64,000 nucleotides of DNA. Origin: Hyphomicrobiales bacterium. GTDB lineage: Bacteria > Pseudomonadota > Alphaproteobacteria > Rhizobiales > JACESI01. The first letter of the stretch is position 1. Every line of letters begins with the position of its first letter. A program made the position numbers and the translations under genes. Under the pieces are notes generated by a model. That model was not told the DNA's origin. It did no database searches and saw nothing but the letters and a program-made list of their open reading frames with translations. Shown here piece by piece: positions 1 through 64,000 of the stretch. The stretch is taken from the NCBI GenBank assembly GCA_039973685.1, contig JBDWKL010000053.1, forward strand, positions 1 to 64,000, written 5' to 3'.

Positions 1-2031
1 CAAACGAAGCAGTGAGAGGCATTCTGCACGGTAGCCGGACGGGTCATTACTACGTGCACTGCTAGCCAGTGCTTCAGCATCTTTCAAAGACCATGTGCCA
101 GTGAAATCACTGCCTTTTAGTATCTGGCCAACACCTGCCACGGCTGCTGCAAAATTAGCTTCAGTCTCAGCAATATCCGCGCGGTCTGCTTGCACTGGTG
201 TGGTGATCAACTTGCTCTTGTCTTCACCCGGCAATTTGTAACGGAGTTTGACAAAAGCCAGCTCGTCATTCTTACCAACAGTCACAGGTTCCGACTTGGC
301 GGCCTCATTATAGCGAAGCGGATCAATCTTACGCGCATCAGAACCAACAGGTGTCACTTCGTAAATCGCAGTGACCGTATGACCTGCGCCAATGTCACCA
401 GCGTCCACCTTGTCATTATTGAAGTCTTCGCGCTTCAACTGGCGTGTTTCATATCCAATCAAACGGTATTCAGCGACGGTTGCAGGATTAAACTCCACCT
501 GAATTTTCACATCATTTGCAATGGTGGTGAGAGAGCCTGCCACTTGATCAACCAGCACTTTGCGCGCTTCGGACAAAGTATCGATATAGGCGGCAAAACC
601 ATTTCCGTTTTGAGCGAGCGCTTGCATGGTTGCATCTTGATAATTGCCACGGCCAAAGCCTAGGACAGAGAGATAAGTGCCGCTCTCACGCTTCTGTTTG
701 ATGAAATCCGTCAGAGCTTTTGGGTCAGACAGACCGACGTTAAAATCGCCATCTGTTGCAAGCAGCACCCGCGCCTTACCTTCATCACCAGACATCTTCT
801 CAGCAATGGCATAAGCCTGTTGAAGACCCGCCTGCCCTGCGGTTGAACCACCCGCACGAAGGTTATCAAGGCTTGCCATAATCTTATCAGCATCAGATGC
901 ACTGGTCGGCTCCAGCGCCATGCCAGCACTACCTGCATAAGTGACAATCGCGACCTTATCTTCTGGACGAAGTGTTGAAAGCAACAAGCGGAACGATTGT
1001 TTTAACAAAGGCAGTTTGTTTGCTTGGTTCATGGAACCAGACGTGTCGATCAAGAACACAAGATTATGCGGCGGTTGTTCACTCAACGACGGCGTATAAC
1101 CTTTGATGCCGACCTGCATCAGTTTGGTGCCCGTATTCCAAGGTGTTTGCATCACCGACACATTGGTGGAAAACGGAATAGAACCGCTTGTTGGCTTCTT
1201 ATAATCATAGCTGAAATAATTGATCAGCTCCTCCGTGCGCACCGCATCTTTAACAGGCAACTTGCCAAAATTGATGGCCGAACGCACGAAAGAATAAGAC
1301 GCCGTATCCACATCGACGGAAAAGGTTGAAACCGGATTGTCAGCAGTCAATTTTAACGGGTTGGCCTCTGCTTCAGGAAACGCTTCCGTGTTTGCTTCAG
1401 GAATAGCAATCGGCTCTATTGGCTGTGGTCGGACATGGGAGAGCTTGGCTGTCGAGCGAACAGCCGCCTTAGAGCGGGCCTTACCAGAAGCAACTTCAAG
1501 CCCTTGAGTTTGAGGCGCTGAGAATTTATCAGCACTCACGATTTCGTCCACAGCAAGCGGTTCAGCAATAGGCACTGGTGCAGCAGTTTGCACAGGCGCA
1601 CTCACAACCGCATCAGTTGAAACCGCAGCATCATTTAATGGCTTGGCATCATCCGCTTCAAAACGCGCCTCATTAGATTTTGATACTGGCGTTGGATTAT
1701 TGCTTGCAACGTTACCCTTCAATGGGTTTTGCGGATAAATTTGATCGAAGTTTTGAGAAACACCCACGGCCAATATAATAGCGGCAAAAGAGGCGGTTCC
1801 CAGATAGGCTTGTTTTGATGTGAGTTGAGAAACCATTTTTGAAAATCCTTTAAACAATCCGGCCTTTTCATCTGGCCGATTATTCATAGGACGCGCCTCA
1901 TCTGCTGATCCTTGGAAATTTTTTTCAAAACTTTCTTGAGCAAGCATAAGGGCTGCTTTTTTGGCCGCATCACTTGGTTGTGGCGTCGCACTCTTCAAAG
2001 ATAGTTTTAGCTTGTCGAGTTCATCTGTCAT
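1..2031 (-). CDS. Membrane-anchored von Willebrand factor A (YfbK-like) protein, C-terminus cut by window edge
   Basis: The reading frame is open for 677 codons to the left edge, so the C-terminus is missing. Residues 1-74 are a charged cytoplasmic-looking segment. Residues about 75-92 form one hydrophobic helix. A Pro/Ala-rich linker then leads to a vWA domain with the metal-binding MIDAS motif DTSGS near residue 328. This is the YfbK-type arrangement. The start ATG overlaps the TGA of the upstream ECF sigma gene (ATGA), so the two are translationally coupled. I infer that the short N-terminal tail could act on the sigma factor and the external vWA domain as a sensor or ligand binder. This anti-sigma role is not shown by the sequence. 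Confidence 0.85.
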   Translation of the reverse strand, partial: MTDELDKLKLSLKSATPQPSDAAKKAALMLAQESFEKNFQGSADEARPMNNRPDEKAGLFKGFSKMVSQLTSKQAYLGTASFAAIILAVGVSQNFDQIYPQNPLKGNVASNNPTPVSKSNEARFEADDAKPLNDAAVSTDAVVSAPVQTAAPVPIAEPLAVDEIVSADKFSAPQTQGLEVASGKARSKAAVRSTAKLSHVRPQPIEPIAIPEANTEAFPEAEANPLKLTADNPVSTFSVDVDTASYSFVRSAINFGKLPVKDAVRTEELINYFSYDYKKPTSGSIPFSTNVSVMQTPWNTGTKLMQVGIKGYTPSLSEQPPHNLVFLIDTSGSMNQANKLPLLKQSFRLLLSTLRPEDKVAIVTYAGSAGMALEPTSASDADKIMASLDNLRAGGSTAGQAGLQQAYAIAEKMSGDEGKARVLLATDGDFNVGLSDPKALTDFIKQKRESGTYLSVLGFGRGNYQDATMQALAQNGNGFAAYIDTLSEARKVLVDQVAGSLTTIANDVKIQVEFNPATVAEYRLIGYETRQLKREDFNNDKVDAGDIGAGHTVTAIYEVTPVGSDARKIDPLRYNEAAKSEPVTVGKNDELAFVKLRYKLPGEDKSKLITTPVQADRADIAETEANFAAAVAGVGQILKGSDFTGTWSLKDAEALASSARSNDPSGYRAECLSLLRL

Positions 2032-2576
2032 TGCAACATGTCCTCTGCTTTCGCTTGCTCTTTAAGCGCTTTACGCACTTCACTCATTCGCCAACTTATC
2101 GTGCCTTCAGAAACACCCAGCACTTCGCCTGCTTCCGTGTGGTTCATTTCTTCACCAAGCACCAAGGCCACCGTTTCGCGCAAGTCTTCGTTCAGCCCAC
2201 TCATGGCAGTATAAAGCCAATCTATCGCCTCGCTGGTTTCCACGTGCTCTGCTTTCAACAGCACTTCACGCTCTCCCCAGCCGCTGGCAGCTTTTGCGTG
2301 GGTTGCCCGTTTTCGTAAGCTATCGCGGGCCTTGTTCATGACCACTTGATAAAGCCATGTCGAAAACTTCGATTGCCCTTTGAAACTTTTAAGCTTTGCA
2401 GGCAGTTCAATACAAACATCCTGCGCCAAATCTTCTGCATCTGCTTTTGTCCCAAGCAAGCGAAACGCCACGCGGAAAATTAAATCATAATGACGCGCAA
2501 TCAGGCGTGCGAAAGCCGCGCGGTCACCCGCGATTGCCTGCTCAACCTCAATTTCGTCACTGCTTTGCATATGCAT
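2028..2576 (-). CDS. ECF-family RNA polymerase sigma factor
   Basis: The 182-residue protein has the two-domain ECF layout. Sigma region 2 spans roughly residues 22-88, with the RHYDLIFRVAFRLLG start, the DAEDLAQDV element and the STWLYQVVMNKARD stretch. Region 4 spans about residues 128-175, with a helix-turn-helix around HTEAGEVLGVSEGTISWRMSEVRKAL. No region 3 or extra C-terminal domain is present. Its stop codon overlaps the start of the vWA gene by 4 bases, and no classical zinc-binding anti-sigma gene is adjacent. ATG codons at 2576 and 2570 are both possible starts. The target regulon cannot be read from this window. Confidence 0.93.
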   Translation of the reverse strand: MHMQSSDEIEVEQAIAGDRAAFARLIARHYDLIFRVAFRLLGTKADAEDLAQDVCIELPAKLKSFKGQSKFSTWLYQVVMNKARDSLRKRATHAKAASGWGEREVLLKAEHVETSEAIDWLYTAMSGLNEDLRETVALVLGEEMNHTEAGEVLGVSEGTISWRMSEVRKALKEQAKAEDMLQ

Positions 2577-2696
2577 GTCACTTTATAAGACGCACGCCAC
2601 CTTGAAATCCTTGGTGGGTTTTTTAAAAAATGTCAAAAACTAGTATTTTTCCAGTAACCAGCTGTCAAAGCATACGAAAACCACTATGAATGCAAC

Positions 2697-3407
2697 ATGA
2701 AGTTTCCAGCCCCCCTCATCAAAGGCCGATTGATCAAACGCTATAAACGCTTTTTGGCTGACATCGTTTTAGACACAGGCGAAGAAATCACCGCTCACTG
2801 TGCCAACCCCGGTGCAATGCTGGGTCTTAAAGACCCTGATTCCGTTGTCTGGGTATCTGAAGCAAACAACCCGAACCGGAAGCTGAAATATGATTTTCAG
2901 CTGATTGAAGCAGACGGCACATTGGTTGGCATCAATACGGGCCACCCCAATAAGCTTGTCGAAGAAGCCATCTTAGACGGCACCATCACGGAGCTTGTTG
3001 GTTATGAAAATCTCAAGCGCGAAGTGAAATACGGCGAGAACAGCCGGATTGATATTCTACTCACCGATGAAAATAAAGCGGATTGCTATGTGGAAGTGAA
3101 GAACGTCCACTTGTCTCGCCAAAAAGGCTTGATTGAGTTTCCTGATAGCGTCACGGCACGCGGCGCAAAACACTTGGGTGAGTTGGCAAACATGGTCGAT
3201 CAAGGCCACCGCGCCGTGATGGTTTATCTCGTTCAACGAGAAGATGGGGAAAGCATGTCATTTGCCGCAGACCTCGACCCCAACTATGCTCAAGCATTCG
3301 AAGAAGCGACCAAGCGCGGTGTTGAAGCCATCGCTTATGAGTGCCATTTAACAACTGAAGACGTCACAGTAACAAAATCGCTGCCAATTAAGCCAAAGTT
3401 GGCTTGA
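2697..3407 (+). CDS. sfsA: Sugar fermentation stimulation protein A
   Basis: The 236-residue product aligns over its whole length with the SfsA family from memory: the N-terminal FPAPLIKGRLIKRYKRFLAD, the AHCANPGAMLGL segment, and the nuclease-like core with DILL, YVEVKNV and FPDSVTARGAKHL. The E-x-K arrangement in the core is typical of PD-(D/E)XK-like folds, and SfsA has been described as a DNA-binding protein. Its physiological role is not firmly established. It is monocistronic-looking, divergent from the sigma factor operon, and 85 bases upstream of map. Confidence 0.95.
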   Translation: MKFPAPLIKGRLIKRYKRFLADIVLDTGEEITAHCANPGAMLGLKDPDSVVWVSEANNPNRKLKYDFQLIEADGTLVGINTGHPNKLVEEAILDGTITELVGYENLKREVKYGENSRIDILLTDENKADCYVEVKNVHLSRQKGLIEFPDSVTARGAKHLGELANMVDQGHRAVMVYLVQREDGESMSFAADLDPNYAQAFEEATKRGVEAIAYECHLTTEDVTVTKSLPIKPKLA

Positions 3408-3492
3408 AAAACATCCGTTTTTTGTTAGTTTCACGAATTACTGGTTGTGGTAAGAAACAACCAATCTTGTTTCCCTAAGAGGCATCTACCTA

Positions 3493-4320
3493 ATGGTCAC
3501 CTACATCGACGCTGCAACGGCTCCTTTGCGTAACACTGGACAAGTGCGGCTTTACAATGATGCAGATTTTGAAGCGATGAACGCAGCTGGTCAATTGACC
3601 GCGCGCGCACTCGACCATGTTGCTGAAATGGTAAAACCGGGGGTGACGACCGAAGAGATTGATGATTTCGTGCATCAGTTCGGTCTTGATCACAACGCAC
3701 CACCTGCAACATTGAATTATCGCGGCTTTACCAAATCGTGCTGCACGTCGATCAATCATGTGGTCTGCCACGGCATTCCCAATAACAAACCACTGCGCGA
3801 AGGTGACATCATCAATGTCGACATCACCTATGTGCTGGATGGTTGGCACGGCGATTCAAGTCGTATGTATGGTGTTGGTGCCATTAAGCGGGCGGCAGAG
3901 CGTTTGATTGATGTTACCTATGAAAGCCTGATGCTTGGCATTGAAGCGGTTAAACCGGGTGCAACGACGGGCGATATTGGTGCTGCGATTCAACAGTTTG
4001 CAGAAAACGAACGTTGCAGTGTTGTACGAGATTTTTGCGGGCACGGTGTCGGCAAATTGTTTCATGACGTGCCAAACGTGCTTCATTATGGACGTGCAGG
4101 CGAAGGCGTAGAGCTTCGCCCTGGCATGATTTTCACTATTGAACCGATGATCAACCTTGGCCGCCCTCATGTAAAAGTGCTGCCAGATGGCTGGACCGCC
4201 GTGACGCGAGACCGATCGCTAACAGCTCAATTTGAACATTCCATCGGCGTTACAGAAGATGGCGTTCGTATCTTCACCAAATCCCCCAAAGGCTATGACA
4301 AGCCGCCTTATGTGAGCTGA
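3493..4320 (+). CDS. map: Type I methionine aminopeptidase
   Basis: This 275-residue M24-family enzyme removes the initiator methionine from nascent proteins. The catalytic elements are visible in order: the substrate-binding His in [10 protein letters not shown], metal ligands in [17 protein letters not shown] (two Asp), the His in GHGVGK, the Glu in FTIEPMIN and the final Glu in QFEHS. Length is normal for the bacterial type I form with a short N-terminal extension. radC follows four bases after the stop, so map and radC are probably co-transcribed. Confidence 0.97.
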
Positions 4321-4324
4321 GATC

Positions 4325-5083
4325 ATGATGGGGGGGGATAAAAAGGACGAACCGCAACTATCTGGCTTTGAAGAAGCCAACCCCGTCCTTTCTGAAAAAA
4401 CGATAAAACCTAAGCCGCATTACTCTGGCCATCGCGACCGTTTAAGAGACCGCTTCAAAGAAAGTGGCGCGACAGCGCTTGCCGATTATGAACTCTTAGA
4501 ACTGATTTTGTTTCGCGCCATTCCAAGACGTGACACCAAACCCATCGCCAAAGCTCTACTTACCCGTTTCGGCACCGTAGCTGAAGTTCTGTCAGCGCCG
4601 ATTGAGCGGTTGAAAGAAGTTGAGGGCATTGGGCAATCGGTTGCAGTCGATTTGAAAATTATCCAAGCAGCGGGTCAGCGTCTCGCCAAAGATCAAATCA
4701 TGGAACAACCCATCTTATCCTCTTGGACAGAGCTTATAGAATATTGCCACAGTGCCATGGCGTATGAGAAGAAAGAGCAATTCCGCCTCTTATTCCTCGA
4801 CAAGAAAAACCGTTTGATCGCTGACGAAGTGCAACAGGTCGGCACCATAGACCACACACCGGTTTATCCCCGTGAAGTGGTTAAACGAGCGTTGGAACTC
4901 TCAGCAACCGCCGTCATTTTATTGCACAATCACCCGTCAGGCGATCCAACACCATCGCAAGCAGACATCTTGATGACACAGAAAATCATCGAAGCCGCGA
5001 CGCCAATGGGCATCGCCGTACATGATCATGTCATCATCGGAAAAAGCGGGCACACCAGCTTAAAGGCCTTGCGGTTTATCTAG
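4325..5083 (+). CDS. radC: RadC family JAB/MPN-domain protein
   Basis: The 252-residue protein has the RadC layout. An N-terminal helix-hairpin-helix-like segment (around [13 protein letters not shown] and [14 protein letters not shown]) is followed by a JAMM metallo-domain with the [14 protein letters not shown] motif near residues 200-215. The family's biochemical role is unresolved despite the historical link to DNA repair. It lies four bases after map. Its 3' end overlaps the convergent molybdopterin-binding gene by four bases. The second to fourth codons contain a run of eight G (4330-4337), which could make the start region slippage-prone. Confidence 0.93.
4330..4337 (+). repeat. Homopolymer tract of eight G inside the radC start region
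   Basis: Eight consecutive G lie directly after the ATGAT of the radC start. A change of one base would shift the frame from the third codon. No replacement start codon is obvious immediately downstream, so slippage would silence radC. Poly-G tracts of this length are known hotspots for slipped-strand variation in other bacteria. Function here is inference. Confidence 0.6.
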
Positions 5084-6675
5084 AGCTTACCGCCCGCGGC
5101 ATCCAGCGCTTCGGGCGTATCAAGGTCAAGGCTTGCCGCCTCGCCCATTTCAACTTCAGCAATAACAGAGGCATGCTTGCCGATCAGGTGGCGCGCACCT
5201 GTATCCCCTTGCACATCGCATAGTTCATCAAAAAACCGCCGCGACCATAAAACAGGATTACCGCGTTTGCCTTTTGATGTTGCGACCACCGCATGAACAT
5301 CGTCCCGCTCACGGTAGGTCGCGATCATTTCATCAACACCATCGCTGCCAACAAACGGCATATCAGCGAGCGCTACCATTGCCGCATCAATCTCATCTCC
5401 AAGCGCACTAACGCCCGCCCTAAGTGATGTTGAAAGGCCATCGGCATAATTTTCATTATGAACAAATGTAACGTCCAGCCCTTCAAGCTCTTGGCGAATG
5501 CGCTCTTGCTCATGGCCTGTTACAACGACCACTTGATCAACCTTCGTGCTCTCTAAAGTTTCGACCACTTGGCTAACCAGCGTTTTACCGTTGATCGTCG
5601 CCAGCAATTTGTTCGCCTCACCCATACGGCTTGAACGGCCAGCAGCAAGGACGACTGCCGCAATTTGATCTTTCGCACCCAGACCGCCTTCGCGCGGTTG
5701 CGGTCTTGAGGTGATTTCCATCAATAAGCCTCCAACGCCCATGCCCATAATATCATCGCGGGTAACAGGCACATTGGCGATCAATCGATTTAAGACCCAA
5801 TCAAACCCATTCTCAACCGGAGAACGCGCGCAACCAGGCGCACCAATTACGGGAGAGCCATCAAGTTCCCCCAAGAACAGCAAATTACCCGGGTCTACTG
5901 GCATACCAAAATGGTGGAGCTGCCCTCCAGCTTCGCTCAACCCCGCAGGACCAACATCATCACGGTCAACCGTTGCCGACGCACCAAACAGAATAATCAA
6001 ATCTGGGTTCTGCTTGGAAGCTTCAATCAGTCCATCGCTTATGGATTTAGTATCATGAGCAACGCGTATTTCTTCGCTAATCGCGGCGCCAGCATTACTA
6101 AGGCGTTCGTTCAAAATCTTCCGCGTCTTATCCATTGTCGAAGGCTTCAAACTGTCGAGCGTACTCGCGACCAAAACCACATTTTGACGTTGATAAGCAT
6201 GGACACGCACCATCGCGCCTAAAGCTTCAGCAGCGGACACGGCAGATTCAGGAGCCGCAAACGGGATGATCTTGACGGTCCCAATCATCCGGCCTTCTTC
6301 CACTGGCGTATAATTTGGCAAGGTCGCGATTGTGACAGCTGGATGCATCTTGTTGAGACTTGTTACCAACCGCTCATTCGCAACGAATATCCCGTCTTCT
6401 CGAGCATATAAATTGACCCGTCCTGTGAAAGGCTCGTCTCTTCGAACAGCCCCACCGCGAACTGCATCTGCAATACGTAAGGCTGCTTCTGCTTCATGAA
6501 TATCGCCGTCAGCAAGCTCCGCCACGAGTACGCGACCAACCCCGCATGAAAGCAGCACGTCCACATCGTCTTCACTCAGCAGATGCCCCTTTTTAAAGGT
6601 GCCTGACGCCACCTTTAACGTGTGGGCGAGATAGCAGCCTGCGGCGCGCTTTAGGTCGATTTCACCAAAGTTCAC
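5080..6675 (-). CDS. Molybdopterin-binding domain fused to MobA-like nucleotidyltransferase
   Basis: The 531-residue protein is a fusion. Residues 1 to about 330 resemble the molybdopterin-binding (MoeA/MoaB/CinA-like) fold, with the segment [20 protein letters not shown] and a G-APGCARSP loop. From about residue 336 there is an NTP-transferase domain of the MobA/MocA type, with [20 protein letters not shown] and later VALADMPFV. Such proteins attach CMP (or GMP) to molybdopterin for molybdenum hydroxylases. The GTG start overlaps the upstream XdhC stop by four bases (GTGA). It is the last gene of the cox-type maturation operon, which supports a role in finishing the cofactor. Which nucleotide it uses cannot be read from sequence alone. 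Confidence 0.88.
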
Positions 6676-7328
6676 ACCCGCCCCCTCAAAGACGCAATGA
6701 TGGTGCCGAGTACTGCAACGGAAATTTCTGCGGGATTAGCAGCGCCTATATCAAGACCAATTGGCGCATCAATCCGCTCAATTTGTTGGTCACTCAATCC
6801 ATTCGCTTTCAAACGATCCACGCGCTTTGCATGGGTTTTGCGGCTACCCAACGCACCAACATAAAAGCATTCCGCTTCCAAAGCTTTTTGCAAAGGGATG
6901 TCGTCAATTTTCGGGTCATGCGTAAGCGCTGCCAAGGCCGTATATCGATCAAGGGGCTCGCCTGCTAAAATCTCATCAGGCCATTCCGCATGAAGCGTGA
7001 CGCCTGCAAAACGTTCCTCGCTTGCAAAGGCTGTGCGCGGGTCAATCACGGTTACATCAAAACCACAGGCTTTTGCAGGGCCAATCATGTGTTGTGAAAT
7101 ATGCACAGCACCGATGATTACCAAGCGCGGAGGCGGCAAATAGGCGGCATAAAAAACGTCGCCTTCCATGCCCGATTTACCGGATAAAAACCGCGCTATC
7201 TCGCTATCGCTTGAGGCTTGTTCCCGCTCGATCAGGCGTTGTTCTTGCGTCGTGGTGTTTGTTGCAACCAGCACAGGAACACGGTTAGCGCGGCATTCGT
7301 TGAGGCGCTTTAGCAGGCTTAGTTCCAT
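6672..7328 (-). CDS. XdhC family protein, C-terminal (Rossmann) half
   Basis: The 218-residue protein contains the XdhC C-terminal domain. A nucleotide-binding segment LVIIGAVHISQHM (residues about 71-83) is followed by VTVIDPRTAF, ALTHDPKID, FYVGALGSRKTHAKR and the closing IGLDIGAANPAEISVAVLGTII. In the family this half binds molybdenum cofactor and/or a nucleotide and delivers sulfurated cofactor to xanthine dehydrogenase-type enzymes. The ATG immediately follows the stop of the N-terminal half (TAAATG), so the two halves are made as separate, coupled polypeptides. Confidence 0.92.
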   Translation of the reverse strand: MELSLLKRLNECRANRVPVLVATNTTTQEQRLIEREQASSDSEIARFLSGKSGMEGDVFYAAYLPPPRLVIIGAVHISQHMIGPAKACGFDVTVIDPRTAFASEERFAGVTLHAEWPDEILAGEPLDRYTALAALTHDPKIDDIPLQKALEAECFYVGALGSRKTHAKRVDRLKANGLSDQQIERIDAPIGLDIGAANPAEISVAVLGTIIASLRGRV

Positions 7329-7655
7329 TTAACTGACCCGCTCCACATAAACCGCAATTTCACCACCACAAGAAAGCCCAACCTCCCAAGCTGTTTCATC
7401 TGCCACACCAAAACTAAGAGTACGCGGTTTGCCGTCTTCAATCACATCAATAGCATCTGAGATAACGGCTCCTTCAACACACCCGCCAGAGACAGAACCT
7501 TCAAAATTGCCATCACTATCAATAACCAAATGCGCACCCACAGGACGCGGTGCAGAGCCCCATGTTTTGACAACTGTTGCAAGCGCCAAATTGCGCCCCT
7601 CGTTTCGCCATCGCTCCGCAATTGTCAAAACATCAAGATGATCGGGGTTTTGCAT
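7329..7655 (-). CDS. XdhC/CoxI family protein, N-terminal half
   Basis: This 108-residue protein matches the XdhC_CoxI domain: LATVVKTWGSAPRPVGAHLV, the GSVSGGCVEGAV Gly/Cys loop, and LSCGGEIAVYVE at the end. The two conserved Cys regions are the presumed molybdopterin contacts in this family. It sits between the CoxE-type gene and the Rossmann half of XdhC, on the same strand and directly adjacent to the latter. The split into two polypeptides is common in alphaproteobacteria and is not a sign of decay. Confidence 0.92.
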   Translation of the reverse strand: MQNPDHLDVLTIAERWRNEGRNLALATVVKTWGSAPRPVGAHLVIDSDGNFEGSVSGGCVEGAVISDAIDVIEDGKPRTLSFGVADETAWEVGLSCGGEIAVYVERVS

Positions 7656-7685
7656 AAAATGCTCCTCTTAGGCCGCGAGCCCCTC

Positions 7686-8882
7686 TTAAGCTGCTAACCA
7701 ATGACGTGGATCATGCCCTGATCGCTTCGGTTCTGACAAGAGCGAACAAAGGGCATCCATACTATCAATGGAATGAATGGCACGAAATTCATCGACGTGT
7801 TCAAGCATCACCCGAATGCCTTGAGCGCGGGCTTGAAAGCCATCAAATCGTAAAAGCGGATTGAGCCAAATCAGCCGACCACAGGAACGATGCAGGCGGT
7901 CCATTTCATGAGCCAAATCATCAGACCCATCCCGTTCCAACCCATCAGTGATCAGCAAGACAATCGCCCCCTGCCCCAACACACGGCGCGACCAATCGCG
8001 ATTGAATTGCTTCACCGTGGTCGCAATGCGTGTCCCGCCAGACCAATCAAGCACCGTATCAGAACAAGCAGCCAACGCCTCATCAGGGTCTTTTGCTCGA
8101 AGTTGACGGGTAACATTAGTAAGCCGTGTGCCAAACAAGAACGTATGCACCCGCTTATTGTGTTCGCTTAAGGCATGAAGGAAATGCAGGAAGATGCGCG
8201 AATATTGGCTCATTGAACCAGAAATATCGCAAAGCGCTACAACAGGCGGCGCGATCTCTTTCGGCTTCTTAAACTTGGGCAATAACAAATCACCACCCGA
8301 ACGCAAAGATGATCGCACTGTTTGGCGTGGATCAAGTCGGATGGGTTTGCTTGAAGAATGAAACCTGCGTGTGCGGAGCTTATCTACTGGCAAAACCATT
8401 TGCTGAATGGCCCGTTTAGCATCTGCAATTTCTTGTGCCGTCATTTGCGCAAAGTCTTTCTCGCGCAGCACATCTTTAGACGACATTGTAAAGCGCGCAT
8501 CCACCTCGACTTCTGGCACCATGTCGTCTTGTAGTTTTTCGTTTTGCTGGAAGAAAGCATCTGAAACGCGCGACGCCCCCGCCTTCGGCTTTTCCTTTTC
8601 GCGCTCATCTCCCTTTACAACGGGCGATAAGATTTCCAGCATTTTCTCAATTAAATCGCGTTTGCGAAAGAACAAATGAAACGCCTCATGAAAAACCGGC
8701 GAGTGATCGCGTCGTTTTACAAAGACTGAATGAAGCGTCCAATAAAGATCGTCTTTCTTACCAAAGCCGCCAACCTCAACAGCCTGCACCGCATCCACCA
8801 CAGAGGCCGGACCAACAGGCAAACCCGCACGGCGTAAGGCGCGGGCAAAGTGGGCAATATTATCAGGGATCAAACCGCTCAT
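7686..8882 (-). CDS. coxE: CoxE-type vWA domain protein
   Basis: The 398-residue protein starts with the CoxE family segment NIAHFARALRRAGLPVGPASVVDAV and has a C-terminal vWA domain with the MIDAS motif DISGSMSQYSR near residue 218 and a later LLITDGLERDG. CoxE works with the MoxR-type ATPase CoxD in maturing the active-site cluster of CO dehydrogenase-type molybdenum hydroxylases. It begins six bases after the CoxD stop. The name is given for family membership; no coxL is in the window, so the client enzyme may not be CO dehydrogenase. Confidence 0.88.
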   Translation of the reverse strand: MSGLIPDNIAHFARALRRAGLPVGPASVVDAVQAVEVGGFGKKDDLYWTLHSVFVKRRDHSPVFHEAFHLFFRKRDLIEKMLEILSPVVKGDEREKEKPKAGASRVSDAFFQQNEKLQDDMVPEVEVDARFTMSSKDVLREKDFAQMTAQEIADAKRAIQQMVLPVDKLRTRRFHSSSKPIRLDPRQTVRSSLRSGGDLLLPKFKKPKEIAPPVVALCDISGSMSQYSRIFLHFLHALSEHNKRVHTFLFGTRLTNVTRQLRAKDPDEALAACSDTVLDWSGGTRIATTVKQFNRDWSRRVLGQGAIVLLITDGLERDGSDDLAHEMDRLHRSCGRLIWLNPLLRFDGFQARAQGIRVMLEHVDEFRAIHSIDSMDALCSLLSEPKRSGHDPRHWLAA

Positions 8883-8888
8883 AAGATA

Positions 8889-9800
8889 CTAGCCCGCACG
8901 AGCAAGTGAACGCGCTTCTTCCACCAAACGGGCCGCTTCGCTTCCTTGGATTTGCTGAATATCATCTTGATACTTGAGCAGCACGCCCAGCGTGTCAGAG
9001 ACAGTTTCAGGGTCCAGCGCCATCTCGTTGAGTTCTGTCAGCGCCGTTGCCCAATCAAGGGTTTCTGCAACGCCTGGATTTTTAAACAGATCGCCTTCAC
9101 GTAGCTTTTGAACAAAAGCCACAATTTCAGCAGACAAGCGCTCTCCGGCCTGCGGTGCTTTGCGCTTGATGATTTCAAGCTCCACCTCAGCACTTGGATA
9201 ATCCACCCAATGATACAAACAACGCCGCTTCAACGCATCATGAATTTCGCGGGTGCGGTTGGTGGTAATAATCACAATCGGCGGCTCATTGGCTTTGACG
9301 GTGCCAATCTCAGGGATGGTCACTTGATTGTCTGAAAGCACTTCCAACAAATAAGCCTCAAACGCTTCGTCGGCACGGTCCAACTCATCAATCAATAGAA
9401 CAGGCGCACGTCCCGCCTCTCCGCGCATGGCTTGCAAGATGGGCCGTTCAATCAAGAAGTCTTCAGAATAAATGCTTTTGGAAAGTTCAGTTTTATCAGC
9501 ACCGCCGCTTGCTTCCGACAAACGAATTTCCGTCATTTGCCGCGCATAGTTCCATTCATAAACAGCAGAAGAAACATCCAGCCCCTCATAACACTGCAAG
9601 CGAATAAGCGGCCGATCAAGTGTCTCCGCCAGCACCTTGGCAATCTCAGTTTTGCCAACACCCGCCTCGCCTTCAAGAAACAAGGGCCGCTGCAACTTCA
9701 AGCTCAAATAAAGCACGGTCGACAAACTGCGGTCGGTCACATAGTCAGCACCACTTAGCAACGTCAGTGTTTCATCAATTGAGTTTGGCAAGTTCGTCAT
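8889..9800 (-). CDS. coxD: MoxR-type AAA+ ATPase (CoxD-like)
   Basis: The 303-residue ATPase has a Walker A motif GEAGVGKTE, a Walker B motif LLIDELDRAD with the expected acidic pair, and the sensor segment IITTNRTREIHDALKRRCLY, all as in MoxR proteins. I chose the ATG at 9800 because GAGGAG lies about ten bases upstream. A longer frame starts at a TTG at 9827 without a better ribosome binding site. It is the first gene of the five-gene operon ending at 5080. CoxD is a chaperone-like ATPase for insertion of sulfur/copper in CO dehydrogenase and probably serves a related enzyme here. Confidence 0.93.
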   Translation of the reverse strand: MTNLPNSIDETLTLLSGADYVTDRSLSTVLYLSLKLQRPLFLEGEAGVGKTEIAKVLAETLDRPLIRLQCYEGLDVSSAVYEWNYARQMTEIRLSEASGGADKTELSKSIYSEDFLIERPILQAMRGEAGRAPVLLIDELDRADEAFEAYLLEVLSDNQVTIPEIGTVKANEPPIVIITTNRTREIHDALKRRCLYHWVDYPSAEVELEIIKRKAPQAGERLSAEIVAFVQKLREGDLFKNPGVAETLDWATALTELNEMALDPETVSDTLGVLLKYQDDIQQIQGSEAARLVEEARSLARAG

Positions 9801-9943
9801 GAATGTAGGTCTCCTCGAACAAAGCAATGTAAGGGGATTGCAAAGGAGAGCAAGAGTGAAGTTACAGTTTGATCTTTTTCTTTAAGGAAGCAGAAAGCTT
9901 ATTGCTCAAGTTAACTGAAAGGTTCTTATGGTAGATTCAACCT

Positions 9944-10339
9944 ATGGAAGAAATCCTGCAAACCCCTGTATCCTTTTGGCATTTCCTTTTTGGACTGCTT
10001 ATCGCTGTTTGTGCTGGCGTGCTTTGCCATGTTGGCCGAGCTGTTTTCAATGTATACCCAGATCGCCTCTCAGATAGCCACAAAATGGATATCATCGTAT
10101 CGAGTGATTACAGCTTTACAGATTGGTACTATGGAACAGAGTTTGATGACGCGGGATTTTATGAATTATACAGCGTGAAAAACCTGCGCCTATCAATAAT
10201 CTACAATTTGATTTTCTTCGTGGTTCTTTGGTTTATTCTGCCAAACCTTCCTAACAAGGTTGCATACGCTAGCAATTGGCTTGCTTCCGGCTTTGGTGAA
10301 ACCTTTATGACCAGCGTCAAGCATTACACTCAAAAATAA
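9944..10339 (+). CDS. Hypothetical small membrane protein
   Basis: I do not recognise this 131-residue protein. It has two hydrophobic helices, residues about 12-34 (WHFLFGLLIAVCAGVLCHVG) and about 84-101 (LSIIYNLIFFVVLWFILP). They are separated by a polar segment rich in Asp, Tyr and Ser, and followed by a short tail that may be membrane-associated. It is alone on the plus strand between the coxD promoter region and the convergent ETF-QO gene. A possible hairpin terminator follows. Confidence 0.7.
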   Translation: MEEILQTPVSFWHFLFGLLIAVCAGVLCHVGRAVFNVYPDRLSDSHKMDIIVSSDYSFTDWYYGTEFDDAGFYELYSVKNLRLSIIYNLIFFVVLWFILPNLPNKVAYASNWLASGFGETFMTSVKHYTQK

Positions 10340-10360
10340 TTCTCCAAGCACCAAAGCAAA

Positions 10361-10386
10361 TTGGGCCAGCATTTCTGCCAGCCCAA
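10361..10386. terminator. Possible shared hairpin between the membrane-protein gene and ETF-QO gene
   Basis: TTGGGC at 10361-10366 pairs with GCCCAA at 10381-10386, with an inner GCA/TGC pair and a small internal mismatch. It lies between two convergent genes. There is no long T run on either side, so it is only a weak intrinsic terminator candidate. Confidence 0.4.
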
Positions 10387-10416
10387 CTTGAATCATTTTG
10401 TTAAGAGCAGACCACC

Positions 10417-12081
10417 CTACATGTTTGGATAGTTCGGCCCACCAGCACCTTCTGGGACTGTCCAGTTAATGTTCTGGTTCGGGTCTTTGATGTCGCAAGT
10501 TTTGCAGTGAACACAGTTTTGGCTGTTGATCACAAAGTTCGGATTTCCACCTTCATCAGGCGTCACCCATTCATAAACACCTGCCGGACAATACCGATTT
10601 GATGGCCCCTCAAAGACTTTAAGTTCTGAGTTAAACTGAACGTCTTTATCTTTTAATTTCAAATGGATAGGCTGGTCTTCTTCATGGTTTGTTGAAGACA
10701 TAAAGACAGAGGATAGACGGTCAAACGAGATTTTCCCATCAGGCTTCGGGTATTCAAGTTTCTTGCATTCAGCCGCTGGTTTCAATGTCGCATAATCAGG
10801 CTTGCCATGGCTGAGCGTACCGAAGAATGAGAAGTTAAACAGCTCATTGGTCCACATGTCCAAACCGCCAAGTGCCACACCACCGACAAGGCCGTACTTC
10901 GACCACATCGGTTTAATGTTGCGTACCTTATGAAGGTCTTTGCCGATGTCACTTGCACGCCAGCTTTCTTCATAATCAGATAGCTCATCTTGCGCACGAC
11001 CAGCCTTGATTGCCTTCACCGCTTCTTCAGCCGCCATCATGCCAGACAACATTGCGTTGTGAGAACCTTTAATGCGCGGCACATTGACGAGGCCAGCCGA
11101 ACAACCAAGCAGCGCGCCACCTGGGAAGGTTAGTTTTGGAACCGACTGATAGCCGCCCTCAGTAATCGCCCGCGCACCATAAGAAATACGCTTGCCACCT
11201 TCAAACACATCGCGAATGGCAACGTGAGTTTTGAAGCGCTGGAATTCTTCGAACGGAGACAGCCACGGGTTTTCATAATTCAAGTGCGTCACAAAACCGA
11301 CCGCCACTTGATTGTTCTCAAGGTGATAAAGGAATGAACCGCCGCCTGCGTTGTTGCCCAATGGCCAACCGAAGGAGTGCTGAACCAGACCTTCTTTGTG
11401 CTTTGAAGGATCAACCTCCCAAAGCTCTTTAATGCCGATACCAAACTTTGGTGGCTCTTTGCCTTCATCAAGGCCATATTTCGCAATCAATTGTTTTGCA
11501 AGCGAACCACGAACACCTTCGCCAATGAAGGTATATTTGCCAAGCAACGCCATACCGCGTTCAAAGCCGCCCTTAGGCTTGCCGTCACGACCAATGCCCA
11601 TGTCACCAGTTGCAACACCAATCACATTGTTATTGTCATCATAAAGAACTTCTGCTGCTGCAAAGCCTGGGAAAACTTCAACACCCATCGCTTCAGCTTT
11701 TTCAGCCAACCAACGGCACACATTGCCGAGAGAGACGATGTAGTTGCCATGATTGTTCATCAGCTTTGGCATTAGGAAGTTCGGCAAGCGCAAAGAACCC
11801 GCAGGGCCAAGCACAAGGAAGTGGTCTGCTTTCACTTCTGTCTTAAAGGGTGTGTCAGCCTCATCGCGCCATTCTGGGAGCAAACGGTCCACCGCAATCG
11901 GGTCAACCACAGCACCAGAAAGAATGTGGGCGCCAACCTCAGATCCTTTTTCAAGCACAACAACAGATAAATCAGCATCCAATTGTTTCAGCCGGATCGC
12001 AGCAGCAAGACCCGCAGGCCCCGCCCCAACAATCACAACATCAAAATCCATGCTTTCGCGTTCAGGCATCTCGTCAGACAT
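10417..12081 (-). CDS. Electron transfer flavoprotein-ubiquinone oxidoreductase
   Basis: This 554-residue inner-membrane flavoprotein passes electrons from ETF to ubiquinone during fatty-acid and amino-acid oxidation. The N-terminal FAD dinucleotide motif VVIVGAGPAGLAAAIRL is at about residues 14-30. The family segments EKGSEVGAHILSGAVVDP and GCSAGLVNVPRIKGSHNAM are present. The C-terminal ferredoxin-like part supplies the four cluster cysteines (CPAGVYEW, then NCVHCKTCDI). Length matches the family. It is divergent from the uracil-DNA glycosylase gene, and no etfAB is in view. Confidence 0.96.
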   Translation of the reverse strand: MSDEMPERESMDFDVVIVGAGPAGLAAAIRLKQLDADLSVVVLEKGSEVGAHILSGAVVDPIAVDRLLPEWRDEADTPFKTEVKADHFLVLGPAGSLRLPNFLMPKLMNNHGNYIVSLGNVCRWLAEKAEAMGVEVFPGFAAAEVLYDDNNNVIGVATGDMGIGRDGKPKGGFERGMALLGKYTFIGEGVRGSLAKQLIAKYGLDEGKEPPKFGIGIKELWEVDPSKHKEGLVQHSFGWPLGNNAGGGSFLYHLENNQVAVGFVTHLNYENPWLSPFEEFQRFKTHVAIRDVFEGGKRISYGARAITEGGYQSVPKLTFPGGALLGCSAGLVNVPRIKGSHNAMLSGMMAAEEAVKAIKAGRAQDELSDYEESWRASDIGKDLHKVRNIKPMWSKYGLVGGVALGGLDMWTNELFNFSFFGTLSHGKPDYATLKPAAECKKLEYPKPDGKISFDRLSSVFMSSTNHEEDQPIHLKLKDKDVQFNSELKVFEGPSNRYCPAGVYEWVTPDEGGNPNFVINSQNCVHCKTCDIKDPNQNINWTVPEGAGGPNYPNM

Positions 12082-12236
12082 CCTCGTCTCCCAATTTAGG
12101 TCGTTTGTTCGTAAATAACGGATAAAGCAGGCATTGCGCTAGCCTTTATTTTGTTTCAACACTAATTGACCTACAGCCCTTTTAAAAAGTGTTAGTCTAA
12201 ACTGGCTTTATATATCCAACCGAATTGGTCTTAATT

Positions 12237-13124
12237 GTGAATACAAACGCCTTTCATGCCGCTGAAATGGAAGCTCTTTTAGAGTTTTACGCAGCCAATG
12301 GTGTGGATTGCGCGATTGATGACCAGCCGCATGACCGTTTTGCAGAAATGCGCGACGCGCGAGCAGCCAAAATGGCGGCAATGACGCAGAATCATCATTC
12401 CGCACAAAACAATGCACAGATAAATCAGCAATCATCACTGCCACGTGCCCCCGCCTCAAATGCACACGAAGCGCCTGCCCGCGTTGCCACTCAAACCGTG
12501 CCCGATGCAGCAAATGTGGAAGCAGCCCGCAAACTTGCCAATGCAGCCAACACGCTAGAAGACCTTCACGCAGCGCTTGAACAATTTGATGGGTGTAATT
12601 TAAAACGCACCGCCAAAAGCTTGGTCTTTGCAGATGGCAACCCAAATGCTCAGATTATGCTGGTTGGTGACGCGCCGGGCCGCGACGAAGATATTGAAGG
12701 TGTTCCCTTTGCTGGGGCCACTGGTGAACTTTTAAACAAGATGCTCGCCGCCATTGGGCTCGATCGCACCGACGTCTATATTTCTAACTTCGTGCCGTGG
12801 CGTCCACCCGGAAACCGCGCACCAACCTCTCAAGAGATCGAGCTATGTCGCCCCTTCATTGAACGTCAAATTGCTTTGGTGAACCCTGACATTTTGGTGC
12901 CTTTAGGTGGTGATGCCACAAAACAATTACTCCAAACGACAAACGGCATTTTGAAATTACGCGGCAAAAAGCATCCTTATACCCTTGGGGAACGAAAAAT
13001 TGATGCCATCGCAACGTTGCACCCAGCCTACCTTCTGCGCCAAACCGCGCAAAAACGACTGGCATGGCAAGACCTTCAAATGCTAAAGAAGCGTCTTGAA
13101 GAGATTGGACCCAAGAAAGCATGA
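12237..13124 (+). CDS. Uracil-DNA glycosylase (family 4-like)
   Basis: The core from about residue 125 carries LVGDAPGRDEDIEGVPFAGATGELL, NFVPWRPPGNRAPT and the late LHPAYLLR motif, as in family 4-type uracil-DNA glycosylases that start base excision repair. The region before it is a long Ala/Gln/His-rich linker typical of alphaproteobacterial members. Several Cys positions of classical iron-sulfur family 4 enzymes are not obvious: Trp stands where Cys is usual before RPPGNR. The start is uncertain. TTG at 12225, GTG at 12237 and ATG at 12267 are all in frame and none has a good ribosome binding site. The stop overlaps the next gene by four bases. Confidence 0.88.
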   Translation: MNTNAFHAAEMEALLEFYAANGVDCAIDDQPHDRFAEMRDARAAKMAAMTQNHHSAQNNAQINQQSSLPRAPASNAHEAPARVATQTVPDAANVEAARKLANAANTLEDLHAALEQFDGCNLKRTAKSLVFADGNPNAQIMLVGDAPGRDEDIEGVPFAGATGELLNKMLAAIGLDRTDVYISNFVPWRPPGNRAPTSQEIELCRPFIERQIALVNPDILVPLGGDATKQLLQTTNGILKLRGKKHPYTLGERKIDAIATLHPAYLLRQTAQKRLAWQDLQMLKKRLEEIGPKKA

Positions 13125-14257
13125 TGCGCGCGCTTTTACTGGCAAGTTTGATGACGATTAGCAGTGTTGTTGCGGGCGGCTTTAGTGCTGCGCGTGCCGA
13201 TATCGTTATTGGTATCGCCGCTCCTCTAACGGGCATCTATGCGCCCCTTGGCAAACAAATCGAAATTGGTGCTCAACAAGCGGCCAAAGAGATCAACGAA
13301 GCTGGCGGCATTGCTGGCGAAAAGATTGTGATCGAAGCAATCGACGACAAATGCAAACCGGAAAACGCAAAAGCCGTTGCGAACCAATTGATCGGCAAAG
13401 ATGTCGCCTTCGTCATCGGCCATATGTGTGACCGCCCCTCCATTGAGGCCGCCAGCGTTTATGCTGAAAACAAAGTCATTCAGATTTCGCCTGCAAGCCA
13501 AAACCCTGCCTTCACAGAAAACCGCCCGCTTGAAAAAGGCGGCACTTATCGCTTTGCTGCAAGAAACACTCAACAAGCTGATGTTCTAATTAGCTTTTTG
13601 TCGGTCGCTGGCGCTAAGGAAAAGATCGTTATTTTGAACGATGGTTCCGTCTATGGCAAAGCGCTTGCTGATGCGGTTGTCACTGGTCTGGATGAGGCGG
13701 GCATTAAACCAGCCTTAAACGAAGGCTTTGAGGCAGGACAAGAACGCTATAGAACTCTGTCATCGAAAATCGTTGATGCGGGTGCGCGTTTTGTATTCAT
13801 CGGAGGCACACACGCAGATGCCGCTAAAATCATCCGCGAACTGGATAGCTTAAGCGACAAGATCAACTTCGTCGGCGGTGACGGCCTTGTTAATGCTGAG
13901 TTCCCAAAACTGATATTGGAAGAAAACGACAAACGCGCAAACCTCGACGGCATCTTTGTAAGTTTCCCTCCAGACCCACGCTTTCTACCCACTGCCAAGA
14001 ACACTGTGGTTCGCTTCCAACAAAATGAAATCAACCCTGTCGGCTACACCCTTCGTGGCTACAGCTCAGTAAAAATCATCGAAAGCACGATGCGCCGCGC
14101 CAAAAGCACAGAATTTGATGCTTTGATCGACGCTATGAACACTGGTAAATTCCAAACACCCTTAGGCGTGATAAAATTCGACGAAAAAGGCGACGCAGAC
14201 CTTGTCGATTACACCATCCACCGCTGGGAAAATAATACGGTTGTTCCGCTGAATTAA
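13121..14257 (+). CDS. Branched-chain amino acid-type ABC transporter substrate-binding protein
   Basis: The 378-residue protein starts with a Sec signal peptide (about residues 1-27, ending SAARA). The periplasmic-binding type I fold of the LivJ/BraC family follows: IGIAAPLTGIYAPLGKQIEIGAQQAAKEINEAGG in outline, then SPASQNP and GYSS-type binding elements. It would bind a hydrophobic amino acid or amide in the periplasm. The ATG overlaps the stop of the glycosylase gene (ATGA), an odd functional pairing. No permease or ATPase genes are nearby, so it must use a transporter encoded elsewhere or act as an orphan binding protein. Confidence 0.92.
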   Translation: MMRALLLASLMTISSVVAGGFSAARADIVIGIAAPLTGIYAPLGKQIEIGAQQAAKEINEAGGIAGEKIVIEAIDDKCKPENAKAVANQLIGKDVAFVIGHMCDRPSIEAASVYAENKVIQISPASQNPAFTENRPLEKGGTYRFAARNTQQADVLISFLSVAGAKEKIVILNDGSVYGKALADAVVTGLDEAGIKPALNEGFEAGQERYRTLSSKIVDAGARFVFIGGTHADAAKIIRELDSLSDKINFVGGDGLVNAEFPKLILEENDKRANLDGIFVSFPPDPRFLPTAKNTVVRFQQNEINPVGYTLRGYSSVKIIESTMRRAKSTEFDALIDAMNTGKFQTPLGVIKFDEKGDADLVDYTIHRWENNTVVPLN

Positions 14258-14557
14258 AGCGCGAATTGAGTTCCTGATACAAACCGATGAGTGATTTTAT
14301 GGCATATTGCTCTGAAATTGCAGAGCATGAAATCAACATGTATTCAATTAACAAGCTACACGCGGTTACTTCAAATCAAACCCAAAAAAAACAACAATAC
14401 TGTTAATTAATTGCACTACTGCTCCTGAAAATTTGAATATAAAAACAAGCGATAAAAACTCAACTAATTGTTTTAAAATGATTTTTTTAAATTCTCTACA
14501 TTTTCCCATTTGGAAAATGGTCATTTTTACAAAACGTCTTCATTCCAAAAAATTTAA
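14258..14557. other. AT-rich intergenic region upstream of the TadG-like gene
   Basis: About 300 bases without a convincing gene. Base composition is clearly more A/T-rich than the neighbours, with A and T runs between 14380 and 14560. I see no RNA gene. Promoter-like elements are likely given the AT content, but no single one stands out. Confidence 0.6.
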
Positions 14558-15856
14558 TATTTTGTTGGTATTCAACTAGCTGGAACTAGTAATGGCAGCA
14601 GTACAATTAAGAACATCTTCGCAGACAAAAGAGCTTCGATAGCAACAACAGCAGCAGTAGCAGCTTTGCCGCTAGTGTTTGCTGCTGGCATGGCTGTTGA
14701 TTATACATCCCTTACTGGAACCCGAGCGAAGCTTCAAAATGCTGTCGATGCAGCAGCGCTAGCAAGCGCACGCCAACTTGGTCTGGCTGGATCCAGTGAT
14801 GAATCAATCCGCTCATATGCCAAGAATGTTGTGATCGCCAATATATCCAGCACTAACAAGAATACAGCAAATGGAGAAGATCTTGCACTAGATGCTATAA
14901 TCTCCGATGAAAGAACCGATGTTACAATCAACCTAACTTACCAATGGGAACCGCTCGTTCTTCAACATATTACGAAGGACGTTAAATCGGTAGCTGTCTC
15001 GGCAACCGCAACGCTTACGAGCAAAGCGAATTTGTGCGTTTTAGCATTGGAAACAACTAATGATCGCGCGATCGATCTTGGCGGTAGAGATGGCCATATA
15101 ACAGCCAACGATTGCATCATTCATTCAAACTCGACCGGTGAAAACAGCATCTCCGTTATTCAAGCCGCTTCTTTAGAAGGTGAAACTGTTATAACAGCAG
15201 GTGGATTTGATGGCCCTTTAAATAGCTTTCAACCAATACCAGTAACTGATGGACCAGTAATAGAAGATCCGTTGCTACAAAAAACACCGCCAGTAGTCGG
15301 CTCATGTGATTTCAATAATTTTAGCGCTCAAAAAAGCAATTCGACATTGAACCCGGGGGTATATTGCGGTGGCCTTTACATAGGGCCAAATTTAACAGCT
15401 AATTTAGCTCCGGGCGAATACATCATCAAAGATGGCCCCTTGGTTGTACAAGGAAATGGAGCCATCATCGGAGAGGATGTAAGTTTCTACTTTACTGGCG
15501 ACAGCGCGACATTCGATTTCGATAGAAATACACGAATTGCGCTAAGCGCGCGCGAATCTGGCCCCCTTTCTGGCGTGCTATTTTTTGAAGACAGAACAAG
15601 CCCTCTCTACCGCAGTTTCACAATTCGCAGCCAAGACGCAGAAAAGTTTGAAGGGGTTACCTACCTGCCCAACGGAACTCTTTTCATTGATGGGAGAAGT
15701 CGTGTTGGCCAACAATCTAATTGGACAGCCATCGTCGCTAGGCGCATTACCATCGGCAGCGGTCCAGATATCGTTATTAATTCAGATTTCGCCTCGTCAA
15801 CAATTCCTGCGCCAGAAGGTATTGCAGGCGGCAACGGGTTGCTCCTAAAAAACTAA
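14558..15856 (+). CDS. TadG-like pilus assembly protein with apparently broken 5' end
   Basis: The frame encodes the TadE/TadG N-terminal signature. A basic stretch ADKRAS is followed by a hydrophobic segment with ALPLVFAAGMAVDYTSL, then KLQNAVDAAALASARQL. A large secreted domain follows with a repetitive, beta-helix-like look (LGGRDGHITANDCIIHSN and onwards). Such proteins belong to Flp/Tad pilus systems. The frame is open from 14558 but has no ATG or GTG upstream of the hydrophobic segment. The only listed start, a TTG at 14666, lies inside the membrane helix. An ATG at 14593 in another frame would join it after a one-base shift near 14606-14612. So this may be a frameshift, a sequencing error, or an ATT start at 14606. 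Confidence 0.75.
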   Translation, partial: YFVGIQLAGTSNGSSTIKNIFADKRASIATTAAVAALPLVFAAGMAVDYTSLTGTRAKLQNAVDAAALASARQLGLAGSSDESIRSYAKNVVIANISSTNKNTANGEDLALDAIISDERTDVTINLTYQWEPLVLQHITKDVKSVAVSATATLTSKANLCVLALETTNDRAIDLGGRDGHITANDCIIHSNSTGENSISVIQAASLEGETVITAGGFDGPLNSFQPIPVTDGPVIEDPLLQKTPPVVGSCDFNNFSAQKSNSTLNPGVYCGGLYIGPNLTANLAPGEYIIKDGPLVVQGNGAIIGEDVSFYFTGDSATFDFDRNTRIALSARESGPLSGVLFFEDRTSPLYRSFTIRSQDAEKFEGVTYLPNGTLFIDGRSRVGQQSNWTAIVARRITIGSGPDIVINSDFASSTIPAPEGIAGGNGLLLKN

Positions 15857-16106
15857 AGGCTAGAGTCAGGAACTATCAATTACATCAAGCAAGCTTAGTC
15901 TAATCAAGGCATTGCATCCAAGCCCCTCATTAAGCCCATGATCGTGTCTTCACACAGCCTTATCACCTCGTCTATTTTCATGACTAACATCGTCAACAAA
16001 AAACGAAACGACACAAAATTAGAATAATAAACCTATTTTTTGTCAGTATATTTTAATCGTTATTATGTAATCTCTAAAAAAATTCTGGTCTATAAGTGAG
16101 AGTACA

Positions 16107-17078
16107 GTGCTAAGATTTGCAAGCTTCAGTGCAGCATTTTTCGTGTTGGTTTTCGCAATCACCTACTACGTTTTGCTTGTTTTACAATCTGGAGAGCCCT
16201 TTAGCTTACCAACGTTCCAAACGCAGGGAACAAGCGAGGTTGTTGCCCCTTCGACACAAAAGATCGTGCCTGCGGTTAAAACTGACGAATCCACTGCTAA
16301 GAAATCAGTTGAGGCCGCAACTGAGGACATTATCGAACCAAGTGTTGAAATCGTTGAATCGAGTGGTCGCGTTCTGGTTGAAGAACTTTCCCCGTCACCT
16401 CAACCATCAGGAAATTATAGTGGTTACACTGAACCAGTTGGCAAATTCAAAAAACACAAATTCAGACAAGGTTTCACAAGGCGCACCTACCATACTTATC
16501 TCGGAAAAAGTGCGACAGCCCATACCCCGCATCAAACCGTCGTCTTGCTACATGGGAGCGGGCGCACTGGTGTCTCGCTGCTTGATATGTGGAAAGAAAC
16601 AGCCGACCTTTATGATCTATACCTCGTCGCTCCTGACAGCTATCACAGCAAAGGATGGTCGACCATCACCACTCAACGAGATTTTTTCCAAGGTCTCATC
16701 GATCATGCAGATGAAGAGGCGCGTATCGACAAAGAAGAAGTCTATTTGTTCGGCCATTCTGCTGGTGGACGATTGGCTACTAAATTAGCTGCAAAACAAT
16801 CCCTACCCTTCCGTGCCATTGCAACCCACGCAGGCTTTGAAGGCACTGGTTCTCTAGGCGAGATTGAACTTGGTCTTCCTAAACAAATCCCAATTTCATT
16901 CTACCTCGGCGATGATGATCATATTTTCAAAGTCGACGCAGCAGAAGCCACCGCCAACAAATTCGCCAATGCAGGCCACGACATTAGCCTCTTCGTCATT
17001 CCAGGCCACACACACTGGTATTACAGCATTGGTCCTGAATTAAACAAACTGATTTGGGCGGATATTTCGCGAAAGTGA
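16107..17078 (+). CDS. Alpha/beta-hydrolase, PHB depolymerase/feruloyl-esterase-like, membrane-anchored or secreted
   Basis: The 323-residue protein begins with a hydrophobic helix (residues about 5-27) that acts as signal or anchor. A Pro/Ser/Glu-rich spacer leads to an alpha/beta-hydrolase core from about residue 120. The oxyanion segment VVLLHGSGRTG, the nucleophile motif FGHSAGGR and the C-terminal His in IPGHTHWYY are present. The order fits LpqC/polyhydroxybutyrate depolymerase-like esterases, but the substrate is unknown. I accept the GTG at 16107, preceded by a purine-rich GTGAGAG. It stands alone, 250 bases after the TadG-like gene. Confidence 0.8.
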   Translation: MLRFASFSAAFFVLVFAITYYVLLVLQSGEPFSLPTFQTQGTSEVVAPSTQKIVPAVKTDESTAKKSVEAATEDIIEPSVEIVESSGRVLVEELSPSPQPSGNYSGYTEPVGKFKKHKFRQGFTRRTYHTYLGKSATAHTPHQTVVLLHGSGRTGVSLLDMWKETADLYDLYLVAPDSYHSKGWSTITTQRDFFQGLIDHADEEARIDKEEVYLFGHSAGGRLATKLAAKQSLPFRAIATHAGFEGTGSLGEIELGLPKQIPISFYLGDDDHIFKVDAAEATANKFANAGHDISLFVIPGHTHWYYSIGPELNKLIWADISRK

Positions 17079-17210
17079 CGAACATATAAATGAACGAGAA
17101 GCGGTTCCGATCTCCCTAACTCGTGGAAAGCCGCGACATCCATCAATTTCGGCTAGCAACCCTATTCCATTCAAGTTATAGCATCCAAAACTCTTATTGG
17201 ATGCCATATC

Positions 17211-17891
17211 ATGCCTTCACCCATCCTGATTGCCCCTTCTATTCTCGCCGCCGACTTTGCCAAGCTTGGTGATGAGGTTAAAGCCATTGTTGATGGTGGT
17301 GCGGATTGGGTTCATGTGGATGTGATGGACGGGCATTTTGTGCCGAATATTTCATTTGGTCCGGTTGTGCTTGGCGCAATTCGTCCGGTGACAGATGCCT
17401 TCATGGATGTTCATTTGATGATCTCGCCAGTCGACGTTTATCTCGAAGACTTTGCAAAAGCAGGTGCTGATCAAATCACAGTTCATGCAGAAGCTGGTCC
17501 GCATATTCATCGCACCATTCAAGCCATCAAGTCACTTGGCAAGAAAGCAGGCATTGTGCTGAACCCTGGCACGCCCGCATCAGTGATTGGCCCGATGATG
17601 GATGACATTGATATTATTGTGGTGATGACAGTGAACCCGGGTTTTGGTGGGCAAAAGTTCATCCATAGCCAGCTTGCGAAAATCGCAGAGCTTCGCGCGA
17701 TGATCGGAGAGCGCGCCATTGATCTTCAAATCGACGGCGGCGTGACCGTTGAAACCGCTCCCCTTTGCGCCAAAGCAGGAGCTAATGTTCTTGTCGCTGG
17801 TTCTGCCGTGTTCAAAGGCGACAGCCCTGCGGCCTATGCTGAGAACATCAAGAATATTCGCCAAGCAGCTGAACAAGCAATTGCGGTGTAA
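17211..17891 (+). CDS. rpe: Ribulose-phosphate 3-epimerase
   Basis: This 226-residue TIM-barrel enzyme interconverts ribulose 5-phosphate and xylulose 5-phosphate. The family motifs are all visible: [14 protein letters not shown], the metal-site [31 protein letters not shown] and QIDGGVT with its catalytic Asp. It is followed two bases later by a small membrane protein gene, then by purB. Confidence 0.97.
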
Positions 17892-17893
17892 AC

Positions 17894-18412
17894 ATGTCGT
17901 ATCAGTTCCGGCCTCAACGAAAACGACGTCCCGGACTTGAGCTATTTATCTCTGCCCTCATTTGGGCTTTGCTGATTTTCTTTTCTTTCCTGTTCGACAC
18001 ATTGTTTTGGAACACTTTCGTCGACCAACGTTCAGTCACTTTAATTACTCTTGTCACAATCGCCGCCTTTTTAAGCGCGATCATTGCGATTTTGATTGAA
18101 CGGTTCCTCTTCAAGCGTCGTCCTTTAACCGTCCGCTTTGCAGCAATCTTTATGCTGCTCACTATTGGTACAGGCGGGGCAAGCTGTCTTGCGGTTGCCC
18201 TTTATAACTTACCGTTTTTCCTTGATGACATCGCCGTCACTCCCCTTTCCAGAGCTGCTTGGGATCTAACCTATTATACATTGGCCAGCGGCTATGCATT
18301 CGCAGCGTCAACGGCACGGCTATTTCTACCGCTAGGTGTCGTGAGCCTTTTTCTTATGAGTGCCTTTTACTGCTTCATTTCTCATCAAAGCCGCTCAAAT
18401 GATGAATATTAA
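17894..18412 (+). CDS. Hypothetical membrane protein with four predicted helices
   Basis: The 172-residue protein has a basic N-terminus (QRKRRPG-like) and four hydrophobic stretches at about residues 15-33, 48-67, 82-105 and 140-162. I do not recognise a named family. The ATG lies two bases after the rpe stop, so it is probably translated from the same transcript. I have seen small membrane proteins at this position between rpe and purB in related genomes, but I cannot assign a role. Confidence 0.8.
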   Translation: MSYQFRPQRKRRPGLELFISALIWALLIFFSFLFDTLFWNTFVDQRSVTLITLVTIAAFLSAIIAILIERFLFKRRPLTVRFAAIFMLLTIGTGGASCLAVALYNLPFFLDDIAVTPLSRAAWDLTYYTLASGYAFAASTARLFLPLGVVSLFLMSAFYCFISHQSRSNDEY

Positions 18413-18420
18413 ACGGAAAA

Positions 18421-18443
18421 GGCGAAAAACTGCCCTTTTCGCC
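18421..18443 (+). terminator. Hairpin after the rpe-membrane protein pair
   Basis: GGCGAAAA (18421-18428) pairs with TTTTCGCC (18436-18443) around a seven-base loop, just past the stop codon. The T run is inside the stem and no further T run follows, so termination strength is uncertain. Confidence 0.5.
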
Positions 18444-18536
18444 ATTGAGACGTGCAACAGGCTTTGCTAAAGCCTCCCCAACACTCCCCCATAGCCCAAC
18501 ACTCCCGCTTGGAATGTCTTACCAAAGGTCAAAACA

Positions 18537-19838
18537 ATGATCCCTCGTTATGCCCGTGATGAAATGGTGTCGATCTGGTCACCAGAAACCAAATTCCGTA
18601 TCTGGTTTGAAATTGAAGCTCATGCCTGTGATGCCCTCGCGAAAGCTGGCGTTATCCCTGAAAGTGCTGCCAAGACCATTTGGGACAAAGGTGGCTCAGC
18701 AACTTTTGATATTGATCGCATTGATGAGATCGAACGCGAAACTAAGCACGATGTGATTGCGTTCTTGACCCACTTGGCTGAAATCGTTGGTGATGATGCC
18801 CGTTTCGTCCACCAAGGCATGACATCATCGGATGTTTTGGATACTTGCTTTAATGTGCAATTGGTTCGTGCTGCGGATCTCTTGATCACAGATGTCGAAA
18901 AGCTGCTCGAAGCCTTGAAGCGCCGCGCCTACGAGCACAAAGACACGGTAACTATCGGTCGCTCACACGGCATTCACGCAGAACCTGTGACTTTCGGCTT
19001 GAAACTAGCCCAAGCTTACGCAGAATTTGACCGTAACTTGGAACGCTTGAAAATGGCTCGCAAAGAAATTGCCACTTGCGCGATTTCAGGCGCCGTGGGC
19101 ACGTTCGCCAATATTGATCCGGCAATCGAAGAGCATGTTGCAAAGGCTTTGGGTCTGGAAGTTGAGCCTGTATCAACACAGGTCATCCCCCGTGACCGCC
19201 ATGCCATGTTCTTCTCAGTACTCGGCGTTGTCGCCTCATCCATTGAGCGGCTCGCAACCGAAGTGCGCCATTTGCAGCGTACAGAAGTGCTAGAAGTCGA
19301 AGAGTTTTTCTCAAAGGGCCAAAAAGGTTCGTCTGCAATGCCGCACAAGCGCAACCCTGTTTTGACTGAGAACCTAACCGGTCTTGCTCGCTTGGTGCGC
19401 GGTATGGCTTTGCCAGCCATGGAGAACGTGGCGCTTTGGCATGAACGCGACATTTCGCATTCTTCTGTTGAGCGTATGATCGGGCCAGATGCAACTGTCA
19501 CCCTAGACTTCGCCCTTGGCCGCCTCACTGGTGTTATCGACAAGTTGGTCGTCTACCCAGACAACATGATGGCCAATATGAACAAGTTCCGTGGTCTCGT
19601 GCATTCACAGCGCGTGTTGCTTGCTCTAACGCAAGCAGGTCAAAGCCGTGAAGACAGCTACCGCCTCGTCCAGCGCAACGCGATGAAGGTTTGGGAGCAA
19701 GGTGCTGATTTCTTGGAAGAATTGCTAGGTGATGAAGAAGTCACTGCTGCCCTGTCAGAAGAGCAAATCCGCGAAAAGTTTGATCTTGGCTATCACACAA
19801 AGCATGTAGATACGATCTTCAAGCGGGTGTTTGGCTAG
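18537..19838 (+). CDS. purB: Adenylosuccinate lyase
   Basis: The 433-residue enzyme acts twice in purine synthesis, splitting SAICAR and adenylosuccinate with release of fumarate. It carries the fumarase/lyase superfamily signature GSSAMPHKRNP near residue 262, the HQGMTSSDVLDT segment and the SHGIHAEP segment with catalytic His. Length is the normal short bacterial type. Other purine genes (purC, S, Q, L) lie 5 kb downstream on the same strand. The convergent DUF2314 gene ends six bases away. Confidence 0.97.
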   Translation: MIPRYARDEMVSIWSPETKFRIWFEIEAHACDALAKAGVIPESAAKTIWDKGGSATFDIDRIDEIERETKHDVIAFLTHLAEIVGDDARFVHQGMTSSDVLDTCFNVQLVRAADLLITDVEKLLEALKRRAYEHKDTVTIGRSHGIHAEPVTFGLKLAQAYAEFDRNLERLKMARKEIATCAISGAVGTFANIDPAIEEHVAKALGLEVEPVSTQVIPRDRHAMFFSVLGVVASSIERLATEVRHLQRTEVLEVEEFFSKGQKGSSAMPHKRNPVLTENLTGLARLVRGMALPAMENVALWHERDISHSSVERMIGPDATVTLDFALGRLTGVIDKLVVYPDNMMANMNKFRGLVHSQRVLLALTQAGQSREDSYRLVQRNAMKVWEQGADFLEELLGDEEVTAALSEEQIREKFDLGYHTKHVDTIFKRVFG

Positions 19839-19844
19839 AGCCGC

Positions 19845-20444
19845 CTATAGGTCTTTAAACTGGGAAAGCACTTTAAGTGCAGCGGGGCTGGCCACTTGGC
19901 TCAACCGCACACGTGTTGTGTAGGCGCCGTAAAGCGTGCCTGCATTATCAATGCGCCAGTCGACGACTTCAGCTTGCGACAAATGAATTGGGTCACCTTT
20001 TGGCACAATGTTCGACATGCCAAATGCCTCATCAACCGTTGCGATATATCCGTCAATCACACGCTCAGAGACCTTCAACCAAAGCAGCTCTTTGCGATTA
20101 CCGTCACTTAAAACAGCTTCAACCCAGAATGTTGCTTCAGGCCATTGGTTAAACTTAGCATCGAATTTATCGAGATGAAGATGAGAAATTCGAACAGCTT
20201 CATTCATTAAGGGATCATCGAATGGTGCTTTGGGGGCTGTAGCAACAAGGGCCACGCTATCTCGCGCAGTGGTATCTGGCGCAGTGCTAGCGGGAATCGC
20301 AGCGACGGTTGTTTGGTCAATACCAAAACTTGCAATATCTTCATGATTGCCTTCGACTGGAGCGACACTCCATAAGCCGAAGCCAAGCAAGAGCGCCGAC
20401 AAAAATCCGGTGCCAATTGGTGCATAAGTCTTAAAGTTCTTCAT
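19845..20444 (-). CDS. DUF2314 domain protein with N-terminal membrane anchor
   Basis: The C-terminal half (from about residue 90) matches the DUF2314 pattern: EATFWVEAV, LWLKVSERVIDGYIATVDEAFGM, and a DPIHLSQAEVVDWRI segment followed by GTLYGAYTTR. One hydrophobic helix at residues about 8-28 anchors or exports it, and a Thr/Ala-rich linker follows. I start at the ATG at 20444, preceded by GGAAAG six bases away. A longer frame reaches 20561 but adds a non-conserved Cys-rich stretch. Function of the domain is unknown. Confidence 0.82.
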   Translation of the reverse strand: MKNFKTYAPIGTGFLSALLLGFGLWSVAPVEGNHEDIASFGIDQTTVAAIPASTAPDTTARDSVALVATAPKAPFDDPLMNEAVRISHLHLDKFDAKFNQWPEATFWVEAVLSDGNRKELLWLKVSERVIDGYIATVDEAFGMSNIVPKGDPIHLSQAEVVDWRIDNAGTLYGAYTTRVRLSQVASPAALKVLSQFKDL

Positions 20445-20640
20445 CGCGGCTTTCCAAAAAACAACGTACATTGGTACGATAGTTTTAAACTCGCATTTGC
20501 TATCCCCTAGGGCCGCATGCTCAACAAAACTAGAGGCGCAAATGCAAGGACGTTTTGCCACAAAGTTGCAAACGAAATATTACCAACAACTACAATTCAG
20601 CGTAATATAAGTTACATTTATATTAGGTCATGGAAATGAA

Positions 20641-21192
20641 ATGAAGATATCAGAAGCAGAAATACTTATCTTACCTGGCCTTGGCGGTGGCACTGAAGAT
20701 TATTGGTATGCACGTTGGGAAGCCAAATTAAAATCAGCAAAACGTGTCCAACAAGCCGACTGGAACAAACCGGATTTAGAAGCGTGGAACCAGCAAATAA
20801 TCAACGCTGTTGAGCAAGCCGAGAAGCCTGTCGTTCTGGTTGGTCATTCGCTTGGTGTCATGCTGGCTATTCACGCCAGCCCTCAGTTTCCACACCAAAA
20901 AGTCGCGGGTGGATATTTTGTTGCGCCCCCTGACATGAACACGCTGGTTGACGACTATCCAGAGACGGCTGAATTTGCCCCTACCCCTACGTCTCCGTTG
21001 TCCTACCCATCTGTTCTAGTGGCCAGCACCGACGACCCTTATTGCGCTTTCGATGTTGCAGAAGACCTGTCTTATGCATGGGGTTCAAAATTTGAAAACG
21101 CCGGTGAAAGCGGTCACATCAATTCAGAAAGCGGCCAAGGTCCGTGGCCTGAAGGCTTGCTTAGTTTTGCGAATTTTATGTCGACGCTTTAG
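20641..21192 (+). CDS. RBBP9/YdeN-type alpha/beta-hydrolase
   Basis: The 183-residue protein has the compact hydrolase layout of the RBBP9/YdeN family: ILILPGLGGGTEDYWYARWE at the start, the nucleophile motif VGHSLGVMLA at about residues 73-82, an Asp in STDDPYCAF and a late His in ESGHINSESG. That order gives a plausible Ser-Asp-His triad. The substrate is unknown; family members are serine hydrolases. Its 3' end overlaps the convergent aldolase gene by 17 bases. Confidence 0.9.
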   Translation: MKISEAEILILPGLGGGTEDYWYARWEAKLKSAKRVQQADWNKPDLEAWNQQIINAVEQAEKPVVLVGHSLGVMLAIHASPQFPHQKVAGGYFVAPPDMNTLVDDYPETAEFAPTPTSPLSYPSVLVASTDDPYCAFDVAEDLSYAWGSKFENAGESGHINSESGQGPWPEGLLSFANFMSTL

Positions 21193-21955
21193 CTTTTTCG
21201 ATCGCTTCCAACGCAGCAGCTAAGCCGCTCGCAATAAATCCTTTATCCATGCCAATTGAGATCAACCGAAACCCGAGTTTCTCACTTGTCACTGTGTCTT
21301 TTGGATCAATGGAAAAGATTGCTGCAAGTTTGCCTGCCGCCCTCACCTTCTCACCTATCATTTTAATTACGGGCATCGACTGCTCTCCAAAGGCATCAAA
21401 TTTTTCACCATTAGAAAGAGCAATTGATAGGTCGGAAGGGCCGACGAGTATTCCATCTAGTCCGTTGACTGCGATGATTTCATCAACATTTTCAATCCCT
21501 TCAAGCGTCTCAATCATCGCAAAAGCAAGCACATGATCATTGGCACGTGCCAATTGTTCGCGCGGATCTTGTATCCCCGTGTAACGCATAGCACGCCCCG
21601 GCCCCCAAGAGCGGCCACCGAGAGGCGGGTATTTAACCGCTTGCACCAGCTCACGCACATCATCTGCAGTATTGACCAGCGGTGCGATGACCAACTGAGC
21701 ACCCGCATCAACAGCTCTTGCAGCAAACGCATAATCCCCTGCTGCGATCCGAACACCAACAGCACAATTGCCATAAGTTGCAACGGGAATGATCGACAAT
21801 AAGCTCGCAAAGTCGATGCCGCCGTGCTGCACATCCAACACCACGCATTCAAGACCACCAGCCGCGACCGCATCAACGACATCGCTATGAGCAATCCCAT
21901 GCCATGATGTATAGATTGTCCGATCTGCCCTCAATTTATCTGCAAGATATTCCAT
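21176..21955 (-). CDS. HpcH/HpaI family class II aldolase
   Basis: This 259-residue TIM-barrel aldolase shows the family's conserved elements: VLDVQHGGIDFASLL, an Arg/Lys-rich GGRSWGPGRA loop, FAMIETLEGIENVDEI with the metal-binding Glu, and ILVGPSDLSIALS with the metal-binding Asp. Enzymes of this family split 2-keto-3-deoxy acids or related hydroxyacids into pyruvate and an aldehyde. The physiological substrate cannot be chosen from the sequence. It has no pathway neighbours here. Confidence 0.92.
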   Translation of the reverse strand: MEYLADKLRADRTIYTSWHGIAHSDVVDAVAAGGLECVVLDVQHGGIDFASLLSIIPVATYGNCAVGVRIAAGDYAFAARAVDAGAQLVIAPLVNTADDVRELVQAVKYPPLGGRSWGPGRAMRYTGIQDPREQLARANDHVLAFAMIETLEGIENVDEIIAVNGLDGILVGPSDLSIALSNGEKFDAFGEQSMPVIKMIGEKVRAAGKLAAIFSIDPKDTVTSEKLGFRLISIGMDKGFIASGLAAALEAIEKAKAST

Positions 21956-22462
21956 TAAATCCCCTCAAAAAAAGCGTGTTTCACATCAAACGAATCACTT
22001 CTTCAGTTCACTATTGCCCTAAATTGCTCAAATAGCGAAAAACCAGTTATCTAAAGCAAATTTAGAGACAATGCGCCTCTCAATGCTGTGATTTATTTAC
22101 AACATACTTTCACTAACCTTACATTTTACTGAAATTAGCAGTCGTTGAATACAATCGCCAAAGAGCATTGTTCCCATCACATCATTAGATTCACCTCATG
22201 AAATAAATGGTTTTTTCAGTATATGCCTATTTTTTAGGCAATAATAGAGAAAACTAGACAAAAATGCGCAAGTTATTGCTCGTTTTGCCCGCAGGCTTCA
22301 ATCTTTGACCCCATTTGGTGAGGGTCAAGCAACCATTTACATATTGGCTTTTTTGTGGCGTTTTGGTGGAGAGCGGTGTTGGTGTCACAAATCTGACTTA
22401 AGATGATGGCTATATAGATCCTGTTCAGAGTTCAAAAATTTAAGATGTCCGGAGACATGCAA
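21956..22462. other. Long intergenic region upstream of the porin gene
   Basis: About 500 bases between the divergent aldolase and porin genes, with no credible gene. A small hairpin, TGCCTA at 22224-22229 with TAGGCA at 22235-22240 around five T, could be an operator or a weak terminator. A TATATA box at about 22411-22416 lies some 50 bases before the porin start and is a plausible -10 region. No riboswitch or tRNA was recognised. Confidence 0.5.
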
Positions 22463-23740
22463 ATGACTATTTTTTCGACAAAAGCGCTTCTAGGTACTGC
22501 CGTATCTTTCGCGCTGTTGAGCACAGCAAACGTGGCAAGCGCAGCTGATCTCGACAACTTGTCAGACGACGATCTTCTAGCGCGCATCGAGCGCCTTGAG
22601 AAAATCATCGGCCCTGGCAATAAAAAAGCTGTACGCAGCGGCACAGACAAAGTTCGCGTTACAGTGAACGGTCAAATCAACACAGCAGCTCGCTTTGCTA
22701 GTGATGGCGAAAATTCTGGCGTTCAGTTTGTTGACAACGATGCTTCTTCTTCACGCTTCCGTATTCTCGGTGAAGCGAAATTGAATGATCGTTTTTCAGC
22801 GAAAACAAACATCGAACTTGATGTTGAAACAAACGTAAGTTCAGCAATTGACTTAACTGATCAAGACTTTGGTGAAGCAGCGGGTAATAACTCCAATTCT
22901 CCAAACTTTGATTTCCGTAAAGTTGAAGTTGTGTTCATCGACAAAGTGTTCGGTTCACTCTCTCTCGGTCAAGGCGCAACAGCCTCTGATGGCTCTTTTG
23001 AGCAAGACCTCTCAGGTACTTCAGTTGTTCGTGACTCAACAGTTGATGACGGCGGCCTAGATTTCGTTGACCAACTCGGTGGCGCAACAGGCTTCTCCGT
23101 TGGTTCAATCTTTGGTGGCTTTGATGGCTTGTCACGTGACAATCGCCTTCGCTACGACTCACCTAAATTTGGTGGTTTCCAACTTTCTGCAAGTATTGAA
23201 TCAGAAGCAACGTTTGATGTGGCGCTAAGCTATGCTGCCAAAGATTTGAATGGTTTTGCTGTTAAAGCGAAAGCTGCTTATTTCGAAAGCAACAACAACG
23301 AAAATGCTGCAAACTCACGCGATGCTGAAACTTTTGCTTCAGGCTCACTTTCTGTCCTTCACAAAGCAACTGGTCTTAGCTTAACAGGTGCAGTTGGTGG
23401 CCTTCTAAGCGCAGACGATGGCGATTCAGACGTTGTAGACGCTGAAGAGTTTGCTTGGTTCGTTCGTGGTGGCTGGCAAGGTAACCTCACTGACCTTGGT
23501 AAAACCGCAATTGCGGCAAGTTACTACAGTGCTGATAACTCAACTGCTGCAGCTGCTCCAGCTGGCGTAACAGACATTGATGGCGACTGGATTGACGTGA
23601 ACTTGGTCCAGAAAATTGATGCCCTGTCTGCTGAACTATACGTTTCATACATCCGTTATGATGCTGATATTTCAGGTGCAGCCGCGGTTGACACTCAAGC
23701 AATCAACGTAGTGATCGCAGGTAGCCGTATCAAATTCTAA
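22463..23740 (+). CDS. Outer-membrane porin
   Basis: The 425-residue protein has a signal peptide (about residues 1-27, ending ANVASAADL) and a short acidic, coiled-coil-like segment (DLLARIERLEKI). A beta-barrel follows, rich in alternating patterns and Gly/Asn/Asp turns, with RFRILGEAKLNDRFSAKTNIELD as a typical porin strand pair. It ends in Phe (IAGSRIKF), as outer-membrane barrels do for BAM recognition. I prefer the ATG at 22463 because GGAG ends eight bases before it; upstream ATGs at 22445 and 22457 are less well placed. A strong terminator follows, so it is probably an abundant monocistronic message. Confidence 0.9.
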   Translation: MTIFSTKALLGTAVSFALLSTANVASAADLDNLSDDDLLARIERLEKIIGPGNKKAVRSGTDKVRVTVNGQINTAARFASDGENSGVQFVDNDASSSRFRILGEAKLNDRFSAKTNIELDVETNVSSAIDLTDQDFGEAAGNNSNSPNFDFRKVEVVFIDKVFGSLSLGQGATASDGSFEQDLSGTSVVRDSTVDDGGLDFVDQLGGATGFSVGSIFGGFDGLSRDNRLRYDSPKFGGFQLSASIESEATFDVALSYAAKDLNGFAVKAKAAYFESNNNENAANSRDAETFASGSLSVLHKATGLSLTGAVGGLLSADDGDSDVVDAEEFAWFVRGGWQGNLTDLGKTAIAASYYSADNSTAAAAPAGVTDIDGDWIDVNLVQKIDALSAELYVSYIRYDADISGAAAVDTQAINVVIAGSRIKF

Positions 23741-23769
23741 GCTCTCAGCTTAAATTTTAAAGACAACGG

Positions 23770-23796
23770 AAAAGGCCCCAAAAGGGCCTTTTCTTT
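23770..23796 (+). terminator. Rho-independent terminator after the porin gene
   Basis: AAAAGGCCC (23770-23778) pairs with GGGCCTTTT (23784-23792) around a short loop, followed by CTTTT. It stands 30 bases after the porin stop. Confidence 0.9.
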
Positions 23797-23855
23797 TATG
23801 TACTGATTGTGGCACAATTTACTCACCAGCACTGAGCACCGAGAGAAAAGTCCAA

Positions 23856-24041
23856 ATGTTGATCTCTAAGCTACTCAATCTCACGACAATGATACTAATT
23901 TCCGTTCTTTTGGCCGGATGTGCATCAACTGCAGTGGATTTTGATAATGACCCTGACTTATTTACGCAGGGGGAAGAAATCCCCGAGCGACCGGGTATAT
24001 TTGAAGAAAAGACTGGCAAAAAACTTGAGAAAACTTTTTAG
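23856..24041 (+). CDS. Small lipoprotein
   Basis: The 61-residue protein has a lipoprotein signal peptide with lipobox VLLAGC (Cys at about residue 22), so the mature form is only about 40 residues. It is acidic, Asp/Glu/Pro-rich and carries no known domain. A strong hairpin terminator begins nine bases after the stop, which supports a real, short transcription unit. Function unknown. Confidence 0.8.
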   Translation: MLISKLLNLTTMILISVLLAGCASTAVDFDNDPDLFTQGEEIPERPGIFEEKTGKKLEKTF

Positions 24042-24049
24042 CGAAAACA

Positions 24050-24078
24050 AAAATGCCCAGGAATTTCCTGGGCATTTT
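24050..24078. terminator. Strong bidirectional hairpin terminator
   Basis: AAAATGCCCAGG (24050-24061) pairs with CCTGGGCATTTT (24067-24078). A run of A precedes the stem and T follows it. It sits between the convergent lipoprotein and DUF1476 genes and can serve both. Confidence 0.88.
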
Positions 24079-24099
24079 ACTTATCTAAAGGTGATAAAA

Positions 24100-24423
24100 T
24101 CACCCCTCGTTTTGTATTTGCTCTTGCGCTTGAACCATTAAGTCGCTCATCGCCGCACGAATGTCAGCTTCTGAAACATCAACATTCGCTTCATCAAAGT
24201 CTCCTTTAATCTTGCGATAGACATCTTCCTCACCCGGTTCTTCAAAATCGGAGCGCACAACAGACTTTGCATAATCAGCAGTCTCGTCCGCACTCAATCC
24301 GAGTTTTTCAGCAGCCCACACACCCAACAATTTGTTGCGGCGCGCCATTGCCTTGAATTGCAATGCCTCGTCGTGGGCAAATTTATTCTCAAACGCGTCA
24401 CCACGATCATCAATTCCGGTCAT
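24100..24423 (-). CDS. DUF1476 protein, F1-ATPase zeta-subunit-type inhibitor
   Basis: The 107-residue protein matches the alphaproteobacterial DUF1476 family: DRGDAFENKFAHDEALQFKAMARRNKLLGVWAAEKLGL, then DYAKSVVRSDFEEPGEEDV. In Paracoccus denitrificans this family's zeta subunit binds F1 through its N-terminal helix and blocks ATP hydrolysis; that is established there and inferred here. It is divergent from purC, a position I associate with related Hyphomicrobiales. Confidence 0.92.
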   Translation of the reverse strand: MTGIDDRGDAFENKFAHDEALQFKAMARRNKLLGVWAAEKLGLSADETADYAKSVVRSDFEEPGEEDVYRKIKGDFDEANVDVSEADIRAAMSDLMVQAQEQIQNEG

Positions 24424-24657
24424 ATCAACCCCTTTTTACGTAAGTTCTACCCCTGATATAGGAATAACTTATGGTAGTTTGAAGGCATTCACCCAGCAAA
24501 ACATAAAAAAGTTGCGGGCAAACGCAATTGTTGGCCAATTCTACCCTTTTCACGATTGTATCACCGCACCACTTGCACTAACTATCAGCTTAGTTGGGTG
24601 AGCACTTATTCTCACCTTGCGTTCAGCATGACGATGCTCAAACGACAGGTAAAATTC

Positions 24658-25422
24658 ATGAAAAACCGCCGCCGTATTTACGAGGGCAAGGCCAAGATTC
24701 TCTATGAGGGTCCAGAGCCTGGAACTCTAGTTCAATTCTTCAAAGACGATGCCACCGCTTTTAATGCCAAAAAACATGAAATTGTTGATGGCAAAGGTGT
24801 GCTGAATAATCGAATTTCAGAATTCGTGTTCGGCCATCTCAATAACATCGGCATCCCGACCCACTTTATTCGTCGCCTCAATATGCGCGAGCAATTGATC
24901 AAAGAAGTCGAAATCGTGCCGCTTGAGGTTGTCGTTCGCAACATCGCAGCTGGCTCTTTATCAAAACGCCTTGGCATTGAAGAAGGCACCGTTTTGCCTC
25001 GCTCAATCATCGAGTTCTATTATAAGAACGATGAGCTGAATGACCCGATGGTATCTGAAGAGCACATCACGGCCTTCGGTTGGGCAAGCCCGCAAGAGAT
25101 AGACGACATGATGGCACTCGCCATTCGCGTCAATGATTTCTTGTCAGGTCTTTTCCTCGGCGTCGGCATCCAGCTTGTCGATTTCAAAATGGAATGTGGT
25201 CGCCATTGGGAAAACGACAATATGCGGATTATCGTCGCGGATGAAATTTCGCCAGATAGCTGCCGTTTGTGGGACACTGAAACCAAAGACAAAATGGACA
25301 AAGATCGTTTTCGCGAAGATTTGGGCGGCATGTTAGAAGCCTACCGTGAAGTTGCAAAACGTCTTGGAATTTTGATGGAAAATGAACCTGTTAAGGGCAC
25401 AGGCCCTCGCTTGGTTACATAA
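24658..25422 (+). CDS. purC: Phosphoribosylaminoimidazole-succinocarboxamide synthase
   Basis: The 254-residue SAICAR synthase joins CAIR and aspartate using ATP. Visible signatures are [11 protein letters not shown] at the start, [19 protein letters not shown] and [14 protein letters not shown] start at the ATG at 24658, which gives the usual family N-terminus [13 protein letters not shown]; the frame extends upstream only through non-conserved sequence. It is the first gene of the purC-purS-purQ-purL run. Confidence 0.96.
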
Positions 25423-25469
25423 GCCTGAATACATAAGTCTGGTTACATAACAAAAGAAAGATTTGAAAC

Positions 25470-25709
25470 ATGAAAGCGCGTGTGACTGTAACGCTTAAAA
25501 ATGGCGTACTGGACCCGCAGGGTAAAGCTATTGAAGGCGCCCTCTCCTCACTAGAGTTTTCTGGTGTCAATGGCGTGCGCCAAGGCAAGGTCTTCGATTT
25601 GGACATTGAAGCAAGCGATAAATCGGCTGCTGAAAACCAAGTCGCGCAAATGTGCGAAAAGCTTCTCGCCAACACGGTGATTGAAGATTACGCCATCGAA
25701 TGGGTCTAG
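25470..25709 (+). CDS. purS: Phosphoribosylformylglycinamidine synthase subunit PurS
   Basis: The 79-residue protein is the small subunit of the three-part FGAM synthase. It shows the family pattern [24 protein letters not shown] and [16 protein letters not shown]. PurS bridges PurL and PurQ. It lies directly before purQ, with ten bases between its stop and the purQ start. Confidence 0.95.
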
Positions 25710-25719
25710 GAGAGAACTG

Positions 25720-26388
25720 ATGAAATCAGCCGTCATCCTTTTCCCAGGCCTCAATCGCGACCGCGATATGATCGCCGCCCTCGGTAAAATCTCTGGCGAG
25801 GAACCTGCAAAAATCTGGCACACAGATACTGAGATCGGCGATGTCGACCTTATCGTCGTGCCCGGTGGTTTTTCTTACGGTGATTATCTACGCGCAGGCG
25901 CGATCGCTGCCCGCTCTCCTATTATGGATACAATCCGTAAAAAGGCAGAAGCAGGCGTGAAAGTTATTGGCGTTTGTAATGGCTTCCAAATTTTGTGCGA
26001 AGCAGGCTTGTTGCCTGGTGCGTTAATGCGCAATGCCTCGCTAAAATTTGTGTGCCGCGAAGTGAAACTCGAAGTCGCAAATGCAGACACCGCCTTTACT
26101 CATCACTACGCAAAAGGCGATATCTTGCGTTGCCCTGTTGCCCACCATGATGGCAACTACTTTGCAGAACAGTCTGTCATTGATGAGTTAGAGAACAACA
26201 ACCGTGTTGCTTTCCGCTATGCTGAGGGTACCAACCCTAATGGCTCGATCAACGACATTGCTGGCATATTAAACGAACAAGGCAACGTGCTTGGCATGAT
26301 GCCTCACCCTGAAAACCTCATTGAAGCCTTTCATGGCGGCGCGGATGGCCGCGGTCTGTTTGAAAGCGCTCTTACCAAAGTGGCTTAA
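25720..26388 (+). CDS. purQ: Phosphoribosylformylglycinamidine synthase glutaminase subunit PurQ
   Basis: The 222-residue class I glutamine amidotransferase supplies ammonia to PurL. The nucleophile Cys lies in [19 protein letters not shown], and the His-Glu pair is in MPHPENLIE. The [19 protein letters not shown] loop is typical of PurQ. The ATG at 25720 has AGGAGAG six bases upstream; a longer frame from 25681 would overlap purS and is not needed. Confidence 0.96.
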
Positions 26389-26393
26389 GCCCC

Positions 26394-28592
26394 GTGACAA
26401 ATTCTATTGAAATTACTGATGATCTAATTGCTGAACACGGCCTCAAACCGGATGAATATCAGCGTATCCTCGATCTTATTGGCCGTGAGCCGACCATTAC
26501 CGAGCTTGGTATCTTCTCGGCCATGTGGAATGAGCACTGCTCTTATAAATCCTCCAAAATTTGGCTAAAAACACTGCCGACAACGGGTGACTGTGTCATC
26601 CTTGGGCCAGGCGAAAATGCAGGCGTGGTGGATATTGGCGACGGTCAGGCTGTCATCTTCAAAATGGAAAGCCACAACCACCCGTCATACATTGAGCCTT
26701 ATCAGGGTGCTGCCACTGGTGTTGGCGGCATTTTGCGCGATGTCTTTACCATGGGCGCACGCCCCATCGCTGCCATGAACGCGCTTCGCTTTGGTGAAGC
26801 AGATCACCCTAAAACCAAGCACCTTGTATCTGGTGTTGTTTCAGGCGTTGGCGGATACGGCAATTCTTTCGGCGTACCAACAGTGGGCGGCGAAGTTGAA
26901 TTCCATGAACGCTATAACGGCAACATCCTCGTAAACGCTTTTGCTGCTGGCCTTGCTGATACGGACAAAATCTTCTTGTCAGAAGCCAAAGGCGTCGGCC
27001 TTCCCGTTGTCTATCTCGGTGCGAAAACGGGCCGTGACGGTGTTGGTGGCGCAACCATGGCCTCTGCTGAATTTGGCGATGACATTGACGAGAAACGCCC
27101 AACCGTTCAGGTCGGTGACCCGTTCACCGAGAAATGCTTGCTTGAAGCTTGTCTTGAACTGATGAAAACGGGTGCTGTGATCGCCATCCAAGATATGGGT
27201 GCTGCTGGTCTTACCTGTTCTGCCGTTGAAATGGGTGCAAGTGGTAATTTAGGCGTCGAGCTAAACCTCAACAACGTGCCTGTGCGTGAAGAGCGCATGA
27301 CACCTTATGAGATGATGCTATCTGAGAGCCAAGAGCGCATGCTTATGGTGCTTGATCCATCAAAAGAAGAAGTCGCCTCAAAAATCTTTGAAAAATGGGG
27401 CCTCGACTTTGCGATTGTTGGCGTCACCACAGATGATCTACGCTTCCGCATTATGTTTGATGGCGAAGAAGTTGCAAACTTGCCGATCAAAGAACTTGGC
27501 GATGAAGCACCAGAATATGACCGCCCTTGGACCGAGCCACCAAAGCCCGCGCCAATTCCTGACGTAAAGATGCCAGAAGGCCAAGCGGTGTCCGATTTGA
27601 TTGTAAAGCTAATCGGATCAGCAAATGGCAGTTCACGCCGTTGGGTCTATGAGCAATACGACACCTACATCCAAGGCAATTCAGCTCAACGCCCTGGCGG
27701 TGATGCAGGCGTGGTACGTGTTCCTGATAGAGATGGTAACGATACCAAGAAAGCGCTCGCTTTCTCCTCAGACGTAAACCCTGTCTATTGCGAAGCAGAC
27801 CCCTATGAAGGCGGCAAGCAGGCTGTAGCCGAAGTATGGCGCAACCTTTCAGCTGTCGGCGCTGAGCCACTCGCTTCAACCGACAATCTCAATTTCGGCA
27901 ACCCAGAACGTCCAGAAATCATGGCGCAATTCGTTCATGCCATTAAGGGCATTGGCGAAGCATGTCGCGCTCTCAATTTCCCGATCGTCTCTGGCAATGT
28001 GTCTTTATATAACGAGACTAACGGCGTTGGCATTTTGCCGACCCCAACCATGGCCGGCGTTGGCATTTTGCCAGATGTTGATCAAATGGCGACTGTTGCC
28101 TTTAAAAATGACAATGACGCTGTGCTGCTTGTCGGTGGTCACGGTTCGCATATGGGCCAAACCCTAGCCCTTCGTGAACTAACAGGCGGCGACTTTGGTC
28201 CACCGCCTTCTGTCGATCTTGAATTAGAGAAGAAAAACGGCGATTTCGTTCGTGACATCATCCGCAAAGGTCTTGTGACTGCTTGCCATGATATTTCATC
28301 AGGCGGCCTTGGTGTTGCGGTTGCTGAAATGGCAATTAAAGGCGATATCGGCGCTTCAATCACCCTACCCGGTGACGCTGCAACCGCCCTCTTCTCAGAA
28401 GATCAAGCGCGCTATGTCATCACCTGTACACGCGAACAACGCGATGCCGTGTTAGACACCGCTGAGAAAGCAGGCATTGAAATTGAAGCCATTGGTAAGA
28501 CTGGCGGCAATAATCTTGAAGCTGGTGGTACGATTTCTCTTGAAACCTTGCGCGAAGCATATGAAGGTTGGTTCCCAGAATTTATGGGCTGA
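26394..28592 (+). CDS. purL: Phosphoribosylformylglycinamidine synthase subunit PurL
   Basis: The 732-residue ATP-dependent synthase subunit is the small (PurS/PurQ-dependent) form. Segments seen include [39 protein letters not shown], the repeated [11 protein letters not shown] motif and [17 protein letters not shown]. The start is a GTG at 26394, five bases after the purQ stop. The order purS-purQ-purL indicates an operon making the complete FGAM synthase. Confidence 0.97.
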
Positions 28593-28626
28593 ACGAGCTT
28601 TTTTAAAAACGGATGGAGACGTTTCA

Positions 28627-28860
28627 ATGCCAATGAGTGCGGCTGATATTGAGAGCATGATCAAGGAAGCGCTTCCTGATGCCGAGATCGTGATAGAGGA
28701 TTTAGCAGGTGATGGTGATCATTATCGTGCTAATGTGGTCTCCGAAGCGTTTAAGGGCAAAACCCGTGTGCAACAGCACCAACTGGTTTATGATGCGCTT
28801 AAAGGAAATATGGGTGGCGTCCTGCACGCCCTTGCATTACAGACAAGTGCACCCAAGTAG
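28627..28860 (+). CDS. BolA family protein
   Basis: The 77-residue protein is a compact BolA fold: IESMIKEALPDAEIVIEDLAGDGDHYRANVVS, then KTRVQQHQLVYDAL, the latter containing the conserved His. BolA proteins pair with CGFS glutaredoxins to carry or transfer [2Fe-2S] clusters, and such a glutaredoxin is encoded 37 bases downstream. The ATG at 28627 has GGAG eight bases upstream; ATG at 28633 is an alternative. The H-containing, short form resembles the IbaG/BolA2 type. Confidence 0.92.
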   Translation: MPMSAADIESMIKEALPDAEIVIEDLAGDGDHYRANVVSEAFKGKTRVQQHQLVYDALKGNMGGVLHALALQTSAPK

Positions 28861-28897
28861 TAGATAGACACAAAACGACGACTCCAAGGAGATCGAA

Positions 28898-29230
28898 ATG
28901 AAAGAATTCATCGAAGGCGAAGTGAAAGCAAACGACATGGTGCTTTTCATGAAGGGCACCCCGAACTTCCCACAATGCGGATTTTCTGGCCAAGTCATCC
29001 AAATTTTGGACTATCTCGGCACTGATTACAAAGGCATTAACGTGTTGGAAGACGATGACCTTCGCCAAGGCATCAAAGATTTCTCAAACTGGCCAACCGT
29101 TCCACAGCTCTACATCAAAGGTGAGTTTGTAGGCGGCTGCGACATTATCCGTGAAATGTTCCAAGCAGGCGAGCTTCAAAGCTACCTAGAAGAACAAGGC
29201 ATCCCTATGGAAGGCCAAGCAACGGCGTAA
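28898..29230 (+). CDS. grxD: Monothiol glutaredoxin, Grx4/CGFS type
   Basis: The 110-residue protein carries the single-thiol CGFS active site (KGTPNFPQCGFSGQ, Cys at about residue 27) and the WPTVPQLYIKGEFVGGCDI segment with the cis-Pro and glutathione-binding GGCD. These proteins bind a bridging [2Fe-2S] cluster with glutathione and partner BolA. The neighbouring bolA gene is consistent with this. A clear terminator follows. Confidence 0.96.
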   Translation: MKEFIEGEVKANDMVLFMKGTPNFPQCGFSGQVIQILDYLGTDYKGINVLEDDDLRQGIKDFSNWPTVPQLYIKGEFVGGCDIIREMFQAGELQSYLEEQGIPMEGQATA

Positions 29231-29252
29231 CGCTGGCTTAGCTATCGAATTT

Positions 29253-29279
29253 AAAAACCCGCCTTTCGGCGGGTTTTTT
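29253..29279 (+). terminator. Rho-independent terminator after grxD
   Basis: AAACCCGCC (29255-29263) pairs with GGCGGGTTT (29268-29276) around a TTTC loop, with A before and T after the stem. It ends the bolA-grxD transcript. Confidence 0.92.
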
Positions 29280-29323
29280 ATTGGGCAGGTTCCTCCCTAC
29301 TTCGCCATTACCTGACTTAATCT

Positions 29324-29347
29324 AGTAATCCAGTAATCCAGTAATCC
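29324..29347. repeat. Short tandem repeat, 8-base unit, three copies
   Basis: The unit AGTAATCC is present three times without gaps in the non-coding stretch between grxD and the unknown gene at 29498. No dyad symmetry or protein site is apparent. Copy number might vary between strains. Confidence 0.7.
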
Positions 29348-29497
29348 AGAGTAGCGCAGCAGAATTCATCACATCAGACAAGTTTGCTAAATGGCGGCTA
29401 TGCGGACTTTTCTGCCGTTGCCGATTTTTGTTCTAAAGTGCATATTTGCTCAAATTGGTAACAATCTCAAAGCCGATTTATTGTAAGAATTATTATT

Positions 29498-30043
29498 ATG
29501 TTTAATTTTGAACTCTTTTGGCAGGAATTTGATTACATCATCGATGAAATAAGTAATCATGGCATGTGTTTTTTCGTAGGTTATTTACCGAGCATATCGA
29601 ATGATAATATGGATGCTGGGCTGCGCGCTCTTACTGACGCACCATTAAAAGCAGATTTGCGTAACTCTGTATGGTCAGATAGTTCGGTGGAGCAAGAACG
29701 GAGACGGAGTTATTCAGCAGAAGAGTACCTCGAACTTTTTAAAAGTGGAAAGATCACAATGCTCAATGCTGAATATCGACCCACACAATGCGGTCTCCAG
29801 CTTCACCTAAAACTGATGATAGATAAACGTGATGATAAGTTGGACTTGGAAAATATTTCCTATCGCGAGCCAATACTCAGTTGCGATGAGCCTAAGCGCG
29901 GAGTAAAGACTGCGGCAACTGAATTCGTTAGACTCAAAAAACTATTTGATGGAGAGGTTTTGTTTGTGGGGCCTGACACCCTCAATTATCCGGATGACAC
30001 AGGAACGCATCCAAAAGAATGGATTAAAATTGTGACAAACTAA
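29498..30043 (+). CDS. Hypothetical protein, unknown family
   Basis: I do not recognise this 181-residue protein. It is soluble, acidic and without a signal peptide or membrane helix. It starts with an aromatic-rich segment (FNFELFWQEFDYIIDEI) and ends with a DTLNYPDDTGTHPKEWIKI segment. Codon use is more A/T-rich than in the purine genes before it, and it sits between terminated units on both sides, so it looks accessory. An immunity-type or phage-related role is possible but unsupported. Confidence 0.65.
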   Translation: MFNFELFWQEFDYIIDEISNHGMCFFVGYLPSISNDNMDAGLRALTDAPLKADLRNSVWSDSSVEQERRRSYSAEEYLELFKSGKITMLNAEYRPTQCGLQLHLKLMIDKRDDKLDLENISYREPILSCDEPKRGVKTAATEFVRLKKLFDGEVLFVGPDTLNYPDDTGTHPKEWIKIVTN

Positions 30044-30193
30044 ATTTGGTTTTCCGAATGTCCAACTTGGGCTCGAAGCGGACTTTAACACCCCTAACCC
30101 AGCCCCCCTACTCAGACGCTTTCATCGTTCGTAAGCTTTGGCGACATAGTGACCAAACATCTAGCACCCCCAAAAAGCTGCTGTTTGCTTCAT

Positions 30194-30670
30194 TCAAGCC
30201 TTAACAGCTCTAATGGGCAATTTGCTTGACGCTTTCATTTCCTTCAATGATAGGTTTGAGCGAATGCTCGATATACCGGGCAACCGCCGCAGGGTTTTAT
30301 CAACGAAAGCGCTGTAATCGTCCAAATCGCGGGCCACCACAATCAACAAGAAATCATCTTCACCCGTTGTGTTATGGCAAGAGAGGATTTGAGGCGTCGC
30401 TTCGATAATCCGTTGAAATTCCGCCATCGAGGCTTGATCGTGCTCTGAGCAACTGATTTGAACGAACGCCATGACCCCAAGGCCCAGTTTGCGGCGGTTC
30501 ACGTTGGCTTGATATCCTTCAATAACGCCCATTTCTTCAAGCCGCTTAAGCCGCCGCCAACAGGGGGTCTCTGTCATTTGAAGCTGTTCAGCCAATTTTG
30601 CGTTGGTCATGCGACCATCTTGTTGCAAGAGGTCGAGGATATGAGCGTTCGTAGCGTCAATTTCAAACAT
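30194..30670 (-). CDS. Lrp/AsnC family transcriptional regulator
   Basis: The 158-residue regulator has an N-terminal helix-turn-helix (HILDLLQQDGRMTNAKLAEQLQMTETPCWRRLKRLEEMGVI in outline, residues about 8-50). A RAM ligand-binding domain follows, with the LLIVVARDLDDYSAFVDKTLRRLPGI pattern. It is divergent from an alcohol dehydrogenase gene and probably regulates it and the following aminotransferase, since Lrp-type regulators often control adjacent amino-acid genes. An inverted repeat between the two starts is a candidate operator. Confidence 0.93.
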   Translation of the reverse strand: MFEIDATNAHILDLLQQDGRMTNAKLAEQLQMTETPCWRRLKRLEEMGVIEGYQANVNRRKLGLGVMAFVQISCSEHDQASMAEFQRIIEATPQILSCHNTTGEDDFLLIVVARDLDDYSAFVDKTLRRLPGISSIRSNLSLKEMKASSKLPIRAVKA

Positions 30671-30683
30671 AAGCTAGAAATCC

Positions 30684-30705
30684 CTATATTATAATGTTTT
30701 TATAG
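30684..30705. promoter_or_regulatory. Candidate Lrp-type operator between divergent genes
   Basis: CTATA (30684-30688) and TATAG (30701-30705) form an AT-rich inverted repeat just upstream of the regulator start and about 110 bases before the dehydrogenase start. Lrp-family sites are AT-rich and palindromic, so this fits. The assignment is inference. Confidence 0.4.
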
Positions 30706-30811
30706 CATGAATTGCCCTATTCATGGACAAACAAGGGGAGTTTAGCAAGGTGATTTCTAAATTCAGTATTATAAACCTTCTTATCTAGTCCACATGTTGA
30801 AAGATCCTGTC

Positions 30812-31849
30812 ATGAAAGCTGTTCTGTTCGAAAAATTCCAAGAAGCGCCCAAAGTGGTCACCGTGGATGATCCGACCCCGCAGTCACACGGCGTTATTGT
30901 GAAAGTCGAAGGAACGGGAGTTTGCCGCAGTGATTGGCATGGCTGGATGGGCCATGACAGCGATATTGATCTGCCTCACATCCCAGGCCACGAATTGGCA
31001 GGTGTGATTGCTGCTGTGGGTAAGGATGTCACCAATTGGAAAGCTGGCGACAGAGTGACGGTGCCGTTTATTTGCAGTTGCGGTACATGCAGTGAGTGTC
31101 ACGCAGGCCATCAACAAGTTTGTTTGCATCAAGAACAGCCCGGCTTCACCCATTGGGGCAGCTTCGCAGAATATGTCGGGATACATCAGGCAGATTTAAA
31201 TGTGGTGGCGCTGCCAGAGGAGATGGATTTCGCGACTGCTGCCAGCCTTGGTTGTCGTTTTGCAACGTCATTTCGGGCCGTTGTAGACCAAGGCAAGGTA
31301 TCTGCAGGACAATGGGTCGCAGTCCATGGCTGCGGCGGCGTTGGCCTTTCAGCCGTGATGATTGCCAATGCGATTGGAGCCAATGTCATTGCTGTCGATA
31401 TCGATCCAGCCAAGCTTGCACTGGCCAAGGAATTTGGCGCGGTCGCCACGATCAACGGAGCTGTGGAAGATGTTGCACCAGCAATACACGATGTAACAAA
31501 GGGCGGTGCCCATGTATCGTTAGATGCACTAGGCCACCCAACAACAATGACCAATTCAATCCTTTGCCTGCGCCCTAGAGGCAAACACATTCAGGTCGGT
31601 TTGATGTTGGGCGAGCATTCCACCCCCAATGTGCCGATGCCTAAAATTGTTGGGCAAGAGATTGAAATTTTGGGATCCCACGGAATGCAAGCGCACCGCT
31701 ATGGGGCGATGCTGGATATGGTCAAAAGCGGCAAGCTGGATCCAGCTCAGCTGGTGGGAGACAAAATCGGGATAAACGATGCACCACAGGCGCTTATGAA
31801 TATGGATAAATTTGCCTCCGTCGGCGCCACCGTTATTTCGAGTTTCTAA
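30812..31849 (+). CDS. Zinc-dependent medium-chain alcohol dehydrogenase
   Basis: The 345-residue enzyme has the catalytic zinc ligands in [12 protein letters not shown] and PGHELAG, the four structural-zinc cysteines in [17 protein letters not shown] and a Rossmann motif [14 protein letters not shown]. Such enzymes oxidise alcohols with NAD. The substrate is not evident. I prefer the ATG at 30812 (family-like MKAVLFEKF); ATG at 30794 adds six residues. With the aminotransferase 112 bases downstream and the divergent Lrp regulator, it may work in an Ehrlich-type route from amino acids to alcohols, or in the reverse. Confidence 0.92.
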
Positions 31850-31961
31850 GGGGTGGAAAAGATTGCTTTCATCGGCACCACTAACTTTGCAAACGACACT
31901 TTGCGCTGCCACCATCGCAGCCTGACATGATCACGCCATAGAGCTGGGAAAAGGATAAGAT

Positions 31962-33146
31962 ATGTTTGATCAAGTTGAGGACTATCCTGTCGACCCAATC
32001 ATGATCGGGGCAAACTATTTCGCACAGGACCCGCGCCAAGATAAGCTAAACCTAACTGTCGGTATCTACCAAGATGACGCAGGTCAAACCCCCGTTCTAA
32101 AGGCCGTGAAACTGGCTGAAAAGCAGGTAATGGAAACCCAGACCAGCAAATCCTACCTCGCCCTAACTGGTGATGCAGACTATTGCAGCGTGCTTGGGAA
32201 AGCCTTGATGAGCACGGCTTACGATGACGAGTGGGTTGCAGCACAGACCTCTGGTGGGGCGGTTGCTTTGCGCGTTATGGCCGATCTCTTGTCTCAAATG
32301 CCGCAAAAACCCACGATCTGGTTGCAAACCCCGACATATGGAAACTACGAGCCAATCATGAATGCCGCTGGCGCACATTATTCGCATGTGCCCTATTATG
32401 ATGCCATCGAACGCAAGATCACTTTTGAGCAAATGCTAGACGGTTTCAAAGCAGCTAAATCGGACGATGTATTTTTGATGCAAGGGGTATGTCACAACCC
32501 GACCGGCGCGGACATGACGGCTGAGCAATTTGATACAGTACTGGACTTGTTAGAGGCAAAGGGCATCATCCCATGGATTGATTTGGCCTACCTAGGTTTT
32601 GGGCAAAACTTCGAAGCTGACTGCACCATGGCCCGTAAAATCGCGGCAAGGTTTCCCGAATGTATCATTTGCATCACCTTGTCGAAATCCTTTGGCATCT
32701 ACCGAGACCGTGCAGGCGCTTTGTTCATCAAAACAAAAAACGCCGACCGAGCCCGCGTTGAACGCGCCGTATCTGCCATCGTGCGATCTGGGGCGTCTCA
32801 TGCGCCAGATCATGGGCCATCTGTGGTGCGCACGATCTTGCAAGATCAAGATTTAAAGAAACTCTGGCTTGAAGAACTTGATTTGATGCGCGTAAGAGTA
32901 GCAAAGGTGCGCCAAGAGGTGAGTGCTAAAGAGCGTGATACCTTTGGAACGGACACATTGTCTTACATTGCGGAGCAATCGGGCATGTTCTCCCTGTTGC
33001 CGCTTACCAAGCCACAAGAAATCGCGCTGACGCGTGATCATGGAATTCATGTTGTCAGTGGTGGACGGGTCAATCTCGCCCGCCTCAGCCCTGAAGATAT
33101 AAGCAAACTAACCAATGCAGTGCATGATGTGATGTTGCGGGCTTAA
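31962..33146 (+). CDS. Class I aromatic/aspartate aminotransferase
   Basis: The 394-residue PLP enzyme is of the TyrB/AspC type: LNLTVGIYQDDAGQTPVL at the start, GVCHNPTGADMT, and the PLP-lysine segment ITLSKSFGIYRDRAGAL near residue 240. The C-terminal GRVNLARLSPEDI matches the family's substrate-carboxylate Arg region. Aromatic or aspartate substrates are both possible. The neighbouring Lrp regulator and alcohol dehydrogenase point to amino-acid catabolism rather than biosynthesis. Confidence 0.92.
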   Translation: MFDQVEDYPVDPIMIGANYFAQDPRQDKLNLTVGIYQDDAGQTPVLKAVKLAEKQVMETQTSKSYLALTGDADYCSVLGKALMSTAYDDEWVAAQTSGGAVALRVMADLLSQMPQKPTIWLQTPTYGNYEPIMNAAGAHYSHVPYYDAIERKITFEQMLDGFKAAKSDDVFLMQGVCHNPTGADMTAEQFDTVLDLLEAKGIIPWIDLAYLGFGQNFEADCTMARKIAARFPECIICITLSKSFGIYRDRAGALFIKTKNADRARVERAVSAIVRSGASHAPDHGPSVVRTILQDQDLKKLWLEELDLMRVRVAKVRQEVSAKERDTFGTDTLSYIAEQSGMFSLLPLTKPQEIALTRDHGIHVVSGGRVNLARLSPEDISKLTNAVHDVMLRA

Positions 33147-33165
33147 ACATTACTTGAGCAAGTTC

Positions 33166-34050
33166 TCACTCAGCCGCCTCACCTTTCGCCAATCCATCCA
33201 AAGACAGCCCCGCGAAATCAAACAGCTTCCGGTCCAGTAAATGTGACGGGCGGGCATTGGTGAGGGCTCGGATCATCACGTCTTTGCGGCCTGGCATCTT
33301 CGCTTCAATGTCACTCAGCATTTGCTTCATGAGATTGCGTTGCAGCCCATCTTGCGAGCCACAGAGGTCACACGGGATGATGGGGAATTCCATGCCGTTA
33401 GAAAACTTCTCAATATCTTCCTCCGCACAATAAGAAAGCGGGCGCATCACAAAGAGATCGCCTTCATCATTCACAAGCTTTGGCGGCATGGAGGCCAAAC
33501 GCCCGCCGTGGAAGAGATTGAGGAAGAAGGTTTCCAAAATATCATCACGGTGGTGACCAAGGATGACAGCAGAGCAGCCCTCTTCTCGTGCGATTCTGTA
33601 AAGATTGCCGCGCCTTAATCGTGAGCATAGCGCGCAATAAGTCGAGTTCTCCGGCACTTTCTCTTTGACGATTGAATAAGTATCCTCCCGCACGATCCGG
33701 TTTGGGATGTCATATTTTTCAAAGAATGCTGGCAATATGTGCTGCGGGAAACCGGGTTGCGCCTGATCTAAATTGCAAGCCAAAAGCTCAACGGGCAAAA
33801 CGCCGCGCGATTTCAAATCGAGCAAAAGCGAGAGCAAAGTATAGGAATCCTTCCCTCCAGAAAGACAAACCAGCCACTTCTGACCCTCTTGCACCATGCC
33901 GAAATCATCCATCGCGGCTTGCATTTGCCGCAAAAGGCGCTTGCGCACTTTCTTAAATGTAACAGAGGACGGTGCGGTTAAAAACAATGGATGGCATACA
34001 TCCATGCTCTCAGTTTCCGGCGTAACTATTGGGTCTAATGCTTTGCTCAT
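33166..34050 (-). CDS. ttcA: tRNA-cytidine(32) 2-sulfurtransferase
   Basis: The 294-residue PP-loop enzyme thiolates cytidine 32 in tRNA. The ATP-binding PP-loop is [12 protein letters not shown] paired Cys motif [11 protein letters not shown] binds the iron-sulfur cluster, and a third Cys site lies in [31 protein letters not shown] is also typical of the TtcA/TilS class. I use the ATG at 34050. A GTG at 34071 is in frame and adds seven residues. It is convergent with the aminotransferase, 19 bases away. Confidence 0.95.
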
Positions 34051-34249
34051 AAGGCTTTTTGTCAGTCCCACCCTTCATCGTCAACTGTTGAAATGATGGA
34101 ATAAGCCAGGCTTTGACTATCACCAACATTGACATAGCCTCACGCCTGTTCAAGTCCTCGTGAGTAATTGTCATAACACGTGCTTTGGTAATTTCTCATC
34201 TATGACTACATTTAACCCACTTGAAACTAATTTACAGGGGAGAGCAATC

Positions 34250-34660
34250 ATGTCTCTTACACGTCGTCAATTCGCAGGTCTTACCGTTGGTGCAGCTGTT
34301 GCTGTTACAACTGGTTCAGTACCAGCACTTGCAGGTTCAAAACGCACTGGTTCACTTAGCGGCCGTAAAGGTTACAAAGTTAAGGGTTCAGTGACTGTTA
34401 AAAAATCAGGTAGCGGAACAAAAGTTATTCTAGGTAGCGATTACCTATTTGACCCTACAAAAAACCCACCAGACATCAAAATTGGTTTCGGTAACGGCGA
34501 GCAATACGCTAAAGGCTCAAAAATTCACGATGCCCTTACAGTGAAAAAAGGTGAAGCAACATTCACCGTGCCTGCAGGTATCGATACAAGCAAATATAAA
34601 GAGCTATACATCTACTGCGAAAAATTCACAGTGATCCTAGCTGTTGCACCTCTTAGCTAA
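34250..34660 (+). CDS. Tat-exported DM13 domain protein
   Basis: The 136-residue protein begins with a twin-arginine signal (LTRRQFAGLTVGAAVAV, cleavage near LAG). The remaining ~105 residues resemble the DM13 domain: a beta-rich core ending in the YKELYIYCEKFTVILAVAPL signature with its conserved Cys. DM13 domains have been proposed to take part in electron transfer, but this is not settled. The ATG at 34250 has a very strong AGGGGAGAG ribosome binding site, and a strong terminator follows. It therefore looks like a highly expressed single gene, and Tat export suggests folding before transport. Confidence 0.83.
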   Translation: MSLTRRQFAGLTVGAAVAVTTGSVPALAGSKRTGSLSGRKGYKVKGSVTVKKSGSGTKVILGSDYLFDPTKNPPDIKIGFGNGEQYAKGSKIHDALTVKKGEATFTVPAGIDTSKYKELYIYCEKFTVILAVAPLS

Positions 34661-34686
34661 GCTTTCGAGCTTCTAAGAAAACTTTT

Positions 34687-34718
34687 AAAGCCACCCAGTT
34701 TTCTGGGTGGCTTTTTTT
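34687..34718 (+). terminator. Rho-independent terminator after the DM13 gene
   Basis: AAAGCCACCCAG (34687-34698) pairs perfectly with CTGGGTGGCTTT (34703-34714) around a TTTT loop and is followed by more T. Confidence 0.93.
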
Positions 34719-34742
34719 ATTCAGCACAAACAGACAGCAATA

Positions 34743-34771
34743 AAAAAGGCCGCCCATGAGGCGGCCTTTTT
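34743..34771. terminator. Bidirectional terminator downstream of rpsD
   Basis: AAAAAGGCCGCC (34743-34754) pairs with GGCGGCCTTTTT (34760-34771) around a five-base loop. Read on the minus strand it follows the rpsD stop. It can also catch plus-strand readthrough from the DM13 gene. Confidence 0.92.
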
Positions 34772-34792
34772 GAATTCTGGTTTTGTCTAACC

Positions 34793-35410
34793 TTAGCGAG
34801 AATAAAACTCGACCACTAGGTTTGGTTCCATCACTACTGGGTAAGGAACGTCAGACAATGTAGGCACACGCACAAGGCTTGCAGCCATTTTGTTGTGATC
34901 TGCTTCAACATATTCAGGAACTTCACGCTCTGTGAGGCCTGTTGCTTCAATCACCATGATAAGCTGCTTAGAGCTTTCTTTCACTGCGATCACGTCGCCA
35001 ACTTTACAACGGTAAGATGGAATGTTCACCTTCTTGCCGTTCACTGTCACATGACCGTGGTTAACGAACTGACGTGCAGCAAAAACAGTTGGCACGAACT
35101 TCGCGCGATAGATCATCGCGTCAAGACGGCGCTCTAGAAGACCAATTAGGTTTTCTGATGTATCGCCTTTCAAACGAACAGCTTCACCGTAGATGCGGCG
35201 GAATTGTTTTTCTGAAATGTTGCCGTAGTAGCCTTTAAGCTTCTGTTTTGCACGAAGCTGTAGACCGAAATCTGAGAGTTTGCCTTTGCGGCGCTGACCG
35301 TGCTGGCCTGGGCCATAATCGCGACGATTTACCGGGCTCTTTGGACGACCCCAGATATTTTCGCCCATGCGGCGGTCAATTTTATACTTAGCTTGTTCAC
35401 GCTTTGCCAT
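34793..35410 (-). CDS. rpsD: 30S ribosomal protein S4
   Basis: The 205-residue protein is S4, a primary 16S rRNA binder and assembly initiator. Seen are the N-terminal [37 protein letters not shown] in outline, and the S4 RNA-binding domain around [44 protein letters not shown] (also in outline). It is a single gene here rather than part of the alpha operon, as is common in alphaproteobacteria. Confidence 0.98.
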
Positions 35411-35546
35411 CGTGGTTTCCTTGATTAGGTTTTAAGAAACACGCCCTCCTTTTCCTTCTCTCTATTGAGAAAAAGACGACAGAAACTCCAGCAGCGGTGC
35501 CATCATTTCACGGGGGTCACCTGCTCCCTTTGAAGCAAGTGGCGGA

Positions 35547-35575
35547 GATATATGGGGACTCAGTTTAAATGTCAA
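35547..35575 (-). promoter_or_regulatory. Sigma-70-type promoter for rpsD
   Basis: On the minus strand a perfect -35 TTGACA (35570-35575) is 17 bases from a -10 TATATC (35547-35552). The start of transcription would fall near 35540, leaving a leader of about 130 bases before the rpsD ATG. That leader could hold autoregulatory structure, although none was recognised. Confidence 0.75.
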
Positions 35576-35601
35576 CCAAACGGGCGGTTTTAAGACCCTA
35601 T

Positions 35602-36378
35602 TTAAGCAGAATATCGCGCGACCAAACCCGTGGGAAAATCTGCACCAGAGGTAAACTCAAATCGGGGAGCCCGCGCCTTACCATCAAAGGTTGGTAAAAG
35701 GTCTGCCACCCGCCGCGCAATAGCAGAACCAGAATCAACAAACGTCACCTGCCAAGGTGCCAATTTCTCAAACAAGCCAAGCAAAAGTGGATAGTGTGTG
35801 CAAGCAAGAACGATCACATCTGTGCGGCGCTCATCTTGTTCCTGAAAACACGGCAATATCTCGCGAAAAATATCATCCTCATCAATTGGCTCACCTGCCA
35901 TATGTTGATCAGCAAGGGCTGCCAGATGGGGGGAACCAACAAGAGTAATGTCTTGGTGGGTTGCAAATGTATCAATCAACGCTTGCGTATAATCCCGCTT
36001 CACTGTGCCAGGTGTTGCAAGCACAGAAATCATGCCATTTTTTGAAAGGTTTGCCGCAGGTTTAATAGCAGGAACAGTGCCAACGAACTCAATATCATGG
36101 GCTTCTCTCAAAACGGGCAGAAGCGCGGTTGAGGCTGTATTACAGGCAATCACAGCAATGTCAGGCTTAAAGCGTTCGATCAACGTCGCCATCGTCTCAG
36201 CACAATGATCAATCAGCGCACTTTCTTCCCAATCACCGTAAGGAAAGCCAACATCATCAGCCACATAGACATGATTGCAGTTTGGCAAAGCTTCGCGCAG
36301 ATGTTGAAACACCGACAAGCCGCCAAAACCAGAATCAAAGGTTAGAACCGTTTTGGCCTCCCCCTGCACGTCACTCAT
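35602..36378 (-). CDS. murI: Glutamate racemase
   Basis: The 258-residue enzyme makes D-glutamate for peptidoglycan. The two catalytic cysteines are in IACNTAST and LACTHYPLL, and the N-terminal TFDSGFGGLSV holds the first active-site Asp. I use the ATG at 36378, which overlaps the end of the upstream trmJ-like gene by eight bases and suggests translational coupling. A longer frame starts at 36402. Confidence 0.96.
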   Translation of the reverse strand: MSDVQGEAKTVLTFDSGFGGLSVFQHLREALPNCNHVYVADDVGFPYGDWEESALIDHCAETMATLIERFKPDIAVIACNTASTALLPVLREAHDIEFVGTVPAIKPAANLSKNGMISVLATPGTVKRDYTQALIDTFATHQDITLVGSPHLAALADQHMAGEPIDEDDIFREILPCFQEQDERRTDVIVLACTHYPLLLGLFEKLAPWQVTFVDSGSAIARRVADLLPTFDGKARAPRFEFTSGADFPTGLVARYSA

Positions 36379-37207
36379 CGCTCGTGTTGCCTTCTTCTTC
36401 ATCCTTATTAAGAGCCGCTAAATCTGCCAACTGCCCGCGTGTCTTGCGCCGATCCAGTGCTGCAATCACCCCACGAAAATTTCTTGCTTCAATTTGGGTG
36501 AAGTTCGCTTTTGATAAGGTAAGACGTAAATTTTGGGTCAAAGGCTCCCGCCGCCCTTCTGGATAAAAATAATCCACGCGGTCCAGCGCCTCAACCATGT
36601 GATCAAGCAGTCCAACCATATCTTCACGGGTCGCTGGTTCAATTTCGCGGGTTTCAAAGCCGATTTCCACATCCACAGCATCATGAGCGCGTTTGGTCTG
36701 CATCCACTCATAAGACATCAACAACACAGCTTGCGCGATATTGAGCGAGGCAAAAGCTGGATTAACAGGAAATGTGACGATTTCATTTGAAAGGCCAACT
36801 TCCCAGTTTTTAAGCCCCCAACGTTCGCGACCAAATAAAATACCGCATTTTTCCCCCTGCTGCTCTCGCTTTAACAAGCCTTCGGCGGCGGCCCGTGGTT
36901 CTGAGACAGCTTTGTTCATGTCACGCTCTCGCGCCGTTGTTGCCAGCACAAAATGAAGATCCGCAATCGCCTCTTCCAGCGTTTCGAAAACCTGAACACT
37001 ATCAATAACATGATGCGCTCCGCTGGCCGCATTGCGTGCGGGTTCAGACGGCCAACCGTCACGCGGATTGACCAATCGCAAGTCAGACAATCCAAAATTT
37101 GCCATAGCGCGTGCCGCAGTACCAATATTTTCGCCTAATTGCGGCTCGACGAGAATGACCACAGGTCCGCCCGTTAGCAGTGTTTTGTCTTTTGCTGTGC
37201 CTGACAT
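36371..37207 (-). CDS. trmJ: TrmJ-type tRNA (cytidine/uridine-2'-O) methyltransferase
   Basis: The 278-residue SPOUT-class enzyme has the knot motifs [39 protein letters not shown] and [14 protein letters not shown], in the order of TrmJ, which methylates the 2'-O of residue 32 in tRNA. The C-terminal extension with SQ-like helical content also suits TrmJ over TrmL. I take the ATG at 37207 (MSGTAKD), which has AAGG about eight bases upstream; ATG at 37213 and longer frames are less likely. A relaxed annotation would be TrmH family RNA methyltransferase. Confidence 0.88.
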
Positions 37208-37367
37208 TTCCATTACCTTGATCAAGATTGAGGTGGGTTTAACAAAGCCAATCGTCAGAACCAACAGATTTTTGACTAAAGAGGTCTTTCAGCAAAGCCT
37301 TTGCTTTGTTATAGGGGGGGCGAAACAAGCCTGCATCTCCTCGCAGGCAGCGCCAAAGAGGTATATT

Positions 37368-38579
37368 ATGGATAAAATTAAGGTAGCAAACCCAGTCGTC
37401 GAGCTAGACGGCGACGAGATGACACGGATCATTTGGGCATTCATCAAAGAAAAGCTCATTCACCCGTATCTCGATGTGGACCTTCACTACTACGACCTCG
37501 GTGTTGAAGAACGTGATCGTACAGATGACCAAATCACAATCGATTCGGCTGAAGCCATCAAAAAGTATGGCGTTGGCATCAAATGCGCGACCATCACACC
37601 AGATGAAGGCCGTGTTGAAGAGTTTAACCTCAAGCAAATGTGGCGTTCGCCAAACGGCACAATCCGTAACATTCTTGGTGGCGTTATTTTCCGCGAGCCT
37701 ATCATCTGCGAAAACGTTCCTCGTTTGGTTCCAGGCTGGACACAGCCAGTGATTGTTGGCCGCCACGCATTTGGTGATCAATACCGCGCGACGGATTTCA
37801 AATTCCCAGGCAAAGGCAAAATCACCATGAAGTTCGTTGGTGAAGATGGCACAGAAGAAGAATACGACATCTTTGATGCCCCTTCTTCAGGTATCGCAAT
37901 GGGCATGTACAACCTTGATAACTCAATCGTTGATTTCGCCCGCGCTTCATTGAACTACGGCCTTCAGCGCAATGTGCCTGTATACCTTTCAACGAAGAAC
38001 ACCATCATGAAAATTTATGACGGTCGTTTCAAAGACATCTTTGAAGAAATCTACCAAGCAGAATTCAAAGAAAAATTTGACGCTGCTGGCATCATCTACG
38101 AACACCGTTTGATTGATGACATGGTTGCATCAAACCTTAAATGGTCTGGTGGTTATGTTTGGGCTTGTAAAAACTATGATGGCGATGTGCAGTCTGACAC
38201 GGTTGCTCAAGGCTTCGGTTCACTCGGTCTCATGACATCTGTATTGATGACGCCAGACGGCAAAACTGTGGAAGCAGAAGCAGCCCACGGCACAGTGACA
38301 CGTCACTACCGTCAGCACCAAAAAGGTGAAGAAACATCGACCAACTCAATCGCTTCCATCTTCGCTTGGACACGTGGCCTTGCTCACCGTGCCAAACTTG
38401 ATGAGAACGAAAAATTGGCGAAGTTTGCTAAAACTCTTGAAGAGGTTTGCGTCAACACAGTTGAAACAGGCTTTATGACAAAAGACTTGGCTTTGTTGAT
38501 CGGCCCAGATCAGCCATGGCTCTCAACAATCGGCTTCCTTGATAAAGTTGATGAGAACCTTCAAAAAGCAATGAGCTAA
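37368..38579 (+). CDS. icd: NADP-dependent isocitrate dehydrogenase
   Basis: The 403-residue TCA-cycle enzyme is of the eukaryote-like homodimeric type (IDH1 class) usual in alphaproteobacteria. It opens with [18 protein letters not shown], has the substrate-binding [17 protein letters not shown] and the metal-binding region [25 protein letters not shown] in outline. The ATG at 37368 gives the normal N-terminus; the frame extends far upstream over the divergent trmJ gene without homology. A run of seven G lies 47 bases before the start. Confidence 0.97.
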
Positions 38580-38585
38580 TAGCTC

Positions 38586-38647
38586 AGCTTCGAATACCCG
38601 AAGCTTTTGATATACAAAATAAAACACCGCCTTTATGGCGGTGTTTT
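38586..38647. terminator. Tandem terminator after icd
   Basis: A first hairpin pairs AGCTTCG (38586-38592) with CGAAGCT (38599-38605) and is followed by TTT. A second pairs AAAACACCGCC (38621-38631) with GGCGGTGTTTT (38637-38647). The second lies between convergent genes and can terminate both. Confidence 0.88.
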
Positions 38648-38892
38648 TATTTATTCAAAACGATATTGCCTATGAGTTTTTCAATCTGCTTGTCACTCAA
38701 CTTAATATCTTGATCAATTTGTTTTTGACTGCGGTCTTTTTTAAGTGAATCGCGAACTGTCGATTTAATTTTGATCACATTTTTTGATTTAACTGGCAAA
38801 AAAGTAAACTCGGCAACCTTGAAATCAGCCAATGAAATGCTGGGATACAGCAAAGAACTAACGACAAAACTCATTACAACGATACGTTTCAT
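38647..38892 (-). CDS. Small secreted protein, unknown function
   Basis: The 81-residue product has a signal peptide (MKRIVVMSFVVSSLLYPSISLA, about residues 1-22) and a mature part that is very rich in Lys and Ile, with a likely helical C-terminus (SDKQIEKLIGNIVL). I use the ATG at 38892, preceded by AGGA; the longer frame to 38919 would disrupt the signal peptide. No family recognised. It ends at the icd terminator. Confidence 0.68.
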   Translation of the reverse strand: MKRIVVMSFVVSSLLYPSISLADFKVAEFTFLPVKSKNVIKIKSTVRDSLKKDRSQKQIDQDIKLSDKQIEKLIGNIVLNK

Positions 38893-39037
38893 TTCTATTC
38901 CTACGAGACTTTCCAACAATTCACAGATCGACGATGCATCAACGCGCTATTTGTTAGCTGAATAACTCTAATGCATCAACTCAACAGTTGGCTTAGCGTC
39001 TCTTTCTCAATTTAGGAAAGTTGGTTTTGTAACAACC

Positions 39038-41692
39038 TCAAAGCATCAAGCGAATTGCTTCAACAGCTGCTTCTGCTTTTTCTGCATCAGGACCACCGGC
39101 TTGTGCCATATCAGGTCGGCCACCGCCACCTTTGCCACCGAGTGCTTCAGAGCCTGCACGGACCAAATCTACAGCGCTAAATTTGTCTGTTAGATCTGAT
39201 GTCACGCCGACGACGATGCCAGCTTTACCATCTTCAGAAACACCAACAAGCGCAACGACACCAGACCCTAGCGTCTGCTTGGCTTCGTCAACAATGCCCT
39301 TCAGCTCTTTCGGCGCAATACCCTGCACAACACGACCAATAAACTGAGTTCCATTGACGTCCACAGGCTTGTCATCCGTCTGCCCTGCTCCGCCTGAAAG
39401 GGCCAATTGCTTCTTGGCATCTTTCAACTCTTTTTCAAGGCGTTTGCGTTCTTCAACAAGGGTTGAAATGCGCGATGATACATCGCCCACACCGACCTTC
39501 AGCAAGGAGGCAATTTCTTTGAGTTGGCGATCTTGTGCGCCAAATTCTTCACGGGCGCGATCTGCTGTGAGAGCTTCTAAACGACGAACGCCTGCAGCGC
39601 TTGCCGATTCTTGCACGAGTTTCACAAGACCAATATCGCCGGTGCGTTTTACATGGGTGCCGCCGCATAATTCGAGCGAATAAATGTCGCCTGCCTTATC
39701 GCCTTCATCCACAAGCCCCATGGATACGACACGAACTTCGTCGCCATATTTTTCACCAAACAGCGCCATAGCGCCCGCTTCAATCGCATCATCCACAGCC
39801 ATGACGCGAGTGGAAACCTCAGCATTTTGCAAGATGATGTTATTGGCGATTTCTTCTACGCGGATGAGCTCTTCTTCGCTCATTGGTTTTGGATGCGAGA
39901 AATCAAACCGCAGTCGCTCATCAGAGACAAGCGAACCTTTTTGAGCCACATGGTCACCCAGCACTTCGCGCAAGGCTTCGTGTACTAAGTGAGTGGCAGA
40001 GTGATTTGCCCGAACGCGGGTTCTGCGCTGATGATCGACATCAAGCTCCACGGCATCATCAATGGACAACGCACCGCTTTCCATTTTGCCGTGATGAACG
40101 AAAACACCATCAGCTTTCTTTTGCGTATCGGTTACGCGGAAAAGATTGTCGCCAACGCGAACAGAACCATGATCACCAACCTGACCACCCGATTCCCCGT
40201 AGAACGGTGTTTGGTTGAAGATGATCGCGCCGCTATCACCAGCATTAAGCGTTGAAACTTCTGCCCCATCTTTGACGATGGCCGTCACAACGGCTTCTGC
40301 CTGTTCCATTTCGTAGCCCAAGAATTCAGTGACACCGAGGCGTTCACGCAGGGTGAGCCAAATAGTCTCCGCCGCTGCATCACCAGACCCCGACCAAGAG
40401 GCGCGCGCTTCTGCTTTTTGACGCTCCATCGCCGTTTTAAAGCCATCAAGGTCGACGTCAATTTCACGGGCACGCAAAGCATCTTGCGTTAGATCAAGTG
40501 GAAAACCATATGTGTCATAGAGTTTGAAGGCTGTCTCACCGTCTAGCTCATCACCAGCGCTGAAGCTTGATGTTGCATCATCAAGCAAGCCAAGGCCGCG
40601 CGACAATGTTTTGCGGAAACGTTCTTCTTCAAGCTTCAATGTTTCAGTGATCAATGCTTCACCGCGCACCAATTCTGGATAGGCCTGCCCCATCTCAGAA
40701 ATGAGCGTTGGAACCAAGCGATAGACAAGTGGATCCTTCGAACCAAGCAAGTGAGCATGGCGCATGGCACGGCGCATGATACGACGAAGCACATAGCCGC
40801 GCCCTTCATTGGAAGGCAACACACCATCTGCAATCAAAAAGCTAGTCGCCCGCAAATGGTCAGCGATGACCCGGTGGCTTGCTTGTGTTTCGCCCTCGGC
40901 CTTAACGCCGGTTAGATCAACGGATGCTGCGATTAACGATTGGAATAAATCCGTGTCGTAATTGTCGTGCTTTCCTTGCAAAAGCGCTGCAATACGTTCA
41001 AGGCCCATGCCCGTATCAATGGACGGTTTTGGCAGATCGATGCGCTCATCTTTTGAAATTTGTTCATATTGCATGAACACCAAATTCCAAATCTCGATGA
41101 AGCGGTCGCCATCTTCTTCTGCACTGCCGGGAGGTCCGCCCCAAATATGATCGCCGTGATCATAAAAAATTTCCGAGCAAGGACCGCAAGGCCCTGTTTC
41201 GCCCATTGACCAAAAATTGTCTGACGTGGCGATGCGGATGATGCGCTCTTCTGGCAGGCCCGCAATTTTTTGCCAAAGTTTAAATGCTTCATCGTCATCG
41301 TGATAGACGGTCACGAGCAAACGGTCTTTGTTGATTTCAAAATCGCGGGTGATCAAATTCCACGCATGTTCGATCGCTTGGTCTTTGAAATAATCTCCGA
41401 ATGAGAAATTACCCAGCATTTCAAAAAATGTATGATGGCGAGCGGTATATCCGACATTATCAAGGTCGTTATGCTTACCGCCAGCGCGCACGCATTTTTG
41501 CGATGTTGCAGCTCTTGGGTAAGTGGGTTTTTCAAGGCCAGTAAAATAATTCTTGAACGGCACCATGCCCGCATTAGTGAACATCAAGGTTGGATCGTTG
41601 CGTGGAACCAATGGTCCAGAGTTGACCACTTCATGGCCCTCACCGCCGAAATAAGACAGGAAGCCTTTTCTAATATCGTTGACACCCGTCAT
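39038..41692 (-). CDS. alaS: Alanyl-tRNA synthetase
   Basis: The 884-residue enzyme has every expected part. The class II catalytic core comes first ([36 protein letters not shown]). The editing domain follows, with the zinc-type [16 protein letters not shown] and [13 protein letters not shown]. Last is the C-terminal domain with the [16 protein letters not shown] motif. The ATG at 41692 gives the family N-terminus and has GGAG 11 bases upstream; a TTG at 41722 is in frame but unlikely. It lies downstream of recA on the same strand, a common alphaproteobacterial order. Confidence 0.97.
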
Positions 41693-41783
41693 TGCACTTA
41701 CGTCTCCAGCTTGCTTGCTCAATTGATCGCAAAATCATGAATGATCAAATGACCATTTTTCTTCTCACTATTCTCAGGCCTAC

Positions 41784-41819
41784 TTCTTAGTAAGAGCCGC
41801 GGGGCTTGTCCACTAAGAA
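41784..41819. other. Structured element upstream of alaS
   Basis: TTCTTAGT (41784-41791) pairs with ACTAAGAA (41812-41819), enclosing a second GC-rich helix around GCCGCGGGGC. It lies about 90 bases before the alaS start, with no T run on either side, so it is not a simple terminator. It may be part of the alaS leader RNA. Confidence 0.45.
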
Positions 41820-41843
41820 CACGCACCAACACCACAAATGAAA

Positions 41844-41878
41844 ACGGGATATGCGTATGATAGCGCATATCCCGTGTT
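41844..41878 (-). terminator. recA terminator
   Basis: ACGGGATATGCG (41844-41855) pairs perfectly over 12 bases with CGCATATCCCGT (41864-41875). Read on the minus strand it follows the recA stop by about 75 bases and is followed by TTT. It separates recA from alaS. Confidence 0.82.
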
Positions 41879-41951
41879 CATCTGGTCTCATTCTTGTTTA
41901 GCCAATGTGTTTAAGCAAGGAACACATTGAGCCATGAAAAAGCTTGTCGCT

Positions 41952-43046
41952 TTATTCCAAATCATCCCCATCAGGACTGTCAACTTCAGGTTCAGGCGAG
42001 CCTTCTTCCAAGAATTTTTCAGCGATTAATCCAGCATTCTGCCTGATCGCCGTTTCAATCTCATTGGCCAAATCAGGATTATCAGTCAGGAACTGTTTCG
42101 AATTTTCTCGTCCCTGCCCTAGCCGTTGACTGTCATAAGAGAACCAAGAACCAGATTTTTCGACAAGCCCTGCTTTCACACCAAGATCAAGCAGCTCGCC
42201 AGTCTTGGAAACGCCTTGGCCATACATGATGTCAAATTCAACTTGCTTGAATGGCGGCGCAACTTTGTTTTTCACCACTTTCACGCGGGTCTGGTTACCT
42301 GTCACCTCATCACGCTCTTTGATCGCGCCAATACGGCGAATGTCCAATCGAACAGATGAATAGAATTTCAGCGCATTACCACCTGTTGTGGTCTCAGGGC
42401 TACCAAACATCACACCGATTTTCATACGAATTTGGTTGATGAAGATCACCATTGTACGCGAGCGCGCAATAGATGCTGTGAGTTTACGAAGCGCTTGGCT
42501 CATCAACCGTGCTTGCAAACCAGGCAGACTATCGCCCATATCGCCTTCAATCTCCGCACGAGGTGTGAGAGCAGCAACAGAATCGATCACCAAAATATCA
42601 ACCGCACCTGAGCGCACCAATGTGTCGGTAATTTCCAAAGCCTGCTCACCTGTATCAGGCTGAGAGATCAAAAGTTCATCAAGATCAACACCAAGCTTGC
42701 GAGCATAAACAGGATCAAGTGCATGTTCCGCATCAACGAAGGCACAAATGCCACCCGTCTTTTGTGCTTCTGCTATGGTATGAAGAGCAAGCGTTGTTTT
42801 ACCAGATGATTCAGGTCCATAAATCTCGATAATACGTCCGCGTGGCAAACCACCAACACCAAGCGCAATATCAAGCCCCAAAGAGCCTGTTGATACTGTT
42901 TCAATATCAAGTTCTGTGCCCGCTTTACCAAGCTTCATAATCGAGCCTTTGCCGAAAGCTCGCTCAATTTGACCTAAAGCCGCATCTAGCGCCTTTGTTT
43001 TATCCATGCTGGTACCTTCCACCAATCGCAATGCATTTTGGCCCAC
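41952..43046 (-). CDS. recA: Recombinase A
   Basis: The 364-residue protein carries the Walker A motif [11 protein letters not shown], the [17 protein letters not shown] segment with Walker B, and loop L2 region [23 protein letters not shown] in outline. RecA drives homologous recombination and LexA cleavage. I start at the GTG at 43046 because AGGGGA lies seven bases upstream and [11 protein letters not shown] fits rhizobial RecA starts. ATG at 43007 is a later alternative. The C-terminal tail is acidic (PDGDDLE), as usual. Confidence 0.97.
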
Positions 43047-43596
43047 GATAATCCCCTTTATTTTTCACACAAGTTGGTTGTAATCATTTTTCAAGCACTG
43101 CTTGACTTGAGAACAATGTACCACTTTTGTTCTCATTTTACAACACCCATACAAGTTATTGAAATATATGGACTAATATACTTTTATTCATTTTTTGTTC
43201 ACGGTCATTTTCCCCCGCAATTCAGGACAAACAAACCTGTTCATAGTTTCTAAAACACACGCCAACACCTAAGAAGCCTGCGTTTGCCTCATGCCTTACG
43301 ATCAAACATGTGAATTGGGCCAGAGAATCAGTATAAATTTTGGTTGTTCGCAATGATGCTCCGCCGTTAAAGCATTGAGGCAAAACTTGATTGGCGTCCG
43401 ATCGCCTGCACGATGATCATACAAAGGGCTCTTTTTAGTGAACAATTTTGAATGCGCTAAGCTTAAATGCCTGCTTTGTGTGCATGACATTAGATTGATG
43501 GTGAGATAATAACGATTGTGCCAATTTCTGCTTCTTGTGATAATGAGGAAATGATAACCCTTATTCTCAGCGACTAAAGGGCTTCTAGAATATTTC
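43047..43596. other. Long intergenic region between recA and the radical SAM gene
   Basis: About 550 bases with no credible gene; a 98-codon frame here has no protein-like features. It holds the putative LexA box near recA and, further right, the promoter region for the radical SAM gene. The middle is A/T-rich. No RNA gene was recognised. Confidence 0.55.
43111..43132. promoter_or_regulatory. Putative LexA (SOS) box upstream of recA
   Basis: GTAC (43118-43121), seven bases, then GTTC (43129-43132) differs by one base from the alphaproteobacterial LexA consensus GTTC-N7-GTTC. A GAAC at 43111-43114 makes the wider site GAGAACA ... TGTTCTC symmetrical. It lies about 65 bases before the recA start, where an operator would be expected. 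Confidence 0.55.
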
Positions 43597-44601
43597 ATGG
43601 AAAATTTGACTTATAAAGATGCGTTGCAAGACGATGAGAAGACAGAACCAACGGAAACAGCCCTTGTAAAACGTCCGGCTGAGAAGTTTGTTGACCCCTA
43701 TATCACTGCAAAAGGGGAAGAGCGTGGCTTTGTGGATTTGAACACTCTCGATACGCTGTGGATCAACACCGGCACCCTTTGCAACATTGAATGCGTGAAT
43801 TGCTATATCGAATCGTCGCCCCGCAACGATCGTCTAGTCTACATCACCCATGATGAGGTTCTCGCCTATCTTGATGAGATCAAAAGCGACAAGCTTGGCA
43901 CGAAGGAAATTGGCATAACCGGCGGCGAACCGTTTATGAACCGCGACATTCTCAAGATCATGACATCTTGCTTAGAGCGCGGATTTAACCTGATTGTCCT
44001 CACAAACGCCATGCGCCCTATGATGCGCTTTACCGAGCAGCTAATTGAGTTGAACGAGCGCTTTGGCGACCAGCTAACGCTACGCATCTCCGTCGATCAC
44101 TATTCGCCTGAACTGCACGAAGAAGAACGTGGCCCCAAAACATGGGAACCGATGCTCAAGGGCCTCACATGGCTCTCTCATAACAAGTTTAATATCGACA
44201 TTGCTGGCCGCACCCGCTGGGGCGAAGATGAAGACGAACTTCGTGCTGGCTATGCAGGCTTATTTACTGAGAATGATATTCAATTAGACGCATCAAGCCG
44301 CAAGCAACTGGTGCTCTTTCCTGAGATGGAACCAAACAAAGAAGTACCGGAAATCACCAACGAATGCTGGGGCATTTTGAACGTGGATCCCAAGTCTATC
44401 ATGTGCGCAAGCTCACGCATGGTTGTGAAGCGCAAAGGGGCGGACAAACCTGCCGTTATCGCCTGCACATTGCTTCCTTATGAAGATGAATTTGAATTCG
44501 CTTCAACCTTGAAAGAAAGCAGCAAACGGGTGCAGCTCAATCATTCGTTTTGTTCGAAATTCTGTGTGCTTGGCGGTGGTGCTTGTAGCGTTTCAGAATA
44601 G
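43597..44601 (+). CDS. Orphan radical SAM protein
   Basis: The 334-residue protein has the radical SAM cluster motif CNIECVNC (C-x3-C-x2-C, about residues 62-69), the GITGGEPFMN glycine motif for SAM and FNLIVLTNAM, so it can generate the 5'-deoxyadenosyl radical. The C-terminal part has further cysteines (ECWGILN, MCASS, IACTLLPY and FCSKFCVLGGGAC), suggesting an auxiliary iron-sulfur cluster of SPASM/twitch type. The N-terminal 50 residues are an acidic extension. There is no adjacent peptide precursor or partner enzyme. Substrate unknown. Confidence 0.87.
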   Translation: MENLTYKDALQDDEKTEPTETALVKRPAEKFVDPYITAKGEERGFVDLNTLDTLWINTGTLCNIECVNCYIESSPRNDRLVYITHDEVLAYLDEIKSDKLGTKEIGITGGEPFMNRDILKIMTSCLERGFNLIVLTNAMRPMMRFTEQLIELNERFGDQLTLRISVDHYSPELHEEERGPKTWEPMLKGLTWLSHNKFNIDIAGRTRWGEDEDELRAGYAGLFTENDIQLDASSRKQLVLFPEMEPNKEVPEITNECWGILNVDPKSIMCASSRMVVKRKGADKPAVIACTLLPYEDEFEFASTLKESSKRVQLNHSFCSKFCVLGGGACSVSE

Positions 44602-44631
44602 CTGCACTATCAATTTGATCAGATGAAGTCG

Positions 44632-45963
44632 TTACGAGCGAACAACAGGTGTCGCCGTTAAAAACCGCAAGACTGTGCCATCAAGGCCGGTCAGGCGTTT
44701 TGCGCTGGTTGCAAGCAGCAAAGCCATCAACACCAGTGAAAATGTTGCGCCAATTGCCGCCCCATAAATGCCCCATATAGGAACCAACACCACAAAACCA
44801 ACAAGGCGTGTTGCGACACTAATTGCGAGCGCTTTCAGATAGTTCTTCTCATATCCAGTTACCATCAAAATAACAGGAGAGGCACCAATCGCTGTAACGC
44901 TTGCGGTGCCGAGACACAAAACCATCAACACACCATAAAATTCAACATATTCAGCACCAAATATACCAAGTGCCCACTCACCTAGAACTGCGACACACAA
45001 CAAACCACCCAAGACAATTAAGCCCGTCATAAAGGCCATGGTTTTAAGGGTTTGCGCCATCTCGTTTTCAAGCTTGTGATAATAGTTATGCGGGATCTTT
45101 TTGGAACCGAACGCATGCATAGCAGAAGCTGCTGTTAAAAATACATTCGCTAATCTAGTCGCAATAAAGTAGATGCCTGCAGCCATAGGGTTCATCAAGA
45201 TACCAAGCAAAACAACATCAAGATATTGATTAGAGCTTTCTAGCAAGCTGGCGCCCCAAAGACTTACAGATGTAGAGCGCCACTTTTTAAAGTCGTAACC
45301 GGCTTTTGCCTCCAAAACGGCAGGGAAATCTCTTTTGATTCTAAAGTAGACTGCGGTCAAAAGACCAATCACGCCCACAAAGTTCGAACCAGCCATAATG
45401 AATAAAATACTGGTGTTAGAAAAATCCCCAAGGAAGAAAAGGGACAAACCCAATACAATGATAACAGGGGCCAGCACGAGAATATCTCGATTACCATCAC
45501 CAACAAGAACACCAAAAACAACGCGCCCTATATGAGTGGTAAATGCTAAGAGGGTCAAACTGGCAACAAAAAGCCCAACAGCCACGCCAAGCCCTGCACT
45601 TTCTGACACCCCAAAATAAGTACCAAGAACAATGCCCGCTAACGCCCCGCCAAACAAACAAGTGAAAAATCCTGAAAGGATGCCTCCCTTGACCATCGAT
45701 GAATTATTGGATGCTCCATGTTCATTCCAGATGCGAATGACCATCATTTCCTGACCAAAGGCTGCAAGCACCATCATCATGGACGCTGCGCTCAAAATAA
45801 TGGCGAATGTACCAAATTCATCACCTGAACGGGTGTTGGAGGCCAAAGAAAACAACAAAAAGGAACAAGCTGCAGCGCACGCTTTCAACAAAACAGCAGA
45901 AACGATCCCTACCAGGTTCTCGTTTTTGGTGGCTTTCATGATAGGTCGAAAGGTTCGGTTCAT
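44632..45963 (-). CDS. Polysaccharide/O-antigen flippase-like membrane protein
   Basis: The 443-residue protein is almost entirely membrane helices (about twelve hydrophobic stretches) with the overall pattern of Wzx/MATE-type oligosaccharide flippases: an N-terminal segment NLVGIVSAVLLKACAAACSFLLFSLAS and paired helices throughout. It would flip a lipid-linked sugar unit across the inner membrane. No glycosyltransferases are nearby, so the substrate is unknown. ATG at 45963 or 45939 may be the start; neither has a clear ribosome binding site. Confidence 0.82.
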   Translation of the reverse strand: MNRTFRPIMKATKNENLVGIVSAVLLKACAAACSFLLFSLASNTRSGDEFGTFAIILSAASMMMVLAAFGQEMMVIRIWNEHGASNNSSMVKGGILSGFFTCLFGGALAGIVLGTYFGVSESAGLGVAVGLFVASLTLLAFTTHIGRVVFGVLVGDGNRDILVLAPVIIVLGLSLFFLGDFSNTSILFIMAGSNFVGVIGLLTAVYFRIKRDFPAVLEAKAGYDFKKWRSTSVSLWGASLLESSNQYLDVVLLGILMNPMAAGIYFIATRLANVFLTAASAMHAFGSKKIPHNYYHKLENEMAQTLKTMAFMTGLIVLGGLLCVAVLGEWALGIFGAEYVEFYGVLMVLCLGTASVTAIGASPVILMVTGYEKNYLKALAISVATRLVGFVVLVPIWGIYGAAIGATFSLVLMALLLATSAKRLTGLDGTVLRFLTATPVVRS

Positions 45964-46187
45964 AAACGTAATGCTTTAATTTGGCAGTACTCGACGCATC
46001 TTCAAAAAAGATACGACCCCACACCGCTCGTCCCAAGAACTCAGAACTTACCACCTTAAAGTTAATTATGAGATATACCTGCCTAAACGGGCACCGAAAA
46101 ATTTCAGCTAGGTAAACCAACGCCTAACAAAGCCGTCACATCGACAAACATTCCTAAAAACCTTTGCCGATGTAACTATTTTTTCGA

Positions 46188-47408
46188 TTAACAAGCGATG
46201 ATATTATGCTCAGGCCCATAAGGGAAACCTGTAATATTTTCAGCACTTTGCGCGCCAATTACCAAAATATCATGCTCCCTATATCCACCTGCACCCGGCA
46301 TGCCTTCAGGCAACCAAATCATCGGCTCCATGGACACAACCATATTCGGTTCCAAGACTGTATCGATATCCTCTCGAAGCTCTAGCCCCGCCTCGCGACC
46401 ATAGTAGTGGGACAGAACGCCGAAGGAGTGGCCGTATCCGAAGGAGCGGTACTGCAGAATATCAAGCTCCTCTGCCCGTTCATTCAGCTCAGCGCAAATT
46501 CCAGAACATGAGGCACCCGGCTTGATCAGTGAAAGCCCATATTCATGAAGCGCCACATTAGCTTCCCATGCTTTCAAACTTGCATCATCCACTTCACCAA
46601 CAAACAAGGTCCGTTCAAGCGCGGTGTAATAACCTGAGATCATAGGGAATGTGTTGAGGCTTAGAATATCGCCCCGTTCAAGCTTGCGGCAAGTTACAGG
46701 GTTGTGCGCTCCATCAGTATTCAAACCCGATTGAAACCAAACCCAACTATCGCGCATTTCGCTATCTGGAAACGATTGAGAGATCGCAAGCTCCATCGCA
46801 TCGCGCCCTGCCATGGCCACATCAATTTCACGAACACCAATACCAATCGCATCACGAACCGCCTCCCCGCCAATATCGGCAATGCGGGCGGCTTCTGTGA
46901 TCAGGGTAATTTCTTCAGCAGACTTCACCATCCGCGCTTCCATAGTAGCAGATGAAATATCAATCACATCAGGCGCATTGAGCATGGATGCCAGTGTTTC
47001 GCGCATTGCCAGCGTCATATGGTCCGCCTCGATACCAAGCCGCTTTTGAGGGCCAAGAACGTGAGCGACAGCTCGCCAATAGTTATCCCTGCGCCAATCT
47101 GTATAAATTAGATTGTCACCGAACGACCGCCGCCACGGTTGGCCAGCGTCAATATTGGCGGAAATGGTGGTGCATTGATCTTTCGTCACCACACAGCCGT
47201 AAGCGCGCCCAAATGAGCAATATAAGAAGCCGCTATAATAAGCGATGTTATGCATGCTGGTCAGCAATACGGCCTCTAAACCCTGCTGATCCATAATGGA
47301 GCGCAAAGTTTTAAGTCGTCTTTCATATTCCACATTAGAAAACGGCAGTCGAGCTTTCTCACCATTATGCGAGACAAAGAAATCAGGTCGTGTTTGAGAA
47401 TTTGGCAT
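46188..47408 (-). CDS. Creatinase (creatine amidinohydrolase)
   Basis: The 406-residue protein matches Pseudomonas creatinase as I recall it over its full length, with shared runs such as NIAYYSGFLYCSFGRAYG, SWVWFQSGLNTDGAHNP, MISGYYTALERTLFVGE, YGHSFGVLSHYYGREAGLE and PEGMPGAGGYREHDI. The catalytic His of the GAHNP motif is at about residue 231, as in the known enzyme. Creatinase converts creatine to sarcosine and urea. It has the M24 'pita-bread' fold but lacks its metal ligands. No creatininase, sarcosine oxidase or urease gene is in view, so the rest of the pathway must be elsewhere. Confidence 0.9.
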   Translation of the reverse strand: MPNSQTRPDFFVSHNGEKARLPFSNVEYERRLKTLRSIMDQQGLEAVLLTSMHNIAYYSGFLYCSFGRAYGCVVTKDQCTTISANIDAGQPWRRSFGDNLIYTDWRRDNYWRAVAHVLGPQKRLGIEADHMTLAMRETLASMLNAPDVIDISSATMEARMVKSAEEITLITEAARIADIGGEAVRDAIGIGVREIDVAMAGRDAMELAISQSFPDSEMRDSWVWFQSGLNTDGAHNPVTCRKLERGDILSLNTFPMISGYYTALERTLFVGEVDDASLKAWEANVALHEYGLSLIKPGASCSGICAELNERAEELDILQYRSFGYGHSFGVLSHYYGREAGLELREDIDTVLEPNMVVSMEPMIWLPEGMPGAGGYREHDILVIGAQSAENITGFPYGPEHNIIAC

Positions 47409-47606
47409 AATGCTCTCCCAATTGCACCGGGCATTTGGTCAAGCAACCCGGTAAAAATCCGGGCGTACAGGACAGTGAAAAAACTGCGCTAGGGCAGCAA
47501 AAACACATGCTCATGTGCGACAACGCCATCATCGCGAGCTAGTCCATTTAAAACGAAATTTTTCAAAAGGCAATAAAATTCCATCGCCTAAAGAATAGCG
47601 ATAGCC

Positions 47607-50198
47607 TTACAGCACTTCAGAACCATCCAGCACTTCTTTCACCTTGGTCGCCAGTTGCTTCAAAGAGAATGGCTTCGGCAAGAAGTGGAATTTCTCCCCT
47701 TCTGCAAGGTGTTTTTCAAATGCTTCTTCTGCGTAGCCTGACACAAAGATGATCTTCAAATCTGGGCGCACTTTACGCAGCTCACCCAACAAAGTCGGGC
47801 CATCCATTTCCGGCATCACAACGTCAGAGACAACAAGGTCAATTTCGCCTTCCACCTCTTCCATCACCTCAAGAGCGTGAACACCACTGGAGGCTTCATG
47901 AACGGTATATCCGCGCGCTTGGAGGGCACGGGCGGAAAACGCACGAACGGCTTCTTCATCTTCCACCAAAAGAATGCTGGCAGAACCAGATAGATCACGT
48001 GGCGGCTCCACCACTTGAACTTCTTCCTCGACCTCTTCTTGAATGTGGCGTGGCAGCAAGATTTTAAAACTTGTGCCCGTCCCAATTTCACTGACTGGAT
48101 AAACATAGCCACCAGTTTGCTTGATAATGCCATAAACAGTCGCAAGCCCAAGCCCTGTCCCCTTGCCCACATCTTTGGTCGAGAAGAACGGTTCAAAGAT
48201 CTTAGCCATGACCTCTTCCGTCATGCCCGTGCCTGTATCCGTGACATTGATCACCACATATTCAGCAGCAATCAGCCCCTTCATTTGCAGTGGGTCACAC
48301 TCTGCAGGTGTAAGATTGTAAGTTGAGATAGTTAGATCACCGCCATCCGGCATCGCATCGCGGGCGTTGACGGAAAGGTTGATGATCACTTGCTCAAGCT
48401 GGTTGAGGTCAGCCTTCACCGCCCATAAGTCGCGGCCATGAGTGACAGATAGACGAACATTTTCACCCAGCAAACGCTCAAGCAAGATACTCAAATCTTC
48501 AATCACATCACGAAGATCAATAACCGTTGGTCGCAACGTTTGGCGACGTGAGAATGCAAGCAACTGACGAACAAGTCCGGCCGCACGGTTTGCATTATTT
48601 TTGATGTTCATAATGTCTTGGAACGACGGGTCACTCGGTCCGTGATTTTGCAGCATAAGGTCTGAAAACCCGATGATCGCCGTCAACATGTTGTTAAAGT
48701 CGTGCGCGATACCGCCAGCAAGCTGGCCAATTGCCTGCATCTTCTGGCCTTGGGCAAATTGTTGTTCAAGCGCGCGTTGCTGTGTGGTGTCTATCGCATA
48801 AACAACCGCCACTTCTTGGTCCGATGGACCTTGCGCTGCGATGCCTGTTACCGCACTGATGAACAAACGCGCATTGCCTTGCTCTTCGCCAGTCAAGGCT
48901 GCATCAACCGGTTGAATCTCGCTTTGCTGATCCATTGCCGCCCCAATAGCGGATGTCAGCTTTTCATGATCCGTGTCAGAAATCAGGTCGAGCAGTTGCA
49001 CTTGATTGTCTTCCAAGGCTCCCGTTTGGAACTGACGAATGAAAGCGGCATTGGCACGCGCCAATCGACCTTGGCGGTCAATGCCTGCAATCGCAATCGG
49101 TGCAGAATTAAAGAACCGTTGGAACCGAGCGCCGCCATCAACATTGGCGTCGTCCATTTGCTCAATATTTGAACGATTAAGAACAACGGTCCGCGTTGGG
49201 CCTGGCGCACCATCAGCTTTAAACGGTGTCAAATGCAGCAATCGAACAGGCAGGCTTTGGCCACTGCGTTTAACAAAATCAAGATCAATAGTCTCAGTAC
49301 GCACTTCGCCTGGAGATGCCTTCACCGCATTCAACAGCGCAGCGCCATCGCCACGTACGATGCTGTGAAGATGCAGTTTACCCGGTTCAAACTCAGTGAG
49401 GTCTAGCCCCAACCAACCAGCAAGCGTTGCGTTGAGATAAGTGATCTTGCCATCAGATTGTGCGGAGAAGAAACCAGCCGGAGCGTGATCAAGATAATTG
49501 ATGACATTTTGCAATTCTTGGAAGGCAAACTCTTGGTCTTCGCGATCGCGAGTAATGTCTTCGACACGCCAGATAGTTCTGGCTTCCATGTCAAGTTTAT
49601 CGTTGTTCGCTGAACGCACTGGACGCACCGAAATACGGTACCAACGCGGTTCGTTCGTATCTTGGTTTGTTTCACCAATCGCATTTTCCAAGCGAACTTC
49701 TTCGCTAACAGGACGCCCTTCACTGGCCGCAACAGAAAGCCTGAAAATGGGTTCTGAAAGCCCCTCTTCCAAACCAAATACCCGCTCTACAGAGCGAATG
49801 TCTTGCTCCGTCACCGCACCAATAAGTTTGGCATAGGTGAGATCTGCAAAAATCATCTGGCCATCTTTGTTGGTGATGGTGTGTGCACCTTCTAAAGATT
49901 CCAAAAACGGATATTCATGGCGGCGCACTGGCGCACCTTCGCCAAAGCGTAACAAACCAACGGCTGCTGCAAACAAGGTGAAAATACCGAAAACAGCTAA
50001 AACGCCCAAAATGAATAGCAAAAATGGGCGCGCCACTTCTTCACCAAGATAGATGAAGGTGCCAACGAGGGCCGCAATGAGAATGCCAATCAGGAGGAGC
50101 AAACCAACCCCTGATTTCTTCAACTGCATGCGCTGTTCGCCATAAGCAGGTACCAAGTTGTACTCGGTTTTTTCATTCTTGTTTTCGTTGGCGTTCAC
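47607..50198 (-). CDS. cckA: Cell-cycle hybrid sensor histidine kinase CckA
   Basis: The 863-residue protein has two membrane helices (about residues 29-49 and 56-77), PAS-like domains and a HisKA domain with the phospho-acceptor His in GGIAHDFNNML near residue 500. An HATPase domain (NLSVNARDAMP, DTGTGM, GTGLGLATVYGI) and a C-terminal receiver with Asp in LVVSDVVMPEMDG near residue 791 follow. This is the CckA order. CckA phosphorylates ChpT, which passes phosphate to CtrA and CpdR. I prefer the GTG at 50198, with AGGG about nine bases upstream; the longer frame starts at 50264. It follows flhB on the same strand, with 160 bases between. Confidence 0.92.
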   Translation of the reverse strand: MNANENKNEKTEYNLVPAYGEQRMQLKKSGVGLLLLIGILIAALVGTFIYLGEEVARPFLLFILGVLAVFGIFTLFAAAVGLLRFGEGAPVRRHEYPFLESLEGAHTITNKDGQMIFADLTYAKLIGAVTEQDIRSVERVFGLEEGLSEPIFRLSVAASEGRPVSEEVRLENAIGETNQDTNEPRWYRISVRPVRSANNDKLDMEARTIWRVEDITRDREDQEFAFQELQNVINYLDHAPAGFFSAQSDGKITYLNATLAGWLGLDLTEFEPGKLHLHSIVRGDGAALLNAVKASPGEVRTETIDLDFVKRSGQSLPVRLLHLTPFKADGAPGPTRTVVLNRSNIEQMDDANVDGGARFQRFFNSAPIAIAGIDRQGRLARANAAFIRQFQTGALEDNQVQLLDLISDTDHEKLTSAIGAAMDQQSEIQPVDAALTGEEQGNARLFISAVTGIAAQGPSDQEVAVVYAIDTTQQRALEQQFAQGQKMQAIGQLAGGIAHDFNNMLTAIIGFSDLMLQNHGPSDPSFQDIMNIKNNANRAAGLVRQLLAFSRRQTLRPTVIDLRDVIEDLSILLERLLGENVRLSVTHGRDLWAVKADLNQLEQVIINLSVNARDAMPDGGDLTISTYNLTPAECDPLQMKGLIAAEYVVINVTDTGTGMTEEVMAKIFEPFFSTKDVGKGTGLGLATVYGIIKQTGGYVYPVSEIGTGTSFKILLPRHIQEEVEEEVQVVEPPRDLSGSASILLVEDEEAVRAFSARALQARGYTVHEASSGVHALEVMEEVEGEIDLVVSDVVMPEMDGPTLLGELRKVRPDLKIIFVSGYAEEAFEKHLAEGEKFHFLPKPFSLKQLATKVKEVLDGSEVL

Positions 50199-50357
50199 GG
50201 CACTTCGCCCTTTAAGGTAAAAATCAACTGATTCGATCTGATTTCGTTGGCATATTGTATGCAAGCGAAACCTTTAAGTCGCGGTAAAAGCGTAACCATA
50301 GTTCAGTGAAATCGTCGCTATTCACGGAATTTTTAATTCCAACTTGATTTGAGTGCT

Positions 50358-51437
50358 TTATGAGCGCCACGCCGCTCGATGGTTCAGCTTCATGACATAG
50401 CTAATAACATCTGCCACAGCCTTGTAGTGCTCCTCTGGCACTTCCTGATCTATATCGACAGTCGCATAAAGTGCACGCGCGAGTGGTGGGTTTTCCACGA
50501 GCGGAATTTTGTGGTCATTGGCAACTTCTCGAATACGAAACGCCACATCATCAACACCCTTAGCAAGCACCACCGGCGCATTCATACCGCGCTCATATTT
50601 CAAGGCGATTGAGAAGTGGGTCGGGTTGGTGACGATAACATCGGCTTTAGGAACAGCCGCCATCATCCGTTTGCGCGAACGTTCTAAGCGAATTTGGCGG
50701 ATACGACCTTTAAGCTGTGGGTCACCTTCCTGCGCTTTATGTTCGTCTTTGATTTCTTTCAGCGTCATTTTTTGCTTTTGCATCCATTTCCACTTTTCAT
50801 AAATGAAATCAACAATAGCAATAACAGTGAAAAGGATGAGGACCGCGCCAACCACTTGCACCGTCATCTCTTGGACAATCGGCAAGAGCAGGTTCAAATC
50901 TGTATGCACCATCAAATCAAGGCGATCGCGCTGCGGCCACAACACCGCCACCATAACCATGGTGACAAGTACAATCTTCATCACGCCTTTGCCAAAGTTC
51001 AAAAGACTTTGGCTGGAAAACAAGCGCCCAAATCCAGCAATCAGCGAAATTTTTGATAGCTTAGGTGTAATCGGTTCCGTGGATAAGAGCGGGGCATGCT
51101 GGATCATATTGCCCATCAAGCCTGCAAAGCCAATAACCAGCATCGGCAAAAGCATGGGCAGCATAAGGACGTTACCCATCTCCGACCAAAGTTTCGCCAA
51201 ACCCGCGCTATCGACTGAAATCGAATCCGACTGTTCAACGATACCTCGAAAAGAAACCATCAGCTTTGAGGCTGTACCGCCTGCAAAGCCTCCCACAACA
51301 ACCAGAGAAGCAGCCATCACAAACCAAGCATTGACCTCTTGGCTTTTGGCAACATCGCCCTTCTCATGCGCGTCCCGCAATTTCTTGTCGGTTGGGTCTT
51401 CGGTTTTTTCACCACCATCTTCTGCTTCTTCTGCCAT
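50358..51437 (-). CDS. flhB: Flagellar export gate protein FlhB
   Basis: The 359-residue protein has four membrane helices and a cytoplasmic C-terminal domain with the self-cleavage motif NPTH (in IVTNPTHFSIALKYERG) near residue 270. FlhB switches the flagellar type III export apparatus from rod/hook to filament substrates. The start lies nine bases after the fliR stop, in the flgB-flgC-fliE-fliQ-fliR-flhB operon. A charged N-terminus (EDGGEKTEDPTDKKLRDAHEKGDVA, in outline) is typical. Confidence 0.97.
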   Translation of the reverse strand: MAEEAEDGGEKTEDPTDKKLRDAHEKGDVAKSQEVNAWFVMAASLVVVGGFAGGTASKLMVSFRGIVEQSDSISVDSAGLAKLWSEMGNVLMLPMLLPMLVIGFAGLMGNMIQHAPLLSTEPITPKLSKISLIAGFGRLFSSQSLLNFGKGVMKIVLVTMVMVAVLWPQRDRLDLMVHTDLNLLLPIVQEMTVQVVGAVLILFTVIAIVDFIYEKWKWMQKQKMTLKEIKDEHKAQEGDPQLKGRIRQIRLERSRKRMMAAVPKADVIVTNPTHFSIALKYERGMNAPVVLAKGVDDVAFRIREVANDHKIPLVENPPLARALYATVDIDQEVPEEHYKAVADVISYVMKLNHRAAWRS

Positions 51438-51446
51438 ACCCGTCCC

Positions 51447-52208
51447 CTAATTGACCAAGAAGATGGAAAGGCCATCGCGAAGATGTTCAACGTACCACAT
51501 CATCATCGTGCCAATCAGCACGGCCAATGCAAGGAAGCCAATAAGCAAGTTGGCTGGTAGCAAAACGAGGAAGACTTGGAACTGTGGCATTAAGCGCGAT
51601 AAAATACCGACGCCCACGTTAAAAACAAAGCCAATGACGATAAACGGCGCAGACAGCTGTATCCCTATTTTGAAGGATTTAGAAAACACATCGACAGCAG
51701 CCGTCGTCATATCCCCCACAGGCATCAAGTTGCCCGGTTTAAACAGCTGGTAGCTGTCATGCATGGCCGCGAGTGCGAGGTGGTGGATATTCATTGCGAA
51801 GACCAAGGTCACACTGATGATGGAAAGGAAACTTGCAACCAAGGTACCCTGCACTTGCGTTTGCACATTGGTATTTTGCGCCGCAGACAAACTGGTTTGA
51901 AACGCAATCGTCGCACCCGCCGTTTCCAACGCCGCCGTCAGCATTGACGCCGTGCCACCAATAAAGAACCCGATGATAATCTCACCCACGATTAAAAACG
52001 CCAACCCCGGAACCGTGGTCGGCATAGGTGGAATTACATCGGACACCACTGGCACGAGAAGCAATGTCACTAAGAGGGCGATCGCTAGCCGTATGTTTTG
52101 CGGAATGGATTGCGAGCCGATCGTCGGGATCAAGGTCGCAATCATTGCCACCCGCGCAAAAATCAAGATGAAAGCAAAGGCAATCTGGGGCAGGAAATCA
52201 ATGGTCAC
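51447..52208 (-). CDS. fliR: Flagellar export gate protein FliR
   Basis: The 253-residue protein has about six membrane helices with the FliR pattern, including PTIGSQSIPQNIRLAIALLVTLLLVPV in outline and FVFNVGVGILSRLMPQFQVF. FliR is part of the FliPQR export gate. It lies four bases after fliQ and before flhB, as expected. Confidence 0.95.
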   Translation of the reverse strand: MTIDFLPQIAFAFILIFARVAMIATLIPTIGSQSIPQNIRLAIALLVTLLLVPVVSDVIPPMPTTVPGLAFLIVGEIIIGFFIGGTASMLTAALETAGATIAFQTSLSAAQNTNVQTQVQGTLVASFLSIISVTLVFAMNIHHLALAAMHDSYQLFKPGNLMPVGDMTTAAVDVFSKSFKIGIQLSAPFIVIGFVFNVGVGILSRLMPQFQVFLVLLPANLLIGFLALAVLIGTMMMWYVEHLRDGLSIFLVN

Positions 52209-52212
52209 GCAT

Positions 52213-52476
52213 CTATCCTGATATAATCCGTTCGAAAATTCGCTCGGTATAGCTGTTCATTATCGCCCCCATAAATGGCAGTGCAATAATCGCAGCGAGA
52301 AACATTGCGATAATTTTCGGGATAAAGACGAGGGTAAGCTCTTGTACCTGTGTCAAAGCCTGAATAAGCGCGACAATCAGACCAACAAACAGACCTGTCA
52401 GCATGATCGGCAGCCCGACATAAAGCAGCGTCCATATGCTGTCTTGTGCAAGGTCGAGAACTTCTTGGCCTGTCAC
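52213..52476 (-). CDS. fliQ: Flagellar export gate protein FliQ
   Basis: The 87-residue protein has two membrane helices and the family segment LPIMLTGLFVGLIVALIQALTQVQELTL in outline. FliQ packs against FliP and FliR in the export gate. It is in the middle of the operon, between fliE and fliR. Confidence 0.95.
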   Translation of the reverse strand: MTGQEVLDLAQDSIWTLLYVGLPIMLTGLFVGLIVALIQALTQVQELTLVFIPKIIAMFLAAIIALPFMGAIMNSYTERIFERIISG

Positions 52477-52507
52477 ACGCTTCTCCTAACCCGTTAGGGC
52501 GGATGCG

Positions 52508-52837
52508 TTAGATTGGCATCCGCATAATTTCTTCATAAGACGAGATCACACGATCTCGAATGGAAACCATCGATTGGAGGGCGACCTCGGTTTCAGCAAC
52601 CGCTGTCACCACATCAATCATGTCACCCTTACCTTGTACTGCGGCCAATGTTTGTGTTTCCACATTATTGCCGCCTTCTCTAACGCTACTAACCGCTTGG
52701 CCTAGAATGTCTGTAAAACTATCGCCAATCGCTGATGCTGGATTACTTCCTGCCTGATTCCCGCCGTTAGCGATAGATTCAGCAAGCTTTGCTGTTGCTT
52801 GATAAGCATTGGTTGCAGCTGTTGTTGGAACCGTCAT
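52508..52837 (-). CDS. fliE: Flagellar hook-basal body protein FliE
   Basis: The 109-residue protein shows the FliE C-terminal signature: MIDVVTAVAETEVALQSMVSIRDRVISSYEEIMRMPI in outline. FliE joins the MS ring to the rod. The N-terminal half is Ala/Asn-rich and weakly conserved. It is placed between flgC and fliQ. Confidence 0.94.
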   Translation of the reverse strand: MTVPTTAATNAYQATAKLAESIANGGNQAGSNPASAIGDSFTDILGQAVSSVREGGNNVETQTLAAVQGKGDMIDVVTAVAETEVALQSMVSIRDRVISSYEEIMRMPI

Positions 52838-52863
52838 GGAAAATTTCCTTTAGCTAAGGCTTA

Positions 52864-53274
52864 TTAAGCGCGAAGAATGTCGAGTGTTCTTGCAAGCATG
52901 GTTCGTGTCGAAGAAATGACGTTGAGGTTTGCCTCATAACTTCGCTGCGCCTCGCGCATATCGACGGCTTCCACCAATCGATCAACATTTGGCATTTTCA
53001 CAAACCCTTCCGTATCAGCCGCTGGATGGGAGGGATTAAAGCGGGTACGAAAATCACTGCGGTCCGTTTCAACACGGCCTAGTTCAACCTTGTTTGCCTG
53101 CATTTTGGTATCGTAAATGCTTTCAAACGTCGGGATACGACGACGATAAGGGTCCGCATTTGGTGTGCGTCCGGTGGAATCCGCGTTTGCGATATTTTCC
53201 GCGATCACCCGCATGCGCCCAGATTGTGCTTTCAAACCAGAAGCAGCAACGAAAAGTGACTTCATAAAATCCAT
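52864..53274 (-). CDS. flgC: Flagellar basal-body rod protein FlgC
   Basis: The 136-residue protein has the rod-protein N-terminus LFVAASGLKAQSGRMRVIAENIANADST and the C-terminal VDMREAQRSYEANLNVIS helix. FlgC is a proximal rod component. It starts with MDFMKSL; AGGAC eight bases upstream supports the ATG at 53274. It lies 31 bases after flgB. Confidence 0.96.
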   Translation of the reverse strand: MDFMKSLFVAASGLKAQSGRMRVIAENIANADSTGRTPNADPYRRRIPTFESIYDTKMQANKVELGRVETDRSDFRTRFNPSHPAADTEGFVKMPNVDRLVEAVDMREAQRSYEANLNVISSTRTMLARTLDILRA

Positions 53275-53305
53275 AGTGAACGTCCTATCTGTGCTCTACC
53301 AAAAC

Positions 53306-53722
53306 CTAGCTGCCACGACCGATTGCGGTCCTGATCAAGCCAAGGTTTGACGTATAGAGCGAGGTTGCTGCCTGATAATCCATTTGGTTACCGGCAATTT
53401 TCATCATTTGCTCTTCCAAAACCACCGAGTTGTCGTCTGGTGTAATCTCGAAAGAGGAGGAAGGTCGTGCGCCGCTAAGACCGCTCGTTGGTGCAATAGC
53501 AGCGGGGATATGTTTCGAGTTGGTGACCAACGCAGCAAAACCAGAGGTTGCATTAGCGCTCGCCATTTTCAGGCCGCCCTTGCCCATTGGAGCCATGTCT
53601 TTAGCGACATAACCAGGCGTCGCCGCATTGGCGATATTCTCAGCCAACACACCTTGACGGGCTTGATGCCACTGCATCTTGCCTTTTAGCGCTGCAAAAA
53701 CAGGCAAACCTAAAAAGTCCAT
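53306..53722 (-). CDS. flgB: Flagellar basal-body rod protein FlgB
   Basis: The 138-residue rod protein contains HQARQGVLAENIANAATPGYVAKDM and a C-terminal amphipathic helix. I take the ATG at 53722 (MDFLGLPVFAALKGKM), which has GGGGAG upstream; the frame extends to 53815 without homology. It is the first gene of the operon that runs to flhB, and a CtrA box lies about 135 bases upstream. Confidence 0.95.
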   Translation of the reverse strand: MDFLGLPVFAALKGKMQWHQARQGVLAENIANAATPGYVAKDMAPMGKGGLKMASANATSGFAALVTNSKHIPAAIAPTSGLSGARPSSSFEITPDDNSVVLEEQMMKIAGNQMDYQAATSLYTSNLGLIRTAIGRGS

Positions 53723-54027
53723 AGCGTTGCTCCCCAGCAATACGCTGCAAAAATCGAGGTGATGTCGATAAAACGAGGCTGCAAGGAGGCGAACCATAAT
53801 TCGCCAAGCCATCATCCTAAACGCACCACCAACTGGGCAATTTTTGCCTAGTTATAGTTAACAAAGTCTTAAAATTTCGTTTTTTATCAGAATTTGTCGA
53901 TAATTTCGCAACACTTTGCAGCTTTTCAAAAAACAACCATTGCGCGAAAGTCCATTATTTGCGTTATGACTATTTGGCGGAAAGATGCTGCGCACAAGAT
54001 AAGCTTTCCGAAAAATGGGGATTAAAA
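53723..54027. other. Divergent flagellar promoter region (flgB / fliO)
   Basis: About 300 bases between two divergent flagellar operons. It contains one perfect CtrA box (53858-53872) and A/T-rich flanks on both sides suitable for promoters in each direction. No gene is apparent. Confidence 0.6.
53858..53872. promoter_or_regulatory. CtrA box, TTAA-N7-TTAA
   Basis: TTAA at 53858-53861, seven bases, TTAA at 53869-53872 is an exact match to the CtrA binding consensus known from Caulobacter and other alphaproteobacteria. It lies between the divergent flgB and fliO operons, so phosphorylated CtrA could control both. The upstream kinase CckA is encoded in the same cluster. Confidence 0.7.
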
Positions 54028-54699
54028 ATGATAGAGTGGTTTAACAGCGTTTTGGGTGAAGCTGTCGGCACATATGCCGCCATCGGGGTTGGCCTTCTAA
54101 TAGTCATCGTATTGATCATCATATTATTGCGCGTATTACGCTCATTTACCGGCGGTATGTTTGGTAACAAGAGCCAGAACAGACTTGGCGTTATTGAAGC
54201 AGCAGCCGTTGATAACAAACGCCGCCTCGTGCTTGTTCGCCGCGATAATGTTGAGCACCTCATTATGATTGGTGGAACCAGCGACATTTTGGTTGAAGCT
54301 GGCATAAATCGCTCAGCAGCAGGGCCACGACCGAGCCAACCACCAGCACCAACGGGAGCTGCAAGAATGGCCGCTACCCCTACCCCTGCAGCACCCACGC
54401 CTACACAAAGTGCCGCGCCACAAGCTGCTGCACAACGTGCGCCCACGCCGGCGACACCTGCACCAGCGCCGGTTCAACAAGCACCTGCACAACAAGCAAA
54501 AGCACCTGCCCAACAAGCCCCAGCGCCAAAGCCAGCAGCACCGGTAGCACCTCAGCCAACACCGGCTGCACAACCGCAACAAGCAGCTGTACCACCCAAA
54601 ACAACAACACCAGTGATAACGCCACCTAGCGACTCAGCTAAGGTTGGGAACGATATGGATCGTCTTCTCAACCAAATAGCTGGGGACTCTAAGGGATAA
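54028..54699 (+). CDS. fliO: Flagellar biosynthesis protein FliO
   Basis: The 223-residue protein has one membrane helix (about residues 18-38) and then the FliO domain: GVIEAAAVDNKRRLVLVRRDNVEHLIMIGG in outline. The C-terminal ~110 residues are a low-complexity Ala/Pro/Gln tail. FliO helps assemble FliP into the export gate. The ATG at 54028 has GGGG about eight bases upstream. Its stop overlaps the fliP start (TAATG). Confidence 0.9.
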   Translation: MIEWFNSVLGEAVGTYAAIGVGLLIVIVLIIILLRVLRSFTGGMFGNKSQNRLGVIEAAAVDNKRRLVLVRRDNVEHLIMIGGTSDILVEAGINRSAAGPRPSQPPAPTGAARMAATPTPAAPTPTQSAAPQAAAQRAPTPATPAPAPVQQAPAQQAKAPAQQAPAPKPAAPVAPQPTPAAQPQQAAVPPKTTTPVITPPSDSAKVGNDMDRLLNQIAGDSKG

Positions 54700-55559
54700 T
54701 GTGGCTTCCGCGATGTAAAAACACGCGGCAAACAACAAAACAAACAGACGAAATTGATCGTAACTCAGGCCCTTTTAAGGACCGTTTACGGCAATTTCGC
54801 AATTTATCCACGGCAATCTTTCGCCATGGTGCAATTGGTTTTCTGGTTTCATTTTGTGTTTGCACAATTGCAATAACCGGCGCCTACGCGCAGGGGATTA
54901 CGATTGATTTTAATGAAGGTACCTCGGTCACCGAGCGTGCCATACAAATCATTGCTTTGGTCACTGTTTTAAGCCTCGCACCGTCGCTGCTTGTGATGGT
55001 GACATCATTCACCCGTATCGTGGTGGTTTTATCCCTTTTACGGTCAGCTATTGGACTACAAACAGCACCGCCCAACTCTGTGATGATTGGTCTGGCGTTG
55101 TTTCTTACCTCTTTCATTATGATGCCGACGCTTGAAGAGGCTTATAACGCCGGCCTTGATCCATTGATCAAGGAAGAGGTTGAACTCAGTGAAGCAATGG
55201 TCAACGCGTCAAAACCCTTTCACGCCTTCATGCGAGGCAATGTGCGTGAAAAGGACTTGGAACTGTTTCAAGATATGAGCGGGGTGGATTTACCCGACAC
55301 GCCAGAAGAGCTTGAAATGCGCGTCTTGATCCCGGCCTTTATGATCAGCGAACTTAAGCGCGCCTTTGAGATTGGGTTCTTGCTCTATCTGCCCTTTGTC
55401 ATCATCGACTTGGTGGTCGCCTCCATCTTGATGTCGATGGGTATGATGATGCTACCGCCGATTGTGATTTCACTACCGTTCAAGCTAATTTTCTTTGTTT
55501 TGGTGGATGGTTGGCACTTGGTCGCAGGTAGCTTGGTACGAAGCTTCAGCAGCGGTTAG
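54699..55559 (+). CDS. fliP: Flagellar export gate protein FliP
   Basis: The 286-residue protein has a long N-terminal signal region (hydrophobic stretch at about 45-65, ending GAYAQG) and the FliP core: SLAPSLLVMVTSFTRIVVVLSLLRSAIG, GLALFLTSFIMMPT, VLIPAFMISELKRAFEIGFLLYLPF in outline. FliP forms the core of the export gate. The start overlaps the fliO stop. It is convergent with the giant TPR gene, 24 bases away. Confidence 0.96.
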   Translation: MWLPRCKNTRQTTKQTDEIDRNSGPFKDRLRQFRNLSTAIFRHGAIGFLVSFCVCTIAITGAYAQGITIDFNEGTSVTERAIQIIALVTVLSLAPSLLVMVTSFTRIVVVLSLLRSAIGLQTAPPNSVMIGLALFLTSFIMMPTLEEAYNAGLDPLIKEEVELSEAMVNASKPFHAFMRGNVREKDLELFQDMSGVDLPDTPEELEMRVLIPAFMISELKRAFEIGFLLYLPFVIIDLVVASILMSMGMMMLPPIVISLPFKLIFFVLVDGWHLVAGSLVRSFSSG

Positions 55560-55583
55560 CTGCCATTCCTCAACGCATAAACT

Positions 55584-58500
55584 TTAACTTGATGCAGCCT
55601 TTGGCGCAGCAGGTTGATTATCGTTTTGAACAGCTGGACTTGGCGTTGCCTTACGCGGTTTTGCCAGTCGCGCACGTGGCGTTAAATAGCGTCTGCGATA
55701 ATCGCGAAGGAAGGAATCGGTGGTGCCGATATTCAAGATTGAATCAACCGCGACATCCCGTTCAAAACTACGATTGGTCAGAGGTTTAGTCAAAATACCA
55801 AATGTCCCAGCATCCGTACTTTCAGACATTTTCTGACTAAATTTTTGGTTCAACCGATTAAGAGCAAAATCATCGTCTGCAAGAGAGTAAGCGATCGCTG
55901 CACGCATGATATCTAAGCGCTCATGAGCTTCCAACGGTGCAACATCAGACCAGCGGCCACCATGCGCTTTCTCTAACAGCTCCCCTGCATCACTCCATCT
56001 GCGTGCATCCCAATTCACATTGGCACGCAGTCGATTCACATCATCACCAGTCAATGGATCAAGTAGTTCAAGAGCAACATCAAATCTGTTTATCTCAGAT
56101 AAGGCATAAGCTTCGACCAAGCGACGCTGACGACGCAAAGAGGCAGGCAAGCTGGCCGAGCGTGATTTTTGCAATGTCGTCAAAGCACGGTGAGGCTTAT
56201 TGTCCAAAAGCTGGACGACCGCCAAGTCAGCAGCAACGCGAGCGCGTGCAACACCGTTTAGGCGTTTTTCAACTTGGTGCTCTAACAGTTCAGCTGCCTG
56301 TGGCAATAAATCAAGATCGATCAAACGGCGGGCAAGATTACGCACGATCTCATCACCAATGCGACCAATCGGCATTAGATTGCGAAAATCATAATAGAGG
56401 CTCAAAGCATCTACTGAATCCAGTCCATCCGCTTTGCCACCATGAAACAAGCTAATAAACAACTCTTTCATATCATCTTGAAGGGCACGGGTAATGGGTG
56501 ATTCATTATTAGAAATCGCAGCTGTCTCAACCAATTGAAAAGCCCGCCGATAATTCTTTTCAACCGCAAGAACCTTACCCAAGAACCTTAATGCTGATAG
56601 CTCCAAATCATCATTGCGCCAAACGGCAGCGAAGGCTTCAAGTTCATCAATCGTTTCTTGATTGTTTGCTTTACCAGTTTCATGATTAAGCATTGCAAGG
56701 TGCAAACGTGCCTCGGCTTGAACGCGAATATCGTCAATGGCGTTAGCACGGTTAAAGAAAAAACGGGCGTCTTCAAGACGCCCTTCAGCAAGTGCTAATT
56801 CTCCTTGCAGCACTTCATATTTTCCCCGTTGCTGGTCTTTCGCATTCCGAAGGATAATATTGCCCAGGTACCGTTTCGCATCATTGAGATCATTAAGTTT
56901 CAAGGCGGCTGTTGCCGCCGACAAGTAGAACGATTGTTTGGTATCGGCATCATAGGATGCTAATTTTGACCGCCCAAGCGTCGCATTCTTTCGAGCAATT
57001 TCCCATTTACTCGCACCTGCTGCCGAAATCGTTCGCCATACGGCGGCATCCTGATCTTTTGAATACGATTCAACCGCTAGCGTATTCAATGCCTCCTCAT
57101 TACGAGCCATGGCAATTTGGGCAGCCGCTTTCATCAAAACAAACAGACGTTTGTTCTCCAGCAACGGCTGGCTTTTGATCGCTCGCTCCAAAACAGCCAG
57201 CGCTTCTGGGCCATAGTTGTTGGCCACATAAAACTCCGCCAATTTCATTTGAGCTTTTGGTAAATCTTCTTTTCCACTGGTAATAACGGCCTTAATAAAT
57301 TCGCCCTCTCTCCGCAGGAAAGCGGCTGGCTCCGCATAATTTGCCGGATCATATTCAAGCGGCACATCATACCATTCAGCCTGTTCAGATTTTCCACTCG
57401 AAGAAGAGCGAAGGTTTTTTACAGGGGAAAGATTCAATGAAGTTTCTGAAAAAATCTCGACATATTTCTTATGGCGTTTGACTTTAATATCATCGGCGAG
57501 TGTTGCCACAGCAAAGGCATGCGCCGATGGCAACATCTCAACTTTGACAAAGCTCTGCGCTCGCAAAAGCCCTCGGGCAGGCGCATGAGCCAACAAGATA
57601 TGCAAGGTATCACCAACAATTGGATCAACAATTTCTACAACACCAGCAGAATTTTCCAGAGGAACTTGGAGGAATAACCCACCCTTTGCATTCACGCCAC
57701 GTGATACAGAAAGCCGTTCAGAAGCACGGATGATTGAGTTTCCAATTGAAATCACCCAGTTGTTCTCTTCAACCGCAGACGAAGCAAGCTGTGCACTTGG
57801 CATTCCAATTCGGATTGCTTTGTACTCGCCTTTTTCAACGACATCGATAGAGCGCACAAAATCGCCCAACAACGTCTCGATTGCAGAAACGTCGATGATG
57901 TTGTCCGTTTTAACCGCAATCCAGACAGCTTTATCACGCCTGAACACAGCGGTCGGTGTTTCGGTTTCGAAGGGGAAGACGAGGCGAAGTGCGTCTTTAC
58001 TCGGATTGAGTGACGCTTCAACGGCGGAAAGGCCTTCTATCTTCTTTTGGTCGGCATCAACAGATTCTGGATTGCGTTTAGCATTCTCATCCTTCAAGCC
58101 ATCCAAAGCTTGTTCCTGTTCAACCGTCACATCTTCAGAAGATCCAAACAGCTCTAGAGCGCTTTCACGATTTTCATTAGATTTACCGGCACTTTGAGGC
58201 TGCTGCTCATTGCCCGTCCGCTCTTCTTTATCTTCGGTAGCAGGTGGCGCAACAGGCAGCTCAGCTAGCGCACGTTCGCCACCATTATTTTCTGTAAATG
58301 AAACATCCTTCGCTCCTTCAGGCACACTCGGCAAGCCACCTATTAAAAGCGGAACATTCACGGCGTTATCATTTTTCCCAATCAACTTTTCATGGGTAAC
58401 ATCAATGATGTACGATTCTCCATCTGCGTATGAACGTACTTTGGATTTTCTATCCATTCTGATTCTTACAATGGTCGTATCGTCGGCGGTTGCCCCTTGA

Positions 58501-59237
58501 ACTTTCTTGATCAACGCAGGCAAGTCAGCATTGATGGGTGCAAAGTCGAAGGTCCCTTTGCGATCAAACTCTAAAATTGCATCATCTTCTTCACGTTTAA
58601 AGGCCGCGCTATAAGGCACATTCCAATTGAAGACGAAGCGGGTAAAGGTCGGATGACGCCCCACGCGCATTTCAAACTTGGGTACAACACCATTTTCTTC
58701 CTGAGCAATGGCATTTTGTTCTGCAAGTTCAAGTGCATCTTCTGCGCGATTTTCTAATTTCCGAACGATCGCTTCAGGAATTGATGGATTGGGACCCTGC
58801 CAATTGCCCGGTAGGAAATCGACAAACAAATGTTCGCCCGCCGCCATCGTATTAACGCGAACGCCGACATTTAGTGCGAACCTCAGTACCCCACCCTCTG
58901 GATCACGACGTCCAACCAAAACATAATCAGAAAGACCACGCACATGCCGTTCAACATCGATTTCCAACGGTTCGCTCAGGCGAATAACCAGAACGTTGTC
59001 ATCTGTTGAGATACTGTGTTTGATGAATTTAGTTCGGTTTCGAAGCTGAATAGCTAAACGACCATGGCCATTCTTGGTGCTCACGGTAACGTTCGTTTTT
59101 AATGGCACAGAAATCTGCGCAAAAGCGGTTACCGATTGAAACAGAAAAAAGATAATAAGAAGCAACGACCAGACAAAAACTGCCCCGCCTTTACGATTGC
59201 TTTGATAAGCGTTTGCTCGAACTCGATACAACAACAT
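55584..59237 (-). CDS. Large periplasmic TPR protein of the flagellar locus
   Basis: The 1,217-residue protein has a signal peptide (hydrophobic residues about 22-38, ending TAFAQ). An N-terminal beta-rich, AMIN-like region follows to about residue 300, with a Glu/Asn-rich linker around 310-400. From about residue 650 there is a long helical repeat region with TPR-like units (QMKLAEFYVANNYGPEALAVLERA; RGKYEVLQGELALAEGRLEDARFFFNRA in outline). It is the last gene after fliL-fliM-DUF6468-motE-like and is therefore probably a flagellar or stator-associated scaffold in the periplasm. I know of similar unnamed proteins in this position in related bacteria, but not of a defined function. Confidence 0.82.
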   Translation of the reverse strand: MLLYRVRANAYQSNRKGGAVFVWSLLLIIFFLFQSVTAFAQISVPLKTNVTVSTKNGHGRLAIQLRNRTKFIKHSISTDDNVLVIRLSEPLEIDVERHVRGLSDYVLVGRRDPEGGVLRFALNVGVRVNTMAAGEHLFVDFLPGNWQGPNPSIPEAIVRKLENRAEDALELAEQNAIAQEENGVVPKFEMRVGRHPTFTRFVFNWNVPYSAAFKREEDDAILEFDRKGTFDFAPINADLPALIKKVQGATADDTTIVRIRMDRKSKVRSYADGESYIIDVTHEKLIGKNDNAVNVPLLIGGLPSVPEGAKDVSFTENNGGERALAELPVAPPATEDKEERTGNEQQPQSAGKSNENRESALELFGSSEDVTVEQEQALDGLKDENAKRNPESVDADQKKIEGLSAVEASLNPSKDALRLVFPFETETPTAVFRRDKAVWIAVKTDNIIDVSAIETLLGDFVRSIDVVEKGEYKAIRIGMPSAQLASSAVEENNWVISIGNSIIRASERLSVSRGVNAKGGLFLQVPLENSAGVVEIVDPIVGDTLHILLAHAPARGLLRAQSFVKVEMLPSAHAFAVATLADDIKVKRHKKYVEIFSETSLNLSPVKNLRSSSSGKSEQAEWYDVPLEYDPANYAEPAAFLRREGEFIKAVITSGKEDLPKAQMKLAEFYVANNYGPEALAVLERAIKSQPLLENKRLFVLMKAAAQIAMARNEEALNTLAVESYSKDQDAAVWRTISAAGASKWEIARKNATLGRSKLASYDADTKQSFYLSAATAALKLNDLNDAKRYLGNIILRNAKDQQRGKYEVLQGELALAEGRLEDARFFFNRANAIDDIRVQAEARLHLAMLNHETGKANNQETIDELEAFAAVWRNDDLELSALRFLGKVLAVEKNYRRAFQLVETAAISNNESPITRALQDDMKELFISLFHGGKADGLDSVDALSLYYDFRNLMPIGRIGDEIVRNLARRLIDLDLLPQAAELLEHQVEKRLNGVARARVAADLAVVQLLDNKPHRALTTLQKSRSASLPASLRRQRRLVEAYALSEINRFDVALELLDPLTGDDVNRLRANVNWDARRWSDAGELLEKAHGGRWSDVAPLEAHERLDIMRAAIAYSLADDDFALNRLNQKFSQKMSESTDAGTFGILTKPLTNRSFERDVAVDSILNIGTTDSFLRDYRRRYLTPRARLAKPRKATPSPAVQNDNQPAAPKAASS

Positions 59238-59295
59238 GATACGCCACGCTTAGATACTCTTAGCGCAACACTAGCAGCCGTTGGTTAATGGGCGA

Positions 59296-59946
59296 TTACC
59301 CGCCGATTTTTTGGAGTTTTCTTTTATCTCGCGCTGAATTTTTAGAAATTGACTGCGCAGCCATCTCCACTGTAAGGCGCTCAGCAGCCTTTACATCCAT
59401 CTCAGCAAGCACCGCCGACATTTTGCGAGGGTTCATAGAAGTCGCCAAACTATAGAGTACGTTCAACGATAGAGCGTTGAATATCTTCGCTGCATCTTTT
59501 GGCTTCATGCTTTCATAAATGATCACCAAGTCTTTGGCGCTTTGTTTACTGGATTTACCCTCTGGTCCTTCGTCGTCTTCTTTTTGCTTTTTGAGGTTTT
59601 TGATTTGCGCTTTTAATCGTTTTTCTGCTGCAGCAAGAAGCTCCTCGCGCAGTTTCAGATCGCGCTCACGCGTTTCCAACGCCTCCCGACGGTCACCTAA
59701 TCGATTGACCAAAGCATCCCGGCTGCTTTTATCAGCGCCTAGGTCAGCAGTTACATCACGAGGCGCCGGCTTTTCTTTCTTTGCAGGCTTTTTTTCTGCT
59801 TCAGCATCGGCGTCTTTTTTATCAGCATCTTGTGCGCTTGCAGAAGAAACTGCGATGTCATCGAAAGCGCCACTGGCAGCCAGAGCAATCAATTTAATGG
59901 ACAAGAGAGCAAAAGCTGCAACAGCACATAATTGCAATAGGCGCAT
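59296..59946 (-). CDS. MotE-like flagellar periplasmic protein
   Basis: The 216-residue protein has an N-terminal membrane anchor or signal (residues about 1-25). A highly charged Lys/Glu coiled coil follows (RLGDRREALETRERDLKLREELLAAAEKRL in outline, residues about 78-125). It ends with a MgtE_N-like domain, YESMKPKDAAKIFNALSLN and MNPRKMSAVLAEMDVKAAERL. MotE of Sinorhizobium stabilises the motility protein MotC in the periplasm; this gene is likely its counterpart. It lies 2 bases after the DUF6468 gene and is followed by the large TPR gene. Confidence 0.85.
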   Translation of the reverse strand: MRLLQLCAVAAFALLSIKLIALAASGAFDDIAVSSASAQDADKKDADAEAEKKPAKKEKPAPRDVTADLGADKSSRDALVNRLGDRREALETRERDLKLREELLAAAEKRLKAQIKNLKKQKEDDEGPEGKSSKQSAKDLVIIYESMKPKDAAKIFNALSLNVLYSLATSMNPRKMSAVLAEMDVKAAERLTVEMAAQSISKNSARDKRKLQKIGG

Positions 59947-59948
59947 GA

Positions 59949-60398
59949 TTAGCTCCCTGACCGACGTAAGGCATTGATGCGGGCTGTCGCTTCAGCCGCC
60001 AATTCGCTTACGGCACGCGGTTGCGAAGTGGTTGGTCTTGAAACAGCACGGCGTGGAGAAGGTAGCGGCTTATTAATGGAGCCTGCCTGCGTAATCGTAG
60101 CGATACGATGCACCAATTCCTCGCCTTCGCTCAAATTCGCACGCAACTCAACATTAAGCTTTTCAGCTTCGCGAACATGCACACCAAGATGTTTTAGGTT
60201 TTCGTGAGAGGTCACTTTAAGACCATTAATCGCGCGCTCAGCTAGCTCAGTCGCCGTCATCAATTCAGCAATCGTCAAACGCAGTGCGTTTTCTTCTAGC
60301 TTCAAGCTCTTCAATTTACCGCTCAATACATAGCAATAAACAATGGTAGCAGCCAGCAGGACAATCACTAATCCTTCGATAAAGATACCAGACGTCAT
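59949..60398 (-). CDS. DUF6468 flagellar-locus protein (PflI-like)
   Basis: The 149-residue bitopic protein has one membrane helix (about residues 6-25), then a helical, Glu/Leu-rich segment (LKSLKLEENALRLTIAELMTATELAERAINGL in outline) and an Arg/Pro-rich tail. It overlaps fliM by four bases. The position after fliM corresponds, as I recall, to Caulobacter pflI, a protein needed for correct flagellar positioning. The family match is moderate and the role is inferred from place. Confidence 0.78.
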   Translation of the reverse strand: MTSGIFIEGLVIVLLAATIVYCYVLSGKLKSLKLEENALRLTIAELMTATELAERAINGLKVTSHENLKHLGVHVREAEKLNVELRANLSEGEELVHRIATITQAGSINKPLPSPRRAVSRPTTSQPRAVSELAAEATARINALRRSGS

Positions 60399-61558
60399 GT
60401 TGCACTTGCCTCCATTTCAGATATGGCTTTTTCGTAGCCATTTATTGTCATTTTTTGTGGTTTGAGCTCGCGCGTCACCTGTACGGATACTTTATCATCG
60501 ATGCGACCAATTTGGCCCTCGCTCATGGTGACATTGCCAACCCGCAATTCAACCGTCTCGCTTGGGTCTTGGCGCAGAAGAAGGGTCTCGCCGACTGAAA
60601 GGTCCATCACTTCAGAAAGTGGAACTTCTTTTTCAAATAAAATGGCATCGACAGTCACATCGGCAGCATTGGCTTGTGTTGCAAGATGGCGCTCCCAATC
60701 AACATCGCGACCAAAGTTGTCACCAACAAACATTTGCAGCAGCAAATGGCGGATAGGTTCAATTGTTTCATAAGGAAGAAGCAGCTCAACATCACCACCA
60801 CGGTCTTCAATATCAATACGCAACCGAACAAGAACCGCCGCATTGGCAGGGCGAATGAGAGCTGCAAATCTTGGATTTGTCTCCATCCGGTCCAAAGTAA
60901 AGGTAACAGGTGTCACTGGTTCGAAAGCTTGTTGAGCATCTTTCAACAAATGCCCAGCTAATTGTTGGACCAGACCAAGTTCAATTGCTGTGTAAGGGCG
61001 GCCTTCCACCCGTGCTGCACCTGAAGAATTACCACCACCAAGCAGAACGTCGACAATCGTGTAAATCAGCAATGAATCGGTCGTCAAAAGACCAAAGTTA
61101 TTCCACTCTTCAGCTTTGAAAACCGATAGAATTGCCGGCAGTGGAATAGAATTTAGATAGTCACCAAAACGCACTGACGAAATGGAATCGAGAGATACCT
61201 CAACGTTATCTGATGTCAAATTACGTAGCGATGTCGTGGATAATCTTACAAGACGGTTGAACACCACTTCCAACATTGGAAGGCGCTCGTAAGAGACCAA
61301 CGCAGAACTGATAAGCGCACGCACACCATTTTGGTCTGCGCTTAAAAGCTCATCAGCCCGAAAGCCCATAAGGGCATCAATTTCTTCTTGAACGAGCAGA
61401 CGATCCGCATTTTTATTCGAAGCTTCATCGTCGTCGCCATCCATCAAGCTCGACCATTGAGCCGTCAGCGATTGGGCGTTCTCAGCACCCTGCTCTTCTA
61501 GCGCCTCACCCCACGCGGCGGCTAAATCGTCTTCTTCAAAATCATCTTCCTCAGCCAT
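60395..61558 (-). CDS. fliM: Flagellar motor switch protein FliM
   Basis: The 387-residue protein has the N-terminal switch segment LLVQEEIDALMGF, the family core with LLTTDSLLIYTIVDVLLGG and GRPYTAIELGLVQQL, and a C-terminal SpoA-like domain (LSVGETLLLRQDPSETVELRVGN in outline). FliM forms the C ring with FliG and FliN and binds CheY-P. It is preceded by fliL and overlaps DUF6468 at its end (ATGA). There is an extra acidic extension of about 45 residues at the N-terminus. Confidence 0.95.
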   Translation of the reverse strand: MAEEDDFEEDDLAAAWGEALEEQGAENAQSLTAQWSSLMDGDDDEASNKNADRLLVQEEIDALMGFRADELLSADQNGVRALISSALVSYERLPMLEVVFNRLVRLSTTSLRNLTSDNVEVSLDSISSVRFGDYLNSIPLPAILSVFKAEEWNNFGLLTTDSLLIYTIVDVLLGGGNSSGAARVEGRPYTAIELGLVQQLAGHLLKDAQQAFEPVTPVTFTLDRMETNPRFAALIRPANAAVLVRLRIDIEDRGGDVELLLPYETIEPIRHLLLQMFVGDNFGRDVDWERHLATQANAADVTVDAILFEKEVPLSEVMDLSVGETLLLRQDPSETVELRVGNVTMSEGQIGRIDDKVSVQVTRELKPQKMTINGYEKAISEMEASAT

Positions 61559-61577
61559 AACCGATTAAACTCCTGAC

Positions 61578-62078
61578 TTATTGGATTAGAATTTCTTCGA
61601 AAAGAATTTTGCGAACTTCAACTGGATAAACCGCGATATTAATGCGTCTTTGCAGCTCTTCCTTCAGTCGGAACATACCAGCTGAGCCTTCAATATCTGT
61701 TGTACGAAGCTCGCGCAGATAGACCTGAAACGCATCCAAAACACGCGGCATTAACGGTTCAATTTTTGAAATCTCACCTTGATCGCGCAATTCAAGCGTT
61801 GCCTTAAGCTTCAAGTACTGTTGGCGGCCAGCGACATTTTCTAGATTAACGGTAATGGCTGGAAGAGGAAAGAACACCACAGGTTCAGGTGCCTCAATTT
61901 TCTCTTCAGTCCCAGCGACTTCTTCTGGTTCAGCAAATGGATCCAGAATAAAGAATGCCGCACCGCCACCGATCAGAAGCAATGCAACCACTATTATCAG
62001 TATCAGCTTTTTCTTGCCACCTGAGGAACCTTCTTCATCATCAAGAAGTTCATCACCTTCAACAGCTTCGTTCGCCAT
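61578..62078 (-). CDS. fliL: Flagellar basal body-associated protein FliL
   Basis: The 166-residue protein has an acidic N-terminus, one membrane helix (KLILIIVVALLLIGGGAAFFIL, shown in part; about residues 24-45) and the periplasmic FliL domain: FFPLPAITVNLENVAGRQQYLKLKATLEL in outline and VYPVEVRKILFEEILIQ. FliL surrounds the stator and affects torque. It is the first gene of the operon running to the giant TPR gene. Confidence 0.95.
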   Translation of the reverse strand: MANEAVEGDELLDDEEGSSGGKKKLILIIVVALLLIGGGAAFFILDPFAEPEEVAGTEEKIEAPEPVVFFPLPAITVNLENVAGRQQYLKLKATLELRDQGEISKIEPLMPRVLDAFQVYLRELRTTDIEGSAGMFRLKEELQRRINIAVYPVEVRKILFEEILIQ

Positions 62079-62419
62079 GCCACCGCCTGCTTAAAATCTT
62101 TTGTTCCACTGAAGGTTCTCACCAAATCGAAGCGGAATTTTGCCACAAACAAACCTTAGTTCCTGAATGGTTAACGAAAGGTTGCATTTTCTTAACGATT
62201 ACTAACGAACTAGGCATTTTTTGCCGACTAATTTTACCCAGAGGCACAAACTGCCTAGCTCAAAACAACCCTAAAAAAACAAAAATCGAGCATTTTCAAT
62301 GACTTAACAAGTTGGCACGCTGCATGCAAAGAGGTTTCCATGCAGATACGCTGGGGAGCGTTGATGCAAAGCCGGGCTGGGGAGCCTTGGTTACATTTTG
62401 GGAGCTAAAAGGGTTCGTT
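62079..62419. other. Divergent promoter region (fliL / flgF)
   Basis: About 340 bases between divergent flagellar operons. The right part holds a sigma-54 promoter for flgF. The left part has several TTAA/TAAC half-sites (for example near 62170 and 62190) that resemble CtrA half-boxes but with wrong spacing. No gene is apparent. Confidence 0.55.
62313..62327 (+). promoter_or_regulatory. Sigma-54 (RpoN) promoter for flgF-flgG
   Basis: TGGCACG at 62313-62319, four bases, then ATGC at 62324-62327 fits the -24/-12 consensus TGGCACG-N4-TTGC. The GG and GC are exactly 12 bases apart and only one base differs. It lies about 93 bases before the flgF start. Transcription would start near 62339. In Caulobacter, flgF is a sigma-54, FlbD-dependent gene; the same is inferred here. 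Confidence 0.7.
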
Positions 62420-63163
62420 ATGGAGAACGCACAGCTTATTACCCTTTCACGCGTTAGTGCGCTTGAAAGGCAGATGAACGTAGTCGCCAACAATTTGGCG
62501 AACGTAAACACGACCGGCTATAAGAGCGAGAACATGCTCTTTGAGGAATACCTCATGCCTGTTGCGAGCGCTGAAGAATTTAAATCCACCGACCGCGACC
62601 TGCGTTTCGTGCTGGATGACAGAACCGTTGGAAATTTTGGCACTGGTACAATCGAGACCACTGGTAACCAACTTGATGTAGCCATCAAGGGTGAAGGCTT
62701 CTTCGTTATTCAAACACCAGCGGGTGAACGTTACACACGCGACGGTTCTTTTACCCTCAATCCAGACGGCCAACTCACTAATCACGATGGTCATGCCGTA
62801 TTGGGTCAAGGCGGCCCAATCCAATTTAATCCTGACGATACATCTATCACGATTAATGGTGATGGAACGATCTCAGCTACCAATGGCGAAATAGGTCGCT
62901 TGCGCGTCGTCACATTCGACGACCCGCAAACGTTGACCCGCAAGGGGCAAAATCTCTTTGAAGGAGAAAATGCCCGCGCTCTTGAAACACCCCGCATTAC
63001 TCAGTTCGCATTGGAATCTGCCAATGTGGATCCGATTAATCAGATTTCACAAATGATCGAAGTTCAACGGTCATACCAAGAACTAACCAGCATAATGAGC
63101 CAGCAAAATGATCTGCGTGAAAACGCGATCCGTACGCTTGGCCGTGTTCAAGTTAACGCATAG
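62420..63163 (+). CDS. flgF: Flagellar basal-body rod protein FlgF
   Basis: The 247-residue proximal rod protein begins with the rod-family helix (SALERQMNVVANNLANVNTTGYKSE, in outline), followed by GEGFFVIQTPAGERYTRDGSFTLNPDGQL and a C-terminal MIEVQRSYQELTSIMSQQ helix. The ATG at 62420 has AAAGGG about six bases upstream; the frame extends to 62312 over the sigma-54 promoter and is not real there. flgG follows 12 bases later. Confidence 0.95.
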   Translation: MENAQLITLSRVSALERQMNVVANNLANVNTTGYKSENMLFEEYLMPVASAEEFKSTDRDLRFVLDDRTVGNFGTGTIETTGNQLDVAIKGEGFFVIQTPAGERYTRDGSFTLNPDGQLTNHDGHAVLGQGGPIQFNPDDTSITINGDGTISATNGEIGRLRVVTFDDPQTLTRKGQNLFEGENARALETPRITQFALESANVDPINQISQMIEVQRSYQELTSIMSQQNDLRENAIRTLGRVQVNA

Positions 63164-63175
63164 GGATAGAAGTAG

Positions 63176-63964
63176 ATGCAAGCTTTACGAACAGCCGCTT
63201 CTGGCATGCGCGCTCAAGAACAAAACGTTCAAACGGTCGCGAATAATATTGCCAACATTCGAACCACTGGTTTCAAGAAACAGCGCGCAGAATTCCAAGA
63301 CCTGCTTTATTCAGATTTGCGGCGAGTAGGTTCCAGCTCTTCGAACTCAGGCACTGTGGTGCCAACCGGCATTCAAATTGGCTCAGGTGTAAAATTCGCC
63401 GCGACCAGCCGGGTTCTAAGCCAAGGGTCTCTAGACCAAACAGAGCAACCGCTAAACCTTGCGATCCAAGGCGGTGGATATTTTGAAATCAGCCTTCCTG
63501 ACGGTCGAGAAGCTTATACCAGAGATGGTTCTTTCGAACGAAACCAAGATGGGGAAATTGTTACCCTCGATGGTTATCAAGTTGGCAATGGCATCACCAT
63601 TCCAGAAGATGCCCGCTCTATCACCATCAGCAATGATGGAGAGGTAGAAGTCGTTGTTGGCAATGATTCCACACCTACCAATGTTGGCACCATCGAACTT
63701 TTCAACTTCATCAACCCAGGCGGGTTGGAAGCGATTGGTGACAACCTTTTTGTTGAGACCTCTGCAAGTGGCGACCCTCAAAGTGGCAACCCTGGTGAGG
63801 ATGGCCTTGGCACATTGCTGCAAGGTTTCCTTGAAGGTTCAAACGTTGAAGCCGTTGCAGAAATTTCTGACTTGATTACCGCACAGCGCGCTTACGAGCT
63901 GAACTCACGGGTGATTTCTGCCGCCGATGAGATGATGCAGGCTGCTGGGCAAGTTCTTCAGTAA
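63176..63964 (+). CDS. flgG: Flagellar distal rod protein FlgG
   Basis: The 262-residue protein shows the FlgG N-terminus MQALRTAASGMRAQEQNVQTVANNIANIRTTGFKK in outline, the GGGYFEISLPDGREAYTRDGSF segment and the C-terminal ISDLITAQRAYELNSRVISAADEMMQAA, also in outline. FlgG forms the distal rod. AGGGATAGAAG precedes the ATG. A GGAGG ribosome binding site 25 bases after the stop marks the next gene. Confidence 0.97.
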   Translation: MQALRTAASGMRAQEQNVQTVANNIANIRTTGFKKQRAEFQDLLYSDLRRVGSSSSNSGTVVPTGIQIGSGVKFAATSRVLSQGSLDQTEQPLNLAIQGGGYFEISLPDGREAYTRDGSFERNQDGEIVTLDGYQVGNGITIPEDARSITISNDGEVEVVVGNDSTPTNVGTIELFNFINPGGLEAIGDNLFVETSASGDPQSGNPGEDGLGTLLQGFLEGSNVEAVAEISDLITAQRAYELNSRVISAADEMMQAAGQVLQ

Positions 63965-63989
63965 TAATCTAACCACACGCCATTGACCC

Positions 63990-63994
63990 GGAGG
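63990..63994 (+). promoter_or_regulatory. Ribosome binding site for the next gene (likely flgA)
   Basis: GGAGG lies six bases before the window end, after flgG. The start codon must be just outside the window. In related clusters flgA follows flgG, so flgA is the likely next gene. Confidence 0.6.
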
Positions 63995-64000
63995 TCGATA

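Follow-up and report, generated by a model that had tools for sequence, protein, structure and literature searches.

A probable MotK/FssB of a Hyphomicrobiales bacterium carries three AMIN-type domains ahead of its TPR solenoid

The 1,217-aa protein encoded at 55584..59237 on the minus strand of the window (the whole 64,000-nt stretch of contig JBDWKL010000053.1 that was analysed) is very probably the MotK/FssB of its host, i.e., an exported spoke of the flagellar motor located in the periplasm, with a 655-aa homologue (L116, see below) and gene order providing the bridge to MotK/FssB. The bases for this assignment are homology to a class-wide flagellar family, domain architecture, operon context, co-occurrence with other flagellar genes and structural resemblance to the motor scaffold of Campylobacter. 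Loss of MotK in Cereibacter sphaeroides (PMC10954123), or of FssB (CC_2058) in Caulobacter crescentus (PMC7885107), is described as paralysing flagella that are nonetheless assembled; by analogy with these relatives, the protein would be required for rotation rather than for filament assembly. A sequence-only reading of this DNA had proposed a large periplasmic scaffold for the motor or stators, and this is the interpretation with the best support, given the family, the operon, the co-occurrence with FliM and PflI, the homologues adjacent to motAB and the scaffold match, even if the interpretation as a whole is partly supported. That reading also knew of no defined function, which does not hold in view of MotK and FssB: the guess was good, but the family is already known and the claim of novelty is not sustained.

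Gene and operon

The 1,217-residue open reading frame noticed earlier is present, on the minus strand, the plus strand of the same interval being riddled with stops. It is not a chance reading frame, since all three same-genus genomes searched encode the same protein without stops, at 57-58% identity. As previously proposed, the gene is immediately preceded on its own strand by four others, in the order fliL (61578..62078, match at 3.4e-18), fliM (60395..61558, 1.4e-59), a DUF6468 gene (59949..60398, 3.7e-17) and a motE-like gene (59296..59946). The DUF6468 gene is called pflI by its position, as in PMC10954123. The 216-aa motE-like product, of the FlgY/E-ring family, matches MgtE_N weakly (1.1e-4, 23.1 bits for a Pfam cut-off of 25.9) and the FlbB collar at 0.0063, also below cut-off. 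The position at the end of the operon was likewise borne out: the next gene, fliP (54699..55559, plus strand, 5.6e-80), is convergent and lies end-to-end with the MotK-family gene, with 24 bases between them. The motAB genes of this genome are found apart from it, on contig C21.

CtrA-type sites have the form TTAA-N7-TTAA. With at most one mismatch, 24 such sites occur in the window, which is not above chance (mean 28); no Rfam match was obtained at 46-64 kb and no tRNA in the window, while promoter and terminator scans performed no better than on shuffled sequences.

Domain architecture

The N-terminus (residues 1-40; 59118..59237, minus strand, as are all segments below) resembles a signal peptide, as had been noted, with a hydrophobic peak at residues 19-33 and a candidate AFA|Q-like cleavage site near residue 40, both read by inspection; this suggests export to the periplasm. 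What had been taken for a single AMIN-like beta region is indeed of AMIN type, but consists of three AMIN-type domains, at residues 44-143 (58809..59108), 187-283 (58389..58679) and 404-500 (57738..58028), followed by a fourth beta region at residues 503-602 (57432..57731). The three domains, all seen in structural models, are mutually homologous, as domains 1 and 3 align with domain 2 at hhalign values of 98.3 and 97.6%, respectively; the fourth region, also modelled, stays below 2% with each of them and is not AMIN-like by profile. Between domains 2 and 3 lies the acidic linker recognized earlier (residues 286-402; 58032..58382), with 25 D/E for 12 K/R, which is mostly disordered by prediction (pLDDT mostly below 50).

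One-to-one superposition on solved AMIN domains concerns domain 2, domains 1 and 3 being tied to the fold via their homology to it. Domain 2 superposes on the AMIN domain of the AmiC amidase (Z 12.0, rmsd 2.0 over 100 residues) and on the B2 domain of the PilQ secretin (Z 10.6, rmsd 2.5 over 100 residues); overall, fold scores are 12.0 for AmiC and 10.6-11.8 for PilQ, against at most 7.2 for unrelated entries. These superpositions come from a second comparison: in Foldseek, the single match of the beta-region model at E<=0.001 was PilQ of 3jc8 (6.7e-5), with AmiC ranked at 0.26. PilQ is described as having two such domains, AMIN1 and AMIN2, and the AMIN modules studied here appear to be arranged differently from them, because 190 aligned residues of 3jc8_Qa superpose with an rmsd of 20.9. 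The likeness to PilQ and AmiC is one of AMIN fold; Pfam matches up to E 1 include neither a secretin nor an amidase catalytic domain. No AMIN match was obtained in the Pfam search of the 1,217-aa protein, whose matches are all sub-threshold and mostly TPR-like, and, of the 29 members of the family profile A1, three match AMIN weakly (best 0.013). Counts of AMIN modules vary among homologues, from a single one by profile in Azospirillum to two in others and the three described here. In our literature search we came across no description of a flagellar protein that carries three such domains; Extended Data Fig. 12 of a preprint, on beta-sheets per homologue, may show one.

The long TPR array that had been proposed corresponds to a solenoid at residues 637-1190 (55668..57329), visible as helix pairs in the model and in keeping with the TPR structures that match the whole model (Z up to 19.8) and with TPR Pfam matches in relatives. 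In its most conserved part, residues 911-1010 (56208..56507), 32 of the 100 columns reach 90% or more among 106 sequences, and this part contains a LYYDFRxLxPxGxxGD-type motif. Among 15 distant homologues inspected by eye, 12 have a recognizable motif of this type; it is weak in another (L125) and not seen in the two Azospirillum proteins. We propose this segment as a candidate docking site for MotE or a stator.

Structural resemblance to the Campylobacter scaffold

The AlphaFold2 model of residues 40-1217 has a mean pLDDT of 81.7 and a pTM of 0.49; as pTM is below 0.5 in both models, the relative placement of domains is not trustworthy. Its best Foldseek match in the PDB is 9hmf_K, a chain of the C. 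jejuni flagellar periplasmic scaffold (E 2.1e-11; next entry 9.1e-9), which is probably PflA, as inferred from chain length. Superposition is poor (TM 0.18-0.25, 10% identity, rmsd 39), which may reflect the flexibility of solenoids. The other entries, among 282 at E<=0.001, are unrelated TPR proteins, and VIA-align with the whole model returned a list filled by other TPR proteins, a result that is neutral on PflA. The PflA of Campylobacter and Helicobacter is itself described as having an N-terminal beta-sandwich likened to AMIN, a linker and a long TPR superhelix; unlike the protein described here, it has one beta-sandwich and binds the PflB rim.

At the sequence level, phmmer gave one chance-level match against PDB sequences, and profile A1 gave 15 at E<=0.01 (TPR proteins, either generic or designed, along with an ER membrane complex subunit, a kinesin light chain and LpoA); profile A3 gave none at E<=1, and no Campylobacter chain is among the PDB sequence matches listed. 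NCBIfam yielded two sub-threshold matches, to an SctY chaperone and to PorW/SprE.

Distribution and gene neighbourhood in relatives

Profile A1 was built from 29 of 30 loci, with L028 (a fragment) omitted and L001 replaced by the window protein. For the wider alignment, 110 homologues were taken from L001-L030 and L032-L111; omission of L001, L028, L078, L084 and L110 (window copy or partial) and addition of the window protein left 106 sequences. Thinning on the beta region reduced these to 75, and A3 aligns 70 of them, L081, L097, L100, L104 and L107 having been omitted without a criterion.

Within the genome studied here and 60 relatives, a homologue is present in 36 of 61, which are exactly the genomes with DUF6468 above cut-off, FliM being found in 39. 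Across 289 alphaproteobacterial genomes, 153 carry a homologue at E<=1e-15, a threshold that was chosen after the list had been seen; these comprise 145 of the 160 genomes with FliM and 8 of the 129 without it. FliM genomes lacking a homologue number 15 at this threshold and 12 at E<=0.001, where 15 of the 129 FliM-negative genomes have one. Generic TPR proteins elsewhere can score about 1e-7 with this profile, and the second-best match in the host genome reaches only E 3.4. Outside the class, matches in 14 of 200 sampled genomes of the phylum (best 2.9e-7) resemble other TPR proteins, and phages gave none at 1e-5. Profile A1 unites the large Hyphomicrobiales protein with shorter homologues of Sphingomonadales and Azospirillum, and with one in a Cereibacter-like gene order, in a class-wide family whose distribution follows that of FliM and PflI; the scores of the distant homologues are no independent test, since these were fetched because they matched.

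Among 69 titled loci that include 4 kb or more of upstream DNA, 65 encode FliM, DUF6468 and MotE, each upstream and on the same strand, and no flagellar gene was found beside the homologue in the remaining four; these counts apply to near relatives, as they come from the 80 best-ranked related stretches out of at least 519. In A. brasilense and A. oryzae the homologue immediately precedes motA-motB, whereas in G239, G118, G142 and G180 it directly follows a MotB-like gene, and in G141 a gene with a weak MotB match (6e-6). The L116 homologue (phmmer 3e-29, profile 1.7e-70) is found in the order fliL-fliM-motE-x-MotK, similar to that of Cereibacter Fla2, and its length of 655 aa is close to that of C. 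sphaeroides MotK (652 aa). By profile, a 977-aa homologue (G074), in the order fliL-fliM-motE-MotK, combines a single AMIN-like region with a single beta4-like one.

Comparison with MotK and FssB

The traits of MotK/FssB recovered here are an N-terminal AMIN-type domain, a C-terminal TPR part and a gene that adjoins motE within the fliL/fliM/pflI group. The putative signal sequence would be a further likeness to the MotK of C. sphaeroides Fla2 as described in print, L116 having served as the stand-in for MotK in sequence comparison. MotK is, however, described as having a single AMIN-like domain in 652 aa, and motA as lying between motE and motK (PMC10954123), whereas the 1,217-aa protein has three such domains plus the fourth beta region and motAB is on another contig. 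FssB, compared through its published description, is likewise a TPR protein, there reported to be secreted, encoded beside a motE homologue (CC_2059; PMC7885107).

Possible mode of action and alternative explanations

In C. sphaeroides, MotK is reported to bind MotE and, more weakly, MotB2, while binding to FliL2 was not seen in the experiments described (PMC10954123); by analogy, the 1,217-aa protein would bind MotE and MotB. Relatives have been described as PflA-like spokes and proposed to meet the MotE/FlgY E-ring (PMC11870540; PMC13023049). In the most likely mechanism, the C-terminal TPRs, which are most conserved at residues 911-1010, would dock on a MotE E-ring around the MS-ring, with the solenoid extending outward alongside FliL and the MotAB stators and the AMIN modules, on their flexible linker, anchoring outward by gripping peptidoglycan or adjacent subunits. 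Such a spoke would keep MotAB recruited and unplugged, by holding or activating the stators, and the flagellum formed without it would be assembled but not turning. C. jejuni is reported to swim without FlgY (PMC13023049), so that the essential role of the protein may lie elsewhere than in docking on the E-ring.

Orthology with the rhizobial MotC, with AMIN domains added, is improbable. MotC of Sinorhizobium meliloti is described as a periplasmic, TPR-rich partner of MotE and, in a review, as a homologue of MotK despite great divergence; in addition, three FliM genomes lacking a homologue (G031, G033 and G047) have a gene after motB, the expected MotC site, as does the second flagellar cluster of G038. 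According to the same review, however, MotC has no AMIN domain; its gene comes after motB, and the gene studied here follows motE. G038 moreover carries both genes, one in each cluster. Profile-profile comparison with four MotC-by-position proteins, some with uncertain starts, gave an hhalign probability of 5% (E 0.0078, 115 columns), and profile A1 finds two of the four (0.0016 and 0.09), the others being absent at E<=10; TPRs alone could yield such weak matches. Slightly less probable still is a role in the periplasm as an assembly factor or as the client of a chaperone, needed for the stability or delivery of stator parts as MotC and MotE were first described, rather than a structural spoke. 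S. meliloti MotE was indeed proposed as a MotC chaperone, MotE of C. sphaeroides is unstable without MotK (PMC10954123), and the review sections consulted cite no tomogram comparing MotK-containing motors with and without the protein; but MotK is located at the flagellated pole in a MotA2/MotB2-dependent manner (PMC10954123) and the best structural match, 9hmf_K, belongs to a motor scaffold.

We consider it very improbable that the protein is a general peptidoglycan-binding envelope protein merely housed in a flagellar operon. The AMIN domain is termed peptidoglycan-binding in PMC10954123, and both the four titled loci without a flagellar neighbour and the eight FliM-negative genomes with a homologue would fit, but the tight co-occurrence with FliM and DUF6468 and the paralysis of fssB and motK mutants argue against it. 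The MotK/FssB spoke could also take a more particular form, which we regard as rather unlikely: an alphaproteobacterial spoke with its own outer anchor, in which tandem AMIN modules on a flexible linker take the role of the separate PflB rim of Campylobacter and their gain or loss adjusts how wide the stator ring is or how firmly it is gripped. Profile A1 singles out the conserved TPR patch and the variable AMIN set as the parts of the protein to mutate.

Family Membership and Architecture

The 1,217-aa ORF running from 59237 to 55584 on the minus strand very probably encodes a member of the MotK/FssB family with that family's general role; confidence is lower for E-ring docking through its conserved TPR patch, and likewise for what its AMIN modules hold. 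The sequence-only reading had given it no defined function, a view replaced here by that of an ordinary new member of a family already described. PMC10954123 presents C. sphaeroides MotK as a periplasmic AMIN and TPR protein, required for rotation, able to bind MotE and MotB2, and located at the flagellated pole. Deletion of FssB (CC_2058) leaves flagella paralyzed, as does deletion of motB (PMC7885107). The later papers PMC11870540 and PMC13023049 equate MotE with FlgY, the E-ring protein, and class MotK, MotC, and CC_2058 as PflA-like. The window gene resembles this family in fold and operon, and in sequence by comparison with a 655-aa stand-in for MotK; it differs from C. sphaeroides MotK in size and in having three AMIN modules.

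In two AlphaFold2 models, of residues 40-1217 (mean pLDDT 81.7, pTM 0.49) and 41-612 (84.9 and 0.46), three AMIN-type domains share one order of strands and helices. The first of them is followed by a helix of 29 residues and the second by an acidic linker predicted to be disordered; beyond the third lie another beta region, the fourth, and a TPR solenoid. The acidic linker and long TPR array anticipated from the sequence are both present in these models; the "AMIN-like beta region" is resolved into three AMIN-type modules plus the fourth beta region. Profile comparison relates the modules to one another (98.3% for domains 1-2, 97.6% for 2-3, 93.4% for 1-3; 97.3, 96.9, and 39.7%, respectively, with a smaller alignment), which suggests that they arose by internal duplication; the fourth beta region, at under 2% against them, shows no such relation. 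By profile, 3 of 15 distant homologues show three AMIN modules, 2 show two, and 7 show one; in the other 3, the MotK stand-in among them, none is found. Since an AMIN fold is modeled in C. sphaeroides MotK (PMC10954123), the profile probably overlooks some modules, so that these counts are lower bounds; because 3 of the 15 show three modules, the three-AMIN arrangement, judged from sequence, is not unique to the window's genome.

When the model is superposed, domain 2 fits AmiC with Z 12.0 (rmsd 2.0 Å, 100 residues) and PilQ B2 with Z 10.6 (2.5 Å, 100 residues), the highest Z of any unrelated row being 7.2. One PilQ model covers several modules at Z 11.8, yet with an rmsd of 20.9; Foldseek by itself ranks this model first (6.7e-5) and places AmiC at 0.26. 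For the whole model, the top PDB chain by Foldseek is 9hmf_K, which belongs to the C. jejuni motor's periplasmic scaffold (E 2.1e-11 over 909 columns; 10% identity, TM 0.18 and 0.25, rmsd 39), with 281 further chains also reaching 0.001, mostly TPR proteins among the matches listed. From its length of 773, compatible with mature PflA, we infer that 9hmf_K is PflA.

TPR residues 911-1010 form the most conserved stretch across 106 sequences, with 32 of 100 columns at ≥90% where other folded regions reach 3 to 12, and are a candidate contact site for MotE or a stator. Inspection by eye picks out their LYYDFRELTP..GD-type motif in 12 of 15 distant homologues and a weak form of it in one more; in the two from Azospirillum it was not seen.

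Operon and Distribution

The ORF is real: in all three same-genus genomes it is intact, without stops and nearly full length, at 57-58% identity. Its proposed place also holds, fliL, fliM, the DUF6468 gene, and a motE-like gene all lying upstream on the same strand; fliO-fliP is convergent with it across 24 bases, and motA and motB are on another contig (C21). Directly downstream of flhB, positions 47607-50264 (minus strand) encode a hybrid histidine kinase (PAS, HisKA, HATPase, receiver), which we take from its architecture to be CckA-like. An exact TTAACAAAGTCTTAA at 53858-53872, between the divergent flgB and fliO, has the form of a CtrA site; it is one of two exact matches in the window, where sites of this form with up to one mismatch total 24, which is not above chance (mean 28).

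A homologue occurs in 36 of 61 genomes, the window's own included, and DUF6468 exceeds the cut-off in the same 36; FliM is found in 39, the additional three (G031, G033, G047) each having a divergent FliM. Across 289 Alphaproteobacteria, homologues at E ≤ 1e-15 are present in 145/160 FliM genomes versus 8/129 others (Fisher 2.5e-53, ignoring relatedness of genomes), and at E ≤ 0.001 in 148/160 versus 15/129. Every match better than 2.9e-7 in a phylum sample (n = 200) falls within Alphaproteobacteria, and the next profile match in the window's own genome has E 3.4. Some alphaproteobacterial matches, at least those in G199, G185, G289, G317, and G147, contain one or two stops, reflecting either pseudogenes or assembly errors.

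Gene Neighborhoods in Relatives

The 80 titled loci examined are the best of at least 519 related stretches, 69 having at least 4 kb upstream and 71 having 1.5 kb downstream. FliM, PflI (the DUF6468 protein), and MotE are each encoded upstream on the same strand in 65/69 and FliL in 63/69, and fliP is convergent downstream in 57/71. For the four exceptions among the 69, L034, L049, L082, and L083, two of them from Bradyrhizobium, no flagellar neighbor was found on the stretches examined. Other arrangements include motA-motB directly downstream of the homologue (Azospirillum brasilense, A. oryzae), a homologue a short way after motE (Erythrobacter aureus, Sphingobium), and one after a MotB-like gene (G239, G118, G142, G180, and, with a weak match, G141).

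Genome G038 carries two flagellar systems (L122, L133, L016), one with a MotK-family gene and the usual FliM, the other with a divergent FliM and a MotC-position gene. A gene after motB, the position expected for MotC, is found in this second cluster and in G031, G033, and G047. MotC-position proteins differ widely in length, for instance 876 aa (L131:10673-13303) and 388 aa (L134:6485-7651), and these two align across the shorter one.
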